Virus record (IMG/VR): IMGVR_UViG_3300042508_000021 | Location: 1 to 33,037 of that record | Reading direction: 5' to 3' (one strand) | Source: a virus | DNA: 33,037 nt | Shown here: in pieces, positions 1 through 33,037 of the stretch | Position numbering within the stretch: the first letter of the stretch is position 1 | How the letters are laid out: each line of letters opens with the position of its first letter | Notes under the pieces: model-generated | Seen by the model: the letters and a program-made list of their open reading frames with translations, nothing else | Database searches by the model: none | What the model was told of the DNA's origin: nothing | Position numbers and translations under genes: made by a program

Positions 1-686
1 ATGACGGGTTCTTCATGACCGATGGTCAGCAGGTCAAGCCTATCGGGGCAGAGCGGGTTGATAGGTGGTTCTACGCTAACGCAGATCCATCTCAGTTCAC
101 GAAGATGAGTGCCGCTGTTGATCCGGTCAACAAGCTAGTAATCTGGTGCTTTCGGGACATCTTCAACGTCCAGAAGCTCCTGATCTACAACTGGTCAACA
201 GATCGTTGGTCACACGGTGACTCTGGAGCGGACTACATCTCCAGCATTGCCACTGCGTCTACTACTTTGGAACAGTTGGACAATATCTCAGCTAGTCTGG
301 ATGCGCTGCCAGCCTCTCTGGACTCGCGTCTGTGGACTGGTGGCAAACTGATTTTGGGTGGTGTATCCGGGGCCAGGATTGTGACCTTTGCTGGAACTGA
401 TCTCACTGGAACGATCAACACAGGTGACATCACCGTAGAGGGCCAGGAAACGCTTATAAGGCTTGCTAGGCCACAGATCGACAACGGTAGTGCTACGGTG
501 TCAGTCGCAAGCAGAAAACGCTTGGACGGGGCTATAGCCTACTCTGCTGCGGTATCTGCTGACAGCGAGAACCGGGTGAGTCTCAGATCAAGGGGCAACT
601 ACCATCGTCTGTCGATCACTCCGACAGGGAACTACGATACTGCTGTTGGTGTAGATGTGGACATCGTTCCCGTTGGTGGGCGCTGA
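1..686 (+). CDS. Tail/DNA-stabilisation protein, C-terminal part (5' cut by window)
   Basis: The frame is open from the first bases, and residues before the first ATG (position 15) read DGFF-M. They lead into a GQQVKPIGAERVDRWF stretch like that seen inside P22 gp10-type packaged-DNA stabilisation and podoviral tail proteins. I therefore read this as the last ~227 residues of a longer protein rather than a gene starting at 15. Family members form part of the tail hub that closes the portal after packaging. The C-terminus is beta-rich and ends with RSRGNYHRLSITPTGNYD, a usual ending in this family. The stop overlaps the next ATG by one base (TGATG), which implies translational coupling to the next virion gene. 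The family assignment is from memory of motifs, not a search. Confidence 0.72.
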   Translation, partial: DGFFMTDGQQVKPIGAERVDRWFYANADPSQFTKMSAAVDPVNKLVIWCFRDIFNVQKLLIYNWSTDRWSHGDSGADYISSIATASTTLEQLDNISASLDALPASLDSRLWTGGKLILGGVSGARIVTFAGTDLTGTINTGDITVEGQETLIRLARPQIDNGSATVSVASRKRLDGAIAYSAAVSADSENRVSLRSRGNYHRLSITPTGNYDTAVGVDVDIVPVGGR

Positions 687-1465
687 TGTTTCGCAGGTTG
701 CCTCAGCAGGGTGGGAGTCAGCGAGAGGTTGCTGAAGTTGTCAATCGAGTTCTGGATGGCAAAGTCAACTCTGTTGGGTTGGTGACTCTGGCAACAGGGA
801 ACGCTACGACAACGACCCTGTACGACGCTAGGATCAGCCCTGACAGCATTATTTTGTTTGTCCCATACTCGGCTGCTGCCATAGCAGATGCAGTCCCATA
901 CGGAGCATTCCAGGACACCACAGATCAGAATGCTGCCAGCACCACTGCTGCTTATGCCGTTACGCTCAACACGACGGATTACGCTGTTGGTGTTGCTATT
1001 GTCAGCAGTTCTCAGATTACTGTCCGATCTGCTGGTGTGTACAACATTCAGTTTTCGTTCCAGTTTGCCAACACTAATGTGGCGATCCAAGATGTAGACG
1101 TTTGGTTCAGGAAAAACGGTACGGATATTGCTGGATCAAACAGTAAGTTTTCAGTGCCTAATTCTCATGGTGGTACGGATGGGCATTTGATTGCTGCTCT
1201 AAATTTTTACTTGGAAATGGCAGCAGGTGATTATGTTCAGTTGATGTGGTCTACTACTTCGACGGATGTAAGTCTAGAACAGCTTGCAGCGCAAACGAAT
1301 CCGACTCGACCGACAACACCAAGCGCAATCGTCACGATCAACAAGGTAGACGAGTCATCTTCGTCTGACATTTACGCATCCAATCAGTTGCAAGGCGAAT
1401 GCACAGTTAATCATTTTGCCAACTCGACTGCGGATAAGACGTATCGATATGTCGTCCTCGGTTAG
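686..1465 (+). CDS. Beta-rich virion protein, possible receptor-binding or decoration protein
   Basis: This 259-residue protein is rich in Thr, Ser, Asn and Val. Its middle (about residues 100-220) alternates hydrophobic strands with turns, including VYNIQFSFQF, VDVWFRKNGTDI and GDYVQLMWSTTSTDVSLEQL. The pattern resembles C1q/TNF-like jelly-roll domains found in phage spikes and fibres. The extreme C-terminus (TADKTYRYVVLG) is short and strand-like. It lies directly after the stabilisation gene and before internal virion proteins, so a structural role in the tail is likely. The start ATG overlaps the previous stop. I do not recognise a precise family. The jelly-roll reading is inference from strand pattern. 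Confidence 0.7.
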   Translation: MFRRLPQQGGSQREVAEVVNRVLDGKVNSVGLVTLATGNATTTTLYDARISPDSIILFVPYSAAAIADAVPYGAFQDTTDQNAASTTAAYAVTLNTTDYAVGVAIVSSSQITVRSAGVYNIQFSFQFANTNVAIQDVDVWFRKNGTDIAGSNSKFSVPNSHGGTDGHLIAALNFYLEMAAGDYVQLMWSTTSTDVSLEQLAAQTNPTRPTTPSAIVTINKVDESSSSDIYASNQLQGECTVNHFANSTADKTYRYVVLG

Positions 1466-1883
1466 AGTGTTTGTAGAGCCGCAGAAGTTGCGGGAAGTGT
1501 GGGAATTTGTAAGGCCAGGACTGCTGGAGGTCAAGAGGGCAAGCAGGGATCAGTGGATACCGGAAGACATCTATGCTGACTGTTTCGAGGGTCGGTCGAT
1601 GCTCTGGTTGATGGTAGAGGACGGAAATCCTGTCGGGTTTGGAGTTTTGCAGCCGATGGGTGACACTCTGCACATTTGGGCTGGATGGGGCAAGTTTCTG
1701 ATGGAAGATGGTTTCCGTCATGCCCATGAGATTGCGCTAGCGGGTGGAGTGCGTAAAATCTCATTCGACAGCAGTCGTCCTGGGTGGGCGAAGATAGCCG
1801 GTAAGTATGGATTCAAACCGGTTAAATGGATTGCAGAGGTGAAAAATGGGTTCCAGAAGCAGACCGGAAGTAACCGAAACTAG
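1449..1883 (+). CDS. GNAT-like acetyltransferase domain protein
   Basis: A 144-residue protein starting at ATG 1449 (MSSSVRVF). An upstream in-frame ATG at 1416 would lie further inside the previous gene. The centre reads MLWLMVEDGNPVGFGVLQP, a typical GNAT beta2-beta3 hairpin. It is followed by a helix with GGVRKISFDSSRPGWAKIAG and then KYGFKPV, as in the C-terminal half of GNAT enzymes. Small GNAT-like proteins are often encoded beside the tail/ejection genes of podovirus-like phages; the substrate is unknown. The canonical Q/RxxGxG/A acetyl-CoA loop is not clear, so it may be degenerate. The gene overlaps the previous gene by 17 bases and the next by 38. Confidence 0.65.
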   Translation: MSSSVRVFVEPQKLREVWEFVRPGLLEVKRASRDQWIPEDIYADCFEGRSMLWLMVEDGNPVGFGVLQPMGDTLHIWAGWGKFLMEDGFRHAHEIALAGGVRKISFDSSRPGWAKIAGKYGFKPVKWIAEVKNGFQKQTGSNRN

Positions 1884-2739
1884 GATTGATCCTAGACTTG
1901 TTCCGTTTGTTGAGCAGGGTCTGAGTGGCGCTCAGAGTCTGTTCCAGACAGGGCAATTGCAGTTCAAAGACCCGACGACTGGCGAGATGAGAGCGGGTTT
2001 TGTCCCGCAGTTTTTTTCTGGTCAAACCTATGTCGGGCCTTCAGACTTTACGACTCAAGCGATTCAGTCTGCTGCTGAACGCGCACAGGCAGGATCTCCG
2101 CTAGTCTCCCAGGCTCAACAGACCGTCCAGCAACTTGCTGCCGGTCAGAGTCCATTGGCAGCTACTGCAAGCGGGTCAATGCTCGGATATAACCCGTTCC
2201 TGCAAGGCACGTTTGCATCTCTTGCAAGACCGTTGGAACAACAGTTCCAGCAGCAGATCGGCAATATCACCTCGCAAGCCTCTCGCGCAGGAAGATACGG
2301 TTCTGCTGCTATGGGGCAAATGCAAGCAGGTGCAGCGGAAGCTCTTGCATCTGGATTGTCCGGTTTGGGTGAGCGTCTAGGATTCCAGACTTACGGTCTT
2401 GAGCGTCAACTACAAACCCAGGCGCAACAGGCTCAACAGAATGCAATGCTGCAAGCAGCGCAGCTTGCTCCTAGTCTTGCTGAACAGGATTACCTTGGAG
2501 CGCAGCGGTTGATGCAAGCTGGTCAGTTGCAGGAACAGTATCAGCGTCAAGCATTGCAAGACGCTATCAATCGATACAACTTTCAGCAGGAAGCTCCGTT
2601 CAGGGCACTTCAGCAGTACAGTGCGTTTCTCGGTGGTTTCCCTGCTGGCGCTCAACAGGCTGCACCGTCCTACACTAACCCTGCTGCGTCTCTGCTCGGT
2701 GGTGCTGCGCTGGTGTCTGCATTCAATCAACCGCAATAG
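1846..2739 (+). CDS. Internal virion / ejection-type protein, Gln-Ala rich
   Basis: A 297-residue protein dominated by Gln, Ala, Gly and Leu, with long amphipathic helices around residues 60-90 and 115-245. Recognisable points are an N-terminal PRLVPFVEQGLSGAQSLF and the central NPFLQGTFASLARPLEQQF and SRAGRYGSAAMGQMQAG. These occur in a widespread family of phage proteins encoded between the tail gene and the tail fibre. Such proteins are thought to be packaged in the head or portal and released with DNA. It starts in the last codons of the GNAT gene. Composition and position support the role, but no enzyme motif is visible. Confidence 0.68.
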   Translation: MGSRSRPEVTETRIDPRLVPFVEQGLSGAQSLFQTGQLQFKDPTTGEMRAGFVPQFFSGQTYVGPSDFTTQAIQSAAERAQAGSPLVSQAQQTVQQLAAGQSPLAATASGSMLGYNPFLQGTFASLARPLEQQFQQQIGNITSQASRAGRYGSAAMGQMQAGAAEALASGLSGLGERLGFQTYGLERQLQTQAQQAQQNAMLQAAQLAPSLAEQDYLGAQRLMQAGQLQEQYQRQALQDAINRYNFQQEAPFRALQQYSAFLGGFPAGAQQAAPSYTNPAASLLGGAALVSAFNQPQ

Positions 2740-2756
2740 GCTCCTGCGAGGTAATC

Positions 2757-3290
2757 ATGGCTGATCCCGTAACTCTTGCCGCTATTGGGGCTGTCGCTGG
2801 TGCTGCCACTAATAAGAAAGATCCGGTCAAGGGTGCGCTCATTGGAGCGACACTTGGTTTCGGTGGTGGTACTGTTGCTCCTGCTCTCATGGGCGGCACT
2901 GCTGCTGGTGCTGGAGCCGCAGGTACTGGTGCTGCTGCTGGAGGAACTTTCATCCCTGGCATGGCGCTAGAGACTCAACTGGCTGCTGCTCCTGCGTCAC
3001 CTCTAGCTGGATTCATGTCCAAAGCAACGACTCCTGCAAGCCTCATGGCTGGCGCTCAGTTGGCTGGAGCCATGCAGCCTAAACCTCCGGTTGCACAGGC
3101 TATGCCGCTGCGTCCTGGTCAGCAGGTTCCGATTACACTCGATCAGATCCGCGCTATCGATGCTGGAATGTTCGACACTATCCCGATGGATCGCAGGATG
3201 ATGACCATGCAAAGCAGGTTTGGATTGCCACCTGTGCCATTCCTGCAAGACCTAGAGCCGATTGAATCGCGCAGACTGTCTCTGCTGTGA
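2757..3290 (+). CDS. Small virion protein with glycine-zipper hydrophobic segment
   Basis: A 177-residue protein. Residues 1-65 are mostly Gly/Ala/Thr with small-residue repeats (AAIGAVAGAA, GALIGATLGFGGG, AAGAGAAGTGAAAGG), like a glycine zipper able to pack in a membrane. The C-terminal third is polar, with PITLDQIRAIDAGMFD and DRRMMTMQSRFGLPPVPF. It sits between two Gln-rich internal virion proteins, so a part in DNA ejection across the inner membrane is plausible. The start has a GAGGT ribosome site a few bases upstream. I recognise no named family, and the membrane-insertion idea is inference. Confidence 0.62.
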   Translation: MADPVTLAAIGAVAGAATNKKDPVKGALIGATLGFGGGTVAPALMGGTAAGAGAAGTGAAAGGTFIPGMALETQLAAAPASPLAGFMSKATTPASLMAGAQLAGAMQPKPPVAQAMPLRPGQQVPITLDQIRAIDAGMFDTIPMDRRMMTMQSRFGLPPVPFLQDLEPIESRRLSLL

Positions 3291-3298
3291 GGTGAGTT

Positions 3299-4714
3299 AT
3301 GGATGGAATCCTTGATCGACTGTTTCCGCAGCCACAGTATGTCTCTGGGTTGCTCGGAGATGAGTCGCAGATTGCACTTCAACAGGCTCGACAGCAGGGT
3401 CTGCTAGGTCTTGCTGCTGGTCTGTTGCAAGCCGGTGGGCCTAGTCGACAGCGAACCAACATCGGTCAGGCTATCGGTGCTGGACTCCAGGCTGGCCAAC
3501 AAGCGTACAGGGGTGCGCTGTCGGAGCAGATTCAGGGCCAGCAAATGGCTCTTAAAATGCAGGAAATGCAGCGCCAGCAACAGCAGCAGCGAGCATTCCG
3601 AGAGCTTGTGCCTCAATTGTTTACCACTGAACGCCAGCAAGCTCTTACAACTGGAGCGCAAGGTCAAGATCCGTTGGCAGGGTTGATTCGATCTGCCGAG
3701 GCAGGAACGCTGGATCAGCCTTTGTTGAATATGCAAACCTTGCAACGGGTTGCATCGCTGTCACAAGACCCATTGGCAACGATCAAGGCTGTGACTGAAT
3801 TGGTTCCTGGCTTGCGTAGAACGCAAATGATGCTTGGTGGTGGTCGACAAGACAATCCGTTTGCATTCTTTGCTCAGTCTGAAAGCCCTGCAATTAAAGC
3901 TGCTGCCAACCAATTTGCCCAGTCCTATAAGACTGGGATGATGGATGAAGAGACTGTCAACAAAAGGATTGAGTCTCTTGCAAAAATGGAAGAGACGCTA
4001 TCTGGCAGAAGCAGTTCAGACATCAGAAATTATGAGTATTACAAACAGGAGACGCTTAGCCAAGGAGGTACTCCTGTTCCGTTTGAGCAATACGCAGCCA
4101 ATCAAGCAAGACTGAAAGCAGTACAAGTCAATCTCCCGCAACAAGTACAAGAGTCATTGTTTAAGGAAGTTGATCTCAAGCGTGTTGCAGACTTCTCTGA
4201 TGCAGCAAAATCTGCGCGAGAATTTGCAACCACGGCTAACACAGTCAACACACTGCTTAAAGGCATGGGTGGCGGTGGAACTGTAAAACTTGCTGCTGAT
4301 ATTCAACAGCGTCTTGGTATTTCTTCTGAGCTTGTTGATGCGAATGCGCTTGCACAATCACTAGCAACTAGGGCTGCTGTTGGTGTTCGTGCCCCAGGAT
4401 CTGGATCAACATCTAACATTGAATTTAGTGCGTTCTTGCAAGCTGTCCCAAGCCTGTCTGTGACAGAACAAGGCCGAGAGATGATGGCAGAATTTGCCAA
4501 ACTTTCTGCCCAAAGGTCTGCAAAACTGTCTGATTACGCAAGAAAACTTGCTGCTCAACAGAAGTACTCAGAAGAAGAGATGGCTAGGTACGATGAGTCG
4601 CTTGGGCCACTGATGACTGATGATTTTAGGGACAAAATTCGTCAAGCAGTCGCTGTTAGAAACCAACCGGCGACGACGACGACTCCTGGTGTGCGCGATT
4701 TCCGTAACAGGTGA
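3299..4714 (+). CDS. Internal virion / ejection protein, coiled-coil
   Basis: A 471-residue protein beginning MDGILDRLFPQPQYVSGLLGDES. It carries long Gln-rich helices at about residues 22-110, including a stretch of repeated Gln after KMQEMQR. The rest is helical with few cysteines and no catalytic motif. Position and composition match the second of the podoviral internal (ejection) proteins. The ribosome site AGGTGA (3290-3295) is formed partly by the upstream stop codon, giving tight coupling. The C-terminus is Thr-rich (PATTTTPGVRDFR). Function is assigned by context only. Confidence 0.68.
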   Translation: MDGILDRLFPQPQYVSGLLGDESQIALQQARQQGLLGLAAGLLQAGGPSRQRTNIGQAIGAGLQAGQQAYRGALSEQIQGQQMALKMQEMQRQQQQQRAFRELVPQLFTTERQQALTTGAQGQDPLAGLIRSAEAGTLDQPLLNMQTLQRVASLSQDPLATIKAVTELVPGLRRTQMMLGGGRQDNPFAFFAQSESPAIKAAANQFAQSYKTGMMDEETVNKRIESLAKMEETLSGRSSSDIRNYEYYKQETLSQGGTPVPFEQYAANQARLKAVQVNLPQQVQESLFKEVDLKRVADFSDAAKSAREFATTANTVNTLLKGMGGGGTVKLAADIQQRLGISSELVDANALAQSLATRAAVGVRAPGSGSTSNIEFSAFLQAVPSLSVTEQGREMMAEFAKLSAQRSAKLSDYARKLAAQQKYSEEEMARYDESLGPLMTDDFRDKIRQAVAVRNQPATTTTPGVRDFRNR

Positions 4715-4719
4715 CAGTC

Positions 4720-6639
4720 ATGGCAAAGCAAGTCAGGTTAACTGATGGAACGACTGCATTGTTCAATGAAGATGCTACAGATTCTTACATTGATCAGGTG
4801 CTAAAAAGCGAAGGATTAGAGCGCGCAGGTATCGTTTCAAAGGTCAACGAGCCTATTGTCGCTGGTGTTTCGTCAATCCTTGGTCTTCCTGGTTTGTTCA
4901 AGGCAGGAGTTAGTGCTGTTGAGAGCAAACTTGATCCGCTTATTGCGCGAATCCTTGGTGTTCCTGTTCCAACGGTTCCAGAAGAAGCAAAAAGGCTTGA
5001 TCTCCTGTCTTATGCGCCAACTCCAGAACAGATTCAGCAAAGCGTCAGACGCGCTGGAGTTCCGATGGCCAAGGCAGAAACCATCCCTGGCCAAACCTTG
5101 CAGAATTTCATTAGAAACCTTGTATCAGCACCTGTTCCTGGCGCAACCATTCCTGCTGCGCTCTCTGCTGTTGGTGAGGAAGTTGCTGCAATCCCGTTTA
5201 GAGGCACTGCACAAGAGCCTACGGCTCGCGCAGTAGGTGGTATTGCTGCTCCTTTGGCAGCAGCGCCTATGGCCATCAGAAGCCCAATTCAAGCCCGTAT
5301 CTCTGAACAGATGGCCCAGGTTACACCTGCCGAGAAAGCCATTGCTGAAGAGATTATGCAACAGGCTCCAACGCCTGTTACTGCGCTTGAGGCTTTGCAG
5401 AGAGCAACTGGAGAGACTCGCGGTTTAATTACTGGCGGTATTACCAAACTCCCGCAGATTCAGCGGCAGATTGAAACATCTCCGACTGGTGCTCCAGTCA
5501 TGGGTGAGTTTCTTGCTGGTCGAGAAGCACAAACCGCTAGGCAGATTGAGCAGATGTTTCCGCAGCAAGCGCGTGAAACAATGGGCATTGAAGTACAGAG
5601 AGCAGCGGAGGCTGCTGAACGCGCTGCTGGCAGTCAAGTTTCAAGGATTGGTGGCCCAGCATTTCAACAGATTGAAAGCCTTACAATTCCACGAGCCGAC
5701 TTCAGTGCTTTGATGCAAAACGAGGTTGTTAGGTCTGCTTACAATCGAGTAAAAGGTCTTGATGTTTGGAAAGAGCAGACTAAAGGATTGCCAGAGACTT
5801 CTGTTGGTTTCTTGGAGGTTGTTCGTAAAGAACTAAGAGAGCGCGCAAATAAGTACAACATCAGCGGAGAGCGTGAAAAGGCAAGTGTGCTTAATAAAGC
5901 ATACGATGATCTTAAAAACGCTGTTGATGCTTCGCTTGGAGGTCAATACCAACAAGCCTTGACGCAGTACAGGAATCTTCGTACTGCTATTGAAGAGCCA
6001 ATTCAAGCAAGCCCAATCGCAAGATTGGCTGAGACAAGCAATACAGCACAGCAGTATGGTCAAGTCTTTGCAAACAATGCAATAGAATTGAACATCATTC
6101 CTGCAAAAGTATCTGATACCGTCAATGCTCTAAAGGTTTCAGATCCAATGCTGGCGCAAGAGTTTGTTGCTAACTATCTCAAGAGTCAGCTTGATCTCAT
6201 TCCTGCTACTGCTCGCAGAGACTTGCGTGGTGGTGCAAGATATGCAGAATCTGTGTTTGGCAACGAAACACAGCGTCAAAACTTGCTTGCTGCAATTGGG
6301 ACTGCATACGGTACTAACGCACGAGATGGGATGGACAACCTGATTCGTGCATTGCGTACTCAGGCAGAGCGCGTTCCAGCCGGTTCACCGACTGCTGAGC
6401 GTCAACAGTTGTTTGAGTCGACTCAAAGCATTACCAAACGACTTGGCAAGCCTCTTGAATCAATCTCAAGTCTTACTGATTCGATCTTAAATCGCAGGGA
6501 CATGGAAAAACTTGCGCTTGCAATTACCAGTCCTGATGGTGTTAAGCAGCTTGAGCGCATGGCTCTTGCTGGCAAAGACAAGCGGAAAATTGCAATTGGC
6601 GTACAGAGTTTCCAGCGTCTCATGGATGAGATGGAGTAA
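4720..6639 (+). CDS. Large internal virion / ejection protein
   Basis: A 639-residue protein. I start it at ATG 4720 rather than GTG 4711, because AGGTGA (4709-4714) then sits five bases upstream and the N-terminus becomes MAKQVRLTDGTTALF. Residues ~45-70 and 135-195 hold hydrophobic Gly/Ala/Pro-rich segments (VAGVSSILGLPGLFKAG, GGIAAPLAAAPMAI) that could contact membrane. The remainder is long alpha-helix with many Gln and Arg. It is the third and largest of the internal protein genes and precedes the tail fibre, as in many podovirus-like genomes. No lytic transglycosylase motif is visible. Confidence 0.68.
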   Translation: MAKQVRLTDGTTALFNEDATDSYIDQVLKSEGLERAGIVSKVNEPIVAGVSSILGLPGLFKAGVSAVESKLDPLIARILGVPVPTVPEEAKRLDLLSYAPTPEQIQQSVRRAGVPMAKAETIPGQTLQNFIRNLVSAPVPGATIPAALSAVGEEVAAIPFRGTAQEPTARAVGGIAAPLAAAPMAIRSPIQARISEQMAQVTPAEKAIAEEIMQQAPTPVTALEALQRATGETRGLITGGITKLPQIQRQIETSPTGAPVMGEFLAGREAQTARQIEQMFPQQARETMGIEVQRAAEAAERAAGSQVSRIGGPAFQQIESLTIPRADFSALMQNEVVRSAYNRVKGLDVWKEQTKGLPETSVGFLEVVRKELRERANKYNISGEREKASVLNKAYDDLKNAVDASLGGQYQQALTQYRNLRTAIEEPIQASPIARLAETSNTAQQYGQVFANNAIELNIIPAKVSDTVNALKVSDPMLAQEFVANYLKSQLDLIPATARRDLRGGARYAESVFGNETQRQNLLAAIGTAYGTNARDGMDNLIRALRTQAERVPAGSPTAERQQLFESTQSITKRLGKPLESISSLTDSILNRRDMEKLALAITSPDGVKQLERMALAGKDKRKIAIGVQSFQRLMDEME

Positions 6640-6641
6640 TC

Positions 6642-7763
6642 ATGGCAAAGACTAAGATCAGCGAGTTCGACACTAATCCAGACCTCAACACAGACATCAA
6701 CAGCATTAACATTGCTGAAGGCTGCGCTCCGTCTGGAATCAACAATGCTATTCGGACGCTGATGTCAGACCTGAAGGAATGGCAGTCTGGCGCACAGGAC
6801 ATCTACATTGCTCCAGCAGGAACGGCTGCTGCGCCATCTTGGACGTTCAACGGTGATACAGACACTGGTTTTTACCGTGTCACTGCAAACGAGCTAGGTG
6901 TCTCTGCTGGTGGATCTGCTGTCGGTCGGTTTACCAGTGCAGGGTTTGTCGGCAATGTCACTGGCAACGCTACAAACGTCACCGGCACTGTTGCTGTTGC
7001 CAACGGTGGAACCGGGGTGACGACTCTGGCATCCGGTCAGTTCTTGAAGGGTGCGGGGACTTCTGCTGTCACCACCTCTGCGACTGTTGCTCTTGGTTCT
7101 GAGGTTGCTGGAACGCTGCCTATTGCCAATGGTGGGACTGGTCAGACGACTGCACTTGCTGCGTTTGATGCGTTGAAGCAGTCTGCATCGACCACCTATG
7201 TCGGTGCTGTTGAGCTTGCTACCAGCGCAGAAGTTCAGACGGGAACGGATACGGCCAGGGCAATCACTCCGGATGCTCTGCGGCAAGGTGCGTTGGTTCG
7301 TGCTACCGCACAGGCAACCACTAGCGGAACATTCATTGACTTCACTGGCATTCCGTCTTGGGTGAAGCGCATTACTGTTATGTTGAGTGGTGTTAGCACC
7401 AATGGTACGAGCTTTGTTATTGTTCAACTCGGTGATTCTGGTGGTGTTGAAACAACCGGGTACAAGAGCGGAGCTTCTTTTGGTGACAGTGCTGGAGCAT
7501 TTGCTACATCAACAACCGGCTTTCTGCTTGATCCCAACAATCTTGCTGTTGCTTCCTATGCTCGACACGGTGTGATTACTATTGTCAATATAACTGGAAA
7601 CGAGTGGGTTTACGCTTCTAATATCTACTCTGAAGGTGGTCAGGTTGTCGGTTCTGGTGCTGGATCTAAAACTTTGTCTGCGACACTGGATCGCGTTAGG
7701 TTGACAGCAACAAACGGAACTGATGCGTTTGATGCTGGTTCAGTTAACATCATCTACGAGTGA
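6642..7763 (+). CDS. Tail fibre protein
   Basis: A 373-residue protein. The N-terminus contains DINSINIAEGCAPSGINNAI, a widely shared phage fibre attachment sequence. Two collagen-like or triple-stranded repeats follow: VANGGTGVTTLASGQFLKG (about 124-142) and IANGGTGQTTALAAFDALKQ (about 160-179). Then comes a short-fibre motif, TYVGAVELATSAEVQTGTD-ARAITPDAL (about 185-213). The last ~150 residues form a beta-rich tip that probably meets the host surface. It starts two bases after the previous stop. The same ANGGTG module recurs in the second fibre at 30306. Confidence 0.85.
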   Translation: MAKTKISEFDTNPDLNTDINSINIAEGCAPSGINNAIRTLMSDLKEWQSGAQDIYIAPAGTAAAPSWTFNGDTDTGFYRVTANELGVSAGGSAVGRFTSAGFVGNVTGNATNVTGTVAVANGGTGVTTLASGQFLKGAGTSAVTTSATVALGSEVAGTLPIANGGTGQTTALAAFDALKQSASTTYVGAVELATSAEVQTGTDTARAITPDALRQGALVRATAQATTSGTFIDFTGIPSWVKRITVMLSGVSTNGTSFVIVQLGDSGGVETTGYKSGASFGDSAGAFATSTTGFLLDPNNLAVASYARHGVITIVNITGNEWVYASNIYSEGGQVVGSGAGSKTLSATLDRVRLTATNGTDAFDAGSVNIIYE

Positions 7764-7768
7764 TTGTC

Positions 7769-7963
7769 ATGAGCGAAGTAGAACAACTCCGCGCTCACGT
7801 TGAGAAACTTGAGCAGAAGGTGGACAGTCTTAACGAAAGTATCAAAGACCTTGCAGAAGCCTGGAGAACCGCTCAGACGCTTGTAGCGTTTATGAAGTGG
7901 CTTGCAGGTATCGGTGCTGCTCTGCTGGTCATGAAAACAGCCTGGGATAATTGGGTGAGGTAA
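7769..7963 (+). CDS. XhlA-like small coiled-coil membrane protein (lysis)
   Basis: A 64-residue protein. I use ATG 7769 (MSEVEQLRAHVEKLEQK) instead of the GTG at 7760. Residues 2-32 form a heptad coiled coil, and residues ~40-58 form one membrane segment (WLAGIGAALLVMKTAW). This layout matches haemolysin XhlA-type and related holin-associated proteins. It opens a block of four membrane genes directly before the endolysin, which supports a lysis role. Its stop overlaps the next ATG (TAATG). Confidence 0.65.
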   Translation: MSEVEQLRAHVEKLEQKVDSLNESIKDLAEAWRTAQTLVAFMKWLAGIGAALLVMKTAWDNWVR

Positions 7964-8478
7964 TGCTTGATCCAGTTACCCTGCTGGCCACAGCAACTGC
8001 GGTTTTCAACGGTCTAAAAAAAGCAGTTGAGATTGGCAGGGAAGCTGAAGATGTATTTGGTCAGTTAGGAAAATGGGCTGGTGCTGTTGCTGATCTGCAA
8101 GAGTGGATCAGGACAGAGGAGGAGAATGCAAACAAGCCTCCTCCGATCTTCAAGAAACTGGTGTGGAAGAAGTCAGCGACTGCTGAAGCATTCGACACCT
8201 ATGCTGCCAAGATCAAGATCCAGCAGATGGAGGAAGAGATCCGACATATGTTCACTCTGGGTGAACTGTGGTGGCTCGGGAAAGAAGGGTATAACGAGTT
8301 CATCATGATGCGCCGAGGTATAAAGGAAAAGCGTGAAAAGATGATCTACGAGCAGATTCGTAGACGCAAGAAACTGATCCGCATGAGTGCAGATGGTATT
8401 TTCATCAGCATTGCTTTAGCGATGGGCGGCATCATCATTTATCACATGATTGCATTCATCGTTGAGAAAATGGAATGA
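7963..8478 (+). CDS. Conserved phage protein with C-terminal membrane anchor
   Basis: A 171-residue protein starting at ATG 7963 (MLDPVTLLATATAVFNGLKKA). The body is an amphipathic helical domain with IFKKLVWKKS in the middle and a basic stretch (KEKREKMIYEQIRRRKKLIR) near residue 125-144. One membrane segment follows (about 149-168, IFISIALAMGGIIIYHMIAF). I recall similar soluble halves in marine and freshwater phage proteins of unknown function. Its place between two small membrane proteins in the lysis block suggests it acts at the inner membrane. Function not known. Confidence 0.65.
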   Translation: MLDPVTLLATATAVFNGLKKAVEIGREAEDVFGQLGKWAGAVADLQEWIRTEEENANKPPPIFKKLVWKKSATAEAFDTYAAKIKIQQMEEEIRHMFTLGELWWLGKEGYNEFIMMRRGIKEKREKMIYEQIRRRKKLIRMSADGIFISIALAMGGIIIYHMIAFIVEKME

Positions 8479-8735
8479 CCAACGAAGAAATCGAGGTCAG
8501 AGTTTGGGCAGCAATCACGCTGTCACTGACCGGCATCCTTGTTGTTTCTGTGCTGACGATCCTTGGTGGTGTGCTGTTTGTCGAGCATGACATGGAGCGC
8601 ATCAGTCCAATTGATGAAGCATTCCTCGCTATCCTGAAAGATATTATGTTGTTGTGTATCGGCGCGATTGGTGGTGTTGTAGGCCGGAAATCTTTGTCAT
8701 CAGCACTGGAGAAGCGCAATGCTGCCAGCGATTAG
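8475..8735 (+). CDS. Two-TM small membrane protein (holin or antiholin candidate)
   Basis: An 86-residue protein with two hydrophobic segments, at about residues 10-36 (AAITLSLTGILVVSVLTILG) and 51-70 (LKDIMLLCIGAIGGVVG). They are joined by an acidic linker, and the tail is basic. Small two-segment membrane proteins beside an endolysin are often holins or holin modulators. It starts within an ATGA overlap with the preceding gene and overlaps the next gene by 17 bases. Which of the two adjacent membrane proteins is the pore-former cannot be told from sequence alone. Confidence 0.65.
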   Translation: MTNEEIEVRVWAAITLSLTGILVVSVLTILGGVLFVEHDMERISPIDEAFLAILKDIMLLCIGAIGGVVGRKSLSSALEKRNAASD

Positions 8736-9132
8736 TGCCTTGCTGCCGTTTGCAGGGAAGATCCTTGATAAGGTGATCCCCGATCCAGAGGCTAAAGCCA
8801 AGGCTCAAGCAGAGCTTGCGCTGATGCAGCAGAACGGTGAGTTAGCAAAGATGGCTAACGAAACCGAGTTGTTTAAGGCAGAGCAGAATAATCTGACAGA
8901 ACGGCTAAAGGCCGATATGGGCAGCGACTCATGGCTGTCCAAGAATATCCGACCGATGACGCTGATCTTCATCCTTGCTGGATATTTCACCTTTGCCATG
9001 ATGTCTGCGTTTGGCAAGGACACCAATCAGAACTATGTCGAGCTTCTTGGTCAGTGGGGCATGCTGATCATGAGTTTTTATTTCGGCGGCAGGACTCTGG
9101 AAAAAATCATTGACATGAGGGCTAAGAAGTGA
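8719..9132 (+). CDS. Holin of the 3-TM (gene-transfer-release) type
   Basis: A 137-residue protein. It has a hydrophobic N-terminus (LPAISALLPFAGKILDKVIP), a charged helix with EAKAKAQAELALMQQNGEL, and then SWLSKNIRPMTLIFILAGYF. Two hydrophobic segments, at about 77-95 and 110-128, precede a basic tail. The SWLSKNIRPMTL region and overall order match the holin family named for gene-transfer-agent release (holin of 3 TMs). Holins permeabilise the inner membrane so that the endolysin reaches the peptidoglycan. The gene is followed at once by the GH108 endolysin through a GTGA overlap. Confidence 0.8.
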   Translation: MLPAISALLPFAGKILDKVIPDPEAKAKAQAELALMQQNGELAKMANETELFKAEQNNLTERLKADMGSDSWLSKNIRPMTLIFILAGYFTFAMMSAFGKDTNQNYVELLGQWGMLIMSFYFGGRTLEKIIDMRAKK

Positions 9133-9644
9133 AGGGAAACTTTCCGCAGTGTCTGGATTTTGTGCTGCATCACGAGGGTGGATACGTTGACCACCCGAAA
9201 GATCCTGGTGGGATCACTAACCTTGGATGCACAAAGGCAACATGGGAGAAGTGGTGTGGTCATCCTGTCAGCGCAGAGGACATGAGAAACCTGTCACCTG
9301 CTGATGTCATGCCGCTCTACCGACAGAAATATTGGGATGCGGTGAAGGGTGACGATCTGCCAACCGGGATCGACTACTGCGTGTTTGATACTGCGATCAA
9401 CAGTGGGCCTGGGAGGGCTGCAAAGTTCCTACAGGAGGCGATTGGTGTTACGGCTGACGGAGCTATCGGGCCGGTCACAATGAAGGCTATAAACGATGCT
9501 GATGCGCGTCAGGTCATCGATGCTTACTGTGCTGCTAGGTTAAAGTTCTTGCAGGAACTCCCAACCTGGGACACATTCGGTCGAGGTTGGGAGCGCCGTG
9601 TCACTGATGTTCGTCGGCAAGCGTTGCTGATGCTGCATCCGTGA
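9129..9644 (+). CDS. Endolysin, glycoside hydrolase family 108 muramidase
   Basis: A 171-residue N-acetylmuramidase that cleaves the glycan backbone of peptidoglycan. The family signature HHEGGYVDHPKDPGGITNLG sits at residues 14-33, with the catalytic Glu at residue 16. The C-terminal part (about 85-170) begins GPGRAAKFLQEAIGVTADGAIGP and matches the peptidoglycan-binding domain that accompanies GH108. The length is typical. It starts at GTG inside the previous stop (GTGA). There is no signal peptide, so export depends on the holin. The 3' end overlaps the convergent Cys/His gene by 44 bases. Confidence 0.93.
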   Translation: MKGNFPQCLDFVLHHEGGYVDHPKDPGGITNLGCTKATWEKWCGHPVSAEDMRNLSPADVMPLYRQKYWDAVKGDDLPTGIDYCVFDTAINSGPGRAAKFLQEAIGVTADGAIGPVTMKAINDADARQVIDAYCAARLKFLQELPTWDTFGRGWERRVTDVRRQALLMLHP

Positions 9645-9768
9645 TTGCTCGGATGTGATAGCAGTTGCATTTGTTGCACAGATAGATTTCAGCCTGATCC
9701 AACACCAAAGCAAGCTCTAGGGCTTGCTTTTCTGTCTGGCAGTCTGGCTCAAAAAGGTGGATCGTCAT
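9601..9768 (-). CDS. Small Cys/His protein, last gene of the minus-strand operon
   Basis: A 55-residue product starting at the ATG whose complement is at 9766-9768 (MTIHLFEPDCQTEKQ). The motif YLCNKCNCYHIR near residues 29-40 resembles the CxxCxxxH motif of many tiny phage proteins thought to bind zinc. It overlaps the preceding SSB-like gene by 20 bases and the opposite-strand endolysin by 44. The ribosome site is weak (AAGG about ten bases upstream), as expected if translation is coupled. Function unknown. It could be missed by automatic callers. Confidence 0.55.
   Translation of the reverse strand: MTIHLFEPDCQTEKQALELALVLDQAEIYLCNKCNCYHIRAITDAASATLADEHQ
9707..9731 (+). terminator. Hairpin terminator candidate ending the tail/lysis transcript
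   Basis: AAAGCAAGC (9707-9715) pairs perfectly with GCTTGCTTT (9722-9730) around a six-base loop. It is followed by T and a pyrimidine-rich run. It lies 63 bases after the endolysin stop, inside the gene on the opposite strand. The T-tract is short (TTTTCTGTCT), so efficiency is uncertain. Confidence 0.5.
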
Positions 9769-9973
9769 CGTAGTCTGCCTTTGGTTTCGGTGCTTCTTTC
9801 GGTTCAGCCAGCATTGCCCAACCATCCCAACCTACCGGGACAGCGTTGAGCTTCAAGCTCAGACCTTTCTGTGTCTGGATGACTGATCCGATCTTCATCC
9901 AAGACTTCTTCTCGGAACCATCCTTAGCGGTGTAGGTTCCAGTCGCTGCTACAACATCAAACTTGACGGGCAT
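9749..9973 (-). CDS. Small SSB-like DNA-binding protein with acidic C-terminal tip
   Basis: A 74-residue protein starting MPVKFDVVAATGTYTAKDG. A longer frame extends upstream, but a GGAGG site six bases before this ATG fixes the start. The strand-rich body (EKKSWMKIGSVIQTQKG, LSLKLNAVPVGWDGW) resembles one compact OB-like or phage ssDNA-associated domain. A Pro/Lys/Ala linker leads to the tip DYDDDPPF. The tip closely mimics the DDDIPF end of bacterial SSB, which recruits partner enzymes. It directly follows the exonuclease gene with a 17-base overlap. A role in the recombination module is likely; the OB-fold reading is inference. Confidence 0.72.
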   Translation of the reverse strand: MPVKFDVVAATGTYTAKDGSEKKSWMKIGSVIQTQKGLSLKLNAVPVGWDGWAMLAEPKEAPKPKADYDDDPPF

Positions 9974-10565
9974 TGAGAGCCTCCATTGCTTTGTTGACTT
10001 CATCCAAGAACTTCTGCACTCCTTCTTCCAGTTTCTGGATCTCCTCTTTCTTGGGTTTGAATCGCACGACAAACAGTTGCAGATGCTCCGGGACTCTAGG
10101 ATCGAAGCTCACAAAGTCCACCCATTCCCTGCCTGTGCAAGCTAACTGAGCCAGCATCTGCTTCTGGTACTTGGTTGGAACTTTGCCAGCCATCAGGTAG
10201 TCGATGTGTGTCGTGCTGTTAGGACACTTGATCTCAACCAGTCCGTCCTCGACATACCCGTCTGGTGATGCGCCAAACCATTCAATTGTTGGATGCTTGA
10301 CAAACGGAGCATCCGATACAAACGCATCTCCTTTCAGCGTGGCTTGATACACAACACGCGCAAGAGGTTCTGTGTCTGTCCCCCATTGCATTGCTGCGTT
10401 GGTGAATGACTCCTGTTGCTGGCCTGTCAGACGCTCTGTTACTAGTTGTACGAGGTAGTTCCTACGGGCTGCGGTGTCTGGGCCAGCCAGAGCATCCGAT
10501 ACCCTGGATGCAGTGACTGACCCGAGACGCGCAGCGAACCATTCTGGGCTGCGCTGTTCCATCAT
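9957..10565 (-). CDS. YqaJ/lambda-type 5'-3' exonuclease (viral recombinase)
   Basis: A 202-residue nuclease of the lambda exonuclease/YqaJ group (PD-(D/E)xK fold). It resects double-strand ends so that an annealing protein can load. Visible signatures are SPEWFAARLGSVTASRV at residues 6-22, WGTDTEPLAR at 61-70, GASPDGYV with Asp102, and VEIKCP with Glu111 and Lys113 as metal-binding and catalytic residues. The length is normal. It starts inside an ATGA overlap with the upstream unknown gene. It lies in the same operon as the ERF annealing protein, which makes a complete Red-like pair. Confidence 0.92.
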   Translation of the reverse strand: MMEQRSPEWFAARLGSVTASRVSDALAGPDTAARRNYLVQLVTERLTGQQQESFTNAAMQWGTDTEPLARVVYQATLKGDAFVSDAPFVKHPTIEWFGASPDGYVEDGLVEIKCPNSTTHIDYLMAGKVPTKYQKQMLAQLACTGREWVDFVSFDPRVPEHLQLFVVRFKPKKEEIQKLEEGVQKFLDEVNKAMEALNARQV

Positions 10566-10933
10566 TTCAACCTCATGACTTCAATTGACTGATCTTTTTT
10601 GTTGGTGTGATATGTGACAGACCCAGTGCCATACTGCCGACAGAACCATTTATGCAGTGTTTTTCCGGCTTCTTGAATCGACTGGAATACGTTGAGTTTT
10701 TTAAGCGGTTCGTATCTGACAATCACAACATCTCCGACATTCATGCCATCGAACATTGGACTAAAAATGCTGTCTAGATAGCCTCTAGGACGATACTGGT
10801 TGCGAGTCTTTTTTGGTGCTGCAAGTTCAAGAGTGCCAAATTCCCCCCATTCAGATTGGATTTTGTACTTGCATCCAAGCGAATCCAAAACAGCGATTGA
10901 CCGGTCGAAAAACGCTTTCCTTGGGTTCATCAT
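10562..10933 (-). CDS. Unknown protein of the recombination operon
   Basis: A 123-residue protein with no enzyme motif that I recognise. Features are an N-terminal helix (KAFFDRSIAVLDSLGCKYKI), an Arg/Tyr-rich TRNQYRPRGYLDSIF, and a C-terminal half with GDVVIVRYEPLK, SIQEAGKTLHKWF and IEVMRLK. The C-terminal half resembles a compact domain common in small phage proteins, in which a GxSFFV-like strand is followed by a helix and a final RVWR-like strand (DUF7303 type). That likeness is tentative. It is joined to both neighbours by ATGA overlaps, so it is expressed with the exonuclease. Confidence 0.6.
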   Translation of the reverse strand: MMNPRKAFFDRSIAVLDSLGCKYKIQSEWGEFGTLELAAPKKTRNQYRPRGYLDSIFSPMFDGMNVGDVVIVRYEPLKKLNVFQSIQEAGKTLHKWFCRQYGTGSVTYHTNKKDQSIEVMRLK

Positions 10934-11166
10934 CGATCTCCGGCCATATAGCGATTGAAGTAGTCGAGCGACTGTTCTTCATCGTAAGGCTCGACTGACG
11001 TTACGTCCAAGTGTTGCGGAAGTTCTGCAAAAAGCACTAGTTCAAATTCAAGTCCATTTGTTGTTTTGACGATGATCTTGCGTGTCGAGTATTGCCCTGA
11101 TGGAATTGTTTGCGTGTCAATCGCATCAATCTCAACAGAAATCACTTTGTGGATATGTAAGTTCAT
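10930..11166 (-). CDS. Small unknown protein between ERF and exonuclease genes
   Basis: A 78-residue protein (starting MNLHIHKVISVEIDAID). The ATG at 11166 overlaps the ERF stop (TGATG), which is preferred over a GTG three bases earlier. The first two thirds look like a beta sheet (VISVEIDAID, TRKIIVKTTNG, LEFELVLFAEL). The end is acidic with SVEPYDEEQSLDYF. No family recognised. Tight overlap on both sides places it firmly in the recombination operon. Confidence 0.6.
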   Translation of the reverse strand: MNLHIHKVISVEIDAIDTQTIPSGQYSTRKIIVKTTNGLEFELVLFAELPQHLDVTSVEPYDEEQSLDYFNRYMAGDR

Positions 11167-11714
11167 CACTTGATCTCCATCAGTTCAGTCTTACGCTTGT
11201 TCTTTGCGTCCTCAATCACTGCCAGAGCAGCCTGATCACCCTGGAACTGCTTGAAGGCTTTTGCATAACAAGACTTGAGGTCATCCATCGTCTGAGTGTT
11301 GAGGATGATCTGTGCGATCACATCAGGATTCAGCGTCTCACGTTTGCTGGCAGCGTTGCCATCGTCATCCTCTGGAGCAATGCCGGTGGTAGCCATCAAA
11401 CTGTAGCGACGGGCATAGGTCAAAGCCGATCCGTAGCCTTGAGCATCCTGTTTGCTTGCAGGAACGTGGAGCCGACCTCCGCTGATCTGCTCACCGGACT
11501 CATGGATCAGCAGAGTCTCGACGATGACACCAGACTCGCACTCATGCGTCTGCTGGATCAGAGCGATCCCGTTGTTGTTTAGACCGTCAATGACAGCCTC
11601 TACGACTGCTGAGAGGTCAGCGTACTTGCTCTTGAAGTGAGGGTTGCGACTGGTCTTCAATGCTGGCCCAAACTCGCGCTGTGCTTTGACGAGCGCGGAT
11701 GCGATCTGCTTCAT
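11166..11714 (-). CDS. erf: ERF-family single-strand annealing protein
   Basis: A 182-residue protein of the ERF family (P22 Erf-like), which anneals complementary single strands during phage recombination. The signatures are NPHFKSKYADLSAV at residues 24-37, NGIALIQ near 48-54, and GSALTYARRYSLMATTGI at 95-112, followed by EDDDGN. I use the ATG at 11714 because AAAGGA lies just upstream; an earlier ATG would add 11 residues. It is followed by the exonuclease and SSB-like genes. The 5' end overlaps the small TWRKFGW gene by 98 bases in another frame. Confidence 0.92.
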   Translation of the reverse strand: MKQIASALVKAQREFGPALKTSRNPHFKSKYADLSAVVEAVIDGLNNNGIALIQQTHECESGVIVETLLIHESGEQISGGRLHVPASKQDAQGYGSALTYARRYSLMATTGIAPEDDDGNAASKRETLNPDVIAQIILNTQTMDDLKSCYAKAFKQFQGDQAALAVIEDAKNKRKTELMEIK

Positions 11715-11817
11715 TGTCTGTCCTTTCTGAGATGGGTGTCCAACCAAACTTGCGCCATGTAATGGTTACGTCTGTGGCGGCGCTACTTCTCCAGACGAAG
11801 TTGGGATCGTTGATCAT
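11617..11817 (-). CDS. Small phage protein with FVWRSSAATDVTITWRKFGW motif
   Basis: A 66-residue product beginning MINDPNFVWRSS at the ATG that overlaps the stop of the membrane protein (ATGA at 11817-11814). The N-terminal sequence with TDVTITWRKFGWTPISE resembles a recurring family of tiny phage proteins that I recall from many podovirus- and siphovirus-like genomes. The function is not known. Its last 33 codons overlap the start of the ERF gene in a different frame. The N-terminal motif is the conserved part, and the tail may simply run on until a stop appears. Confidence 0.6.
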   Translation of the reverse strand: MINDPNFVWRSSAATDVTITWRKFGWTPISERTDNEADRIRARQSTARVWASIEDQSQPSLQEQVR

Positions 11818-11960
11818 GCTGCCAGTGCCAGCCAGAACAACAGCATCAGCAGCGAGAACGAGATAGCCCACAGCAGAGCATCGATCACCTTGCTCTTGAG
11901 TTCTTCCGACTCCTGGTGGCGCTGAACCTCGTACTCCCAACGGTCTTGATCGTTTTCCAT
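11814..11960 (-). CDS. 48-residue single-pass membrane protein, first gene of the minus operon
   Basis: The reading frame from the ATG at 11960 encodes 48 residues. Residues 2-27 are highly charged (MENDQDRWEYEVQRHQESEE), and residues 28-48 form one hydrophobic helix (ALLWAISFSLLMLLFWLAL). A CAGGAG ribosome site stands six bases upstream, and a strong promoter lies ahead of it. Its stop overlaps the next ATG. It is the first product of the early minus-strand transcript. A role at the membrane, such as exclusion or host control, is possible but unproven. Confidence 0.7.
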   Translation of the reverse strand: MENDQDRWEYEVQRHQESEELKSKVIDALLWAISFSLLMLLFWLALAA

Positions 11961-11985
11961 GTTGTACTCCTGTTAAGGTGAAGCC

Positions 11986-12014
11986 AGTGTAAGGCAGTCT
12001 GTTGTGCTTGTCAA
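11986..12014 (-). promoter_or_regulatory. Sigma70-type promoter for the minus-strand recombination operon
   Basis: Read on the minus strand, a perfect TTGACA (12014-12009) is followed by 17 bases and TACACT (11991-11986). Transcription would begin near 11979, just before the CAGGAG ribosome site of the 48-residue membrane protein. Confidence 0.75.
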
Positions 12015-12016
12015 GC
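12006..12016. promoter_or_regulatory. Palindromic operator candidate at the shared -35
   Basis: GCTTG-T-CAAGC is a perfect 5-1-5 palindrome that contains the -35 hexamers of both divergent promoters. A regulator bound here would control both directions. The adjacent YdaS-like protein is the obvious candidate. Confidence 0.55.
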
Positions 12017-12036
12017 GATTGGCAATGTGTTGTAAT
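12008..12036 (+). promoter_or_regulatory. Sigma70-type promoter for the plus-strand early genes
   Basis: TTGTCA (12008-12013) and TGTAAT (12031-12036) are separated by exactly 17 bases, each one base from consensus. The expected start near 12043 falls at the AGGAGG ribosome site (12043-12048) of the regulator gene, so the leader is very short. GCAATGTG (12022-12029) and GTAATGTG (12032-12039) form a direct repeat ten bases apart over the -10 region. Confidence 0.75.
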
Positions 12037-12055
12037 GTGGTCAGGAGGTAACACA

Positions 12056-12292
12056 ATGAACGTCTCTAACGCTCTTGACTACGCTGCTGCCATCCTTGGC
12101 GGCAAGGGCAAGCTCTGTCTTGCTCTCAAGCTACACAGACAGAACCTCTATAGCTGGAGGAAGGCTGGCAAAGTCCCGCTACCTAGGGCGCTCCAGATCG
12201 AGGAGTTGACAGGTGGCAGGGTTCGCAAAGAGTGGCTTGTTCCGGGGTTTTTCAATGACAACACTGACAGCACGAAGCAAGTGGCAGCTTGA
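12056..12292 (+). CDS. YdaS/Cro-like helix-turn-helix regulator
   Basis: A 78-residue DNA-binding protein starting MNVSNALDYAAAILGG at ATG 12056, with AGGAGG seven bases upstream. Residues 13-50 match the YdaS/Cro-like helix-turn-helix pattern: LGGKGKLCLALKLHRQNLYS, then W-KAGKVPLPRALQIEELTGG. The C-terminus is short and polar. It is the first gene of the plus-strand early transcript, and its promoter overlaps that of the minus operon. It probably represses or times both. There is no CI-like partner or integrase in view, so a lysogeny role cannot be claimed. Confidence 0.82.
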   Translation: MNVSNALDYAAAILGGKGKLCLALKLHRQNLYSWRKAGKVPLPRALQIEELTGGRVRKEWLVPGFFNDNTDSTKQVAA

Positions 12293-12563
12293 GGGTGATG
12301 GCTACCGTGTTGCCATCGTCGAGCATTACAACGCTTTCACGAAGCGCAAGCATGACCTGTTTGGCTGCATAGACATCCTGGCCATCGGCAACGGTGAGAC
12401 GCTGGCAGTGCAAACGACAAGCAAGTCCAACATGAGCAGCCGCAGACACAAGATCCAGGACTCTGATGCATATCCTGAGATGGTTCGCGCAGGGTGGAGA
12501 GTCCAGATTCATGGCTGGCACAAAGAAGGCAATCGCTGGCAATGCAAGGTGGAGGAGTTATGA
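12255..12563 (+). CDS. PD-(D/E)xK nuclease-like small protein
   Basis: A 102-residue protein starting MTTLTARSKWQLEGDGYRVA. The centre, KRKHDLFGCIDILAIGNGET followed by LAVQTTS, matches the D-LFG-xxDI-x(n)-QxT pattern of small Holliday-junction-resolvase-like and VRR-NUC-like proteins. In these the usual Lys of the ExK motif may be replaced. Later residues (MVRAGWRVQIHGWHK) form the final strand and helix. Likely role: DNA cleavage or processing in early infection. It overlaps the regulator by 38 bases and the methylase by an ATGA. Confidence 0.65.
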   Translation: MTTLTARSKWQLEGDGYRVAIVEHYNAFTKRKHDLFGCIDILAIGNGETLAVQTTSKSNMSSRRHKIQDSDAYPEMVRAGWRVQIHGWHKEGNRWQCKVEEL

Positions 12564-13108
12564 AAGTTCTTATTGCGTGTGAGTACAGCGGTAAGGTGAG
12601 GGATGCTTTTCGAGCACTTGGTCATGATGCGATGTCGTGCGATTTGCTGCCAACTGATGCACCTGGGCCGCACTATCAAGGTGATGTGCGCGATGTCGTC
12701 AATGACGGATGGGATCTGATGGTTGCTCACCCTCCTTGTACTCACTTGGCTGTCAGCGGTTCAAGATGGTTCAAGGACAAACAACAGGAGCAAGCAGAAG
12801 CATTGAACTTTGTGCGTCTGTTGATGAATGCGCCAATCAACAAGATTGCTATTGAGAACCCGATTAGCGTCATCAGCAGCAAGATTCGTAAACCAGACCA
12901 GATCATCCAGCCGTGGATGTTTGGACATGGCGAAACAAAGGCAACCTGTTTCTGGCTGAAAAACCTTCCTTGTTTAGTTCCAACAAACATCGTTTCAGGC
13001 AGAGAGGCTCGCGTTCACAAGATGGCACCTGGTCCTGATCGATGGAAAAAACGTTCAGAGACTTACACAGGAATCGCTAACGCTATGGCGAGGCAATGGT
13101 CATGCTGA
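12560..13108 (+). CDS. Cytosine-C5 methyltransferase-like protein
   Basis: A 182-residue protein starting MKVLIACEYSGKVRDAFRAL. CEYSG near residues 7-11 is the SAM-binding loop, and CDLLPTD is at 27-33. HPPC at 57-60 is in the position of the catalytic PC motif of C5 methylases. IENP at 98-101 corresponds to the ENV motif. The family is shorter than classic Dcm enzymes and lacks the large target-recognition domain. It would methylate cytosine in phage or host DNA, or may have a related role. The GGAGGAG ribosome site lies just upstream, and an ATGA overlaps the previous stop. Confidence 0.75.
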   Translation: MKVLIACEYSGKVRDAFRALGHDAMSCDLLPTDAPGPHYQGDVRDVVNDGWDLMVAHPPCTHLAVSGSRWFKDKQQEQAEALNFVRLLMNAPINKIAIENPISVISSKIRKPDQIIQPWMFGHGETKATCFWLKNLPCLVPTNIVSGREARVHKMAPGPDRWKKRSETYTGIANAMARQWSC

Positions 13109-13536
13109 TCCCACTAACAAACGAGGATGCCCGTAGGAGGGCTTTGGAGGCCGTACAAGCCGCGAAACCGGGTTGGGTGGTGTCGATCTCTAAACCCAAC
13201 CGTTCAACCGCTCAGAACTCGCTCTATTGGGCAGTCTTGCAAGCGATCAGTGAGCAGGTCATGCCGGGTGGTCAAACTTATCATCCTGATACATGGCACA
13301 CCTACTTTAAGACTCTGTTCCTGCCTGGACGGATGAAAGAGCTTCCAGGTGGGCAGATGGTCGAACTGGAGCCGACAACAACAGGGATGACGACCGCGGC
13401 ATTCTCAGAGTATGTCGAGCAGGTGATTGCATGGGCAACGGAACGAGGCTTGACCTGGACGGAATCCTTGTCTGCGATGCGTGTGGAGAGAGACACGATC
13501 ATGCAACTGCCAAGCATCTACCAGACGGAAGCGTAG
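13102..13536 (+). CDS. ninB: NinB recombination protein
   Basis: A 144-residue protein of the lambda NinB (Orf) family, which binds single-stranded DNA and SSB and stimulates recombination. The signatures are LEAVQAAKPGWVVSISKPNR near residues 15-34, STAQNSLYWAVLQAIS at 35-50, and WHTYFKTLFLP near 71-81. ATG 13102 is chosen (MLIPLTNEDARRRAL); an ATG six bases earlier is possible. Together with ERF and the exonuclease it fills out the recombination functions. Its last 106 bases also encode the start of the next gene in another frame. Confidence 0.9.
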   Translation: MLIPLTNEDARRRALEAVQAAKPGWVVSISKPNRSTAQNSLYWAVLQAISEQVMPGGQTYHPDTWHTYFKTLFLPGRMKELPGGQMVELEPTTTGMTTAAFSEYVEQVIAWATERGLTWTESLSAMRVERDTIMQLPSIYQTEA

Positions 13537-13706
13537 TCGGTCTGCACTCCAGAGCATATGTGTTGTTTTGCGAGGCTCAGTTTGTGTTGCGGATGAAAAA
13601 AGAGCGCAGGAGAGCCTACCTGGAGCTAGTGGAGAAGGCTCGCGGAATGGGTGGTCGAGAAGCGTTGCAAGCTGAAATCATGAGGTGGCATCGTGTACAG
13701 AAGTAA
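13431..13706 (+). CDS. DUF7696-like small protein with CxxC motif
   Basis: A 91-residue protein. The C-terminal part resembles a phage family with the pattern YxxxCEAxxVL-x-RRxYLxxVExxRG, seen here as FCEAQFVLRM, RRAYLELVEKARG and LQAEIMRWH. The N-terminal part has CDACGERHDH (residues 15-24), a possible metal site. ATG 13431 has AGGTGA four bases upstream, and no good later start exists, so 106 bases overlap the ninB end. It sits between ninB and a YbcO-like nuclease, an area often filled with nin-region genes. Function unknown. Confidence 0.7.
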   Translation: MGNGTRLDLDGILVCDACGERHDHATAKHLPDGSVVGLHSRAYVLFCEAQFVLRMKKERRRAYLELVEKARGMGGREALQAEIMRWHRVQK

Positions 13707-13977
13707 ACCGTTGTTGAGAGCAGTCGCCAGTCTGCCTTGTCAGTTGTGCGGCAAGGAGAACGAGACTCAAGCTGCTCATGCGAATTGGGGCGAGTACGGC
13801 AAAGGCATGGCAATGAAAGCGCATGACTGCTATGTCGCTGCTCTGTGTGTGTCGTGTCACCACAACATTGATCAGGGATCAAAACTGGACTACGGGGAAA
13901 GGAAGGAGCTATGGGAAGCAGCATGGAGAAAAACGATACTGGTGTTGTTCGAGCAAAACTTGGTAGGCACAAAGTGA
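13693..13977 (+). CDS. YbcO-like (DUF1364) HNH-type nuclease
   Basis: A 94-residue protein starting at GTG 13693 (MYRSKPLLRAVASLPCQLCG). Cys16 and Cys19 with Cys52 and Cys55 form the zinc knuckles. QAAHANWG (26-33), KAHDCYVAALCVSCHHNID (42-60) and QGSKL are the DUF1364/YbcO signatures. Family members are small nucleases of lambdoid nin regions, probably acting on recombination or replication intermediates. The GAGGTGG ribosome site is just upstream. It overlaps both neighbours. The length is normal for the family. Confidence 0.9.
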   Translation: MYRSKPLLRAVASLPCQLCGKENETQAAHANWGEYGKGMAMKAHDCYVAALCVSCHHNIDQGSKLDYGERKELWEAAWRKTILVLFEQNLVGTK

Positions 13978-14306
13978 GTCTGCCGGACTCATTGCTTGAC
14001 CTGATTGTGTTGGTGCAGAGGGAGCCTATGACAGCCAAGGAGCTTGCAAGGCAGACAGGTCTGTCTGTTGAGTTCTGTCGGTCGATTCTCAGGCGTATGC
14101 ACCAGAGAAAGATGCTCTACATCGCTGATTGGGAAGTTGTCCTAAACGGCAGGATAAAGCTGCCGATGTACCGGTTTGGACAGGGCAGAGACTTGCCCAG
14201 GCCACCCAGGGAGCCAAACATACTGGTCAAGCGTCGGTGGAGGGAGAAGCAGAAGGCCAGGAGCGTCTACGACCCGTTTTTTGCAATGTGTCGTCCAATG
14301 TTGTAA
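13974..14306 (+). CDS. Winged-helix DNA-binding protein
   Basis: I start this at GTG 13974, which overlaps the previous stop as GTGA (110 residues, MSLPDSLLDLIVLVQREPMT). ATGs at 13911 and 13923 are alternatives that would add 21 or 17 residues. MTAKELARQTGLSVEFCRSI is the helix-turn-helix, followed by LRRMHQRKMLYIADWEV as the wing. The C-terminus is basic (REPNILVKRRWREKQKARS). It may control middle or late transcription. It lies immediately before a promoter and RNA element whose -10 box includes its stop codon. Confidence 0.75.
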   Translation: MSLPDSLLDLIVLVQREPMTAKELARQTGLSVEFCRSILRRMHQRKMLYIADWEVVLNGRIKLPMYRFGQGRDLPRPPREPNILVKRRWREKQKARSVYDPFFAMCRPML

Positions 14307-14309
14307 GAT
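14281..14309 (+). promoter_or_regulatory. Promoter candidate ahead of the 14.3 kb RNA element
   Basis: TTGCAA (14281-14286) and TAAGAT (14304-14309) are separated by 17 bases; each matches four of six consensus positions. The -10 overlaps the TAA stop of the winged-helix gene. CAATGTTGTAA (14296-14306) resembles CAATGTGTTGTAA at the 12.03 kb promoter, which suggests shared control. Confidence 0.45.
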
Positions 14310-14315
14310 TGATCT

Positions 14316-14410
14316 GTTGGCGTCGAAACCGACAGAGAGTCCTTAGAGCTATCTCCCGCCCAGTCCCACAGATTGGGTTTCGACCGGGGGTTAGCCCTAA
14401 GGACTTTTTT
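14316..14410 (+). ncRNA. Structured small RNA or attenuator candidate
   Basis: This short region between genes is densely self-complementary. AGTCCTTAG (14338-14346) pairs with CTAAGGACT (14397-14405). Inside it, GCTA (14348-14351) pairs with TAGC (14392-14395), CCCG (14355-14358) with CGGG (14385-14388), and CCCA (14359-14362) with TGGG (14374-14377). An upstream GTCGAAACC (14322-14330) is also perfectly complementary to GGTTTCGAC (14376-14384). That pairing crosses the outer stem, so it is either an alternative fold or a pseudoknot. With the promoter before it and the T-run after it, a ~95-base RNA or a leader attenuator for the next gene is likely. I recognise no Rfam-type family. Confidence 0.5.
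14338..14410 (+). terminator. Intrinsic terminator with a large structured loop
   Basis: A nine-pair stem, AGTCCTTAG with CTAAGGACT, is followed by at least five further Ts (14406-14410). The loop is itself folded. It would end transcripts coming from the winged-helix gene or the small RNA promoter, 43 bases before the next start. Confidence 0.7.
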
Positions 14411-14453
14411 GTTTGTTCCGCGCCACTCCAAGTCAACCGCACGAGGTAAGGTC

Positions 14454-14726
14454 ATGGAAGGCGAGCCTAGTACAAACAAAAAGACTGTGCAGCAATTGCA
14501 CAGTGCGATTGACCCTAAGTTTGCAGTCTTTATGCGATCTGAGTCTGGTCAATCAGCAAAGTTCAAATTCCTGCATGACAGCTTAGAAACGGCCATCGAG
14601 AGATGCAGGGAATACGCATCCAATGCAATCAGTCACGGTCATTTTGACTTTACCTACTATGCCATTGAGATCAAGCATCGTGTTGGCATTGAGCGTGGCA
14701 AGCCTGTTGATGAGTCAATGAAGTAA
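14454..14726 (+). CDS. Small unknown phage protein
   Basis: A 90-residue protein starting MEGEPSTNKKTVQQLHSAID at ATG 14454, with GAGGTAAGG upstream. It has a conserved-looking layout: short strand (FAVFMRSESG), helix (SLETAIERCREYASNAIS), strand (DFTYYAIEIKHRVGIE). The pattern is a small alpha/beta domain that is common among phage accessory proteins, with no known function. The frame could extend to 14373, but that would run through the terminator. It is the last gene before a 370-base stretch without a clear reading frame. Confidence 0.65.
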   Translation: MEGEPSTNKKTVQQLHSAIDPKFAVFMRSESGQSAKFKFLHDSLETAIERCREYASNAISHGHFDFTYYAIEIKHRVGIERGKPVDESMK

Positions 14727-15100
14727 GGACTGTTCGATCCCAGCAACTGCTGGGCGTACTCCGCACGATAGCAAGAGCCTGCATGGGCTGCGCGGAAGAA
14801 AACACCGGCCAATCCTCACCCTGATTGCGAGCCGACCAGCCTGTCTGCTAGGGACTGGTGTAGACGCTTGGGACAGCGGTGGTAGACCACCCAGGCATCG
14901 AAACAATAGCAGCCTCCGGGTACTCTGGTTCTAGCACTAGATGCTGAGAATGGGAGAGGTAGAGCAAAGAATGTGTTGCTCCACCCTGGGGGAACTATGT
15001 CTAAACAGATATAGAGCTATAGACAAGCACAGATCAATAGAAAAATATCATCACTCCTCTAGCAGTGAACGATCTATGCTACGCATTCCAAGGAGCAATC
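14727..15100 (+). other. Hairpin-rich stretch without a clear gene; RNA or origin candidate
   Basis: No convincing reading frame is seen on either strand. Perfect hairpins follow one another: CCCAGC/GCTGGG (14739-14754) and CCGC/GCGG (14761-14795) enclosing AGCC/GGCT. ACCAG/CTGGT (14835-14859) encloses CCT/AGG, and GGTGG/CCACC (14878-14891) follows. Last is GAGCAA/TTGCTC, with outer GGT/ACC, within about 14957-14984. The last part (15001-15050) becomes AT-rich, with ATAGA repeated at 15011, 15019 and 15037, just before the replication genes. No tRNA, group I intron or known riboswitch core was found by eye. A structured RNA, a leader, or an origin region are all possible. Confidence 0.4.
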
Positions 15101-15385
15101 ATGAAACCAGAAGACGTATCACAAGAGTGTTGGGATTACTTCCTACAACACAGGAAGGTCAAGAAAGCAATCGTCACTCCCAGAGTGATCAACATGATCA
15201 GGGCAGAAGCTCACCAAGCAGGATGGACGCTAGAGCAAGCACTGGATCACATGGTGCTGATGGGCTGGAGAGGCTTTAAGGCTGATTGGGTTGAGAGGAA
15301 GAAGCAAGACCTCTGGGATCAGCTAACAGGGCGCAATGTCATCGACCTGGAGGATGTGCGATGCAAAGCTATAGCGAACGGTTAA
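15101..15385 (+). CDS. Replication-associated GWRGFKADW-domain protein
   Basis: A 94-residue protein starting MKPEDVSQECWDYFLQHRK, with AAGGAG seven bases upstream. It consists almost only of the helical domain that often ends phage replication-initiator (lambda O-like and DnaT-like) proteins. The visible parts are FLQHRKVKKAIVTPRVI, AHQAGWTLEQAL and the hallmark GWRGFKADWV near residues 55-64. No DNA-binding winged-helix part precedes it, so it is a short or split version. It is followed by the lambda-P-like gene with a 25-base overlap, as expected for an initiator and helicase-loader pair. Confidence 0.72.
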   Translation: MKPEDVSQECWDYFLQHRKVKKAIVTPRVINMIRAEAHQAGWTLEQALDHMVLMGWRGFKADWVERKKQDLWDQLTGRNVIDLEDVRCKAIANG

Positions 15386-15900
15386 TCGAGCGGTTTGGTC
15401 TGCTCTGGGGAAAGCAGAAGGTCTTAGCGCAGTTTGGATCGACTCCAGGCGAGATTGCTGCTGCTAAAGAAGCATGGGAGGATCAGCTTCGATCAACGCC
15501 ACCAGAGGTCATCAAACGAGTCCTGGAGCATCTCAGGACAGATCCTCCGGATTGGCCTCCGTCACTCGCGCAATGGATCAAGCTCTGCAAGGAACACAAC
15601 AGACCAGAGCATAAGACCGCGTTGCCACCACCGTCCAAGGAGATCACTCCGGAAGGTCAGAAGCTCATCCAGTCTGCTGTAGCACAGATCAGGACACCAT
15701 CCTACGATCCTCTGCATTGGGCGAAGCATCCAAAGTCAGCACAGGCGATCTGGCTCCTGCGTAGAGGTGTCAAGGACGACACTAGGCTCAGAGACATCTG
15801 GGATCACCATATCTCTACGGATGGACAGGACTGCACTCCGGAGGCTAGAGGTCAACTGCTGGCTATAAAGGAAATCTATAGACCTGTCGCTGTCGATTAA
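15361..15900 (+). CDS. Lambda P-like helicase-loading replication protein
   Basis: A 179-residue protein. The N-terminal region resembles phage replication protein P: ERLIERFGLLWGKQKVLAQF (7-26), W-DQL, VLEHLRTDPPDWPPSLAQW (54-72), and LCKEHNRP. The WPPSL segment is typical. Such proteins bring the host DnaB helicase to the phage origin. The C-terminus has a helical domain with HWAKHPKSAQAIWLL. ATG 15361 has GGAGG just upstream. The absence of a phage helicase or polymerase in the window fits this dependence on the host. Confidence 0.75.
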   Translation: MQSYSERLIERFGLLWGKQKVLAQFGSTPGEIAAAKEAWEDQLRSTPPEVIKRVLEHLRTDPPDWPPSLAQWIKLCKEHNRPEHKTALPPPSKEITPEGQKLIQSAVAQIRTPSYDPLHWAKHPKSAQAIWLLRRGVKDDTRLRDIWDHHISTDGQDCTPEARGQLLAIKEIYRPVAVD

Positions 15901-15908
15901 AAAATATT

Positions 15909-15947
15909 TTGCAGAAAGTTCACACAGGACTGCAAGGTTCATGTAAA
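15909..15947 (+). promoter_or_regulatory. Promoter with flanking inverted repeat before the small-gene block
   Basis: TTCACA (15919-15924), 17 bases, then TGTAAA (15942-15947). An inverted repeat, TTGCAG (15909-15914) and CTGCAA (15930-15935), straddles the -35 with centres 21 bases apart, about two helical turns. AT-rich AAAAAATATTTT lies just upstream as a possible UP element. Confidence 0.5.
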
Positions 15948-15983
15948 GTCACTCCATCGACACACACAACAGGAGCAGCAAAC

Positions 15984-16199
15984 ATGAGCAACTTGTACGA
16001 CAAAGCCTACGCTGAATACTGCAACCTTCCAGAAGTGCGGATTGATCCTCTGGATATGCCAGAAGACATCAGTCACATGGTGTACCGAGCGCGACACGAG
16101 ATTGATCTGATAGACGAGGGTGAGCGCGATGACGATATGCCATCACGCGCAGACATCAACAAGATTAAACGCTTCATTAAAAAGTGGGCTGGCAAGTAA
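15984..16199 (+). CDS. Small acidic/basic unknown protein
   Basis: A 71-residue protein starting MSNLYDKAYAEYCNLPEVRI at ATG 15984, with CAGGAG upstream. The middle is acidic (IDLIDEGERDDDMPS), and the end is a basic helix (NKIKRFIKKWAGK). No family recognised. It is the first gene after the 15.9 kb promoter and so is probably expressed as a separate unit. Confidence 0.65.
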   Translation: MSNLYDKAYAEYCNLPEVRIDPLDMPEDISHMVYRARHEIDLIDEGERDDDMPSRADINKIKRFIKKWAGK

Positions 16200-16206
16200 A
16201 TAGATC

Positions 16207-16220
16207 GGGGCTTCGGCCCC
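16207..16220 (+). other. UUCG-tetraloop hairpin between two small genes
   Basis: GGGGC (16207-16211), loop TTCG, GCCCC (16216-16220). This very stable hairpin lies in the 36-base gap after the 71-residue gene. There is no T-run, so it is more likely to affect RNA stability or processing than to terminate. Confidence 0.6.
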
Positions 16221-16235
16221 AACCAAGGAGCAGAC

Positions 16236-16415
16236 ATGAAGATCAAAGCATCAACCCTCGCCAAAGCTCTGGAAGCAATCGAGTGGGCAAACAACCAGAT
16301 GACCAAGGATCGGCCAGACACTCTGTCGTTTTTGGCAACCCTGGATGCCAAAATCAACATCAAGGTGGTTCTGGAGTCTTTGCAGGTAGAGGTCGAGGAT
16401 GAGTACCTGCGTTGA
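16236..16415 (+). CDS. 59-residue unknown helical protein
   Basis: ATG 16236 opens a complete 59-codon frame with AAGGAG five bases upstream. The product begins MKIKASTLAKALEAIEWANN, continues with DTLSFLATLDAKINIKV, and ends acidic (VEVEDEYLR). It is probably all helical. It overlaps the following zinc-ribbon gene by 17 bases, like its neighbours. The strong ribosome site and gapless packing support it as a real gene. No family recognised. Confidence 0.65.
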   Translation: MKIKASTLAKALEAIEWANNQMTKDRPDTLSFLATLDAKINIKVVLESLQVEVEDEYLR

Positions 16416-16590
16416 GTGTGGTTCTTGGTCATCCAAGACACTGGAAACAAGAAAAGACACTCGATACTGGTGGATCTGGAGAAGGAAGAAATGTCAGGAC
16501 TGCGGTACGGTTTGGGCCACATACGAGGTTCCAGCGCAGTCACTGACAGCAGAAACGGCAAACCCCGATGGAAAACTGGAGCGAAGATGA
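16399..16590 (+). CDS. Zinc-ribbon protein, NrdR/transcription-factor-like
   Basis: A 63-residue protein with two cysteine pairs: CVECG at residues 4-8 and CQDCG at 32-36. Between them lie TLETRKDTRYWWIWRRKK, and VWATYEVP follows. The order CxxCG-x(n)-RRRxCxxCGxxFxTYE is that of the NrdR-type zinc ribbon, but the ATP-cone is absent. It may bind DNA or a protein partner. It starts within the previous gene and ends in an ATGA overlap with the next. Confidence 0.68.
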   Translation: MSTCVECGSWSSKTLETRKDTRYWWIWRRKKCQDCGTVWATYEVPAQSLTAETANPDGKLERR

Positions 16591-16850
16591 AACTCTTTAC
16601 AGTCAAGATGTCGTTTGAGTTTGTGGTGGTGGCAGACGATGAGAAACAAGCAAGGGCTGCTGCTTTTGCTAACAGCGACGAAGCTCTCAAAATCTCAGAG
16701 CACGAGGACATTGCGGTGGAGATTCGTCCAGGTGCTGACGCTAAAGGATGGGAGCATCCGTTGTGCATCCCAGTGAACTGCACAGAGGACAAAAGCATCC
16801 GGGATTACTCGGAAGAAAACACATCTATTGGCGCACTGTTGAGGGACTGA
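16587..16850 (+). CDS. Small unknown protein
   Basis: An 87-residue protein starting MKLFTVKMSFEFVVVADDEK at ATG 16587, which overlaps the zinc-ribbon stop. Residues 1-40 form strand-helix (FEFVVVADDEKQARAAAFAN). They are followed by AVEIRPGADAKGWEHPLCIP. This looks like a small alpha/beta domain frequent in phage genomes with no assigned role. Its stop overlaps the next ATG (TGATG). Confidence 0.62.
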   Translation: MKLFTVKMSFEFVVVADDEKQARAAAFANSDEALKISEHEDIAVEIRPGADAKGWEHPLCIPVNCTEDKSIRDYSEENTSIGALLRD

Positions 16851-17062
16851 TGCAACAGGACAATCCAGAAACTGATTCCACACTGTTCTTCAGAACAATG
16901 GACACGTGTCCGATCAACAAAAAAGTGCAGTTGCTGAATCGGGCTGGCATATCAACAATCGACTGGTGGAACGGGACAGACCAATGGTTTGTCGGTTGGT
17001 TCCCGCTGCCAAAGATCCCAGAACAAATTAAGAAGGAGTTGTTTCATGGAAGCAGAAATTGA
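16850..17062 (+). CDS. DUF551-like small protein
   Basis: A 70-residue protein starting MQQDNPETDSTLFFRTMDTC. The segment PINKKVQLLNRAGISTIDWW, then F-GWFPLPKIPEQ, resembles the DUF551 pattern, in which a short beta sheet ends in a WMPLPxPP motif. DUF551 proteins are common in phages and have no established function. The start overlaps the previous stop by one base. Assignment is by motif resemblance. Confidence 0.6.
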   Translation: MQQDNPETDSTLFFRTMDTCPINKKVQLLNRAGISTIDWWNGTDQWFVGWFPLPKIPEQIKKELFHGSRN

Positions 17063-17546
17063 ACAGACCTACAAAGGCATCCCAGAACAGCGATTGGTCG
17101 CAGCAGTTGTTGTCACTGCAATGCGAGACGCTTGCATCAAGCCATTCAAACCATTCGGAGAAAAACACTTCAAACTGACATTCGACTGTTTAACCGCTCA
17201 CGATTTTCTTTGGACAGATGCGCTAGAGAGTTATCTGCACTACCTGGACATCGAGGTGAGTTACTTCCGCAAAGCATTGCTCAAAGCAATGGACAATGAT
17301 ACGGAGAAAAAGATTGGATCATTCACATCAGAAGACAGACGAGCATTCCGGTTCAATAAACGACTCTGGGATGCTCAACAATCCGGTGGATTGGTCAAGC
17401 CATTGGCTGACCCTGAATCAGATGACTGGAAATCTGTGGATCCAACTTTTGAGCAAAAACTACAACGAAGCTCAAAATTTGTTGGTGGAAATGGCAACAC
17501 AAGCCAGACTTATGTCTCAGTTCCTCAAAATCCAGAAGGAGTCTGA
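17046..17546 (+). CDS. Unknown phage protein, helical
   Basis: A 166-residue protein starting MEAEIEQTYKGIPEQRLVAA at ATG 17046, with AAGGAG seven bases upstream. The first 110 residues resemble a phage family in which A-x-A-V-x-D-A helices precede AHDFLWTDALESYLHYLDI and then a recognition-like helix (VSYFRKALLKAM). The C-terminus is polar and probably disordered (RSSKFVGGNGNTSQTYVSVP). A DNA-binding or regulatory role is possible but not shown. It directly precedes the MazG-like gene. Confidence 0.65.
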   Translation: MEAEIEQTYKGIPEQRLVAAVVVTAMRDACIKPFKPFGEKHFKLTFDCLTAHDFLWTDALESYLHYLDIEVSYFRKALLKAMDNDTEKKIGSFTSEDRRAFRFNKRLWDAQQSGGLVKPLADPESDDWKSVDPTFEQKLQRSSKFVGGNGNTSQTYVSVPQNPEGV

Positions 17547-17548
17547 TC

Positions 17549-17869
17549 ATGCCAACAATGTCTTTCGATGATCTGTATGTCCGAGTTGTAGGCTGGTCTA
17601 GGGCCAGACAGATCATCCCAAACTCAACCGCTAACGCTCAGTTCCTGAAAATGGTCAGCGAGATGGGTGAGCTTGCAGACGGTATTGCAAAAAAAGACGT
17701 TGCTCTCACGGCTGATGCTGTTGGTGATGTTCTGGTCTGCATGATCAACTTCTGTGAGCTTGCAGGGCTGGATATGGTTGATTGCTTGGAAGGTGCTTAC
17801 AACGAGATCAAAGACCGGAAAGGCACTCTCATGCCAAACGGCGTATTCATCAAGGAGACAATTGTATGA
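17549..17869 (+). CDS. MazG-like nucleotide pyrophosphohydrolase
   Basis: A 106-residue all-helical protein. The metal-binding helix pair is SEMGELADG at residues 37-45 (Glu38, Glu41) and ADAVGDVLVCMINFCELAG at 55-73 (Asp56, Asp60). This is the MazG/dUTPase-superfamily layout in which a nucleoside triphosphate is cut to the monophosphate and pyrophosphate. Phage members clean non-canonical nucleotides or lower (p)ppGpp. The second motif has Ala where classic MazG has Glu, as in many phage variants. AAGGAG lies seven bases upstream, and the stop overlaps the next ATG. Confidence 0.82.
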   Translation: MPTMSFDDLYVRVVGWSRARQIIPNSTANAQFLKMVSEMGELADGIAKKDVALTADAVGDVLVCMINFCELAGLDMVDCLEGAYNEIKDRKGTLMPNGVFIKETIV

Positions 17870-18048
17870 GACTGCAAACCGACTGCTATGTGCTTCGCGG
17901 CATCACCTGGGTTCCGCATTGGATGAAGCCTGGAAAGTTTGTCTCACCGGGTTATGGTCGGCAACACATGGTCGAGATGACAGCGCAAGAGTTGCTGGTG
18001 AAAGGCGCACAAAAGCAACCAGAACTGCTGTTTCCGTCTGCAAGATAA
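17866..18048 (+). CDS. 60-residue unknown protein, possible leader of the attenuator
   Basis: A short protein starting MRLQTDCYVLRGITWVPHWM inside the MazG stop (ATGA). It has many aromatic residues and ends PELLFPSAR. No family recognised. Its stop codon (18046-18048) lies four bases before the left arm of the first attenuator hairpin. A terminating ribosome would therefore cover that arm. It may act as a real protein, as a translated leader, or both. Confidence 0.6.
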   Translation: MRLQTDCYVLRGITWVPHWMKPGKFVSPGYGRQHMVEMTAQELLVKGAQKQPELLFPSAR

Positions 18049-18052
18049 ATCT

Positions 18053-18121
18053 GGCACAATTGGGGCGCTCCTTCCTTGGGTGTCTCCCCGATTGTGCCTC
18101 CTGCGTGGAGGCACTTTTTTT
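18053..18121 (+). promoter_or_regulatory. Attenuator: two mutually exclusive hairpins, second hides a ribosome site
   Basis: First fold: GGCACAAT-T-GGGG (18053-18065) pairs with CCCC-G-ATTGTGCC (18086-18098), 13 pairs including one G-U. Second fold: GTGCCTCC (18094-18101) pairs with GGAGGCAC (18107-18114) and is followed by seven Ts, a textbook terminator. The two share 18094-18098, so only one can form. The GGAGG in the second stem is also the ribosome site for the TTG start at 18120. Confidence 0.72.
18094..18121 (+). terminator. Intrinsic terminator before the glycosyltransferase gene
   Basis: GTGCCTCC, loop TGCGT, GGAGGCAC, then TTTTTTT. Perfect eight-pair stem with seven Ts. It lies immediately ahead of, and partly within, the start region of the downstream gene. 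Confidence 0.85.
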
Positions 18122-18731
18122 GATACCAAAACGATTGCATTTTGTCTGGGTGGGCGATGAGTCCAAACGTCCAGACGCAGAGATCCAGTCTTGGATTGAC
18201 AAGAATCCAACCTACAAGGTTAAGGTATGGGGCAACAGCGACCTGAAAGAAGGCTGGCTCCTTGCCAAGCATATGCGGCACTTCAGTCAGCGAGAGCTAT
18301 GCGGTGTTGCCGACTGCATGAGGTGGGAGATCCTCTACAACCACGGTGGGATCGCACTGGATGCTGATAGTCTGTGCGTCAGACCACTAGAGGACTGGCT
18401 GCTGGAGCCGGATGTCTTTGCATCCTGGGAGTCAGAGACAAAGCGTCCAGGACTGATCGCAAACGGTGTGGTCGGATCAGTCCCGCGCCATCCGTTCATC
18501 GGTCAGATCATCAAAGACCTGGAAAACGACACTCCAGGCGATAGGATGGCTTGGGAGTTCTCAGGGCCAGCACGAATCACTCAGACAATGCACGAGCATG
18601 AGTTCAGCGATCTCACTGTTTATCCGAGCCACTATTTCCTGCCTGAACACTTTGCTGGCTCCAGCTACAAGGGCAAAGGACAGGTATTTGCAACGCAGGA
18701 ATGGAAAAGCACAAGAGGTGGCTGGAAATGA
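18120..18731 (+). CDS. GT32-like glycosyltransferase (TTG start)
   Basis: A 203-residue enzyme of the glycosyltransferase-32 / DXD-sugar family. I start at TTG 18120, which gives MIPKRLHFVWVGD, the canonical N-terminus. GGAGG lies eight bases upstream inside the terminator stem. VADCMRWEILYNHGG (63-77) and LDADS with the metal-binding DxD at 81-83 are the family signatures. It would transfer a sugar from a nucleotide-sugar donor; the acceptor is unknown and could be host surface, virion or DNA. Its frame stays open far upstream without a better start. The stop overlaps the next ATG. Confidence 0.82.
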   Translation: MIPKRLHFVWVGDESKRPDAEIQSWIDKNPTYKVKVWGNSDLKEGWLLAKHMRHFSQRELCGVADCMRWEILYNHGGIALDADSLCVRPLEDWLLEPDVFASWESETKRPGLIANGVVGSVPRHPFIGQIIKDLENDTPGDRMAWEFSGPARITQTMHEHEFSDLTVYPSHYFLPEHFAGSSYKGKGQVFATQEWKSTRGGWK

Positions 18732-19384
18732 GATTTTTGGTCACATCAGCGATCAACAACGACGAAAGACGCTGTTATGAGCTACTAGGAACGCTTGAGA
18801 GCATCTGGAAGCGATTCCCGCTGTCCTCCATCGTCCTGACAGAATCATCGCGCTATAGGCCCGATAAAGCCTTCCTAGAGGCTATCCCGCGCAGGGTGCA
18901 TCTGGTTCCGTTCTGGGATTGCGATTTTATCCATGAGGCGCATGACAGTGGATTGCCAAGAGGGTTCATCCAGAACTCAATTGAGATGCAGGTGATGATC
19001 CGGTCACTGGATTGGCTAACCGAGGCTAACAACTACAAAGTAAGTGGTCGCTATCAGTTGACGGATGACTTCAATCCAGGGTCGCACGATCCAGAAAAAC
19101 TGGTGTTCAAGCGCAGGATTCCGACAGGATTCAGCCTGGAGGAATGTGGAACATCACATATGTATATGACCCGGTGCTATGGCATTCCAAGCACACAGAT
19201 TCCGACATTGGAACTGGCGCTGAAACGCTCACTGGCATTCCATTGGAGTCAGTGGAAGGATAAAAAAGTCTTTGACATTGAGCATGGATTGTTCAAATTC
19301 CTGCCGGAGACAAGCATCCAAGAAGTTGATACCATGGGAGTTATTGGCCGTATTGGGCACTTAGAACACATCGTCGAGGACTGA
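18728..19384 (+). CDS. Glycosyltransferase-like protein
   Basis: A 218-residue protein starting MRFLVTSAINNDERRCYELL in an ATGA overlap. The first strand and the two following hydrophobic strands (SSIVLTESS, RVHLVPFWDC) look like a nucleotide-sugar-binding fold. NYKVSGRYQLTDDFN near 104-118 resembles the K-x-x-GRY-x-L segment of some bacterial polysaccharide glycosyltransferases. No DxD motif is clear. Its coupling to the GT32 gene suggests that they act on the same acceptor. Confidence 0.62.
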   Translation: MRFLVTSAINNDERRCYELLGTLESIWKRFPLSSIVLTESSRYRPDKAFLEAIPRRVHLVPFWDCDFIHEAHDSGLPRGFIQNSIEMQVMIRSLDWLTEANNYKVSGRYQLTDDFNPGSHDPEKLVFKRRIPTGFSLEECGTSHMYMTRCYGIPSTQIPTLELALKRSLAFHWSQWKDKKVFDIEHGLFKFLPETSIQEVDTMGVIGRIGHLEHIVED

Positions 19385-19385
19385 A

Positions 19386-19544
19386 ATGCCGATCACCAGC
19401 AAGCAGCAGCAGCGTCTCATGTACGCAGCAGCCGGTAGCAAGAAGGTTGCGAAAGAGACAGGTGTTCCTCAAAAGGTTGCCAAGGAGATGATTGAGGCAA
19501 CTCCCGCCAAAGCCTACAAAAAGATGCCAAAGAGGGCGAAATGA
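19386..19544 (+). CDS. DUF3008-like small basic protein
   Basis: A 52-residue protein: MPITSKQQQRLMYAAAGSKK, then VAKETGVPQKVAKEMIEAT and a Lys-rich end. The start MPxxSKxQxRxM and the overall layout match the tiny DUF3008-like proteins common in phage and bacterial genomes. Its charge is strongly positive, so nucleic acid or ribosome contact is possible. It begins one base after the previous stop and overlaps the next gene by ATGA. Function unknown. Confidence 0.72.
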   Translation: MPITSKQQQRLMYAAAGSKKVAKETGVPQKVAKEMIEATPAKAYKKMPKRAK

Positions 19545-19888
19545 ACGGTTGTCCAGTCTCAACGCATGACCAGAAGGTCAATGATCGGAACAAGGCTGAG
19601 GCTGAGTCAAAGGCCGGTTATACCGAAACCGAAGACGATGAGATGAGTTGTGGGAACTGTGCGCGGTTCCTGCAAACCCCGGAGATGATCGAGTGCATGG
19701 TTGCTGGTCTGCCAGAGGAAATGCAGGAGATCGTTGACGAGGACGACATCGGCTATTGCGCTCGATGGGACTTTCGGTGTTCAGAGGATTATGTGTGTGA
19801 CCGTTGGCTGTCTGGTGGGCCTGTCAAGGGCATGACTGAGAAGCACAAGATCATGCTGAAAATGGCAAAGATGATGGAAGACGAATGA
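19541..19888 (+). CDS. Acidic cysteine-rich small protein
   Basis: A 115-residue protein. CGNC at residues 37-40, Cys52, GYCARWDFRC at 71-80 and VCDRW at 84-88 give six or more cysteines that could hold zinc or an iron-sulphur centre. The rest is very acidic, with a Met/Lys-rich helix at the end (KIMLKMAKMMEDE). Similar CxxC...GxC...CDxW arrangements occur in small phage proteins without known role. It lies between two very basic small proteins with ATGA overlaps on both sides, so the products may be made in matched amounts. Confidence 0.65.
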   Translation: MNGCPVSTHDQKVNDRNKAEAESKAGYTETEDDEMSCGNCARFLQTPEMIECMVAGLPEEMQEIVDEDDIGYCARWDFRCSEDYVCDRWLSGGPVKGMTEKHKIMLKMAKMMEDE

Positions 19889-20040
19889 AACCAGTCTGGG
19901 ACAAACCTCGGCCTAAGTCTGCTGGCAAGCCTGATCCGCTGTCGAAGAAGCAGAAGAAGTCTGCTAAGGCAATGGCGGCTGCTGCTGGAAGACCTTATCC
20001 CAATTTGGTTGACAACCTTAGAGCAGCAAAGAAGAAATGA
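19885..20040 (+). CDS. 51-residue basic protein with GRPYPNLVDN motif
   Basis: Starts at ATG 19885 within an ATGA overlap: MKPVWDKPRPKSAGKPDPLS, then KKQKKSAKAMAAAA and GRPYPNLVDNLRAAKKK. The GRPYPNLVDN segment recurs in tiny proteins of many phages, next to DUF6321 genes as here. It is highly basic and probably disordered, except for one helix. A nucleic-acid-binding or packaging-related role is conceivable. No established function. Too short for many gene callers. Confidence 0.68.
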   Translation: MKPVWDKPRPKSAGKPDPLSKKQKKSAKAMAAAAGRPYPNLVDNLRAAKKK

Positions 20041-20333
20041 AGTCGCCAGCATGGACTCGCAAGGCCGGTAAAAGCCCGTCTGGTGGACTGAACGAGGCTG
20101 GGCGGAAGTCTTACGAAAGAGCTAATCCAGGATCAGACCTGAAGGCTCCTGTTAAGGCTGGTGACAATCCGCGCAGGGCATCATTCCTGGCTAGGATGGG
20201 TGGTATGCCTGGGCCAGAGTTCAAGGACGGAAAACCAACCCGTCTGCTGCTGTCACTGAAAGCATGGGGTGCGTCATCCAAGGCTGATGCCAAGGCTAAA
20301 GCTAAGGCTATCAGCGAACGCAATAAAAAGTGA
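20037..20333 (+). CDS. DUF6321-like protein
   Basis: A 98-residue basic protein: SPAWTRKAGKSPSGGLNEAG (3-22), RKSYERANPGSDLKAPV, then PRRASFLARMGGMPGPEFKD and GKPTRLLLSLKAWGASS. These blocks match the DUF6321 pattern found in phages infecting many hosts, of unknown function. The high Lys/Arg/Gly content and conserved W-T-R-K and RMGGMPGP motifs suggest binding to nucleic acid or a virion component. ATGA and GTGA overlaps join it to both neighbours. Confidence 0.78.
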   Translation: MKSPAWTRKAGKSPSGGLNEAGRKSYERANPGSDLKAPVKAGDNPRRASFLARMGGMPGPEFKDGKPTRLLLSLKAWGASSKADAKAKAKAISERNKK

Positions 20334-21022
20334 TCGTAAACCACGATCCATATTGGCATTGTGTGATAGATGACTTCTTCACCAACCCAGATCAGCTAGC
20401 AGAAGAGTTCCCGCAGCCAGACGATCCATGCTGGTTTCGGTATGACAATCCGTTAGAGGTCAAGCGTACCTGCAACGACTGGCACAGGTTCCCGCCAGAG
20501 ACATACAAGACCTTTGCTTGGCTAACCAGCGACAGGTTCACAGCTAACCTCGAGGCGATGGTTGACGAGGATCTGTTCGCTGACCAAGGATTGCACGGTG
20601 GTGGCTGGCATCAGCACAGCAGAGGAGGGAAGCTAAATGTTCACCTGGATTACAACATCCATCCAAAGCTACACCTACAACGTAGGCTTAACCTTATTGT
20701 TTACCTGTCTGCTACATGGGAATCGTCCTGGGGTGGTGGGTTGGGTCTGTACAAGGACAGCAGAACTCTTGCAAAGGTCATTGAGCCGAAGTTCAACAGG
20801 GCAGTGATCTTCGACACCAGAGGCTCATGGCATGGACTGCCTGATCCAATCAAATGTCCTGCTGATGTAACCAGAAACTCAATCGCTGTATACTATTTGT
20901 CTGAACCGGCAACAACCACAGACAATCGTAAGAGAGCATTGTTTGCACCAACACCGGAGCAGATGGGTGATCCAGAGATCGAAAGGCTGATTAAGGATCG
21001 AGTGAAACCGATGACCCGTTAG
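20330..21022 (+). CDS. 2-oxoglutarate/Fe(II)-dependent oxygenase
   Basis: A 230-residue enzyme of the prolyl-4-hydroxylase-like 2OG-Fe(II) superfamily, starting at GTG within a GTGA overlap (MIVNHDPYWHCVIDDFF). His105-x-Asp107 (NVHLDYN) and distal His168 (SWHGLPDP) are the iron ligands. Arg182 (TRNSIAVYYL) binds 2-oxoglutarate. LNLIVYLSATWESSWGGGL (120-138) is the typical core strand. Such enzymes hydroxylate protein, sugar or nucleic-acid side groups. The neighbouring glycosyltransferases and methylase suggest a modification pathway, but the substrate is unknown. Confidence 0.88.
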   Translation: MIVNHDPYWHCVIDDFFTNPDQLAEEFPQPDDPCWFRYDNPLEVKRTCNDWHRFPPETYKTFAWLTSDRFTANLEAMVDEDLFADQGLHGGGWHQHSRGGKLNVHLDYNIHPKLHLQRRLNLIVYLSATWESSWGGGLGLYKDSRTLAKVIEPKFNRAVIFDTRGSWHGLPDPIKCPADVTRNSIAVYYLSEPATTTDNRKRALFAPTPEQMGDPEIERLIKDRVKPMTR

Positions 21023-21030
21023 GAGTCGGA

Positions 21031-22398
21031 ATGATAGAGAAGATTGGAATCGACAAGCTGATTCCATACGCCAGGAATGCGCGTACACACTCGGACGAGC
21101 AAGTTGCCCAGATTGCTGCCAGCATCCGAGAGTTTGGGTTCAACAACCCTGTCTTGATAGCAGACGACAACAGCATCATTGCCGGTCACGGCAGGGTGAT
21201 GGCTGCTCGAAAGCTAAACCTGTCAGAAGTGCCTTGTATCAGGTTGAGTCATCTGTCAGAGACTCAGCGGAAGGCTTACATCCTGGCTGATAATAAGCTC
21301 GCGCTGAATGCTGGTTGGGATGACAACCTTTTGTCGATTGAGCTTGCAGACCTGAAAGATTTAGGGTTCGACACAGACCTGACTGGGTTCTCAGCAGACG
21401 AGATTGCTGCGTTGATGCCGGTAGAGGTTACGGAAGGGCTGACAGATGAGGATGAGGTTCCAGAGGTTCCAGACGAGCCGGTAACCAAGCTAGGGGATGT
21501 GTGGCTGCTTGGTAAGCATAGGGTGATGTGCGGAGATTGCAAGTCTTTTACAGATGTGGATAAGGTTGTAAATGGGCGAAAGATCAATTTGGTTGTCACA
21601 TCTCCGCCATATGCGGCGCAAAGAGAATACGACACCTCATCCAAATTCAAACCTATTCATCCAGATGAGTATGTTAATTGGTATCGGGATGTGGCATCAA
21701 ACATCATGGCTAATCTTGCCGATGATGGGTCTTATTTCTGCAACATTAAACCAAATGCCGAAGGTATAAAAAGAGAGTTATATGTCTTTGACTTGGTTCT
21801 GTCTCATGTAAGAGATTGGGGATGGAACTTTGCAGATGAATTCTGTTGGGAGAGGACTGGAATTCCGCAACAAGTATCAAGAAGGTTCAAAAATCAATTT
21901 GAGCCAATCTATCACTTTACTAAAGGCGATTGGAAGTTTAGGCCGGATGAGGTAAGACACAAGTCGAAAGCCGTTCCAAAGGCTAAAGGCAAAGGGGCCG
22001 GTAATACGAGTGCGGCCAAACGTCAAGGTCATGTTTCGGCTGTTGAAGGAAACCAAATTAGTGAGGGAATGGCTTATCCTGGGAACAGACTCCCAACATT
22101 TCATTCAGAGGCATTAGGTCATCCAGCGGCTTACCCAGTAGGATTAGCAGAATTCTTTATCAAAGCTTATACAGATAAAGGTGATGTTGTGTTTGACCCA
22201 TTTATGGGAAGCGGATCAACGCTCATCGCAGCAGAAAAGAATGGCAGAGCAGCTTGCGGGACTGAGCTGAGTCCTTTCTACACAGATTTAATAGTCAAAC
22301 GCTGGCAAGACTTCACCGGCAAACAAGCTACGCTAGAGTCAACGGGTGACACTTTTAATACACTTTCGGATATAAAAAATGCAAGGCAAACGGCATAA
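21031..22398 (+). CDS. ParB-domain / DNA methyltransferase fusion
   Basis: A 455-residue two-domain protein. Residues 1-95 form a ParB/Srx-like domain: KLIPYARNARTHSDEQVAQI, then NPVLIADDNSIIAGHGRVMA. The methylase follows from about 150. Motif IV, TSPPY, lies at 190-194 and motif I, FDPFMGSGST, at 388-397, the beta-class order. The TSPPY form and order point to an N4-cytosine or N6-adenine methylase acting on DNA. ParB-methylase fusions are common in phages and prophages and may protect phage DNA from restriction. A basic linker with KAVPKAKGKGAGN divides the two methylase motifs. Confidence 0.9.
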   Translation: MIEKIGIDKLIPYARNARTHSDEQVAQIAASIREFGFNNPVLIADDNSIIAGHGRVMAARKLNLSEVPCIRLSHLSETQRKAYILADNKLALNAGWDDNLLSIELADLKDLGFDTDLTGFSADEIAALMPVEVTEGLTDEDEVPEVPDEPVTKLGDVWLLGKHRVMCGDCKSFTDVDKVVNGRKINLVVTSPPYAAQREYDTSSKFKPIHPDEYVNWYRDVASNIMANLADDGSYFCNIKPNAEGIKRELYVFDLVLSHVRDWGWNFADEFCWERTGIPQQVSRRFKNQFEPIYHFTKGDWKFRPDEVRHKSKAVPKAKGKGAGNTSAAKRQGHVSAVEGNQISEGMAYPGNRLPTFHSEALGHPAAYPVGLAEFFIKAYTDKGDVVFDPFMGSGSTLIAAEKNGRAACGTELSPFYTDLIVKRWQDFTGKQATLESTGDTFNTLSDIKNARQTA

Positions 22399-22741
22399 AC
22401 CAACGGACGAGGATCGTCGGCTAGTCAAGACGCTATCCGCTGTCGGGGTGCGTTATGTTGACATTGCCGACAAGCTAGAGATTGACCACGACACACTCAC
22501 CAAGCACTACAAGAAGGAACTGACTGAAGGTCGAATGGAGGCGAATGCCGCGGTCGCTCAAACACTGTTCCAGCAGGCCAAAGCAGGAAACACTACCGCT
22601 ATGATCTTCTGGCTCAAGACTCGAGCCGGATGGAAAGAGAAACAGGTTGTCGAGCATTCTGGTATCGATGGTGAGCCAATCAAAACAGCAGCAATCCTAG
22701 AGGTGGTCGGAGTTGAGGCAGAAGGTCGAGATTCCGAATAA
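22379..22741 (+). CDS. terS: Terminase small subunit
   Basis: A 120-residue protein starting MQGKRHKPTDEDRRLVKTLS. A helix-turn-helix is seen at about 22-45 (GVRYVDIADKLEIDHDTLTK). It is followed by the conserved HYKKELTEGRMEANAAVAQT and AGNTTAMIFWLKTRAGWKE, characteristic of small terminase subunits in related phages. It recognises the packaging site and delivers DNA to the large subunit. It overlaps the methylase end by 20 bases and the large subunit by 29. Confidence 0.9.
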   Translation: MQGKRHKPTDEDRRLVKTLSAVGVRYVDIADKLEIDHDTLTKHYKKELTEGRMEANAAVAQTLFQQAKAGNTTAMIFWLKTRAGWKEKQVVEHSGIDGEPIKTAAILEVVGVEAEGRDSE

Positions 22742-23966
22742 GCTCTTACCGCTCTTTCAGCCAAAGCGATACAAGATCCTTCATGGTGGACGAGGATCTG
22801 GTAAGTCCTGGTCGATTGCCAGAGCACTTGTAGCGTTAGGAGCCACAAAGCCTATCAGGGTGCTGTGTGCTCGAGAGACGCAGAAGAGCATCCAGGAGTC
22901 TGTCCACAGGCTGCTGAAGGATCAGATTGATCTGCTGAACCTCGCTGAGTTCTACGAGGTCCAAGAGACAAAGATCATCGGCAAGAATGGGACAGAGTTC
23001 ACATTCGCAGGTATCCGTCAGCAGGGTGTTGCAAATCTTAAATCGTACGAAGGTACAGATGTCTGCTGGGTGGAAGAGGCTCAGGTTGTCAGTAAACGAT
23101 CCTGGGACATCCTGATTCCGACCATTCGCAAGCCAGGGTCAGAGATATGGGTCAGTTTCAACCCAGAACTGGATACCGATGAGACGTTTACAAGGTTTGT
23201 GACGCATCCACCTGCTGAAAGCTGGGTCTGTCAGGTCAACTGGTCAGACAACCCGTGGTTCCCGGAAGAGCTAGACAAAGAGCGCAGAGACTGGCTAGAC
23301 AGAGATCCGACTGGGTATCTGACAGTCTGGGAGGGTCGATGCAGACCTGCTGTAGACGGTGCGATCTACGCAAATGAGATTGAAGCTCTACAGCGAGAAG
23401 GCCGGATCAGGTCTGTGCCATACGATCCAACACTGAAAGTCCACACTGTCTGGGATTTGGGATGGAATGACTCCATGTCGATCATCTTTGTCCAGAAGGT
23501 TGCGTCAGAAGTTAGGATCATTGACTTTATCGAGGACAGTCACAGAACGATTGACAGTTATGTCATGGAGATCGAATCAAGAAAATGGCGATGGGGTACA
23601 GATTTCATTCCGCACGATGGAGCGCATAAAAACTTCCAGACCGGTAGATCCACACAGAACCTATTAGAAACGCTTGGGAGGCGCGTAACAGTGCTTCCAA
23701 GGGGTAGTCCAGAGGAAGGCATCAGAATCGCTAGGATGGTCTTTCCAAGGGCTTATTTCGATACTGACAAAACGATGGAGCTAGTCAACCATCTAAAACG
23801 GTATCGCAGGGCTATCAATCAGGTGACGCAAGAGGCTGGCGCACCATTGCACGATGAGCATTCTCACGCTGCTGATGCGTGGCGTTATCTTGCAGAGTCA
23901 CTGGAAATGATGTCCAATGACGATTGGGGCAAACCGATTGCAACAAATACCAAGTGGGTGGTCTGA
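22713..23966 (+). CDS. terL: Terminase large subunit (packaging ATPase/nuclease)
   Basis: A 417-residue protein of the Sf6/P22-like terminase group, started at TTG 22713 (MRQKVEIPNKLLPLFQPKRY) with AGAGGTGG upstream. Walker A is GGRGSGKS at 25-32, and Walker B is VCWVEE at 117-122. SFNPELDTDETF is the coupling segment, WSDNPWFPEEL is near 200, and VWDLGWND, FIPHDGAH and HSHAADAWRY carry the nuclease metal ligands. It cuts concatemers and drives DNA into the procapsid. The length is normal. The stop overlaps the next gene (TGATG). Confidence 0.95.
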   Translation: MRQKVEIPNKLLPLFQPKRYKILHGGRGSGKSWSIARALVALGATKPIRVLCARETQKSIQESVHRLLKDQIDLLNLAEFYEVQETKIIGKNGTEFTFAGIRQQGVANLKSYEGTDVCWVEEAQVVSKRSWDILIPTIRKPGSEIWVSFNPELDTDETFTRFVTHPPAESWVCQVNWSDNPWFPEELDKERRDWLDRDPTGYLTVWEGRCRPAVDGAIYANEIEALQREGRIRSVPYDPTLKVHTVWDLGWNDSMSIIFVQKVASEVRIIDFIEDSHRTIDSYVMEIESRKWRWGTDFIPHDGAHKNFQTGRSTQNLLETLGRRVTVLPRGSPEEGIRIARMVFPRAYFDTDKTMELVNHLKRYRRAINQVTQEAGAPLHDEHSHAADAWRYLAESLEMMSNDDWGKPIATNTKWVV

Positions 23967-24133
23967 TGCTAGTCCCGCAGGGAAATATCGTCTTGCGTCG
24001 AGATTTCGACCAAGTTGTCTATGAGCTTCGTGAGCGTATTCGCCAGCTAGAGCAGGAGATTGCTGCGCTGAAACAGTCTGAGCCACCTCCGAAGCGTCAA
24101 TACACTCGCAGGGCAGAGGTGCAAAATGGATGA
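23966..24133 (+). CDS. Small coiled-coil protein between terminase and portal
   Basis: A 55-residue protein starting MLVPQGNIVLRRDFDQVVYE. Residues 13-35 form a heptad coiled coil (VVYELRERIRQLEQEIAALK), and the end is basic and Pro-rich (PPPKRQYTRRAEVQNG). Tiny coiled-coil genes at this site occur in many related phages, and some may aid packaging or portal assembly. It overlaps both neighbours by a few bases. Too short for many callers, but the frame is intact. Confidence 0.68.
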   Translation: MLVPQGNIVLRRDFDQVVYELRERIRQLEQEIAALKQSEPPPKRQYTRRAEVQNG

Positions 24134-26132
24134 GGGTCGGCTGAAAGGCATTCTGTCGTCTGAGATTGATGACGCTATTGGCTATCTGGACACAGAGACC
24201 ACTGCTGAACGCGCTAAAGCAATGGATTACTACCTTCGTAAGCCGTATGGCAACGAGGTAGAAGGTCGCTCACAGATCATCACCGCAGAGGTTGCTGAGG
24301 CTGTAGACGGTGCTTTGCCAGATCTGATCCGGGTGTTCACTCGCGCAGACGACATCATCCAGTATGAGCCTGTTGGCCCAGGTGATGAGGAAGGTGCGAA
24401 GCAAGCAACGGATTACGCAAACTGGGTTTTCTACAAGCAAAACCCAGGTTTTACCATCCTGCATCACTGGTTCAAGGATGCACTGCTCCAGAAGACCGGG
24501 ACGGTCAAAGCGTATTGGGATGAGAAGCTGGATGTGATCGAGGAGGTTTACAAGAACCTCTCAGAGATCGAGCTTGCACTATTGCTGGCAGACGGAACCC
24601 GACAGGTTGTTGCAGAGCAGATCGAGGAAGTAGAGGTTGACGGTCAGGTCACGCAGACTCGCAGTGTTGTTGTCCAGAAGCGCAACAAGATCGGTCGAGT
24701 TGTCGTTGAGAACGTCCCTCCGGAAGAGTTGATCGTCTCCAAGAAGGCTAGAACCGTTCAGGATGCTCCATTCCTAGCTCACCGTACTCTGGTTCCAAGG
24801 TCGATCCTGATCCAGATGGGGTTCGATAAGGAGATCGTTGACGGTCTGCCAGCATTCAACAGCCTAGACTTCACCGAGGAGCGTCTTGCTCGATACACGC
24901 CGGGAGAGGAGCCTTTCGAGGTCACTTCGCTGGATGAGTCGATGCAGGAGGTCGAGGTTTTCGAGTGCTACATTTATGTTGATTATGACGGGGACGGTCT
25001 TGCTGAGTTGCGGAAGATCTTCTACAGCAACAACGAGATTCTGAGCAACGAGAAGACGGACTATGTTCCGTTCCATGTTATTTGCCCGATCCCGATCCCG
25101 CACAAGTTCTTTGGTCAGTCGCTGGCAGACAGGACGATTGATCTGCAACTGATCAAGTCCACCCTGGTGCGTCAGTCGCTGGATAACCTGTATCTGTCGA
25201 ACAATGCTCGGATGGGTGTGGTCGAGGGTCAGGTCAACATCGATGACTTGCTCAATGTGACTCCGGGTGGTGTCGTCAGGATGAAAAGTCCTGGTGCGAT
25301 GACTCCGATCACGGTTCCATCCATCGGTGATCAAATCTTCCCGATGATGGGCTATTTCGATCAGGTTCAGCAGAAACGGACTGGTGTATCAGATGCTCAA
25401 CAGGGACTCGATCCAAACATCCTGCAAAACGTCACTGCTGCTGCTGTGGCTGCGGTTACCAACGCTGCTCAAGGCAAGATCGAACTGATCGCTAGGATCT
25501 TTGCTGAGACGGGGGTTAAGTCGCTGTTCAAGGGCATTTTGCACCTGCTCTGCAAGTATCAGGACAAGCAGGTTCTGCTTCGTATGCGCGGCAAGTTTGT
25601 GCCGATGGATCCTCGAGAGTGGTCGAATCAGTACGATGTCAGCATTCGGGTTGGTCTTGGGACTGGTACGAAGCAAGAACAGATGGCAATGCTCCAGATG
25701 GTTTTGGCCAAACAGGAGCAGATCCTACAGTTGGCAGGGCCGGCTAACCCGTTGGTCAGTCTCGGGCAGTATCGGGCGACTCTTGGCAGGTTTGTTGAGG
25801 CTGCTGGATTCAAGGACTCAACTGAGTTCTTCCGGGACATCACTCCAGAACAGGATCAGCAACTGTCCAATCCTCCTCCTCAGCAACCGCAACCCAATCC
25901 TGCTACCGATGCCATGATTGCTCAAGCGCAAGCGCAGATCCAGATCGAGCAGCAGAAAGCGATGGCAGCAATCGAGACTCAACGGATGAAGGCTCAAGCC
26001 GATATTCAGCTTGCCAGGGAAAAGGCTGCTGCTGAACTCCAGTTGAAGCAACAAGAGTTTGAGGCAGAGGCACAGTTGAAAGCTGCCAAGATCGGCGCGG
26101 GTATTAGTGCGAACGTGGAAATCCCAGGATGA
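24126..26132 (+). CDS. Portal protein
   Basis: A 668-residue portal of the P22/SU10-like podoviral type. The N-terminus reads LSSEIDDAIGYLDTETTAER with the YLRKPYGNEVEGRSQIIT segment near 41-58. VPPEELIVSKKART is near 199-212. CPIPIPHKFFGQSLADRTID and VRQSLDNLYLSNNARMGVVE lie near 318-363. The C-terminus is a long Gln/Ala-rich helical barrel region. The dodecameric portal is the channel for packaging and ejection. The length fits the large portal subgroup. Confidence 0.92.
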   Translation: MDEGRLKGILSSEIDDAIGYLDTETTAERAKAMDYYLRKPYGNEVEGRSQIITAEVAEAVDGALPDLIRVFTRADDIIQYEPVGPGDEEGAKQATDYANWVFYKQNPGFTILHHWFKDALLQKTGTVKAYWDEKLDVIEEVYKNLSEIELALLLADGTRQVVAEQIEEVEVDGQVTQTRSVVVQKRNKIGRVVVENVPPEELIVSKKARTVQDAPFLAHRTLVPRSILIQMGFDKEIVDGLPAFNSLDFTEERLARYTPGEEPFEVTSLDESMQEVEVFECYIYVDYDGDGLAELRKIFYSNNEILSNEKTDYVPFHVICPIPIPHKFFGQSLADRTIDLQLIKSTLVRQSLDNLYLSNNARMGVVEGQVNIDDLLNVTPGGVVRMKSPGAMTPITVPSIGDQIFPMMGYFDQVQQKRTGVSDAQQGLDPNILQNVTAAAVAAVTNAAQGKIELIARIFAETGVKSLFKGILHLLCKYQDKQVLLRMRGKFVPMDPREWSNQYDVSIRVGLGTGTKQEQMAMLQMVLAKQEQILQLAGPANPLVSLGQYRATLGRFVEAAGFKDSTEFFRDITPEQDQQLSNPPPQQPQPNPATDAMIAQAQAQIQIEQQKAMAAIETQRMKAQADIQLAREKAAAELQLKQQEFEAEAQLKAAKIGAGISANVEIPG

Positions 26133-26356
26133 GTCCAGATCGCGCAGCTAATCTGCTCCGGGATGATGAGTTTGTCAGGGAACTGGAAAGCCTGAAACAA
26201 GGGTTTGTTGACAGGATTGTTAACTCTAGTGATCACGAGGTTGACGCTAGAGAAAATTCCTATAGAATGATTCGCGCAATAGATTTGATCAAAAGTCATT
26301 TCCAAGCGATTGCCGATACGACTGAGATCAGGTCTAAACGATGGAAAATTTTGTGA
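26129..26356 (+). CDS. Small unknown protein after the portal
   Basis: A 75-residue helical protein starting MSPDRAANLLRDDEFVRELE in an ATGA overlap. FVRELESLKQGFVDRIVNSS and a central RENSYRMIRAIDLIKSHFQA suggest two amphipathic helices. Proteins of this size and pattern are commonly encoded between portal and scaffold in related phages. They have no assigned function, though capsid assembly or a portal-linked role is conceivable. Confidence 0.65.
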   Translation: MSPDRAANLLRDDEFVRELESLKQGFVDRIVNSSDHEVDARENSYRMIRAIDLIKSHFQAIADTTEIRSKRWKIL

Positions 26357-26364
26357 GGGTTTGA

Positions 26365-27282
26365 ATGGACACTACTCCGCAAGGAAGTGGACAGCTTGAT
26401 GTAAACAGTGGCGCTGCCGCAATTCTTGGATTGATGGGCGATGCTGAGGCTCCACAAGCCGACCAGCAGGAACCGCAGGAAGAGGTTGTAGAGCAGGAGC
26501 AGGAACAGACTGAGCAGGTTGAGGAAACTCCGCGCTACCGGGTGAAAGCAGCCGGTGAGGAACGCGAGGTTACTCTGGATGAACTGATCAAGTCTTACCA
26601 GCTTGGCACGGATTACACTCAGAAAACCCAATCGCTAGCGGAACAGCGGAAGGCTCTGGAAGCAGAGAGACAGGCTGTCGAGCAAGCGAAAGCTCTCCGA
26701 GACCAGTATGCAGAGCGTCTGCAAGCTATTCAGCAGGTGCTGGCAGAACAGTCGAAGGGCGAGAACCTTGAGGCATTGAAAGAATCTGATCCAATCGGAT
26801 ATGCGGTCAAGGTCGCAGAGTTACAGCAGCGCCGAGAGCAACTAGCAGCAGTCCAAGCTGAACAGCAACGAATTGCCTACCAGCAACAATCGGAGCATCA
26901 GCAGAGACTTGCAAGCATCGTTGCCGAGGAACAGCAGAAGCTGGCTCAAGCGATCCCTGAGTTTGCAGATCCACAGAAGGGTGAAACGGTTAGAGGCGAG
27001 ATCAGGGCTTACGCCAAACAACTCGGTTTCACGGATCAGGAACTTGCCCAGGTCTACGATTCACGCGCTGTATTGACTCTCTGGAAGGCGGCTCAATACG
27101 ACAAACTTCTGTCTCAGAAGCCGGGTGTCCAGAAGAAGGTTGCGGAAGCTCCGAAAGTGTTGAAACCGGGAACCAGTAGGCCGGTGAACACAGAGGAGAT
27201 GGCAATCAGGGATCAGCGCAAAGTCCTGAAAAAGACCGGCAAAGCGCGAGACGCTGCTGCCATTTTTGAACGATTCCTGTAA
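26365..27282 (+). CDS. Scaffolding protein
   Basis: A 305-residue, strongly charged protein. Residues 30-60 are acidic and Gln-rich (QQEPQEEVVEQEQEQTEQVE). YRVKAAGEEREVTLDELIKS is a short folded patch, and residues 85-210 are coiled coil. The C-terminus is basic (KVLKKTGKARDAAAIFERFL). This acidic-coiled coil-basic layout, directly before the capsid gene, is that of phage scaffolds that guide procapsid assembly and then leave. No protease is encoded nearby. Confidence 0.82.
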   Translation: MDTTPQGSGQLDVNSGAAAILGLMGDAEAPQADQQEPQEEVVEQEQEQTEQVEETPRYRVKAAGEEREVTLDELIKSYQLGTDYTQKTQSLAEQRKALEAERQAVEQAKALRDQYAERLQAIQQVLAEQSKGENLEALKESDPIGYAVKVAELQQRREQLAAVQAEQQRIAYQQQSEHQQRLASIVAEEQQKLAQAIPEFADPQKGETVRGEIRAYAKQLGFTDQELAQVYDSRAVLTLWKAAQYDKLLSQKPGVQKKVAEAPKVLKPGTSRPVNTEEMAIRDQRKVLKKTGKARDAAAIFERFL

Positions 27283-27292
27283 GGATTTTGAA

Positions 27293-28237
27293 ATGAGCAC
27301 TTTTACCGCACACAGCGCAATCGGTATGCGCGAAGATTTGATTGATGTTATCTACGACATCAGTCCGACCGAAACCCCGATTTTGTCCACCTTGGCTCGC
27401 ACCAAAGCGACTGCTGTTTATCACGAATGGCAAAGCGATTCGCTGGCTGCTGCTACGACTGCAAACGCTGCGGTTGAGGGCGCTGATGCTGTTGCTACTA
27501 CGATCAGCCCGACTGTTCGTCTTGGAAACTATACGCAGATCGTTCAAAAGACGATCAGCATCTCCAACACGCTGGAAGCCGTTAACAAGGCTGGCCGGAA
27601 GTCGGAGAAGGCATATCAGCTTTCTAAGGCTGCGTCGGAACTGAAGCGCGACATGGAAACCATCATCACTGCCAACCAAGGGCAGACTGCTGGTTCGTCC
27701 ACCACCGCTCGGAAACTCGGTGCGATTCTGTCCTGGCTGAAGACCAACACTTCCGCTGGTACGTCTGGCACTGATCCGACGACGATTGGTGTTTCGACTC
27801 GCTCGGATGGTGCTACCCGTACCTTCACCGAGACGATTCTGAAGGATGTTGTGGCCGAGGTGTTTGTTTCGGGTGGCAATCCGAAATTGCTGGTGGTCAA
27901 CAGCGGTCTGAAGCAGAAGGTGTCGAGTTTCGCTGGTATCGCAGCACAGCGTTATATGGCTCCTGGTGACCAGCCGACGACCATCATCGGGGCTGCGGAT
28001 GTTTACATGAGCGATTTCGGTACACTGTCGGTCACCCCGGATCGCTTCATGCGTACCAGGGATGCACTGCTGCTCGATCCTGAGTATGCTGCGATTGCGT
28101 ATCTGCGTCCGTTTGCGACGAATGATCTGGCGAAGACCGGCGATGCTGAGAAGACCCAGCTTCTCGCTGAGTTCACGCTGGAGATGCGGAACGAGGCAGC
28201 TCATGGCATCGCAGCCGATTTGAACCCCGCGCTGTAA
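27293..28237 (+). CDS. Major capsid protein (SU10-like)
   Basis: A 314-residue protein started at ATG 27293, with AAGGA seven bases upstream; an earlier in-frame start would add nine odd residues. It begins MSTFTAHSAIGMREDLIDVI and continues with ISPTETPILSTLARTKATAV. This is the pattern of the SU10 major capsid (DUF5309) family with an HK97-type fold. GRKSEKAYQLSKAASELKRD is near 101-120, and GAADVYMSDFGTLSVTPDRF is near 234-253. It forms the head shell. A terminator follows the stop after 17 bases. Confidence 0.9.
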   Translation: MSTFTAHSAIGMREDLIDVIYDISPTETPILSTLARTKATAVYHEWQSDSLAAATTANAAVEGADAVATTISPTVRLGNYTQIVQKTISISNTLEAVNKAGRKSEKAYQLSKAASELKRDMETIITANQGQTAGSSTTARKLGAILSWLKTNTSAGTSGTDPTTIGVSTRSDGATRTFTETILKDVVAEVFVSGGNPKLLVVNSGLKQKVSSFAGIAAQRYMAPGDQPTTIIGAADVYMSDFGTLSVTPDRFMRTRDALLLDPEYAAIAYLRPFATNDLAKTGDAEKTQLLAEFTLEMRNEAAHGIAADLNPAL

Positions 28238-28254
28238 TCAGTAATGACTGATGG

Positions 28255-28285
28255 GAGGGAGTGGGGAAACCTGCTCCCTCTTTTT
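28255..28285 (+). terminator. Intrinsic terminator after the major capsid gene
   Basis: GAGGGAG (28255-28261) pairs with CTCCCTC (28274-28280), with extra GG/CC pairing in the loop, then TTTTT (28281-28285). A partial stop here would keep capsid transcript levels above those of the following genes. Confidence 0.8.
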
Positions 28286-28287
28286 GC

Positions 28288-28596
28288 ATGAAAGACTTAT
28301 TCAGTATCAGTGAGACTCGCTACACGGTAGCGACGTTGCAAGACGATCAAGTCATCCTGACCACTAAGCAGGATGTGTCTGAGATCGTGGAAGCAAACAA
28401 ACAACAGGTCAACGCTGCAACCAAGAAGGTTGACAGTGTTATGACCCATGTTGCCAGGATTCCAAACACGGTGATTGATGTCCTCAACAAGATGGGCATC
28501 ATGCGTGGATTCATGGTGACAGACGAAAAACGATTTAAGGCTTGGTTGAATGACCCTGATAACCGAGTCTGGAGGACTTACCCAGGAAGCGTTTAA
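28288..28596 (+). CDS. Unknown conserved virion-region protein
   Basis: A 102-residue protein from ATG 28288 (MKDLFSISETRYTVATLQDD). An alternative GTG at 28261 would lie within the terminator stem. The helix EIVEANKQQVNAATKKVDSV is followed by MTHVARIPNTVIDVLNKMG and the C-terminal WLNDPDNRVWRTYPGSV. That C-terminal motif recurs in phage proteins encoded after the capsid gene. No ribosome site is visible before 28288 apart from the hairpin. Expression may rely on read-through and weak initiation. Function unknown, structural role possible. Confidence 0.7.
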   Translation: MKDLFSISETRYTVATLQDDQVILTTKQDVSEIVEANKQQVNAATKKVDSVMTHVARIPNTVIDVLNKMGIMRGFMVTDEKRFKAWLNDPDNRVWRTYPGSV

Positions 28597-28604
28597 GGAG
28601 GAGC

Positions 28605-29321
28605 ATGAAGGTTGCAATCTGTGTCCCATGCAGGGACGAGGTGATGAGCGGATTCTGTTTTGACCTAGCAAGGTTGGTCGGATACGAGGCAAAACGGGGT
28701 CAGAACGAAATACAACTGTTGCAGATGCCAGGAACGCTGATCTTCACTCAGCGAGAGAAACTGGCACAGGAAGCTCTGGAATGGGGAGCCGATCAACTGT
28801 TGTGGATTGACTCTGATCAACGGTTTCCGGCTAACACTTTGGAAGTGCTACAGGCCAGGAATGTGCCGATCTGTGGAGTGAATGCTACGACTCGCAGAGA
28901 GCCGATTCTGCCGACTGCGTTGAACCTTAAGATTGAGCGGGAGATGCTCAACGGCAAGCCAGGAGAGCCGAAACAGGTCTGGCACAAGGTTGAAAGCAGG
29001 GGTAAGAAGGGTGTTGAACAGGTGACCGCAGTGGGTTTTGCGGTTACACTTGTCAACAGGGAAGTGTTTGAGAAGATCCCTAGACCGTGGTTTGATGTCA
29101 TCTGGACTGATCACGGCAATGTCATCGGTGAGGATGTGACATTCTGCGTCCGGTGCATGGAGAATGACATTCCGGTGTTTGTTGACCATGAACTGTCAAT
29201 GCACATCGGACACATTGGCGTCAAGACCTTTGGATGGGATGACGTAAAACATGGCCCTAGCAACCTACAGCGACCTGAAAACAGCAGTCGCAAACTATCT
29301 CGCAAGAAGCGATCTAAGTAG
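28605..29321 (+). CDS. Glycosyltransferase (GT-A fold) within the head gene cluster
   Basis: A 238-residue protein starting MKVAICVPCRDEVMSGFCFD with AAGGAGGAG upstream. WGADQLLWIDSDQRFPANTL (59-78) is the nucleotide-sugar core, with DSD as the metal motif. VPICGVNATTRREPILPTA follows, and VIGEDVTFCVRCMEND (168-183) resembles the acceptor-side acidic motif of GT2-like enzymes. It would transfer a sugar to an unknown acceptor. Its position between capsid and adaptor genes is uncommon. The last 71 bases overlap the adaptor gene, and the C-terminus is basic. Confidence 0.78.
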   Translation: MKVAICVPCRDEVMSGFCFDLARLVGYEAKRGQNEIQLLQMPGTLIFTQREKLAQEALEWGADQLLWIDSDQRFPANTLEVLQARNVPICGVNATTRREPILPTALNLKIEREMLNGKPGEPKQVWHKVESRGKKGVEQVTAVGFAVTLVNREVFEKIPRPWFDVIWTDHGNVIGEDVTFCVRCMENDIPVFVDHELSMHIGHIGVKTFGWDDVKHGPSNLQRPENSSRKLSRKKRSK

Positions 29322-29871
29322 CCAGATCCCTGACTTCATCCGGCTGGCTGAGATCCGTCTGCGGAGGCAGCTTCGTATCCGAGAGATGCTGAAGCTGTCT
29401 AGCACGACGATGACTGGTGGTGATAGCACTGTCGGTCTGCCAAGCGACTTCCTCCAGATGCGTAATTTGTATCTGGATGGCAATCCAGAGATCCCCATCG
29501 GATACCTGTCTCCTGCTTCGTTCACCAGGAATGCGCGGGTGACTGAGAGTGGTAAGCCTGTTGCCTACACCATCCTGTCAGAGGAGATGCAGTTTGCTCC
29601 TGTAGCTGACAGCAATTACACGCTTTGGATGTTGTATTACGCTGCGCCGACGTTTTTGAGTGACAGCACAAGCACGAACACATTTACGAGTGTTTGTCCC
29701 GATCTTCTGCTTTATGGTGCGCTGACAGAAGCAGAGCCATATCTGATGAATGATGCTCGATTGCAGACCTGGGCGGCAATGTTCCAACGGTCGATGCAGG
29801 ATCTTACTGTGTCGGATGAGCAAGCAGAGTACAGCGGCAATCCGATGGTGATGACGGTTCAGAAGAGGTAA
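29251..29871 (+). CDS. Head-tail adaptor protein (SU10/gp4-like)
   Basis: A 206-residue protein starting MALATYSDLKTAVANYLARS. IPDFIRLAEIRLRRQLRIRE at 26-45 is followed by GLPSDFLQMRNLYLDG (62-77). These are characteristic of the SU10-type adaptor/gp4-like family that binds the portal and joins the tail. LWMLYYAAPTFLSD and TEAEPYLMNDARLQTWAAMF complete the conserved pattern. The length is typical. It starts inside the glycosyltransferase gene. Confidence 0.88.
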   Translation: MALATYSDLKTAVANYLARSDLSSQIPDFIRLAEIRLRRQLRIREMLKLSSTTMTGGDSTVGLPSDFLQMRNLYLDGNPEIPIGYLSPASFTRNARVTESGKPVAYTILSEEMQFAPVADSNYTLWMLYYAAPTFLSDSTSTNTFTSVCPDLLLYGALTEAEPYLMNDARLQTWAAMFQRSMQDLTVSDEQAEYSGNPMVMTVQKR

Positions 29872-29873
29872 AC

Positions 29874-30296
29874 ATGGCTATTACGCAAGCACTTTGCACC
29901 AGTTTCAAGGGTGAGATCCTTGGTGGTACGCACGATCTCGACACTGATACGATCAAGATCGCGCTGTACACCTCTTCAGCGTCTCTGGATGCCGCTACAA
30001 CGGTTTATAGCTCCACAAATGAGGTTGCCAATGGTAATGGGTACACCACTGGCGGGAACACGCTCACAGGTGCTGTAATCAGCACTAGCGGGACGACAGC
30101 AATCGTTGATTTTGCTGACAGCACTTGGTCTACTGCATCGTTCACTGCTAGAGGTGCGTTGATTTACAACAGCAGCAAGAGCAATCGAGCGATTGCGGTG
30201 TTGGACTTTGGTTCCGACAAGACCAGCACGAATGGCAACTTTGTTGTGCAGTTCCCGGTTGCTGATGCGTCTAATGCAATCATCAGGATTGCTTGA
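29874..30296 (+). CDS. Common phage virion protein (beta-rich)
   Basis: A 140-residue protein. It begins MAITQALCTSFKGEILGGTH, with DTIKIALYTSSASLDAATTV and EVANGNGYTTGGNTL following. The pattern is a widely shared small structural protein, seen after adaptor genes in many tailed phages. It is all beta, with NFVVQFPVADASNAIIRIA at the end. It probably forms part of the tail, a fibre base or head decoration. Its exact role is not established. Confidence 0.75.
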   Translation: MAITQALCTSFKGEILGGTHDLDTDTIKIALYTSSASLDAATTVYSSTNEVANGNGYTTGGNTLTGAVISTSGTTAIVDFADSTWSTASFTARGALIYNSSKSNRAIAVLDFGSDKTSTNGNFVVQFPVADASNAIIRIA

Positions 30297-30305
30297 GGGT
30301 AAGTT

Positions 30306-31649
30306 ATGCCGCTTGTCCTCAAAGATCGTGTAAAAGAAACCACGACCACCACCAGCACTGGTACTTACACGCTGGCAGGTGCTGTTACTGGCTATCAATC
30401 GTTTTCCGTTGTTGGTGATGGCAACACGACCTATTACACGGTCACTAATGGAACTGACTGGGAAGTTGGTATCGGGACATACACAGCGTCTGGCACGACT
30501 CTTAGCCGAGATACGATCCTTGAGTCCAGCAACGCTGGATCTGCTGTCAATTGGGGATCGGGTAGCAAAGATGTTTTTGTCACCTATCCGGCAGAGCGAT
30601 CTGTTTGTGTAGATGGGTCTAGTGTTGTGCCAGCAACATCTGCAACGCTTGCGATTGCAAACGGAGGCACTGGACAGTCTACTGCTAACGCTGCCATCAA
30701 TGCACTACTACCAAACCAGACTAGCAACAGCGGGAAATTTCTAACTACCGATGGGACGAATACGTCATGGGCTACCGGCGTCTCCAGTGCAAACATTCAA
30801 GACTTCACTAGCGTTGGCACATCAAACTGGACTAAGCCAGCCGGGGCCAAAATGGTCTATGTGGTTGTGTTTGGTGGTGGTGGTGGTGGTGGTTCTGGTA
30901 GGAGGCGAGGCACTGCGAACGTAGCTTCTGCTAATTGCGCTAGTGGTAGCGGTGGTGGCCCAGGTGGTCGAACTGATCTGTTCATTGCTGCATCACTGCT
31001 TGGATCAACAGAGACTGTGACGGTTGGTGGAGGCGGGACAGGCGGCGCAGCCAGAACCACTGACGACACAAGTGGTCAATCAGGAAGTCCTGGGAATAAC
31101 TCAAGTTTTGGTAGTTGGGTTGTAGCCAGAAATGGTGATGGTGGTAGTGGTGGGTCAACATCGGCAGGTACTGGTGGCGCTGGTGGCGGCAACTTGAATG
31201 TGTATGCGACTGGAACCACTGCTTACGGGAATACTGGTGGTAATGGAAACACAACAAGTGGAGTTGCTGGCAGCAGAGTCGCATACGGAGCAGGTGGCGG
31301 CGGTGGCGGTGCTGGAAATGGTGCTGGAAATACGAACCAAAACTCTGGTAGTGCTGGCGGTTTAGGTGGTTCAATCAATTCTAGTTCAACAGCGACGACT
31401 GGTGGTGGCGGGACTGCCGGATCTGCTGGCGGTGCTGGTGGTGCTGGTGGCGCGACAACGACATATTTTTTTGGTGGTTCCGGTGGTGGTGGAGGATCAT
31501 CGAATTCTGTTGGTGCTGCTGGTGCTGGTGGTGCTGGAGGATTCCCAGGTGGTGGTGGCGGCGGCGGCGGTGCTGGTGGTAGTAGCACCAACAGCGGTGC
31601 TGGTGGCAATGGCGCTAATGGGTATGTCATCGTTATCACGTTCTTCTAA
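30306..31649 (+). CDS. Tail fibre with glycine-rich tip domain
   Basis: A 447-residue protein. The N-terminal part (1-105) is a phage fibre base with YQSFSVVGDGNTTYYTVTNG and GTTLSRDTILESSN. IANGGTGQSTANAAINALLP (near 117-136) is the fibre repeat also found in the fibre at 6642. Residues 160-190 lead into a long Gly-rich region with many GGxGG and GAGG runs up to VIVITFF. Such regions form polyglycine II-type bundles in receptor-binding tips. The nucleotide stretch is repetitive (GGTGGT units). Confidence 0.85.
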   Translation: MPLVLKDRVKETTTTTSTGTYTLAGAVTGYQSFSVVGDGNTTYYTVTNGTDWEVGIGTYTASGTTLSRDTILESSNAGSAVNWGSGSKDVFVTYPAERSVCVDGSSVVPATSATLAIANGGTGQSTANAAINALLPNQTSNSGKFLTTDGTNTSWATGVSSANIQDFTSVGTSNWTKPAGAKMVYVVVFGGGGGGGSGRRRGTANVASANCASGSGGGPGGRTDLFIAASLLGSTETVTVGGGGTGGAARTTDDTSGQSGSPGNNSSFGSWVVARNGDGGSGGSTSAGTGGAGGGNLNVYATGTTAYGNTGGNGNTTSGVAGSRVAYGAGGGGGGAGNGAGNTNQNSGSAGGLGGSINSSSTATTGGGGTAGSAGGAGGAGGATTTYFFGGSGGGGGSSNSVGAAGAGGAGGFPGGGGGGGGAGGSSTNSGAGGNGANGYVIVITFF

Positions 31650-31657
31650 AAGTTGTC

Positions 31658-31954
31658 ATGCGAAAACAATTCTTGTTAAACCCTGATGGGTCGATCCCGC
31701 AAAACGTCAATCTTGCCGCTCTGGAAGATGCTGGTATCCCGTTGGTGATACCAACAGAGATGCCCAGGTCATCTGGCATGATTGCTGTTGAACAAGATCC
31801 GCAGCAGGATGAGCATGGAGTTTGGCGGCAAGTATGGACGCTTGAGCCAGCACCTGAGCCTATTGCGTCTGAGCCTGAAGACCTGCTCGGTAATCTGACA
31901 ATCGAGCAGAAAGAGGTTTTGATTGCGCTATTAAGTAAACCGCAGGGCGTTTAA
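31658..31954 (+). CDS. Small protein downstream of the glycine-rich fibre
   Basis: A 98-residue protein starting MRKQFLLNPDGSIPQNVNLA. IPLVIPTEMPRSSGMIAVEQ, then DPQQDEHGVWRQVWTLEPAP, is a pattern seen in several phages right after a fibre gene. The C-terminus is an acidic helix. By position it may help fibre folding or attachment, or be a minor virion protein. No proven function. It is joined to the next gene by a one-base stop-start overlap. Confidence 0.7.
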   Translation: MRKQFLLNPDGSIPQNVNLAALEDAGIPLVIPTEMPRSSGMIAVEQDPQQDEHGVWRQVWTLEPAPEPIASEPEDLLGNLTIEQKEVLIALLSKPQGV

Positions 31955-32571
31955 TGTTTGGTTTTTACGCATTATCTGAAGTTCCGTTTTCAGGGATTCT
32001 GGATGATGCAACTCGCGTTCAGGTTTCTGGTGTATCAGCAACAGCGTCTACTGGTTCTGTTACTGTTGTTGGTGAAGCAAATGTATTGATTACCGGAGTT
32101 TCTTCATCTGGTCAGGTTGGTAATGTTACCGTACCGGTTGATGCGATTGTTGTAATTTCTACTGGTGTTTTTGCTACAGGGCAAACTGGTTTTGTAGTTG
32201 TCTCTGGTGATGCTAACGTAAGTCTGACAGGTGTTTTTGCGACATGTCAAACCGGCACAGTCACTGTCCTTGTTGTTGTTCCTGTTACTGGTGTTCAAGG
32301 AACCACTGCTCTTGGTACTGTAACGCTTGAGAGCAACAACTATCTTGATGTAACTGGTTTCGGTCTTGTCGGTAGTATTGGTGTGGTGTCTGTGCTTGGT
32401 GTTTGGTCGATTGATAGTTCTGAATTTAATGTTTGGACAGATGAAATGCCAAGCGGTAACATTTGGACAAATCAAGTCAATGGCTCAATTGCTTGGACTG
32501 ACAACGCTTCAAGCGTAAACACATGGACAGAGCAACCATCTGGTTCAAATTTGTGGCAAAATCTCAGTTAG
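31954..32571 (+). CDS. Beta-repeat virion protein with 22-residue repeats
   Basis: A 205-residue protein. About six copies of a ~22-residue repeat run from residue 22 to about 150, each containing VTGVxATxxTGxVTV-like strands. One form is VISTGVFATGQTGFVVVSGD. The C-terminus (about 158-205) has five short Trp repeats of W-T pattern: FNVWTDEMPSG, IWTNQVNGS, IAWTDNASS, NTWTEQPSGS, NLWQ. This looks like a stacked beta structure with an aromatic face, as in fibres or baseplate-like decorations. Function inferred from repeats and neighbours. Confidence 0.7.
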   Translation: MFGFYALSEVPFSGILDDATRVQVSGVSATASTGSVTVVGEANVLITGVSSSGQVGNVTVPVDAIVVISTGVFATGQTGFVVVSGDANVSLTGVFATCQTGTVTVLVVVPVTGVQGTTALGTVTLESNNYLDVTGFGLVGSIGVVSVLGVWSIDSSEFNVWTDEMPSGNIWTNQVNGSIAWTDNASSVNTWTEQPSGSNLWQNLS

Positions 32572-32594
32572 CAATCAAAGTTTGGAGTTAAATC

Positions 32595-32846
32595 ATGGCT
32601 GCTCCTTTTTCTACTACACCTGACAGTTGCGCTGTCAACTGCATTGCAATCACTCCTGCTGACTCCGATCTGGTGCAGCCTGTTCGTGCGCTCTACATTG
32701 GTGGGTCAGGCAATCTGCGGATCAGTGACTCTGGTGGTGGAGCGGTGACGTTCGTTGGCGCAGTAGCAGGGACGATCCTGCCGGTGATGGCAAAGCGCGT
32801 GTGGGCGACTGGCACAACGGCCACCAACATCGTCGGGCTGATCTGA
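32595..32846 (+). CDS. Small virion-associated protein
   Basis: An 83-residue protein starting MAAPFSTTPDSCAVNCIAIT. VQPVRALYIGGSGNLRISDS, then VTFVGAVAGTILPVMAKRVW and TGTTATNIVGL, is a familiar small phage structural pattern. In that pattern, ALYVGGxGxxxV-x-VTFxxVxAGxxLPV-RVxxTGTTA forms a compact beta sandwich. Related genes stand between fibre and tail genes. It is probably a minor structural subunit. The motif is recalled, not searched. Confidence 0.72.
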   Translation: MAAPFSTTPDSCAVNCIAITPADSDLVQPVRALYIGGSGNLRISDSGGGAVTFVGAVAGTILPVMAKRVWATGTTATNIVGLI

Positions 32847-32847
32847 C

Positions 32848-33037
32848 ATGCAGATCGGCATCAATCTGAGATTGCCGCGCAGTGCGACAGCCGGCCTCGG
32901 TGGAGGTGATCCGGGCAGTGCGTTGTTTGCATTGGATCCGAGTCTGGTACTCGATTTCATTACTGGGCAAGCCAGTTCACTGGGCAGTTATCAGGATGCC
33001 AGTCTGGATCTGAACTTTGTAGAACCGCAATACGACA
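32848..33037 (+). CDS. Start of a further structural protein (cut by window end)
   Basis: ATG 32848 follows the previous stop by one base. The first 63 residues read MQIGINLRLPRSATAGLGGG, then LFALDPSLVLDFITGQASS and LDLNFVEPQYD. LVLDFxTG and LDLNF strands are typical of the N-terminus of large phage fibre or tail proteins. The stop is outside the window. Family not assignable from this part. Confidence 0.6.
   Translation, partial: MQIGINLRLPRSATAGLGGGDPGSALFALDPSLVLDFITGQASSLGSYQDASLDLNFVEPQYD

Follow-up and report, generated by a model that had tools for sequence, protein, structure and literature searches.

About 70 bases upstream of the glycosyltransferase (GT) gene in the window, the window being the whole 33-kb stretch of phage DNA that was analysed, are probably an attenuator at the boundary of the early and late genes, with the late genes expressed by read-through; the probability of this reading is put at roughly 0.55. 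The element consists of a hairpin, H1, and an intrinsic terminator, T, and is a real and conserved feature, although what is shown is its conservation in sequence and its calculated folding, and any reading that goes further is interpretive.

Anatomy of the element

The features of the region are as follows.

17866-18048, + strand: 60-codon gene, the last early gene, with its stop codon at 18046-18048 and an ATGA overlap with the MazG-like gene
18031-18060, + strand: candidate promoter TTTCCG-18-CACAAT with a TG extension (TGGCACAAT), a weak match when taken alone
18053-18065, + strand: H1 left arm, GGCACAAT-U-GGGG, including the -10-like CACAAT at 18055-18060
18067-18087, + strand: pyrimidine-rich H1 loop region, GCTCCTTCCTTGGGTGTCTCC, with TCTCC at 18083-18087
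18086-18098, + strand: H1 right arm, CCCC-G-AUUGUGCC, of which 18094-18098 is common with T
18094-18121, + strand: intrinsic terminator T, with an 8-pair stem, a 5-nt loop and U7
18107-18111, + strand: GGAGG, the Shine-Dalgarno sequence (SD) of GT, within the T 3' arm and 8 nt before the TTG at 18120
18120-18731, + strand: GT (DXD, Gly_transf_sug), the first late gene, whose TTG start overlaps the U-tract

An earlier note on this DNA had described a 13-pair first hairpin and a perfect 8-pair second stem with seven Ts. Both descriptions were borne out, and the coordinates of the two hairpins were all exact when the sequence was rechecked. Twelve of the H1 pairs are Watson-Crick and one is U.G. 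The T stem joins GUGCCUCC (18094-18101) to GGAGGCAC (18107-18114) in 8 perfect pairs, followed by T7 at 18115-18121, and shares the bases 18094-18098 (GUGCC) with H1. The region folds beyond chance (z = -3.54, with none of 200 shuffles equally stable), and when the 49-nt leader was shuffled 500 times, a 13-pair helix was reached once.

The GT protein matched PF04488 with 34.1 bits (cut-off 23). The TTG at 18120 had been taken as its start, in agreement with residues M1-I2-P3-K4, which are invariant from this codon in 11 aligned homologues having ATG, GTG or TTG as the start codon. The GGAGG had been named as the sole SD for this codon, and no second SD was found in the sequence. Its location within the T 3' arm supports the proposal that the terminator also masks the ribosome site of GT. 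Since the SD lies in T and the start codon directly after it, the GT mRNA must read through T.

Position at the early/late boundary

The window is an SU10-like phage (portal PF23899, capsid PF17236) of a freshwater group; the isolated phages with the nearest capsids have Methylophilales, Sinorhizobium and Bradyrhizobium as hosts. Its early genes, from about 11 to 18.05 kb, include a methyltransferase, NinB, a helicase loader, an NrdR-like zinc ribbon, a conserved 166-residue protein, a MazG-like protein and the 60-codon gene. After GT come a second gene, a 2OG oxygenase, a ParB-methyltransferase, the terminase, portal, scaffold, capsid and tail genes and the lysis genes. The relatives examined share this gene order, again on a single strand, with NinB, the helicase loader and the rest of the early side preceding GT, terminase, portal and capsid, and because the order is kept the element sits at the early/late boundary. 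This boundary was missed in the earlier note, as was a likely local promoter with its -10 overlapping the H1 left arm. Intrinsic terminators are rare in this group, and only one or two per genome were recurrent, before GT and after the capsid gene, and a terminator was present immediately 5' of GT in 9 of 11 relatives. The other conserved terminator, at 28254-28281 just past the major capsid gene, was present in several relatives. The 2OG-Fe(II) oxygenase gene (20330-21022), at the start of the late region, is also kept in relatives.

Relatives and the candidate promoter

Two GT searches yielded 22 and 80 loci; the comparison covered ~100 viral loci. The sequences upstream of GT fell into eight cassette-bearing classes (W, A-F and X) and a group without the cassette. 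The cassette has the order -10-like box, usually YTCTCC, terminator, U6-8 and start codon, with the intrinsic terminator between the candidate promoter and the first late gene. In W, to which the window belongs, and in A-F the SD (GGAGG, GGGGGA or AGGGG) is the purine-rich 3' arm of the terminator stem itself and the U-tract is the spacer; class X (L124) has a separate SD 3' of the U-tract. All classes agree in where the GT protein begins. In 7 of the 8 classes the motif YTCTCC follows the -10-like box, whereas a 30-nt stretch would be expected to contain it in about 1-4% of cases.

The cassette is not indispensable, since the subclade L115, L117-L128 has neither the cassette nor such a terminator, and GT overlaps the upstream gene there. 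Probable loss of the cassette in these loci is indicated by the GT tree, where they adjoin class D. The public phage MW202462 carries a TTCTCC-plus-terminator element two genes further upstream, with no clear promoter. A pattern scan found similar CTCTCC-terminators elsewhere too; among the matches listed, the layout from promoter to start codon occurred only before GT in this group, and the notion of a widespread phage device was rejected. Also seen was a conserved two-hairpin end, AGGAGCAGTTGCC(A/G)CTCTCCTT and then a GC-rich terminator, in L253, L255, L258, L278, L289, L291, L293 and L303. It occurs in many other viral contigs and is unrelated to the GT cassette.

The promoter of the window rests mainly on positional homology, since its own match has a p of 0.15. 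For eight class representatives combined, p was 2e-6 against shuffles and 4e-5 against the background of the same loci, the best case being class C with TCGACA-17-TACAAT. The position at the boundary is of the type of lambdoid PR'-tR', with a promoter match that is significant over the eight classes and weak in the window. The -10-like box within the H1 left arm is CACAAT in W and GATAAT in B. Local transcripts are predicted to start at about 18067, ~7 nt past the -10-like box, and would lack H1 because the H1 left arm overlaps this box.

Proposed mechanism

At the level of sequence, the anatomy, position and conservation of the element and its base-pair complementarity across classes could be shown. 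For promoter use, termination efficiency, a read-through factor and the effect of H1, we infer the following. A local sigma70-type promoter within the end of the last early gene would produce a short leader RNA, of about 35-70 nt across the classes, which would end at T. As the T 3' arm doubles as the SD for GT, a single element would both stop transcription and lock out the ribosome, and the late genes would be expressed only by read-through, either with a putative factor or by basal leak of the terminator. In the window phage and in class B, H1 would in addition compete for five bases of T. RNA started locally, without H1, would complete T and close the SD, and RNA coming from the early operon with H1 would have T weakened and the SD partly open.

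A different account of the same region is that T is a plain terminator of the early operon, with H1 an incidental 3' hairpin and the late genes served by another promoter. The location of T shortly after the early operon, the weakness of the window promoter and the restriction of H1 to some classes agree with this; however, the SD and start codon of GT lie in or right after T and force read-through, the promoter signal is significant over the classes, and H1 pairing is kept in both W and B, which makes this account unlikely. Still less likely is that the leader, once terminated, serves chiefly as a small RNA acting in trans (StxS-, IsrK- or mmgR-like) with a YUCUCC anti-SD seed and a U-tail, as the recurrent YTCTCC, the U6-8 tail, a weak mmgR-like match and the precedent of StxS from lambdoid late leaders (PMC7873438) might suggest, given that the mmgR score was 17.7 against a gathering score of 41 and none was found in relatives.

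Competition between H1 and T

The attenuator proposed here was examined by calculated folding. The two hairpins had been claimed to exclude each other. The bases 18094-18098 are indeed contested, but the exclusion is only partial, as it concerns 5 of the 13 and 8 pairs, and six branch-migration states of H1 and T were within 0.9 kcal/mol (-24.0 to -24.9). The sequence GGCAC is present twice, at 18053-18057 and at 18110-18114, so that GUGCC has two possible partners. At equilibrium the probability of the complete T stem was 0.13 with the H1 left arm and 0.99 for RNA beginning at 18058 or later, and the calculated unpaired fraction of GGAGG was 0.27-0.46 with this arm and 0.00 without it. RNA from the candidate local promoter of class W or B, when folded alone, was calculated to form the complete terminator.

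A more specific version of the mechanism can be considered for these classes, in which the 5' arm of the antiterminator is also the local -10 and the starting point of the polymerase would decide whether T and the ribosome lock close. Through-transcripts of the early operon would include the arm and leak onward into the late genes, and local transcripts could not. We regard such sensing of the transcript origin as a tentative reading and rather unlikely.

H1 in two classes

An H1 competing with T was found only in classes W and B; A, C, D, E, F and X have no competitor. In class B it is GGGATAAT..GGGG / CCCC..GTTATCCC and likewise overlaps the T 5' arm. When 12 distinct sequences of classes W and B were aligned, pairing was kept in 94.8% of cells for H1 (50.7-63.0% when slid) and in 94.8% for T (47.9-64.6% when slid). 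Two sets of columns showed three-way changes, 3/45/61 being C/G/C or G/C/G and 5/43/63 being C/G/C or U/A/U; as they co-vary, the base of the shared arm fits both partners. Within class W, one U-A pair is deleted on both sides of H1 in L004 and L008, and a C-G pair replaces the U.G in L017.

The earlier note had named covariation in both stems as a test of the switch, and between the H1 classes W and B such covariation was found. It had also held that homologues lacking one stem would speak against it; six of the device classes are of this kind, keeping T and having no H1. In the GT tree W and B are not sisters, and B joins A, which has no H1. H1 may therefore have arisen twice, or once with several later losses, and the three-way covariation of W and B may stem from two separate origins and not from compensatory change. 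Since the independent events are few and B groups with A, the covariation is support and not proof. The distance between the arms of H1 varies from 17 to 20 nt among W relatives, which suits an RNA hairpin better than a dyad at the DNA level, and the latter was disfavoured.

Translation of the leader

The upstream 60-residue gene ends at 18048 as had been described, with its stop codon 4 nt before H1, and in all loci bearing H1 the stop codon is 3-7 nt before it. In W, A and B the cassette is preceded by homologues of this gene, 32-93% identical; residues 2-60 had no match in Pfam. A role as partner of the cassette was rejected, because the family also precedes unrelated genes without the cassette in other phages. 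According to the earlier note, a ribosome finishing the 60-codon gene would cover the H1 left arm, favour T and lower GT output. The sign of this effect agrees with the folding, where removal of 18053-18057 raised the probability of the complete terminator from 0.13 to 0.99, but the effect is not general. A terminating ribosome can itself repress a terminator within about 27 nt (PMC4824070). The window, with 45 nt from the stop codon to T, is beyond this range, and this distance is 5 to 57 nt across the cassette classes (for classes B and D, where the automated frame choice differed, it was also read by hand). Where H1 is absent, mostly 5-24 nt separate the stop codon and the stem, with 57 nt in X.

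The distance in the window, the stop codon abutting H1 and the effect of losing 18053-18057 favour the ribosome model, and the contested GGCAC would be within the footprint of a ribosome at the stop, so that such an effect is compatible with class W and a leader-translation switch is possible in the window phage. As a general mechanism, however, it was not supported, given that the six device classes without H1 keep T and the U-tract but lack the conserved alternative hairpins of a ribosome-controlled attenuator. In C, D, E and F the stop precedes the stem by about 5-21 nt, a distance at which a ribosome would be expected to block the terminator, an effect of opposite sign, and the upstream gene has neither a regulatory run of codons nor the character of a leader peptide. 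The model as a whole is therefore unlikely. In the classes without H1, a ribosome at the nearby stop could itself prevent termination. Leakage of translated through-transcripts might thus be common to all classes, though achieved by differing means; this is only a suggestion, since H1 itself adds to the distance from stop to terminator.

Search for a read-through factor

No match to a Q or antitermination family was found among the early proteins scanned (the early set less some small ORFs). The best candidate was the early protein with the highest conservation (17046-17546; 18 homologues and 17 invariant columns), which has a confident core in its predicted structure. As a Q-like factor it was not upheld, having neither a sequence relative nor a fold match in the PDB, only unnamed phage proteins as matches in BFVD, no match in isolated phages, and no similarity to gp37 of phage Venkman, which is annotated as antitermination-like. 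Its gene overlaps the early gene 17371-17571 out of frame by about 175 bases, and homologues of both are found in relatives; in class C the first gene ends earlier and the overlap is about 40 bases. A stand-alone zinc ribbon of 63 residues (16399-16590) like the NrdR N-terminal domain (PF22811) is present in the early regions of many relatives and is a possible late regulator. If the main reading is true, the boundary element marks where a putative antiterminator should act, and the adjacent early genes are candidates for it.

Comparison with known systems

By analogy, the element resembles lambda PR'-tR' or an attenuator of the ampC type. The ampC attenuator of E. coli, at the end of frdD, has its promoter within the end of the upstream gene and a single terminator that closes the upstream operon while attenuating the gene after it, with growth-rate control by ribosome binding to the leader. 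Its SD is not known to lie in the terminator arm. The phage element is similar in having a candidate promoter within the end of the upstream gene and one terminator for both roles, ampC being bacterial. In lambdoid phages, PR'-tR' combines a late promoter, a terminator and the antiterminator Q (PMC6606751). The features in common are an intrinsic terminator before the first late gene and, as far as the candidate promoter of the window goes, a promoter located where the early region ends and a short leader. Unlike PR'-tR', the window has no Q homologue among the early proteins scanned, the 3' arm of its terminator is the SD, the start codon follows the U-tract, and H1 lies over the -10. The AlpA-controlled alpB promoter of P. 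aeruginosa is followed by an intrinsic terminator, and polymerase gets past it only if a factor has been loaded at the promoter (PMC7969949). There too the terminator is just 5' of the first gene of the operon, a lysis operon in that case, but no AlpA homologue was demonstrated here and no competing hairpin is described for alpB. Transcription/translation attenuators such as that of Bacillus vmlR involve a ribosome stalled on an internal uORF, separate terminator and SD hairpins and an anti-antiterminator (PMC9226507); alternative hairpins and control of both termination and SD access are shared with them, whereas the phage uses one hairpin for termination and SD masking.

At the gathering threshold of Rfam, neither the window nor the class representatives had a match. 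The only Rfam match was to suhB/mmgR (RF00519), with a similar CUUCCUUGGG..UCUCC core before the terminator; membership was rejected at 17.7 bits against 41, and the core is not kept in the relatives L004, L008 and L017. A true alphaproteobacterial mmgR/suhB match, with 57.6 bits and above the threshold, was seen in L046 (2919-3002), and the same core motif, below threshold, in L042 and L045.

Judged by sequence comparison, the element looks like a novel form of the promoter-leader-terminator attenuators known for phage late genes, in which the SD is merged into the terminator and, in two lineages, a putative antiterminator arm overlaps the candidate promoter. If these readings are true, the terminator, the ribosome site and the promoter are merged in one element, and about 70 bases would time the change from early to late genes in an uncultivated phage group. 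In that case the element would also be a small and testable model for attenuation in which the origin of the transcript is sensed.
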